Virus record (IMG/VR): IMGVR_UViG_3300037808_000478
Coordinates: 1 to 20,006 of that record
DNA from: a virus
DNA: 20,006 nt
Reading direction: 5' to 3' (one strand)
Every line of letters begins with the position of its first letter. Within the stretch, counting starts at the first letter, position 1. Shown in pieces: positions 1 to 20,006 of this stretch. The notes under the pieces were generated by a model. That model saw only the letters and a list, made by a program, of their open reading frames with translations. It made no database searches and was not told the DNA's origin. The position numbers and the translations under genes are program-made.

Positions 1-78
1 GATTATTTTGTTAAGAGTATGTATTTCTTGGCACAAAAAAAAGGAAACATATTTGGCCCATTCGGAAAACTATATTAA
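1..78 (+). CDS. 3' end of an unidentified gene (partial)
   Basis: Frame 1 is open from the first base to a TAA at 76-78 and gives the last 25 residues of a protein, ending in GPFGKLY. It lies upstream of a well-formed ribosome binding site for the next small gene and on the same strand, so it is probably the end of another late phage gene. The fragment is too short for me to assign a family. Confidence 0.5.
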   Translation, partial: DYFVKSMYFLAQKKGNIFGPFGKLY

Positions 79-94
79 TTAAAGGAGATACATA

Positions 95-229
95 ATGGCT
101 TTACTAAAAGATAGCAAACCAAAAGATAAATTAAAGAAGGTTACTTCAATTGGCTTATCCAAGAGGAGTATGCCAAAGAATAAACATAAAAGAAGAAGTT
201 GGAAACGATATAGAGGACAAGGTAAATAA
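95..229 (+). CDS. Small highly basic protein, unknown function
   Basis: The ATG at 95 follows AAAGGAG (81-87) at a spacing of 7 bases, the best Shine-Dalgarno in this part of the window. The frame encodes 44 residues and stops at TAA 227-229. About 40% of the residues are Lys or Arg, with a strongly basic C-terminal half (KHKRRSWKRYRGQGK) and no membrane segment or signal peptide. Such a peptide could bind nucleic acid or an acidic partner, but I do not recognise a family. It precedes the baseplate gene for gp25, with a 72-base gap. The strong RBS and the codon pattern make it a likely real gene. Confidence 0.7.
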   Translation: MALLKDSKPKDKLKKVTSIGLSKRSMPKNKHKRRSWKRYRGQGK

Positions 230-301
230 GATTTATTGAACCCAACCACATAACAATAGTAACACACTAAAAACAGCAATACAAGGAAGAAGTTAAGAAA
301 T

Positions 302-718
302 ATGCCAACTATTTTCACAAAAGGATTAAGCACCAATAGTAGGACTTGGAGTGACTTGGATTTAGACTTCCAAGCCCATCCAGTTACTAAGGATATTGTT
401 ACTAAGACAGATGTTGAAGCTGTTAAGAGATCAGTAAGAAATCTTATTCTCACTAATCGCTATGAGCGTCCATTTCAACCACAGATAGACGGTGGAGTGA
501 CAAGACATCTTTTTGAGTTATCTACTCCAATAACAAAGAGTAATATTAAAGGTGCTATTGAAATTGCTATTGCTAACTTTGAGCCTAGAGCAGAAGTTAT
601 TGAAGTTTTTGTTGGTGGAGATACAGACCGAAATGGATTTGATGTAACTATTACTTTTAGAGTTGTAAATCAACCAGACCCAGTAACAATAGAGCTATTT
701 TTGGAGCGATTAAGATAA
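302..718 (+). CDS. 25: Baseplate wedge protein gp25 (gp25/lysozyme-like fold)
   Basis: The 138-residue product matches the T4 gp25 family in length (T4 gp25 is 132 aa) and pattern. It has an N-terminal DLDLDFQAHPVTKDI stretch, then a helix leading to NLILTNRYERPFQP (about residues 47-60), the hallmark NxxLT...ERPFxP motif, and a C-terminal beta region. In T4, gp25 joins gp6 and gp53 in the inner wedge core and contacts the tail tube/sheath start. The weak RBS AAGGAAGA (283-290) lies 11 bases upstream of the ATG. The stop overlaps the gp6 start (TAATG at 716-720), so the two are probably translationally coupled. Order 25-6 is the conserved T4-like order. Confidence 0.93.
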   Translation: MPTIFTKGLSTNSRTWSDLDLDFQAHPVTKDIVTKTDVEAVKRSVRNLILTNRYERPFQPQIDGGVTRHLFELSTPITKSNIKGAIEIAIANFEPRAEVIEVFVGGDTDRNGFDVTITFRVVNQPDPVTIELFLERLR

Positions 719-2547
719 TGCCATCATCCGATAAATTACAAATTACAGACTTAGAGTTTGATGGTATTAAATCAAACTTGATAACTTTTCTGAAAGCACA
801 ATCACAATTTCAAGATTATGATTTTGAAGGTAGTGGAATGTCAGTGCTGGTTGACCTTCTCGCCTATAACACACATTATATGGGGTTTTACGCGAATATG
901 CTTGGGAACGAAATGTTCCTAGATTCTTCCTCATTGAGAGAGTCGGTTGTCTCCCATGCAAAACATCTTAATGTTAATCCTACTTCAAGAACTAGTGCAA
1001 AGGCTAAAATAAATATGACCTTTACACCTAATGGTTCTCCTACATCTTTAACCATTGCAAAGAATACTAAGTTTACCTCAAGTATCAATGGTGTCGCATA
1101 TACTTATGTTACAAACCAAACAACTTCAATTCTAAGGTCTTCTGGTGGAACTTATACAACTACTGGTGTAGAGCTTGTTGAAGGTAGAATTCTTAATAAA
1201 GCATATACAGTTAATGGTTCTGATGATACACAGAGATTTATTATTCCTAATCTGAATGTGGATACTTCAACTATTACAGTTAAAGTACAAAAATCTGTTT
1301 CTGATTCTGAGGTTGATACATATACGGATGGTAATGCAGTTGATGTAACAACTATCAAAGGAACTGATAAAGTTTATTTTCTTCAGGAAGTAGAAGGACA
1401 GAAATACGAAATCACTTTTGGTGATGGTGCTGTCGGTAAACAGCTATCTGATGGAAATATTGTTTTTATTGAATATATTATTACTAATGGAACTGCTGGA
1501 AATTTTGCATCAACATTTACAGCCGTTGGAAGTGTTGCAGGATTATCATCTAGTCAATATGTTATAACAACAAGTGAAAATGCAACAGGTGGTTCTGATA
1601 TCCAAAGTATTAATTCGTTGAAGTTTCAAGCACCCAAATTATATCAAGCACAAAATCGTGCAACAACGAAGTATGATTATAAAGCAATTATACTTGAACA
1701 AAGACCAGACATTGAATCTATAACTGTTTATGGTGGTGAAGATGCTGACCCTGTTCAATATGGAAAAGTTTTTATTGCAGTTAAACCAAGTGGCAATAAT
1801 GTTTTTAGTACTGCTACGAAAGAATCTATTAAAAGCTCCATATTGAAAAAGGTCAATGTAGTTACAGTTATTCCTGAAATTATTGACCCCATTTTCTTTT
1901 ATCTTCTTATTGAGACTACAGTTAATTATGATCCCAATACAAACTTGACAGATGAAAATACATTGAAAACAAATATTGATACTTCTATTCAGAATTATCT
2001 ACAAACTGATTTAGAAAAGTTTGACCAGAAGTTTCGTTACTCCAAGATGGTTCAGGATATTGATAATACTAATAATTCAATTAGAAATAATAAAACAGCT
2101 ATAAAATATCAACAAAGAATAACACCTGTTACTTTAAATACTCCAGTAACTTATACTTTAAATTTTACTAATAATCTGGAAAAGGCAAGTGTTTCATCAA
2201 CGTCATTTACTGGAACAGACGGTAATGTATATTCTTTAGTTGATGATTCAGTAAAATATATTAAAGCAGCAAGAACAACTAATGGTGTGGTTGATAGTCC
2301 TTTAGTATATTTGATTCAACCAGACGGTTCAACCAATCAGGGAACTATTGACTATACTACTGGAAAGATTGTATTAAATAGTTTTAGGCCGGTTGAAATT
2401 ACTGATGGAACTTCAAATATTAAAATAAACGTTACACCAGAAATTAATAATTCTGATATTACTCCTTTGAGAGAACAGATTTTAACTTATGATGTTAATG
2501 ATACAGAATCAATTAAGATTAACATGATAGCAGAAACAATAATCTAA
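718..2547 (+). CDS. 6: Baseplate wedge protein gp6
   Basis: The product is 609 residues, close to T4 gp6 (660 aa). The N-terminus has the gp6/gpJ-like pattern: DLEFDGIKSNLITFLK, then DFEGSGMSVLVDLLAYNTHY (about residues 39-58), then an N-E-x-F-L-D-S motif with a helical segment ending near residue 90. The middle is beta-rich. After about residue 315 comes a helical domain (ATTKYDYKAIILEQRPDI) typical of this family. In T4, gp6 forms the dimeric ring that ties the six wedges together and is essential for baseplate assembly. It starts on the gp25 stop and is followed one base after its own stop by the gp7-like gene. Confidence 0.92.
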   Translation: MPSSDKLQITDLEFDGIKSNLITFLKAQSQFQDYDFEGSGMSVLVDLLAYNTHYMGFYANMLGNEMFLDSSSLRESVVSHAKHLNVNPTSRTSAKAKINMTFTPNGSPTSLTIAKNTKFTSSINGVAYTYVTNQTTSILRSSGGTYTTTGVELVEGRILNKAYTVNGSDDTQRFIIPNLNVDTSTITVKVQKSVSDSEVDTYTDGNAVDVTTIKGTDKVYFLQEVEGQKYEITFGDGAVGKQLSDGNIVFIEYIITNGTAGNFASTFTAVGSVAGLSSSQYVITTSENATGGSDIQSINSLKFQAPKLYQAQNRATTKYDYKAIILEQRPDIESITVYGGEDADPVQYGKVFIAVKPSGNNVFSTATKESIKSSILKKVNVVTVIPEIIDPIFFYLLIETTVNYDPNTNLTDENTLKTNIDTSIQNYLQTDLEKFDQKFRYSKMVQDIDNTNNSIRNNKTAIKYQQRITPVTLNTPVTYTLNFTNNLEKASVSSTSFTGTDGNVYSLVDDSVKYIKAARTTNGVVDSPLVYLIQPDGSTNQGTIDYTTGKIVLNSFRPVEITDGTSNIKINVTPEINNSDITPLREQILTYDVNDTESIKINMIAETII

Positions 2548-2548
2548 T

Positions 2549-4933
2549 ATGGCTAAAGTAAATCCAAATCAACCGATTCATCCTAAGTTTGATGAACGGA
2601 TAAGTGTAAAGGTAGAAGGACAACTTCCTGCATTTGTAAAACAAGACCATGAAACATTTGTTGCTTTCATGGAGGCGTATTATGAATATATGGAACAGGA
2701 AGGTAAGCCTTATGAAATTATTGGGAACTTAGATAATTATGCTAACCTTGATAAGACTACTGATGAATTTCTAAATTATTTTAAGAAACAGTTTGCTGAA
2801 GATATTCCAGAAGCAATATTTCAAAATGCAAACAAACCATTTGTTCTAAAACATATTAGAGATTTCTATAGAGCAAAAGGTAGTGAGAAATCTTTTCAGT
2901 TTCTTTTTAGATTACTATACAAAGAAGAGATTTCATTTTACTTTCCCGGCTCAGATATGCTTCGTACTTCTGACGGTAATTATGGGAAGAGTGAAATACT
3001 CAGAGTTATTGATACCAGTGGTTCTGATGCGGTATTTACTTTATCCGGTAAAAAAATAACAGGACAAACATCTGGTGCTACCGCTGTAGTTGAACAAGTA
3101 ATCAATGAAAACATAGGAAGATTTGAAGTATCAACTATTTTTCTTTCTGGTACAATTGGATCATTTCAATCATCTGAAACTATTACAGATGGAACAAATA
3201 ATTTTATTACTGGTGGAATGGTCATTGATACTCAGGTTACTAAAGTTGGTTGTGGTTATACCGCTGGTGATAAAGTTCCACTAACAAATGAAGGTGTTGG
3301 TTCTGATGGATTTATTCGCATTAAAGAATTAACAACTGGTTCTGTTAAAGAGACTGTTATAACTAACGGCGGAACAGGATATCTGGTTGGTGATAAGTTA
3401 GATATTGATAATACTAATAAATTATCTATTGATGGAAGAACTGCTAGTGTTATAGTAAAAGAAGTTGATAATAATGGAGCTATATTGAAGCTTGAGATTG
3501 AAAATACTGGACGCGGATATACTGGAGTGCCTACTATGTCAGGTGGTTCAGGAAACGGAGCCGTTCTTTCTTTTGTTGAAGGTGGAACAGGTATAGGCGG
3601 TGTTAAATCATTAGATGTTATTGACAATGGTTTTGGATATTCTACAGCACCAACATTAGATTTTACTGGTCTTGGAAATGATTCTGAGAAAGCAGAGGCT
3701 ACAGTTATTATTGGTGGTTATGAGAATGAGTTCGGATTAAAATTTACAGGGACAGATGGTTTTTTAAGTTCTGATAAATATCTACAAGATAGTTTTTATT
3801 ATCAATTGTTTTCTTATGTTATTACTTCTGGGCAAACGATTGATAAATGGCGTGATACTATAAAAAGAACTGTTCATCCAGCTGGTTTGGCATTGTTTGG
3901 AAATTTTCAACTTATTTCTAATATCAATATGTCATTACAGCTCACAGGATTATCAGAGCCGTTTGATGAAAGATATACTATTATATTCCATGATGGTACT
4001 ATTGAGCCTCCTGTTATATTAGACCTTAAAATTACAACATGCGATGAGTTTCAGAACATTAAAGTATTTTTTCCTAATGAAGATTACAATAATAATAATG
4101 GACTTTTTGCTGTAGCTGATCGTGATCCAGAGAATTTTGGTTTTATTACAGAGCCAATAGAAGTAAACCCATCAAGAGGTGTTTTTGTTGCAAGGGAGGA
4201 CTACGAATCTATTACTACGCAAACATTTTATATTGCACCAACAAAATGTCAAACGTATGAGCAGGATTTAGGAATTCAGAAACTTACTACTCTTGGTGGT
4301 TTTGATGATTACTTATTTACTACTATACCCGAAACCAGATTAGAAGATGATGGTTTAGTAAGTGAGGCCGGAACTGAAACAGATGATTTTGGTTGGGTAT
4401 TCCAAGACCCAACTGGTGTAACTCAATTACGGTTAGGCCCGATACGAAGAACAGTTGACAGAATGAAATTTAAAAAACAGGGTGGGTATAGCCAGAAGAT
4501 TGATACAGTAAAAGGCCTGCAGAAAATTGCTATTACTAATCAAGGTTCTGGATATGCTTCAGTACCAAATGTTAACATTTCTGCATCACCTACTGGTGGT
4601 ACTCAAGCAACAGCTACTGCTGTTCTTGGAACTGGTTCTGACTCGGATAAGGTTGTTAGTATTACTATTAATAATATAGGTTCTGGATATGGAGCTCCGC
4701 CGGGATATCCAAATTTTGTATCTGTAACAATTGATGCTCCTGCAAGTGGAGTCCAAGCAGAGGCCTCTGCTGTATTTCAGAGAATGTCTGGAACTATTAT
4801 TGAAAATTTCAAAGATGAGGAGATTTTTCAATATACCTTGTTTGCAGGATTAAAAACTAGAATAGTTACAAATTCAACAATTACTCAATATAGCAATGGA
4901 ACTGAAACAAATACTTTGCCACCTCCAGTATAA
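2549..4933 (+). CDS. 7: Baseplate wedge protein, gp7-like (short form)
   Basis: Residues about 28-135 match the C-terminal part of T4 gp7. They show a [D/S]xxFxAFxEAYxxY helix, then IRDFYRAKGSEKSFQFLFRL and LLYKEE; T4 gp7 has the equivalent FYSTKGIEASYKFLFKVLYNEE. A second conserved block, WRDTIKRTVHPAGLALFGN (about residues 434-452), corresponds to T4 WKSDVIRFVHPVGFGF. T4 gp7 is 1,032 aa with a long N-terminal region; here the homology starts almost at residue 1, so that region is missing. Between and after the conserved blocks lie beta-repeat insertions of GxGYxxxPxV type (about residues 235-400 and 655-745). It lies between gp6 and gp8, exactly the T4 position of gene 7. The RBS is poor, so coupling to gp6 is likely. 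Confidence 0.85.
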   Translation: MAKVNPNQPIHPKFDERISVKVEGQLPAFVKQDHETFVAFMEAYYEYMEQEGKPYEIIGNLDNYANLDKTTDEFLNYFKKQFAEDIPEAIFQNANKPFVLKHIRDFYRAKGSEKSFQFLFRLLYKEEISFYFPGSDMLRTSDGNYGKSEILRVIDTSGSDAVFTLSGKKITGQTSGATAVVEQVINENIGRFEVSTIFLSGTIGSFQSSETITDGTNNFITGGMVIDTQVTKVGCGYTAGDKVPLTNEGVGSDGFIRIKELTTGSVKETVITNGGTGYLVGDKLDIDNTNKLSIDGRTASVIVKEVDNNGAILKLEIENTGRGYTGVPTMSGGSGNGAVLSFVEGGTGIGGVKSLDVIDNGFGYSTAPTLDFTGLGNDSEKAEATVIIGGYENEFGLKFTGTDGFLSSDKYLQDSFYYQLFSYVITSGQTIDKWRDTIKRTVHPAGLALFGNFQLISNINMSLQLTGLSEPFDERYTIIFHDGTIEPPVILDLKITTCDEFQNIKVFFPNEDYNNNNGLFAVADRDPENFGFITEPIEVNPSRGVFVAREDYESITTQTFYIAPTKCQTYEQDLGIQKLTTLGGFDDYLFTTIPETRLEDDGLVSEAGTETDDFGWVFQDPTGVTQLRLGPIRRTVDRMKFKKQGGYSQKIDTVKGLQKIAITNQGSGYASVPNVNISASPTGGTQATATAVLGTGSDSDKVVSITINNIGSGYGAPPGYPNFVSVTIDAPASGVQAEASAVFQRMSGTIIENFKDEEIFQYTLFAGLKTRIVTNSTITQYSNGTETNTLPPPV

Positions 4934-4959
4934 TTTATTTATTTATTAACAAAAAGTGT

Positions 4960-4967
4960 TATAAATA
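4960..4967 (+). promoter_or_regulatory. Candidate T4-type late promoter before gene 8
   Basis: TATAAATA lies in the 72-base gap between the gp7-like gene and gene 8, 38 bases upstream of the ATG. This is the consensus -10-like box of T4 late promoters recognised by the gp55 sigma factor; no -35 is expected. Confidence 0.65.
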
Positions 4968-5005
4968 TATAACAGTATCAAAAACAAAATTAAAGGGATT
5001 ACAAT

Positions 5006-6379
5006 ATGAGTGCAATAATTAACAATAGTTTCAGAAAATATCAAGCTGATAACTTTATATCAAGTTTTGATGCTCCAAATAATATATATTTAGCAATAGG
5101 TAAGAAAGAGCCGTGGGCTGGAGCTAGTCCTGGCGAATACAATGAAACAAATCCTAGTGACGTAGCTGTTCCAATTCCAAGTGATACCACTATATCTCCA
5201 TTTTTACACCATGACGATTTTATTGCATTAAAGAAAATACCTAAGTCAACTGTATCTCATGTAATAGCAAGATATGATTGGACTTCAGGAACTATATATC
5301 GTGCATACGACCATCTAAGGGATGATATTCTCGACAATGTTAATCCTGCAACAAGCGTAGATGAAGGTGCATTTTATGTTTTTACAGAAACATTTAGAGT
5401 ATATAAGTGTCTTAGTAATAATGGTAATAATGCGTCAACTGTTGAGCCTACTGGAACTTCAGTAAATTCTTTTGATACTAGTGATGGTTATAGGTGGAAA
5501 TTTATGTTTGAGGTTCAGCAGGCAGATGTTTTGAAATATATAACTTCAGATTGGATTCCAGTAAATTCACCAGCTAATTCTTCAACTCAATTAGAACAAA
5601 AGCAAGTAGAAGATAATGCAATAGATGGTTCATTAGAACAAATAGATGTTAGTGCTGGTGGAACTGGATATATTAAAGATGACGGTAATGCACAGACAGG
5701 AAGTAGTACTAATACTATTGTGTTAGCTGCTACTGCAAGTGCCGATAATGATACTTATAATTTAATGAAGGTTTATATTTCTAGCGGAAATGGTGCGGGA
5801 GAGTTAAAGACTATTTCTGATTATGTTGGTGCAACAAGAACTGCTACACTTACAACAAACTGGACAACAATTCCACAAACTGATAGTGTATATCAAGTTC
5901 GTCCTGCAGTAGAGATTACAAGTTCTACTGGATCAGGTGCAGAAGCAAGAGTTTCTTCCATTACTGGTGGAGTTATAGAAAAAGTTTCTGTGCTTGTTAA
6001 AGGAACAGGATATCGTAATGCTACTGCAACAGTTACTAGTGGCGGTGGAACAAATGCAACATTGATTCCAAGAATCGGGCCTGTTGGTGGACATGGGAAA
6101 AATGCTGTTTCTGAATTAGGTGGAGTATTCGTGATGATGAATACTAGATTGATTGGTGTTGATGGTGGTGATTTTCCTGTCAATGATGATTTTAGAAAAG
6201 TTCATTTGTTGATAAATCCTAAAGAGGCATCATCAGGAAAACCTGCTGCTACATCATCTACATATACTGCGAGTGAAATAGAAGATGATAGTGGTGAAAT
6301 CGTTTATACAGAATTTAGAACACCAATTAATAGGTCATCTGATTCAACTGAGGATATTAAACTAGTTGTTGAATTCTAA
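5006..6379 (+). CDS. 8: Baseplate wedge protein gp8 with internal insertion
   Basis: Several T4 gp8 landmarks appear in order. They are IYLAIGKKEPW near residue 28 (T4 IFITFGRSEPW), IARYDW near 87, YKCLSN near 132, DTSDGYRWKFMFEV near 155 (T4 GDGYVWEYLFEI), LLINPKEA near 395 (T4 IITNPLEA), and SGEIVYTEFRTPI near 428 (T4 SGEMIYMENRPPI) just before the C-terminus. T4 gp8 is 334 aa; this protein is 457. The extra length lies mainly in about residues 205-365, which include GTGY repeats and a Gly/Ala/Thr-rich stretch. In T4, gp8 is a dimeric wedge protein that binds gp7 and gp10. AAAGGG lies upstream of the ATG, and a late promoter box precedes it. Confidence 0.92.
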   Translation: MSAIINNSFRKYQADNFISSFDAPNNIYLAIGKKEPWAGASPGEYNETNPSDVAVPIPSDTTISPFLHHDDFIALKKIPKSTVSHVIARYDWTSGTIYRAYDHLRDDILDNVNPATSVDEGAFYVFTETFRVYKCLSNNGNNASTVEPTGTSVNSFDTSDGYRWKFMFEVQQADVLKYITSDWIPVNSPANSSTQLEQKQVEDNAIDGSLEQIDVSAGGTGYIKDDGNAQTGSSTNTIVLAATASADNDTYNLMKVYISSGNGAGELKTISDYVGATRTATLTTNWTTIPQTDSVYQVRPAVEITSSTGSGAEARVSSITGGVIEKVSVLVKGTGYRNATATVTSGGGTNATLIPRIGPVGGHGKNAVSELGGVFVMMNTRLIGVDGGDFPVNDDFRKVHLLINPKEASSGKPAATSSTYTASEIEDDSGEIVYTEFRTPINRSSDSTEDIKLVVEF

Positions 6380-6390
6380 TATAACTGATA

Positions 6391-6398
6391 TATAAATA
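6391..6398 (+). promoter_or_regulatory. Candidate T4-type late promoter before the DUF4815-like gene
   Basis: TATAAATA lies in the short AT-rich gap after gene 8, 27 bases upstream of the ATG at 6426, with AAAGG in front of that start. Its position in one of the few true intergenic gaps supports a late promoter. Confidence 0.65.
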
Positions 6399-6425
6399 AT
6401 TAAAAAAAAATAACAAAGGTAAATT

Positions 6426-9400
6426 ATGTCTAACAACATTACAATAAATACAAATCAGAATCCTTACTTTGATGATTTTGATGATAATGACAATTTTCAT
6501 CAAGTCTTATATAAGCCTTCATTACCAGTACAGGCTCGAGAATTAACTACACAACAGAGTATTCTTAGAGATCAGATTAAGAAATTTGGAGATCATGTTT
6601 TTCGCAACGGCAGTAAAGTAACTGGTGCTGATCTTGTTCTGAATTTGGATTATGAATATGTTAAATTGAAGCCACAATACAATGGTGTTAATATTGATGT
6701 TTCTGGTTTTAAAGATAAAACTATTAATGGTGCTCAATCTGGAACTAAAGCTTTAGTCTTAGGTGTTGTTTCGGCAGATTCAACTACAGGTGATCCAGAT
6801 ACAGTATTTGTAAAATATATAACTGGTGGTTCTGTAACTGATAAAGTGCAGGGTATTAATGTTACTACAGGTGGTAATAGTTATATTACTGCTCCAACGG
6901 TTAGTATTACTGGCGGTGGTGGAGTTGGTGCAGAAGCAACTGCTATGATTAGTGGTGGTTCAGTTATTGCTATTAATGTTACAAATAAAGGTTCAGGATA
7001 TACTTCTGCACCAACCGTTAATTTTTCTGGTGGTGATGGTGTAGGAGCTGCGGCAACTGCTACGATTTCAACTGCAGCTGCATTTCTTTCGGGTGAAAGA
7101 CTATGTTCTACTGACCTTAGTATTTCTGCAAATGTGGTTGATGGAACACCAACAAATTTACAGACAATAAATGTATCTACTGGTGGTGCTGGATATACTT
7201 CAGCTCCAGCTGTTACTATCTCTGCTCCTCCTGTAGGCGGAACACAAGCAACTGCTACATCAACAATCTTTAACGGAATTGTTACATTAATAACAATAAA
7301 TAATCAAGGTGCTGGATATACTTCTGCACCAACTGTTACGGTGGGTGCAGCACCAGCGGGTGGTGTTACTGCAACAGTTGAAGCTATATTGGCAACATCT
7401 ACTGGTAAAGGTAGTTCTGTATCTATTGATGAGGGTGTCTTTTATGTTAATGGTAACTTTGTTAAAACAGCGAAACAAACTGTCATTTTAGATAAATATT
7501 TTAATGACCCATCATATAAGATTGGTATCTCTGTTTCTGAAACTGTTGTTGAGTCTGGTGATGATTCTACCTTACTTGACAATGCACAGGGTTCTTCAAA
7601 CTTTGCAGCACCTGGCGCAGACCGATTGAAACTAGCAGTAAATCTTTCTAAATTAACACTGGCCTCAACTGATGATACAGATTTCTATGAACTACTTAGA
7701 ATTAATAAGGGAATTAAAGAGAAAGATATTGCAGTTCCAGTTTATTCTACATTAGAAAAAACATTTGCACGAAGAACATTTGATGAGTCTGGAAGTTATA
7801 CTGTAAGGTCTTTTAATATTCAGTTGAAAGATGATCCAGAAGATGATACGAAGTTTATCGTAAGACTTGATCCCGGCAAAGCATTTGTAGAAGGTTTTGA
7901 ATATGAAACACTTATTTCAATAGACTTAAAAATAGATAAAGCAAGGTCAACTGTAAATATTAGTGGCTTTGATAGAAAAATGCAGTATGGAAATTATGTT
8001 ATTACGAAAGAATATAATGGATTGTTTGATATTACATCTCAACAGGAAGTTGATTTACATAATGTAGTTCATGGAAGTTTATTATTAACTAATTCTACTA
8101 CATATGAAAATACAAAAATAGGTACAGCTAAGGTAAGAAATATTGATTATGTTTCTGGAACTGGTGTAAATCTATTAACTAATGTTTATCTCTATGACAT
8201 TAAGATGACGAGTTCGACTTTTGCATCTGTTGAATCTATTATTGTTCCTGAGTCTCCTTTGTCTGGCCCAATTTCTATTACTGCAAAAGCAAACATTGAT
8301 GATAGTGGTAAGGTTGGTGGTACTGCTGGTGGTGATACTAAACTCTTTGAAACATCTGATAACACATTGGTTTTCAAACTTCCACAGGACACCATTAATA
8401 CTATCCGTGATAAAGATGGAAATGTAGATACACAATATACAATAAAAAGAGTTTTTAAGAGTGTACAGTTTGATGGTACTGGTTCTGCTTCTATTACAAG
8501 TTCTGGTTCAAGTGAGAAATTTTCTGGAACGGGCGAATTAAGTCTTTCCAATAAAAGAGAAGATTACCTTATAACGGATGCATCAGGTGCTATTGTTTCT
8601 TTGGATAGTGGAACTGCAATAGTGTCATCACCCGCAAGACAAACAATAACATTTACTACTGGTGGCCCTACTAATTTTATAGGAAATATTATTGCAACAC
8701 TTAATATTGATAATAAACAGGAGAAAGTAAAATCAAAAGTAAGTAATCATGTTAAATCTTTTGCTACACCAAACACTACAAATTTATCGTCAGATGATTT
8801 AGCTATATCTGATATATGGGAAATAAACGGGATTTATGATTCTGGAGATATTAATACAGCTGCTACACTTCCAACATTGACTGTTGGTAATACAGGTGAT
8901 ACGTTAACAGTTGGAGAAACGATTACTGGTTTGACTTCTGGTGCTAAAGGCACAGTTATAGAAGGTGCTGGTGGAAGTACATCTGTCACCTATGTTCCAA
9001 CATCGGGTACTTTTGTTGCTGAGAATGTTACGGGTGCATCATCTGGTTTTACTAAAGTTGTTTCCTCTGTTGCCGCTGGTGATACAGATATCAGTTCAAG
9101 ATATGAGCTTGATAATGGCCAAAGAGATAGTTTTTACGATCATGGTTCTATAAAATTAAAGGCAGGAGAAACTGCACCTACTGGACAAATTAAAGTAGTA
9201 TTTGATTATTTTTCTCATTCTGGTGTTGGTTATCTTTCAGTTGATTCTTATACCTCAGCAGTTGGATTTAATAATATTCCTAAATATAAAAGTCCTGTAA
9301 CTGGTGAAGAACTTGAACTTAGAGATTGTGTAGACTTTAGGCCAAGAAGAAACAATAATTCAGATACTATTGGAAATATTGAGTTACCTGTTCCAAATTC

Positions 9401-12077
9401 AAATTGGGAAGCTGACTATAGTTATTATCTCCCAAGAGTAGATACAGTTTATTTAAGTAGAGAAAGAAAGTTCGGTTCTAATAAAGGAACACCTTCTTTG
9501 AAAACAATACCCCCTTCAAGACTTGATGGGACAATGAATCTCTATACTATTTACATTCCTGCTTTTACTTTTAAAGCAAGTGATGTAACTACACAATATA
9601 TAGAAAACAAAAGATACACGATGAGGGACATTGGTAAGTTGGAAAAACGAATTGCTAATGTAGAGTATTACACTTCTTTATCATTGTTAGAAAAAGATGC
9701 TGAGTCATTGGTAATTAAAGATACTGCTGGTTTGGATAGATTTAAAAATGGATTTTTGGTAGATGGTTTTAATGGTCATAGTGTTGGAAATGTTCTGAGT
9801 CCAGATTATAAATGTGCTATTGATTTTGATGAAAAGATTTTACGTCCAAGCTTCAACTCCGAGATTACTGATGTTTATTATGATTCAACCGAATCTGTTG
9901 GAGTACAAAAAACTGGTGATTGTATTACATTGCCATATACTACAACTCCACTAGTTAACCAGACTATTGCAAGTAAAGCAATTAATGTAAATCCATTTGC
10001 AGTATTAGCTTGGGTTGGTAATATTGATTTAACACCTCCAAGTGATAACTGGATTGACACCACAACAAATCCAGAGGTAGTTGTAAATCTTCAAGGTGAA
10101 AATGATGCTTGGGAAAGTTTAGTTGGTTTATCATTTGGAACACAATTTAATGATTGGCAAACTATAGGAACAGGAAGGGAAAGAGTTTTAGCTACTAATA
10201 CAAGTACAGATAGAAGGGCAGCATTTCCTTTTATTAGAAGAAGAACTTCACAGACAGTTGAAGCTCAGGTAACACAGACAAGAACTGGTATCAGGAATGA
10301 GATTACTGGTGTTGATACTGTAAGGAATAGTATTGGTGATAGGATTGTTGATGTTTCTGTTGTTCCTTTCATTCGCTCTAGGGATTTGATTGTTAATGTA
10401 AAGGGAATGAAACCAAATACAAGAGTGTATGCATTCTTTGATAGTGAAGATGTTTCAGCATTCTGTACGCCTTCAGGTGGTTCATTGGGTGATGCAATAT
10501 ATACGGATGATGGTGGTTCTATTTCTGATTTAAAATACAATATTCCAAATTCAGATACACTTAGATTTAGAACTGGCGAAAGACAATTTCTTTTAGTTGA
10601 TAATATTCAGGGTGATTTAATCTCAGCTTCAACATATGCTGAAGTAATTTATGCAGCACAGGGATTACTTCAGACAAAAGAAAATGTTGTAGTATCATCA
10701 AGAGTTCCAAGAGTTCAGTCATTTGGACAAGGTAGTGCTACTGAATTTAGAACTACAACTAATACATTCAACCGCGTTAATGTTGGTGGTTGGTTTGATC
10801 CATTGGCTGAAACATTTCTGGTTGATGAAGCATTATATCCAGATGGAATTTTCCTTTCAGATATTGATTTGTTTTTCAAATCAAAAGACGATGATGGACT
10901 ACCAGTAACAGTTAATATCAGAGACACCTTGAATGGTTATCCTGCTAGAGTAGTATTACCATTTTCAGATGTTTCTAAGTTTCCTGCTGATGTTAATGTA
11001 AGTGAAGATGCAAGTGTTGCAACTAAGTTTACTTTCCCTTCATTGGTTTATTTACAGCCCGGCGAGTATGCAATTGTTGTATTGAGTAATAGTTTGAAGT
11101 ATGAAGCATATATTTCTGAGATGGGTGAAAATATTATTGGGACAAATAGAAAGATTTCTGAACAACCTTATGCTGGTGTATTCTTTAAATCACAGAACGC
11201 ATCAACATGGAGTCCAGACCAAAATCAAGATTTAACATTTGTATTAAATTATGCTGAGTTTACAATAGATAATAGTTCAGCAGCTGCTATATTTAAAGAT
11301 GGTGTTGTTGGTAGTGAGTTCCCATCTAGTACAAAATATAAAGCAGATATTGTTCAGCTAGTTCCTCAAGAAGTTAGGATAAACAATACAGGTGTATTTT
11401 GGAGTATAAAAATGACTAGTGAGGATGGAGCTAGTCCTCCAGTAAAAACTCTTGATACAGATTTTGAACCTGTTATTCAGAATACTAATTTTCAACTTGC
11501 TTCTCAAAAAGTAATATCAGGAAAAGAAACAACAACATCAGAAGGAACATATATTTCTAAAGCACAACTTGTATCTACTAGTAAGTTTATTAGTCCAGTA
11601 ATTGATACTGCTAGAAATAGTGTTATTACTATTGAGAATGTTATTAACAATCTCACAACCAATGAAGAAAATACTGCAGGGGGTGACTCGACAGCAAGAT
11701 ATCTTACTCGCCGTGTTAATCTTAAAGACGGATTTGATGCAACAGACATCCAAGTTTTTATGACTGCTAATAGACAAGCTGGATCAAAAATATCTGTTTA
11801 TTATAAAGTATTATCACAATTTGATAATGATACATTTGACAACAGGCCTTGGACTTTAATGAATGAATCGACAAATACTAATGCTGTTTCTGCTTCAGAC
11901 GAATTGGGCGAATATTTGGAACTTGAATTTTCACCAGTTGGGGCAAATGCTAATTATGTATCTAATGGTGTTACTTATGATAGTTTTAAAACATATGCAA
12001 TTAAAATTGTTATGACTTCACCAAATACAACTAAAGTTCCTTTGATAAAAGATTTGAGGGCCATTGCGTTAGCATAA
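6426..12077 (+). CDS. Giant virion structural protein, DUF4815-like N-terminus
   Basis: The product is 1,883 residues. Its N-terminus ([20 protein letters not shown], then [20 protein letters not shown]) has the pattern of the DUF4815 phage structural family: a P-x-QARELTxxQ motif followed by a beta-rich [11 protein letters not shown] segment. Residues about 148-323 hold four [15 protein letters not shown] repeats. [16 protein letters not shown] module lies near residue 825. Near residue 1460 is [13 protein letters not shown], then [10 protein letters not shown] and [11 protein letters not shown], which recur in large phage tail proteins. There is no signal peptide or membrane segment. The gene occupies the slot after gene 8 where T4 has genes 9-12. 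I infer a peripheral baseplate or fibre-attachment role, in place of recognisable gp9/gp10/gp11. Enzyme activity is not evident. Confidence 0.8.
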
Positions 12078-12079
12078 TT

Positions 12080-12286
12080 ATGAAAACAGTAAAAGTAGAA
12101 GAAACACAATATGTCCGTGATGTTAATTCTAAAGCAATTCTTAATACAAATTTGAAAGCTTTAGAAAACTATAAAATAGAAAAGAAAAGAAAACAAGCCG
12201 AAATAGATGATATAAATAATATGAAACAGGAAATTTCTGAAATTAAAGAAATACTCCAACAATTATTAGGAAAACAAAATGGCTAA
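12080..12286 (+). CDS. Small coiled-coil protein, unknown
   Basis: This 68-residue protein begins two bases after the preceding stop and overlaps the start of the next fibre gene by eight bases, so it is almost certainly co-translated with both. Residues about 28-63 form a heptad-like, charged helix (KIEKKRKQAEIDDINNMKQE, then ISEIKEILQQLL), consistent with a coiled coil. The N-terminus contains QYVRDVNSKAILNTN. Its place between a baseplate-linked protein and a fibre gene suggests a virion or assembly role, but this is inference. I cannot name the family. Confidence 0.75.
   Translation: MKTVKVEETQYVRDVNSKAILNTNLKALENYKIEKKRKQAEIDDINNMKQEISEIKEILQQLLGKQNG
12211..12218 (+). promoter_or_regulatory. 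Possible internal late promoter for the first fibre gene
   Basis: TATAAATA lies inside the coiled-coil gene, 60 bases upstream of the fibre start at 12279. The match is exact, but AT-rich coding DNA yields such octamers by chance, so support is weak. Confidence 0.25.
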
Positions 12287-13664
12287 ACTAGTACAGAGGC
12301 GTAGAGGTACAACAGCAGAACATACAATCTTTACTGGTGCTGAAGGTGAGTTAACGCACGATACTGATAAAGAAACCATCGTGATACATGATGGTACTAC
12401 AGTAGGAGGATTTCCTTTAGCTAGAGAAGATTTAGATAATGTTAATTTGTTAAATAGAATAAGTGTAGCGGAACTTGCTACATCTGATGGTGGTGCTGGA
12501 CAAGTACTGCAAACTGATGGAAGTGGGAATCTTTCTTTTGTAGATTTTGATGTTGCTGGTTCTTCTGTTGGTGGTGATTTAACTGGTACTGTATCTAATG
12601 CACAGATAGGTGTTAATAAGGTAGGTATTGCAGAACTTGATGTTACTGATGGTCTTGATGGTCAGCTCCTTACAACAAATGGAAGTGGTGTATTATCTTT
12701 TGAAAGTCCTTCTTCTATTGCCCTTGGCGGTGATTTATCAGGGACAACTTCTAATGCACAAATACTTGCAGGTGCAGTTGAAACAGCTGAGTTAGCAACA
12801 GATGCTGTTACTACGATAAAAATTACAAATGCAAATGTAACTTCTGATAAATTATCAGCGGATTCTGTAACGACATCTAAAATTGCTGATGCAAGTGTAA
12901 CAACAACAAAAATTGCTGATTCAAATATAACAGTTTCAAAGATGGCTACAGGATCAGTTAGAAGTGTTAATATAATTGATAATAATATTTTAACTCAACA
13001 TATTGCTGATGCACAAGTAACGAAATTAAAAATTGCTGATAATTCAGTTGATGTTGCTAAGTTAGATGCGACAGATGGTAACAGTGGTGATATACTTTCT
13101 ACTAATGGTTCTGGTGTTCTTTCTTTTATACCACAGCTTACATCATTAGCAGTTGGTGGTGGTATTTTAACTGGTACTACTGATAATGCAGGGGTAGCAA
13201 ATAGTTCAATATTAAATGCTATGCTTGCAACAGGAATTGATGCCAGTAAATTAACAGGTGCTATTTCAGGTAGTGTAACGGGTCTTGGTGGAGAAAATTT
13301 TACTTCTTCATTTACTCTTAATGTTAGTGCTACCACTACGAGTGTAACTAATTGTCCATTTGAACCATCACTTGTTCTTTTTGGAGCGCTGGGTGTAGGT
13401 TCTAATAGTGATAGTGGCTCTATTGGTGGTGGTAGACTCGCTTCTCAAGCTTGTTTTAATTCACAAGCATCTCAGGATGGCGGTGGAGAGTTAGATGTTG
13501 TATTTGTTTTGAAGCGGTTTAATAGTGGGACTAGTTTATTTGATTATATATCATATTCACTTACTGCTTTTTTATCAAATGGTTTTACTTTGCAGAGGGA
13601 CGATCTGACAACTACTAGTGGATTTACTAATAATCAGCCTGTTCAATACATGGCATGGAGTTAG
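12279..13664 (+). CDS. Tail fibre with Mtd-type N-terminus and decapeptide-repeat shaft
   Basis: Residues 1-50 (MAKLVQRRRGTTAEHTIFTG, EGELTHDTDKETIVIHDGTT, GGFPLARED) match the N-terminal domain of major tropism determinant-like fibres, a trimerising virion-attachment module. Three longer repeats of pattern DGxxGQxLxTNGSGxLSF...GGxLxGT follow. Between residues 171 and 260 lie nine consecutive ten-residue units such as KIADASVTTT. The last ~120 residues (from FTSSFTLNVS) form a distinct, repeat-free tip, probably the receptor-binding part. There are no catalytic motifs. The protein is paralogous to the one at 14014-15153. It is followed by a small accessory gene whose true start lies just after its stop. 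Confidence 0.88.
   Translation: MAKLVQRRRGTTAEHTIFTGAEGELTHDTDKETIVIHDGTTVGGFPLAREDLDNVNLLNRISVAELATSDGGAGQVLQTDGSGNLSFVDFDVAGSSVGGDLTGTVSNAQIGVNKVGIAELDVTDGLDGQLLTTNGSGVLSFESPSSIALGGDLSGTTSNAQILAGAVETAELATDAVTTIKITNANVTSDKLSADSVTTSKIADASVTTTKIADSNITVSKMATGSVRSVNIIDNNILTQHIADAQVTKLKIADNSVDVAKLDATDGNSGDILSTNGSGVLSFIPQLTSLAVGGGILTGTTDNAGVANSSILNAMLATGIDASKLTGAISGSVTGLGGENFTSSFTLNVSATTTSVTNCPFEPSLVLFGALGVGSNSDSGSIGGGRLASQACFNSQASQDGGGELDVVFVLKRFNSGTSLFDYISYSLTAFLSNGFTLQRDDLTTTSGFTNNQPVQYMAWS
12789..13058 (+). repeat. Nine tandem 30-bp units (decapeptide repeat array)
   Basis: The same ten-residue periodicity as in the second fibre, here starting ELATDAVTTI and ending KIADNSVDVA without any break in phase. 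Nucleotide identity between units is moderate, so the array is old or under protein-level selection. Confidence 0.85.
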
Positions 13665-13672
13665 GAGATAAT

Positions 13673-14002
13673 ATGAAATATATATGCGTAGTAAAATCTA
13701 CAGGAGAATTTTTAGAAGAACAAACTGGTTGTGTACCTGGCACAATGATTCAGAATTCAGTTAATGGTGGATATGATGCAGCTGATCTTGAAGAAAAAGA
13801 AGTAACGAATGAAGAATTTGTACAAATGTTAAATGATATATATGAAGCATCATTAACATATCAAGACCGCAGAAGAGTAGAATATCCTTCTATTGATGAG
13901 GTAACAGTAGCACTAGCAGAGAAAGAAGAAGGCGACTCTACAATGTGGGATGAGGTAACTGCTAAAAGACAAGCTGTAAAATTAAAATATCCTAAATCAT
14001 AA
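13673..14002 (+). CDS. Fibre-associated small protein, likely chaperone/accessory (module copy 1)
   Basis: I place the start at ATG 13673, not at the in-frame ATG 13655 inside the fibre gene, because TAGGAG (13663-13668) sits five bases before it. The protein then begins MKYICVVKSTGEFLEEQTG and has 109 residues. The C-terminal 38 residues (YPSIDEV... MWDEVTAKRQAVKLKYPKS) line up with the C-termini of the proteins at 15719-16123 and 18177-18566, although the QLDM core is here EVTVAL. Each of these genes lies in the fibre region, twice directly behind a fibre or adhesin gene, which suggests a tail-fibre assembly helper or a minor fibre component. The N-terminal half is unrelated to the other two. 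Function is inferred from position only. Confidence 0.75.
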   Translation: MKYICVVKSTGEFLEEQTGCVPGTMIQNSVNGGYDAADLEEKEVTNEEFVQMLNDIYEASLTYQDRRRVEYPSIDEVTVALAEKEEGDSTMWDEVTAKRQAVKLKYPKS

Positions 14003-14013
14003 GGTTATAGAAA

Positions 14014-15153
14014 ATGGCAAAAATTGTAAGAAGACGAAGAGGGAGTACAACTGACCACGATGTTTTTACTGGTGATGAGGGTGAGATTACTGTTGACATT
14101 ACTGAAAAAACTCTAAGAGTGCATGACGGTTCAACTGTTTCTGGTATTCCACTTGCTAGAAAAGATATGGGTAATGTTTCCAATGCAGTTGGTATAACAC
14201 AACTTACTGTAAGTGATGGTACGCCGAATCAATTGTTATCTACAGACGGTAGTGGTAATCTACAGTTTAGTAATGCACCAGATGTTTCAGGTGCTTCGGT
14301 AGGTGGTGATATAAGTGGCACTATTGGTAATACACAGATTGTTGCTAACGCTGTCGGAACTCCAGAACTTGCTGATAATGCAGTAGTGTCTGCTAAGATT
14401 GGTACTGGAGAAGTACAACAAACAAATCTTGCTGCTAATTCTGTTGGTACTGCACAGATACAACTTAATGCTGTTACTGTTAATGAATTAGGCCAACAGT
14501 CAGTACAAGAAGCAAAAATACAAACGGGTGCTGTTACTAATACTAAAATAGCAGATAATTCTGTAACAACTGTAAAAGTTCTTGATGCAAATGTAACTGC
14601 TGATAAACTAGCAACAGATGCTGTTACAACTGTAAAAATTCTTGACGGAAATGTAACCGAACCTAAAATAGCAGACAATGCTGTAACAACAAATAAAATT
14701 GCTGACGGAAACGTAACTGTTGATAAATTAGCTAGTTCTGGTGTTTTGCCAGCATTGGATGGTAGCAATTTGTTAGGTATTGAAGGTGTTCCTTCTGGAA
14801 TTATTGCAATTTGGAGTGGCAGTATAGCAACAATACCTAATGGTTGGGTTATATGTGATGGTACTAATTCTACTCCAGATTTAAGAGATAGATTTGTTAT
14901 TGGTGCTGGTTCAGGACAAGCAGTTGATGCAACAGGTGGTTCTACAAGTACTGGTGCTCATACATTGACTATTGCACAGATGCCTTCACATACTCACTCT
15001 GGACAACAGGCTGGTGGGCCTAGAGCGGACGGTGATAATCAGAAAATTGTTGGTAGTGGAAGTACAACGGGTGCTACTGGTGGTAGTGGTTCACATACTC
15101 ATACTGGCTCATTACCGCCTTATTATGCCTTAGCTTATATTATGAAAACATAA
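14014..15153 (+). CDS. Tail fibre, Mtd-type N-terminus, decapeptide shaft, phage collar C-terminus
   Basis: Residues 1-50 (MAKIVRRRRGSTTDHDVFTG, then EGEITVDITEKTLRVHDGST, SGIPLARKD) are paralogous to the fibre at 12279. A DGxxNQLLSTDGSGNLQF unit follows, then twelve consecutive ten-residue repeats (residues 118-237; e.g. KILDGNVTEP, KIADNAVTTN). From residue 260 there is a phage tail collar domain (PSGIIAIWSGSIATIPNGW, CDG, TPDLRDRFVIGAGSG), ending LPPYYALAYIMKT as in this family. Two HTH motifs (residues 326-328 and 361-363) resemble the HxH metal-binding motifs of T4 gp12 and gp37. The product is most likely a trimeric receptor-binding fibre. The start is supported by AAGG at 14001-14004. 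Confidence 0.9.
   Translation: MAKIVRRRRGSTTDHDVFTGDEGEITVDITEKTLRVHDGSTVSGIPLARKDMGNVSNAVGITQLTVSDGTPNQLLSTDGSGNLQFSNAPDVSGASVGGDISGTIGNTQIVANAVGTPELADNAVVSAKIGTGEVQQTNLAANSVGTAQIQLNAVTVNELGQQSVQEAKIQTGAVTNTKIADNSVTTVKVLDANVTADKLATDAVTTVKILDGNVTEPKIADNAVTTNKIADGNVTVDKLASSGVLPALDGSNLLGIEGVPSGIIAIWSGSIATIPNGWVICDGTNSTPDLRDRFVIGAGSGQAVDATGGSTSTGAHTLTIAQMPSHTHSGQQAGGPRADGDNQKIVGSGSTTGATGGSGSHTHTGSLPPYYALAYIMKT
14365..14724 (+). repeat. Twelve tandem 30-bp units (decapeptide repeat array)
   Basis: In-frame units of exactly 30 bp encode ten-residue repeats of pattern K-[IVL]-x-D-x-[NAS]-V-T-x-x. The last six (14545-14724) are the most regular; the first six are degenerate. The array probably forms the fibre shaft. 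Confidence 0.85.
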
Positions 15154-15170
15154 AATATAAAGGAGAGTGA

Positions 15171-15722
15171 ATGATTACTGAGAAGGATTTACTTAATGAT
15201 AAGATAACAACCATACATAATTTTTTAACCCCAAAAGAAGCAATTGATTTTTGGTATTTAACTAATGAATGTACATGGAATTATGGCAGAGTATCCAATA
15301 CATTCTCTAGTCAGAAACAAAAGAGAATGACTTATAATTTTGATCCTGACTATTTTATACAAACAGATTTATGGAAAAGATGTGATAAGTTATTTACAGA
15401 TGATATATCTTTGAGTCATGCCTATATAAATTATTCAGATCATGCAACTGTAAATCTTCCACATTCAGACGGTAAAGATAATGGCCCTACTATATTATTA
15501 TGTTTGAATCAAGAATGGAAAAGAGATTGGGGTGGATACACAGTAATGTTTAAAAATATGAATAGTAATGATATTGTTCATGCTGTTTCACCAGAACCGG
15601 GCAAAGCAACTATTTTTAGGGGTTCTATGTGGCATTCAGGTACTCCTGTAGCACATTATGCTGATTATCCCAGATTTATGTTAACTATACATTGTTTTAT
15701 AGAAAAGGAAATTAATAAATGA
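15171..15722 (+). CDS. 2-oxoglutarate/Fe(II)-dependent oxygenase
   Basis: This 183-residue protein has the complete metal and co-substrate signature of the double-stranded beta-helix oxygenases. The iron ligands are H98-x-D100 (in NLPHSDGK) and H155 (in MWHSGTPV), with R168 (YPRFMLTIH) placed 13 residues after the distal His to bind 2-oxoglutarate. W/G-rich strands lie between (DWGGYTVMF). Length is normal for a stand-alone phage enzyme. AAAGGAG (15159-15165) gives a strong start, and the stop overlaps the next start as ATGA. The enzyme would couple oxidation of 2-oxoglutarate to hydroxylation of an unknown substrate. Its place among fibre genes suggests a virion protein or a cell-surface sugar or lipid as target, but this is inference. 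Confidence 0.88.
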   Translation: MITEKDLLNDKITTIHNFLTPKEAIDFWYLTNECTWNYGRVSNTFSSQKQKRMTYNFDPDYFIQTDLWKRCDKLFTDDISLSHAYINYSDHATVNLPHSDGKDNGPTILLCLNQEWKRDWGGYTVMFKNMNSNDIVHAVSPEPGKATIFRGSMWHSGTPVAHYADYPRFMLTIHCFIEKEINK

Positions 15723-16123
15723 CTACATTAACTATTATACCAATAGATAAAACCATTATTGTGGATGGTGAACTATTAGTATTTGAATTTGATATTGATG
15801 AAGATATTCATGCAATGCAATGGAATGGTAGTACTGGACATATAGAATATAAGTCTGGTAAAGAAAATAAAATTATAAATGATATTAGTGATTATCAATC
15901 ATATATAAATTTACATGGTGAAGAAAAAGTAAAACAAGAACAAGTAAGGTTAAAAGCTGAACAGGATGAACTTGAAAAAACTCCTTTGTATATTAGAGAA
16001 AGAACAGCTGAATATGGTTCATTAGGAGAACAGTTAGATATGATTTATTGGGATAAAAAAAATGAAACTGCTGTTTGGGAAACTCATATCGATACTGTAA
16101 AAAATAAATATACTAAATCATAA
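15719..16123 (+). CDS. Fibre-associated accessory protein (QLDM module copy 2)
   Basis: This 134-residue protein overlaps the oxygenase stop by four bases (ATGA), so it is translationally coupled to the enzyme. The N-terminal half has the pattern IPIDKTIIVDGE, then IHAMQWNGSTGHIEYKSG, a small beta-domain common beside phage tail-fibre genes. The middle is a charged helix, about residues 65-90. The C-terminus EYGSLGEQLDMIYWDK, then VWETHIDTVKNKYTKS, is the shared module also seen at 13673-14002 and 18177-18566. A role in fibre folding or attachment is plausible from context; no catalytic motif is visible. Confidence 0.78.
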   Translation: MTTLTIIPIDKTIIVDGELLVFEFDIDEDIHAMQWNGSTGHIEYKSGKENKIINDISDYQSYINLHGEEKVKQEQVRLKAEQDELEKTPLYIRERTAEYGSLGEQLDMIYWDKKNETAVWETHIDTVKNKYTKS

Positions 16124-16138
16124 TCAAGGAATAATAAA

Positions 16139-16966
16139 ATGGCAATAGTAAGTGTAAATTTAGTAGACACTTTTGATGAGTGGAGAGTAAAAACTAATAC
16201 ACTTGGTAATGAAACAGGTGATTTAACAAGTTTATCTACTACAAATAAATCAAGTATCGTTGCAGCTATCAACGAAGTAAATACTAATGCAGATTTAAGT
16301 TTAAAAAATATTGTTGAAGATACTTCACCACAACTCGGCGGAGACTTGGATTTAAATGGTAGTGATATTACCAACAGTAATGGAACATCTGGTATTGATA
16401 TAAATGGTAATATTGTTACTACTGGTGAAGTCTCTGGGTCACAATTTAATGGTGTCATTGAAGTTTATAGTGACAATTCTCCGATTCTCGGCGGTGATTT
16501 AAATTTAAGTAAATTTGACGGTGTTACACTTTTAAGTTCATATGATATAGTAGGTACAGGTAATATAAATATTACGGGTGACATTACTGCTACTGGTGCT
16601 GTTGCTGGTGCTACACTATCTGGAGCTTGGTCTGGTAATTTGAATGGTGACTTGGGATTAAACTCAAATAACATCACAGGTACAGGTAATATAAATATAA
16701 CAGGTAGTCTTACAGCAACCAGTATTGCAGGGACAGTTGTTGGTGTAACACAATCACCTAGTGATAACTCGACCAAACTAGCAACAACAGCATATGTTGA
16801 TGCACAAGTAGAAACAGAGAATACGTTAGACGAGATGAATGATACAAATCTAAATACTCCATCTGATGGCCAGACATTAACATACGATGCAGCTTCTCAG
16901 AAATGGATTAACAATACTCCTCCTAGTGCTGGTATTTCATTAGCATTAGCAATTGCTGTTGGTTAA
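16139..16966 (+). CDS. Fibre-like structural protein with NINITG repeats
   Basis: This 275-residue protein has a helical N-terminus (residues 1-50, ending in SIVAAINEVNT) followed by imperfect repeats of the pattern P-x-LGGDL-x-L-(N/S)...DI. Two segments contain the identical VGTGNINITG/TGTGNINITG theme (around 16555 and 16680). Near residue 205 it carries SPSDNSTKLATTAYVDAQV, a short module found before tips of many phage fibres, then NTPSDGQTLTYDAASQKWIN and a short C-terminus. This is a typical trimeric fibre-shaft composition. There is no separate receptor-binding tip after the TTAYVD module, so it may be a shaft or adapter, or its tip may have been lost. AAGGA lies ahead of the ATG. Confidence 0.8.
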   Translation: MAIVSVNLVDTFDEWRVKTNTLGNETGDLTSLSTTNKSSIVAAINEVNTNADLSLKNIVEDTSPQLGGDLDLNGSDITNSNGTSGIDINGNIVTTGEVSGSQFNGVIEVYSDNSPILGGDLNLSKFDGVTLLSSYDIVGTGNINITGDITATGAVAGATLSGAWSGNLNGDLGLNSNNITGTGNINITGSLTATSIAGTVVGVTQSPSDNSTKLATTAYVDAQVETENTLDEMNDTNLNTPSDGQTLTYDAASQKWINNTPPSAGISLALAIAVG

Positions 16967-16977
16967 TAAAAATATTT

Positions 16978-16985
16978 TATAAATA
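16978..16985 (+). promoter_or_regulatory. Candidate late promoter, upstream copy
   Basis: TATAAATA lies 11 bases after the 16139 gene's stop, in the 141-base gap before the 17108 gene. It is 122 bases upstream of that ATG, so it is less well placed than the second copy. Confidence 0.5.
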
Positions 16986-17030
16986 AAAGAAAAAAGATTG
17001 TTTTACAATGATTTTTGAGTGAATGGTTAT

Positions 17031-17038
17031 TATAAATA
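17031..17038 (+). promoter_or_regulatory. Candidate late promoter before the 17108 gene
   Basis: A second exact TATAAATA lies in the same gap, 69 bases upstream of the ATG. The 70 bases between hold a leader with AAAGGA at 17095-17100 and no other gene. Confidence 0.6.
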
Positions 17039-17107
17039 TTGGTATGAGTTCAGTAAAACTCCGAAACACTACCATCAAAAAAACACACTACAATAAAGGA
17101 AAAAACA

Positions 17108-17434
17108 ATGGCTACTAACACGTTTAAAAATGCAAAACAAATTGGTGTAACCACTCGTACAGATGTTTATACAACTCCTGTTGGTAAAGATAGTATTATT
17201 CTTGAATTGGATATTTCTAATACTGTAAGTTCTAGTGTTACTACATCTGTAGAAATGTTTGACTCAACTGATTCATCATATGCATATATTGTTAAAGATG
17301 CTCCAATCCTAGTTGGGTCATCATTACAGGTCATTTCAGGACAAAAAGTTATCCTTGAAAGTGGTGATAAGGTTAGTGTAACATCTTCAGCGGCTGTTGA
17401 TGTTGTTTGTTCAATCCTCGAAGATGTTAACTAA
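17108..17434 (+). CDS. Small all-beta structural protein, unknown
   Basis: This 108-residue protein has its own late promoter candidates and a good RBS (AAAGGA, seven bases before ATG). The sequence alternates hydrophobic and polar residues throughout (e.g. DSIILELDIS, SLQVISGQKVILESGDKVSV), with no Cys-rich, catalytic or membrane features, so an all-beta sandwich fold is likely. Its independent promoter suggests it is needed in larger amounts than the neighbouring fibres, as for a decoration or fibre-collar protein. That is inference; I cannot name a family with confidence. Confidence 0.75.
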   Translation: MATNTFKNAKQIGVTTRTDVYTTPVGKDSIILELDISNTVSSSVTTSVEMFDSTDSSYAYIVKDAPILVGSSLQVISGQKVILESGDKVSVTSSAAVDVVCSILEDVN

Positions 17435-17452
17435 TAATTGACGATAACAAAT

Positions 17453-17683
17453 AATAAACCAATTAATTAATAAGGATAAATAAATGGCTTATATAGGAAG
17501 ACAATTTCAAGATGCGGTGCCAGCTGATGGCACGGTTACGAAAGCTAAAGTATCATCCGGTGACTTTGTAACAGACTTTACTGATACAGTTATCACAGCC
17601 TCAGATGAGATTATATTTGCTGACGCTACCGATACACAGGCTGAGAAAAAAGATACTGTTCAAGGTATTTTGGATTTGGTTCC
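17453..17683 (+). repeat. Direct repeat copy A: leader plus adhesin N-terminus
   Basis: From AATAAACCAATTAATTAA through the RBS and the first ~66 codons, this copy closely matches 18756-18988. Differences are mostly single bases plus small in-frame or leader indels. Homology stops at the codons for GILDLVP. Confidence 0.9.
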
Positions 17684-18164
17684 TGCCCCTGCCACAGCAA
17701 CTCTTGGCACACCGTATGCAACAACTTCTGGAACTACGTTTACAACTCATTCTGGTATCCCATCTGGCACTAAACTGTTATTTATTACATTGAGTGGTAT
17801 ATCAGGATCGGGAATTCAGAATTTGACATTGAGACTTGGTGATTCTGGCGGTATGGAAGCATCTGGGTATACAAGCACTGGTGCTAAAATAGTTACAACT
17901 ACTCCAAGCCTAAGTTCAGATACTATAGGATTCAGGATTAGAATGGATGTTGCGGCTCTTACGCATAGTGGCTTAATCATCCTTGCTCTTGCAAATAGTT
18001 CAACAAATACTTGGGCAATGTCGTCTACCACAACTGGTAATACTAATCAGATTGAGTGGAGTGCAGGTAAAAAGTCTTTATCTGGAGAGCTTACTCAGAT
18101 AGGATTGCACTTGGCAGGCGGGGAAACTTACGATGCCGGGGCTATCAACATTGTATATATTTAA
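17484..18164 (+). CDS. Modular adhesin/tail fibre, tip type 1
   Basis: This 226-residue protein has two parts. Residues 1-67 (MAYIGRQFQDAVPADGTVTK, AKVSSGDFVTDFTDTVITA, IIFADATDTQAEKKD, GILDLVP) are almost identical to those of the 18786 gene. They contain one decapeptide-like unit and are presumably the virion-attachment and trimerisation part. Residues 68-226 are unrelated to that paralogue, Gly/Ser/Thr-rich and beta-patterned (LLFITLSGISGSGIQNLTLR, then RLGDSGGMEASGYTSTG), ending INIVYI. They are probably the receptor-binding tip. Base composition is clearly less AT-rich than genes before 17 kb. The ATG is preceded by AAGGA, and the next gene starts 12 bases after the stop with a strong RBS. 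Confidence 0.82.
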   Translation: MAYIGRQFQDAVPADGTVTKAKVSSGDFVTDFTDTVITASDEIIFADATDTQAEKKDTVQGILDLVPAPATATLGTPYATTSGTTFTTHSGIPSGTKLLFITLSGISGSGIQNLTLRLGDSGGMEASGYTSTGAKIVTTTPSLSSDTIGFRIRMDVAALTHSGLIILALANSSTNTWAMSSTTTGNTNQIEWSAGKKSLSGELTQIGLHLAGGETYDAGAINIVYI

Positions 18165-18176
18165 GAGGAGGTTAAG

Positions 18177-18566
18177 ATGACATATAAAGTAATAGTAGAT
18201 TTTGATGAAAATAATAAAATAACAAAATATCAGGATGTAGACACAGAGGAAGAGGCTATTGCTCATGTAGCTAAAGTGGTAGATAACTACCCTAATGCTT
18301 TCTATGTATTAGATACTTTCCAAGGCAATATGTTTGATTATCTGGTGGTAGATAGTGTTAATAAAACATTAACACCTAACGATACTCAGTTTGCTATTGA
18401 CGAGACTGCTATTGAGGATGCAAAACCCTACGATATTAAAAGAAAAGAGGCTTATAGTTCTATTGTGGATCAGCTAGATATGCAGTACCACGACATCATC
18501 AACGCCACGACTACTTGGGTAGACCACATTCGGGCTGTAAAAGCCGCTTATCCTAAGGGGGAATAA
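18177..18566 (+). CDS. Fibre-associated accessory protein (QLDM module copy 3)
   Basis: This 129-residue protein has the strongest RBS of the window (GAGGAGG at 18165-18171, five bases before ATG). The C-terminus (YSSIVDQLDMQYHDI, then TTTWVDHIRAVKAAYPKGE) shares the module described for 13673-14002 and 15719-16123. The N-terminal ~85 residues differ (MTYKVIVDFDENNKITKYQD; VDNYPNAFYVLDTFQGN). It directly follows an adhesin gene. The end of this gene is much richer in G+C (31 of 60 bases at 18481-18540 by hand count) than the equivalent gene at 15.8 kb, which fits separate acquisition. Confidence 0.78.
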   Translation: MTYKVIVDFDENNKITKYQDVDTEEEAIAHVAKVVDNYPNAFYVLDTFQGNMFDYLVVDSVNKTLTPNDTQFAIDETAIEDAKPYDIKRKEAYSSIVDQLDMQYHDIINATTTWVDHIRAVKAAYPKGE

Positions 18567-18572
18567 CCCAAT

Positions 18573-18760
18573 ATGAGTACGACAAAGGTTTCACCAGCAC
18601 TAGAGGCGGAAGATATTAAGTTTATTAAAGCTCAGGAGACAGGAGCCGACACTACTGCCATAGTCACTGAAAAACCCGATTGAGAGACATTACAAACGGG
18701 GCTGATACGGCTACAACCTTAGACGAATTACTAGCCTTGAAAGCTAAACAAGGGGAATAA
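18573..18760 (+). pseudogene. Small ORF split by a -1 shift (frameshifted gene or two overlapping ORFs)
   Basis: An ATG at 18573 opens a 36-codon frame (MSTTKVSPALEAEDIKFIKA, then QETGADTTAIVTEKPD) that stops at TGA 18681-18683. In the -1 frame, starting at a TTG (18680) that overlaps this stop, a 26-codon frame runs to TAA at 18758-18760 (LRDITNGADTATTLDELLAL, KAKQGE). Together they read as one ~62-residue acidic/helical protein. Three readings are possible: a broken gene, a sequencing or assembly error, or coupled ORFs at TTGA. No canonical slippery heptamer is present at the junction (GAAAAACCCGATTGA). AAGGGG before the ATG could serve as RBS. The only other content of this 219-base gap is the leader of the next adhesin. 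Confidence 0.55.
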
Positions 18761-18988
18761 ACCAATTAATTAAAAGGATAAATAAATGGCTTATATAGGA
18801 AGAGGATTACAAGATGCTGATGCTCCGGCTGATGGGACTGTAACAAACGCTAAAATATCATCAGGTAACTTTGTCACAGACTTCACCGATACAGTTATCA
18901 CGGCTTCAGATGAAATTTTATTTGCTGACGCTACCGATACACAGGCAGAGAAAAAAGATAATATTCAAGGTATTCTGGATTTGGTTCC
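18756..18988 (+). repeat. Direct repeat copy B: leader plus adhesin N-terminus
   Basis: This is the partner of 17453-17683. The match begins at the TAA of the split ORF and continues through the leader, RBS and first ~67 codons. Both copies are in the same orientation about 1.3 kb apart. Confidence 0.9.
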
Positions 18989-19499
18989 AGATAACACCCC
19001 CTCTATATCCGATAATGGCTCAAGTGGTGGGATGGTTATTTCTTCAGCACACGAAATTACTATGCCTCTACAACCTTGTTTCCACGCTTACATTAATTCG
19101 ACTCAGAACAATGTAACTGGTAATGGGACTTCGTATGACGTTACAGGGGCAATTTGGACTGAGACTTTTGACCAAAACGCAGATTTCAGCAACGGAACTT
19201 TTACGGCTCCCGTAAGTGGCAGATATCTTTTGCAAGGTGTTTTGCATCTGAATGGGATTGCTTCTTGTACGGATTTCACCGTTAAGATGGTCACAAGCAA
19301 TAAGACATTTCAGGCTTACAGAATTGATCTTGCCGCGGTAGGAGCATCGTCTGGTATTACTATCGTGTCGTTTGGTTTTGTGGCAGATATGGATTCCGCA
19401 GACACAGCAAAGATAAATATACAGGGATATAACGTAGGGTCAGATACGGTAGATGTCACCGCTACAAATTCGCTCTTTATGGGTTGCCTTTTAGCCTAA
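18786..19499 (+). CDS. Modular adhesin/tail fibre, tip type 2 (C1q-like)
   Basis: This 237-residue protein has an N-terminus (1-68) nearly identical to that of the 17484 adhesin. The C-terminal ~140 residues, from about residue 95, have the pattern of a C1q/TNF-like jelly roll: a start PCFHAYINSTQNNVTG, then FDQNADFSNGTFTAPVSGRY followed by LLQGVL, and an aromatic/Gly-ending last strand (NSLFMGCLLA). FTAP-x-x-GxY is the family's best landmark. C1q-like tips are trimeric and occur in phage receptor-binding proteins, so this is likely an alternative receptor tip on the same stem. The copy-B leader precedes it. The stop is followed by 16 bases and then the first MILTQRQLD gene. Confidence 0.85.
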   Translation: MAYIGRGLQDADAPADGTVTNAKISSGNFVTDFTDTVITASDEILFADATDTQAEKKDNIQGILDLVPDNTPSISDNGSSGGMVISSAHEITMPLQPCFHAYINSTQNNVTGNGTSYDVTGAIWTETFDQNADFSNGTFTAPVSGRYLLQGVLHLNGIASCTDFTVKMVTSNKTFQAYRIDLAAVGASSGITIVSFGFVADMDSADTAKINIQGYNVGSDTVDVTATNSLFMGCLLA

Positions 19500-19515
19500 T
19501 CAATATAGGGATATT

Positions 19516-19707
19516 ATGATATTAACACAAAGACAATTAGATGTATTAAACCACATAGTAGAAGACGGACAGACTTGGGCTGATAACGCTAAAGAGGCGA
19601 GTGATACGGCTCATGTTGTACTTCAAATGACGGGAGGCTCTAACAATGCAGATATTCAAGATACTTCTCCCGGCTCAACCTATTTCTCAGGAGCTTTGTT
19701 AGCATAA
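19516..19707 (+). CDS. Chimeric small ORF: truncated MILTQRQLD gene fused to a fibre-end-like tail
   Basis: This 63-residue ORF begins MILTQRQLDVLNHIVEDGQT and matches the gene at 19707 over about 33 codons, with mostly silent changes and one three-codon difference. After that its sequence is unrelated to the 19707 gene. Its end (STYFSGALLA) resembles the end of the preceding adhesin (SLFMGCLLA), and its stop overlaps the next start (TAATG) just where an adhesin stop would be expected. It looks like a recombination scar that happens to stay open. Whether it is expressed as a functional peptide is unknown. AGGG lies upstream of the ATG. Confidence 0.6.
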   Translation: MILTQRQLDVLNHIVEDGQTWADNAKEASDTAHVVLQMTGGSNNADIQDTSPGSTYFSGALLA

Positions 19708-20006
19708 TGATATTAACTCAAAGACAATTAGATGTATTAAACCACATAGTAGAAGACGGGCAGGCTTGGGCAGATAATGCTAAAGAGGAAGCTCACGTTC
19801 TGGCGAAGGTTGCTAAATATGAAGCTGAATATGATGCTTCTGTTTTATCTGGCAATTACAGGAATAGAGTTGAGCGAGACTTGGATGCTTTGCCACCCCC
19901 TCTAACAGCTTCGGAGCAATGGAAGGTTGACATTAGAAGCTCACCTATGAACCGCAACCGTGAAGATTTTATTACAGAGGTAATGGCAGGAGTAGCAGAT
20001 TCTCCT
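19707..20006 (+). CDS. Small accessory gene downstream of adhesins, unknown (partial, runs off the end)
   Basis: The ATG at 19707 overlaps the preceding TAA. The frame is open for 100 codons to the window edge. It begins MILTQRQLDVLNHIVEDGQA, continues through an Ala/Glu-rich helix (AKEEAHVLAKVAKYEAEYDA) and reaches LPPPLTASEQWKVDI, then NREDFITEV. The predicted helical, acidic N-terminus, together with its place directly after adhesin ends, suggests a fibre accessory or chaperone role. I do not recognise a family. This appears to be the intact copy; the ORF at 19516 is its truncated duplicate. Confidence 0.7.
   Translation, partial: MILTQRQLDVLNHIVEDGQAWADNAKEEAHVLAKVAKYEAEYDASVLSGNYRNRVERDLDALPPPLTASEQWKVDIRSSPMNRNREDFITEVMAGVADSP

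Follow-up and report, generated by a model that had tools for sequence, protein, structure and literature searches.

We interpret the fibre locus near the end of the window, i.e., the whole 20,006-nucleotide stretch of DNA analysed here, with good though not full confidence as a tail-fibre cassette array, in which the stem has long been duplicated, both fibres are probably made together, and cassettes are lost or exchanged at their joints. Each cassette would comprise a conserved N-terminal stem and a variable tip that presumably binds a receptor, in most cases followed by a small accessory gene specific to the tip; the stem is probably the virion-anchoring part and the accessory gene probably an assembly chaperone for its tip. 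The population was sampled by three contigs, all from metagenomes: the window, L003 (IMGVR_UViG_3300024261_000119, a 29-kb fragment running beyond the window end and 99.6% identical to the window across 10,774 bp) and L004 (IMGVR_UViG_3300037808_000847, a 16-kb fragment which begins downstream of the first two fibres, A and B, and is uninformative on them). The following features of the locus were assigned:

17031..17038, plus strand: T4-late-promoter-like TATAAATA, upstream of the run; its placement is suggestive only
17108..17434, plus strand: conserved flanking gene, 108 aa; in relatives, a MAY(I/L)GR-type fibre usually lies directly behind it
17453..17683, plus strand: repeat copy A with leader, RBS and stem, from the repeat comparison
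17484-18164, plus strand: fibre A gene, open reading frame
17484..17684, plus strand: fibre A stem, codons 1-67, from the alignment; tract 17588-17615 carries five synonymous differences from L003
17685..18164, plus strand: fibre A tip, GDSGGxExSGY family by sequence
18177..18566, plus strand: accessory gene A; C-terminus corresponds to phrog_9114/1787, N-terminus to a family found behind some tip-A genes elsewhere
18573..18760, plus strand: broken small ORF (MSTTKVSPALEAEDIKF...), a relic with a fibre-type start
18756..18988, plus strand: repeat copy B with leader, RBS and stem, from the repeat comparison
18786-19499, plus strand: fibre B gene, open reading frame
18786..18989, plus strand: fibre B stem, codons 1-68, from the alignment
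18990..19499, plus strand: fibre B tip, predicted C1q/TNF-like jelly roll (predicted fold); tract 19001-19019 differs from L003
19516..19707, plus strand: chimeric relic ORF, in which 27 codons from the start of accessory gene B are fused to the ~36 3′-terminal codons of another C1q-like tip
19707..20006, plus strand: accessory gene B (MILTQRQLDVLNHIV...), cut by the window end and complete at L003:10475-10831

Fibres A and B are encoded side by side; the 5′ ends of the two genes are conserved, whereas their 3′ ends are unrelated. Their direct repeat is the strongest in the window (17453-17683 and 18756-18988; 88.0% identity, 234 bp, E = 1e-74) and spans the leader, the RBS (AAGGA), the start codon and 67 (A) or 68 (B) codons. 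At the protein level the stems are 87% identical, and beyond the residues LVP no meaningful alignment of the tips was obtained; the longest exact run shared by the two copies measures only 30 bp. These data bear out the sequence-only reading, which had described a direct repeat of ~230 bp over leader, RBS and ~67 codons followed by unrelated tips, and the accessory gene it had located between the fibres (18177-18566) is present. A search with the stem gave no match at E 1e-5 among 50,697 phage records and none in bacterial and archaeal genome contigs, the exact leader pattern was found in IMG/VR in L003 and L004 only, and neither fibre received a Pfam or NCBIfam domain name.

The window is DNA of a marine T4-like bacterial virus. 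Nearest to its gp6-like baseplate protein are those of the Pelagibacter phages HTVC008M and Mosig and of the Methylophilales phage Melnitz (38-40% identity), and by sequence the phage appears to be related to the Pelagibacter and Methylophilales myophages. Just upstream of the fibre locus, 6426-12077 encodes a homologue of VrlC of HTVC008M (41% identity, 764 aa, E 9e-169), and the small gene following next also has an HTVC008M match. The host recognition cluster of pelagimyophages starts directly after VrlC, the neck gene gp14 being the criterion for its end (PMC7029224). We place the fibre locus within this cluster, because the published cluster begins right behind VrlC (PMC7029224); the locus lies after VrlC in the structural region and holds several variable fibre genes. 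In HTVC008M itself, no MAYIG-type stem start was detected in the six translated genes after the VrlC region, and this isolate thus offers no direct copy of the layout. The window contains a second paralogous fibre pair (12279-13664 and 14014-15153), whose members both start with Mtd_N (PF18454), share 42% identity across some 256-283 aa and are separated by an accessory gene (13655-14002), i.e., the same stem/accessory layout as in A and B at greater age. Inside the fibre cluster, 15171-15722 encodes a 2OG-Fe(II) oxygenase (PF13640 above and an FlmC-like NCBIfam model below cut-off), a gene type also listed for marine phage islands.

Tip A is a member of the very common GDSGGxExSGY phage tip family, with 230 confirmed stretches in IMG/VR. 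Among the 109 genes of this family in the loci examined, stem A occurs only in the window, L003 and L004; a single-linkage clustering of their stems chained to one large cluster and was not used, and neither was the predicted fold of fibre A (mean pLDDT 39) for judging the earlier description as a "Gly/Ser-rich beta tip". The converse layout, one tip family on different stems, is seen in L050, L055, L094, L098, L107, L110 and L111, where three tandem genes carry tip-A-family tips on differing N-termini. Accessory gene A is a putative assembly chaperone. Directly behind tip-A genes, its N-terminal half is found again in L004, L048 and L059, with weaker matches in L047, L052 and L058, so that accessory family A accompanies tip A on some further stems; it is missing from most tip-A genes elsewhere (detected for 5 of 109 by BLAST, counting the window and L003, and for three more by profile). 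No named chaperone family was detected among the matches of the accessory genes, which were to phrog_9114/1787 with no assigned function.

For tip B, the earlier label "C1q-like" is backed by the predicted fold, a C1q/TNF jelly roll in the model, which matched C1QL structures with a Foldseek probability of 1.00 and TM-scores on the target of 0.73-0.77 (tip pLDDT mostly 60-80). Fibre B gave no hit to PF00386 (C1q) at the curated cut-off of 23.7, and its tip relatives in L044 and L025 scored 18.8 and 17.2 against this cut-off. Tip-B homologues are found on other N-termini in L025 and L020, followed by the same accessory-B family.

The layout recurs in a relative, L020, in which two MAY(I/L)GR-type fibres share a 499 bp repeat at 90%, are 91% identical over their first 162 aa and differ in their tips thereafter, again with an accessory gene in between (L024, identical to L020 across 13,662 bp, was not counted as independent). 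Weaker tandem fibre pairs occur in L018, L021, L022, L033 and L037. Synonymous divergence between the stems is considerable both in A/B (dS 0.50, dN 0.07) and in L020 (dS 0.35, dN 0.04), and both stem copies are under long-standing purifying selection. The duplication would accordingly date far back, with both copies kept ever since.

The window and L003 differ at 44 positions in 10.8 kb, and these differences are strongly clustered: stem A has five synonymous changes within 28 bp, the beginning of tip B has five changes within 19 bp, and accessory gene B contains a diverged tract (19702-19880). The last 500 bases alone hold 24 of the 44, mostly in accessory gene B, and the stop of the chimeric ORF is changed. 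Such clusters likely stem from exchange with unsampled relatives; a search of copies B and D revealed no source for the five-difference tract in stem A.

Past the window end, L003 continues with accessory gene B, a fibre C with a different start (MTTTKV...), accessory gene C and fibre D (L003:12146-13639), which carries the third stem copy with an insert after MAYIGRELQDAD; no further strong stem copy was found in this record. In their long matching blocks, L003 and L004 reach 98.6-99.8% identity, yet they differ structurally in two places. L004 is devoid of fibre C and accessory gene C; its junction falls within GGGGCTGATA, a 10-bp repeat that L003 has at either end of the missing segment, and creates the hybrid ORF MTTTKVTGALQEDGTKGAD-TATTLDELLALKAES. 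In the simplest reading, fibre C and its accessory gene were deleted in the L004 lineage. Furthermore, the tip borne by stem D is tip-A-like in L004 and a different one, E, in L003, the switch occurring exactly after LVP, while tip E has its own start in L004 (MSTQKV...; 99.4% identity with the L003 tip E, 359 aa). Loss of 1.2 kb in the L003 lineage would explain this most simply; we nevertheless leave the order of events unsettled, because the end of stem D in L003 shares an exact run of 26 bp with stem A. Of the two observed breakpoints, one thus falls in a 10-bp repeat and the other on the stem/tip boundary, neither of them inside a stem repeat. The earlier proposal that tips are lost or swapped together with their accessory genes by recombination between the repeats is therefore supported as regards the loss and exchange of modules at the end of the shared stem, as seen in L003 and L004, but loss or swapping through the A/B repeat itself was not seen. 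The long fibre (L003:14615-18067, 1150 aa; L004:4145-7195, 1016 aa) also varies between the two contigs, its shaft length differing by an in-frame block of ~400 bp inside its repeats. The accessory gene at L004:1336-1770 is itself a mosaic with an N-terminus like accessory gene A and a C-terminus (AKILLRGNKPI) like accessory gene B.

In the window itself, two small ORFs look like scars of cassette loss or exchange events. The broken ORF at 18573-18760 overlaps a segment (18627-18824) of which L003 has a second version, 95% identical, ahead of its third stem; the regions upstream of B and upstream of D are 95% identical over 205 bp, including a 119-bp exact run. The chimeric ORF at 19516-19707 is associated with a second short repeat (19513-19597 and 19704-19788; 85 bp, 93%). 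Its last 37 residues reached a score of 70 with L044, where 500 shuffles gave at best 51, and of 54 with L025 (best shuffle 52); with fibre B itself the score was 46, no excess over the best shuffle of 57. On this comparison, the ORF reads as the remnant of a lost second C1q-type cassette. These relics, the short repeat and the third stem had not featured in the sequence-only reading. Taken up into the proposed mechanism, cassette loss and tip exchange would proceed at the stem/tip boundary and at short repeats at gene starts and ends, and hybrid or broken small ORFs would be left behind.

The motif TATAAATA occurs seven times in the window (3.4 expected), always on the plus strand and for the last time at 17031. 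None was found between this position and L003:18108, past the 1150-aa fibre, nor any terminator-like site from 16900 to the window end. Fibres A and B are therefore likely co-transcribed, and simultaneous display appears likelier than switching, because both genes share one run without an internal late promoter or terminator. One late transcript would probably yield both fibres and hence a particle with more than one binding specificity.

A different view is that homologous recombination between stems A and B regularly removes or replaces tip A along with accessory gene A and thereby acts as a host-range switch in the population. In its favour are the direct orientation of the repeat, the fact that tips have naturally been exchanged and a cassette lost close by, at the third copy, and the clustered differences between the window and L003 at the stem ends, which suggest exchange at these sites. 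However, the longest exact match between A and B is 30 bp at 88% identity, both genes are kept in the window and in L003, leader and stem searches of IMG/VR gave no A/B deletion product, none of the three contigs joins stem A to tip B, and the lack of a terminator or internal late promoter between A and B as well as the breakpoints outside the stem repeats speak against it; we regard it as unlikely. Still less probable is that the second fibre was acquired recently as a transient duplication. The high protein identity of the stems could be read in this way, and the 119-bp exact run between the B leader and the third copy indicates that some exchange at the locus is recent, but the synonymous divergence of the stems (dS 0.50) stands against 44 differences in 10.8 kb between the window and L003, which have both genes in common, and L020 shows the same layout. 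The earlier suggestion of a recently gained second tip is consequently not upheld.

Short-read assembly is known to go wrong at repeats, and every sequence here is a metagenome contig; the copies, or what distinguishes one contig from another, might thus also be artefacts. This, too, is very improbable: the window and L003 are concordant across A and B, 12% of sites differ from one copy to the other, the layout of L020 is independent, and the junction homology of only ~10 bp between L003 and L004 would, judging from how assemblers work, be too little for a k-mer join. Two known switching devices were likewise considered and rejected. For tropism switching by a DGR, no RVT_1 was found in the 29-kb L003 and 16-kb L004 fragments (control genomes gave a signal), and for an invertible fibre cassette of the Mu/P1 type, only weak inverted pairs of 15-20 nt with 75-87% complementarity were seen. 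A more far-reaching and quite improbable idea is that the repeated stem, leader and accessory ends are maintained as dedicated joints, so that a standing reservoir of tips with their chaperones would be reshuffled at high frequency within the population. If true, this would amount to tip shuffling at the DNA level without invertase or reverse transcriptase.

The tail-fibre cassette array we favour has several known counterparts. In the branched tail-spike loci of Ackermannviridae, adjacent receptor-binding genes likewise have conserved 5′ ends and unrelated tips, and recombination yields N-terminus/tip chimeras and gene loss (PMC11414711). These phages keep four tail-spike genes, and experimental addition of a fifth led to such chimeras by recombination (PMC11414711); the earlier assumption that tip exchange usually leaves a single gene is therefore not general. 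Unlike in Ackermannviridae, the stem here is a 67-aa module and small accessory genes follow the tips; XD/TD-type domains (XD2/XD3, TD1) were not found in fibres A and B by Pfam and NCBIfam search. As in the host recognition cluster of pelagimyophages and cyanomyophages, many tail-fibre genes follow a VrlC homologue and are hypervariable among relatives (PMC7029224), and in marine phage islands C1q, XkdW, Fe(II)-oxygenase and fibre genes recur and are variable (PMC3909814). Whereas these published clusters and islands describe regional variability (PMC7029224; PMC3909814), the present analysis resolves the unit of stem, tip and accessory gene, the repetition of its stem and, from contigs that are nearly identical, two junctions. 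Mosaic phage receptor-binding proteins similarly show recent tip exchange on near-identical N-termini in close relatives (PMC10684548), but here two or three copies reside in one genome. In Alteromonas phages A5 and V22, a fibre tip and its downstream accessory gene were transferred together (PMC10579305), as may be the case here; in contrast to those fibre-chaperone modules, the accessory genes of this locus match no named chaperone family.

Multi-fibre loci with shared 5′ ends, tip exchange and joint transfer of fibre and chaperone are thus all known, and the array is a clear and well-resolved new example of them. For abundant marine phages, it resolves how the hypervariable fibre region is built, i.e., one stem, several tips, and visible joints and scars between near-identical genomes, with accessory genes that tend to accompany their tip. 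Given reads, one could count directly, in a wild population, how often tips are naturally exchanged and at which joints.

Follow-up and report, generated by a model that had tools for sequence, protein, structure and literature searches.

A chimeric reading frame among the tail-fibre genes of a marine T4-like phage, very probably a recombination scar

Results and Discussion

Organization of the fibre locus

A marine T4-like phage is the source of the analyzed fragment of DNA (20,006 nucleotides; hereafter, the window). A gp25-like baseplate wedge protein is encoded at 302-718, and the terminase of a near-identical relative of the window, G001, is about 55% identical to cyanophage and Methylophilales phage terminases. 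From 12279 onward, fibre genes and small genes are arranged in a row, and the fibre locus is a series of tandem cassettes, each of which pairs a fibre gene with a small partner gene behind it. At the end of the window, the gene order is fibre A, an open reading frame (ORF) of 63 amino acids (19516-19707) and a small gene with a product starting with MILTQRQLD, which continues past the window end (Table 1). The initial annotation had described tandem MILTQRQLD starts here, and both the 63-residue ORF and the gene at 19707 are indeed present. A scan of the region for promoters and terminators gave nothing above chance. The fibre locus also contains an ORF (15171-15722) that matches phrog_274 (annotated as 'DNA endonuclease V'); judged by eye, this ORF has the HxD...H pattern of a 2OG-Fe(II) oxygenase, and the phrog_274 annotation is doubtful.

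Table 1. Features at the end of the window
Feature	Position	Strand	Basis
Second relic, frame broken: MSTTKV fibre-gene start fused with the end (...TATTLDELLALKAKQGE) of another small gene	18573..18762	+	Sequence comparison
Intact fibre A, 237 amino acids: shared N-terminal module MAYIGR... and C1q-like receptor-binding tip ending SLFMGCLLA	18786..19499	+	ORF, C1q-like profile, phrog_15750, AlphaFold
Spacer, 16 bp, with AGGGA Shine-Dalgarno-like stretch before copy 1	19500..19515	+	Sequence, inspection only
Copy 1: truncated start of the MILTQRQLD small gene, codons 1-27	19516..19597	+	93% DNA identity to 19707-19788
Stranded C-terminal ~36 codons of a C1q-like tip (putative lost fibre B), continuing the frame of copy 1 to stop TAA	19598..19707	+	C1q-end profile, ORF scan
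Copy 2: MILTQRQLD small gene, continuing beyond the window end, likely tail-fibre assembly partner	19707..20006	+	ORF; L002/L006 relatives
Allelic patch of 121 bp in copy 2, diverged from G001 and G004 (18 differences)	19760..19880	+	Comparison of genomes

The AlphaFold model of fibre A was of moderate quality for residues ~94-237 (pLDDT mostly 60-80) and unreliable for the remainder. Comparison of the model with the PDB using Foldseek returned the gC1q domains of C1QL1 and C1QL2 (E = 1.8e-6, TMt 0.70-0.71), and the C-terminal part of fibre A is predicted, with moderate confidence, to have the gC1q jelly-roll fold. The Pfam C1q family (PF00386) matched the fibre of L006 above the Pfam cut-off (26.3 vs. 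23.7 bits) and L012 below the threshold, and fibre A itself did not reach the Pfam C1q cut-off. A distant blastn search of the fibre region in phages gave short matches to generic fibre sequence only. Two fibre genes of the window share a stretch of 88% identical DNA (17453-17683 and 18756-18988), which begins 31 bp upstream of the genes and reaches about codon 67 (MAYIGR...ILDLVP); beyond this shared start module, the tips of these fibres, which begin at 17484 and 18786, are unrelated.

The product of the MILTQRQLD gene has 118 amino acids in G001. In the relatives L002, L003 and L006, a full-length MKLTQRQLD gene follows a complete C1q-like fibre gene after 8-9 bp, an arrangement that the initial annotation had named as one that would support its model, and the conserved MxLTQRQLD N-terminus is thereby encoded directly downstream of a fibre gene. 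Because the phages L002 and L003 are almost identical, they and L006 amount to two independent cases of the normal order rather than three. The small genes of L002 and L006 have phrog_9114/phrog_1787 C-termini. The C-terminus of the MILTQRQLD gene (19707-20006; L001:6192-6548), ...YDAKILLRGNKPI, differs from these, and the same ending recurs in another partner gene of a second close relative, G004, which indicates that the partner gene is itself mosaic. Alignment of the MILTQRQLD gene against the genome contigs gave no relative, and a tblastn search with the protein encoded at 19707 gave no match in the phage collection. From its position and by analogy with known marine fibre/chaperone pairs (PMC10579305), the partner gene likely encodes a putative assembly chaperone.

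The 63-residue ORF combines two gene families

The first half of the 63-residue ORF repeats the start of the partner gene. Copies 1 and 2 were matched over 82-85 bp with 92.9% identity (blastn, E about 5e-30). The shared start had thus been recognized correctly in the initial annotation, but its length had been overestimated (about 33 codons): the match starts at the ATG and stops after ...GCTAAAGAGG, that is, after 27 codons, and past this point only a short AHV resemblance is left between the copies. Within the 27 codons, the copies in the window have five differences, four of which are silent (T4, G18, A22 and N24), the other being T20A. With the match ending at codon 27, the ORF is without the C-terminal part of the partner gene (phrog_9114/1787-like in the relatives), and nothing significant was found for it in Pfam or PHROGs.

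The second half had been noted to resemble the end of the upstream adhesin, and a profile search bore out the resemblance to a fibre end. When a C1q-like profile was built from five fibres, with the 63-residue ORF excluded, the C-terminal 37 residues of the ORF (EASDTAHVVLQMTGGSNNADIQDTSPGSTYFSGALLA) matched positions 117-152 of the 152 profile positions (18.6 bits, E = 1.6e-4), and this match to the end of the C1q-like domain reached the last residue of the ORF; the best of 2000 shuffled sequences scored 10.3 bits (E = 0.058). Among 1405 six-frame ORFs from contigs of seven sources, only real C1q fibres and the 63-residue ORF (in the window and in G001) matched the C1q profile at E <= 1, and the 63-residue ORF was the sole non-fibre ORF that matched the C1q-end profile. 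In the model of fibre A, the last strands are residues 207-217 and 222-236, and this is the part present in the 63-residue ORF. The stranded tail is thus predicted to correspond to the last two strands of the C1q jelly roll, and the join appears to lie near the MDASDTA turn just before them. The complete jelly-roll domain is absent from the ORF, which holds the last two strands only and is a remnant rather than a member of the family.

The two halves of the ORF therefore come from different gene families, which are adjacent in relatives, and the ORF is a chimera in which the start of a small partner gene runs into the extreme C-terminal end of a different fibre tip. A complete fibre B with this exact C-terminus (...SDTAHVVLQMTGGSNNADIQDTSPGSTYFSGALLA) was not found in IMG/VR or in the phage collection. 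Protein searches for the donor gave no match, and searches with degenerate DNA patterns matched only the G001 copy of the scar and, falsely, L027, a large unrelated phage structural protein that was rejected as the donor fibre.

The same chimera in a near-identical genome

The same chimera is present in G001 (IMGVR_UViG_3300024261_000119), which is 99.6% identical to the window over 10.8 kb. Homologues of the whole ORF as an independent conserved gene, which would have spoken against the model of the initial annotation, were looked for, and the only copy found elsewhere was that at the same locus of G001. Since its only occurrence outside the window is in this near-identical genome, the ORF is not an independent gene family.

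The initial annotation had correctly read the ORF as a chimera but had also derived the two starts from diverged relatives, on the grounds that the substitutions between them are largely silent. This second part was not supported, because the two copies in G001 differ at only 2 of 82 bases and the extra differences in the window belong to the 121-bp patch (Table 1). Between the window and G001 there are 44 differences in 10.8 kb, 18 of them within this patch, which runs past the end of the repeat, and at nearly all of the patch sites G004 has the G001-like allele. From this comparison of genomes, the patch looks like a later local allelic replacement; the divergence of the copies in the window would thus come mainly from such a replacement, and it does not date the scar. 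Dating of the duplication by silent substitutions was rejected for the reason that the differences sit in a patch extending beyond the repeat, and conversion of copy 2 by copy 1 was ruled out for the sites beyond 19788.

The 63-residue ORF overlaps the start at 19707, and a stop/start overlap is present in both genomes (TAATG in the window and ATGA in G001). The four bases before copy 2 (19702-19705) are GCAT in the window and AACC in G001/L001, which is unlikely to have arisen by four point mutations, and the AACC version of G001 resembles TAAACCAAT of other gene junctions.

Analogous events in the locus

G004 (IMGVR_UViG_3300037808_000847) is 98.6-99.8% identical to G001 in the shared stretches and flanks, but it lacks 1161 bp that make up one fibre gene and its partner in G001. 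The junction lies at GGGGCTGATA, a 10-bp microhomology shared by both, and leaves a fused start/end ORF in G004 (MTTTKVTGALQEDGTKGAD-TATTLDELLALKAES). As to direction, the difference would represent either a loss in one genome or a gain in the other. A second difference between G004 and G001, of about 1.2 kb, changed the tip of the MAYIGRELQ fibre. Together with the second relic in the window (Table 1), the fusion that distinguishes G004 from G001 shows that the 63-residue ORF is one of several start/end stubs in the locus. The second half of this relic has a 94% identical copy upstream of the MAYIGRELQ fibre in G001. A junction sequence composed of a partner-gene end and a fibre start (GGGGGAATAAACCAATATGASTACGACAAAGGT) recurs at 18554-18589 of the window, at 10809-10844 of G001 (reverse-complemented contig) and at 293-330 and 1747-1783 of L021, and it is possible that this recurring junction serves as a homology patch for cassette exchange.

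Origin of the chimera

In our view, the 63-residue ORF of this marine T4-like phage is a scar left by recombination within the tail-fibre locus (probability about 0.87). The scar would have arisen by an illegitimate join of codon 27 of a MILTQRQLD partner gene to the final stretch, about 36 codons long, of another C1q-like fibre gene. The starting state would have been two tandem cassettes, fibre A with its partner and fibre B with its partner; a deletion mediated by very short homology would then have removed everything between codon 27 of the first partner and the final ~36 codons that remain of fibre B, and the product would be fibre A, the start/end chimera and the complete MILTQRQLD gene. 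We infer both the route and its direction, and such an internal deletion between tandem cassettes is the most likely route. Because no more than the final two strands of the fold are encoded, the chimeric protein is probably without function.

The initial annotation had favored an incoming cassette, consisting of the fibre A tip and the start of its partner, that recombined before the end of an old fibre B, which corresponds to an unequal crossover between two genomes. This reading, which contests the deletion route only and has the scar in common with it, is a tenable but less probable alternative. Its product would be identical to that of the deletion, and relatives do exchange tips and partner genes, as seen in the 88% identical starts and different tips of the fibres at 17484 and 18786 and in the different tip of the MAYIGRELQ fibre of G004. 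However, two genomes and a non-homologous join are needed for it, whereas a single molecule suffices for deletion between tandem cassettes, and the support from silent divergence has failed. An incoming cassette is not required; the internal deletion is at least as simple, and G001 differs from G004 by a directly comparable event. A broader proposal, that the locus turns over at a population time scale (genomes less than 1% apart) by repeated short-homology deletions and insertions of cassettes, with the stubs as a log of past tips and some of them, such as the 63-residue ORF, kept in frame for translational coupling, seems to us rather unlikely.

It is improbable that the ORF has been kept as a leader cistron that couples translation of the MILTQRQLD gene, possibly also being expressed as a small peptide. 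Its frame is open in two genomes, and the overlap with the next start has been kept despite the change between GCAT and AACC in the last four bases, but two genomes that show 2 differences and the four-base change over 191 bp are too small a sample for a test of selection, and in L002, L003 and L006 the partner gene follows the fibre gene at the short distance given above without such a leader. A repeat-induced misjoin in the assembly is very improbable: although the contigs are metagenomic and the G004 contig begins inside the 82-bp repeat, the same structure recurs in the separate contig of G001, which carries substitutions of its own and differs by 0.4% over 10.8 kb, and a repeat of 82 bp is shorter than a typical short read, which counts against a misjoin. 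Hardly credible, finally, is a real independent small gene that shares its N-terminus with its neighbor by chance; the ORF does have a start and a stop of its own and a Shine-Dalgarno-like stretch in front, but it has no relative beyond the same locus of a near-identical genome and no Pfam or PHROG family, and its C-terminal half belongs to another protein family.

Comparison with known systems

The recombination scar described here offers a modest, clear illustration of phages reshuffling the components with which they select hosts. It is a clean footprint of tail-fibre recombination in an uncultured marine T4-like phage, in that both halves can be assigned, the normal order is seen in relatives and an analogous event separates near-isogenic genomes. 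Start/end stubs of this kind could serve to count past host-range switches, and annotators should be cautious, as short ORFs in fibre loci may be scars rather than genes.

In the distal tail-fibre locus of T-even phages, recombination between conserved motifs reportedly swaps adhesin specificity, in work by Tetart, Desplats and Krisch in 1998. The present locus is likewise T4-like and hypervariable, with tips exchanged behind a conserved start to give hybrid genes. The tips here are, in contrast, C1q-like, several fibre and partner cassettes lie in tandem, and the join between unrelated sequences has left a short start/end stub instead of a functional hybrid adhesin. Distant Alteromonas phages exchange the tail fibre together with its chaperone (PMC10579305), and there, as here, a fibre and its downstream partner travel as a unit between marine phages; the comparison in those phages is of whole functional modules, whereas the present stub would be the leftover of a failed or incomplete exchange or of a loss.

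T4-like tail-fibre genes are known to be mosaic (PMC2993671), and illegitimate or short-homology recombination is described as a source of phage mosaicism (PMC2327257 and PMC2993671). A breakpoint with minimal homology, as proposed here, would agree with that description, as does the expectation that most products are useless and few survive; the present case is an example with a scar from a natural population rather than an experimental measurement. That illegitimate and short-homology recombination makes the fibre locus of T4-like phages mosaic is already well known (PMC2993671; PMC2327257), and the scar is a clear new instance of this rather than a new kind.
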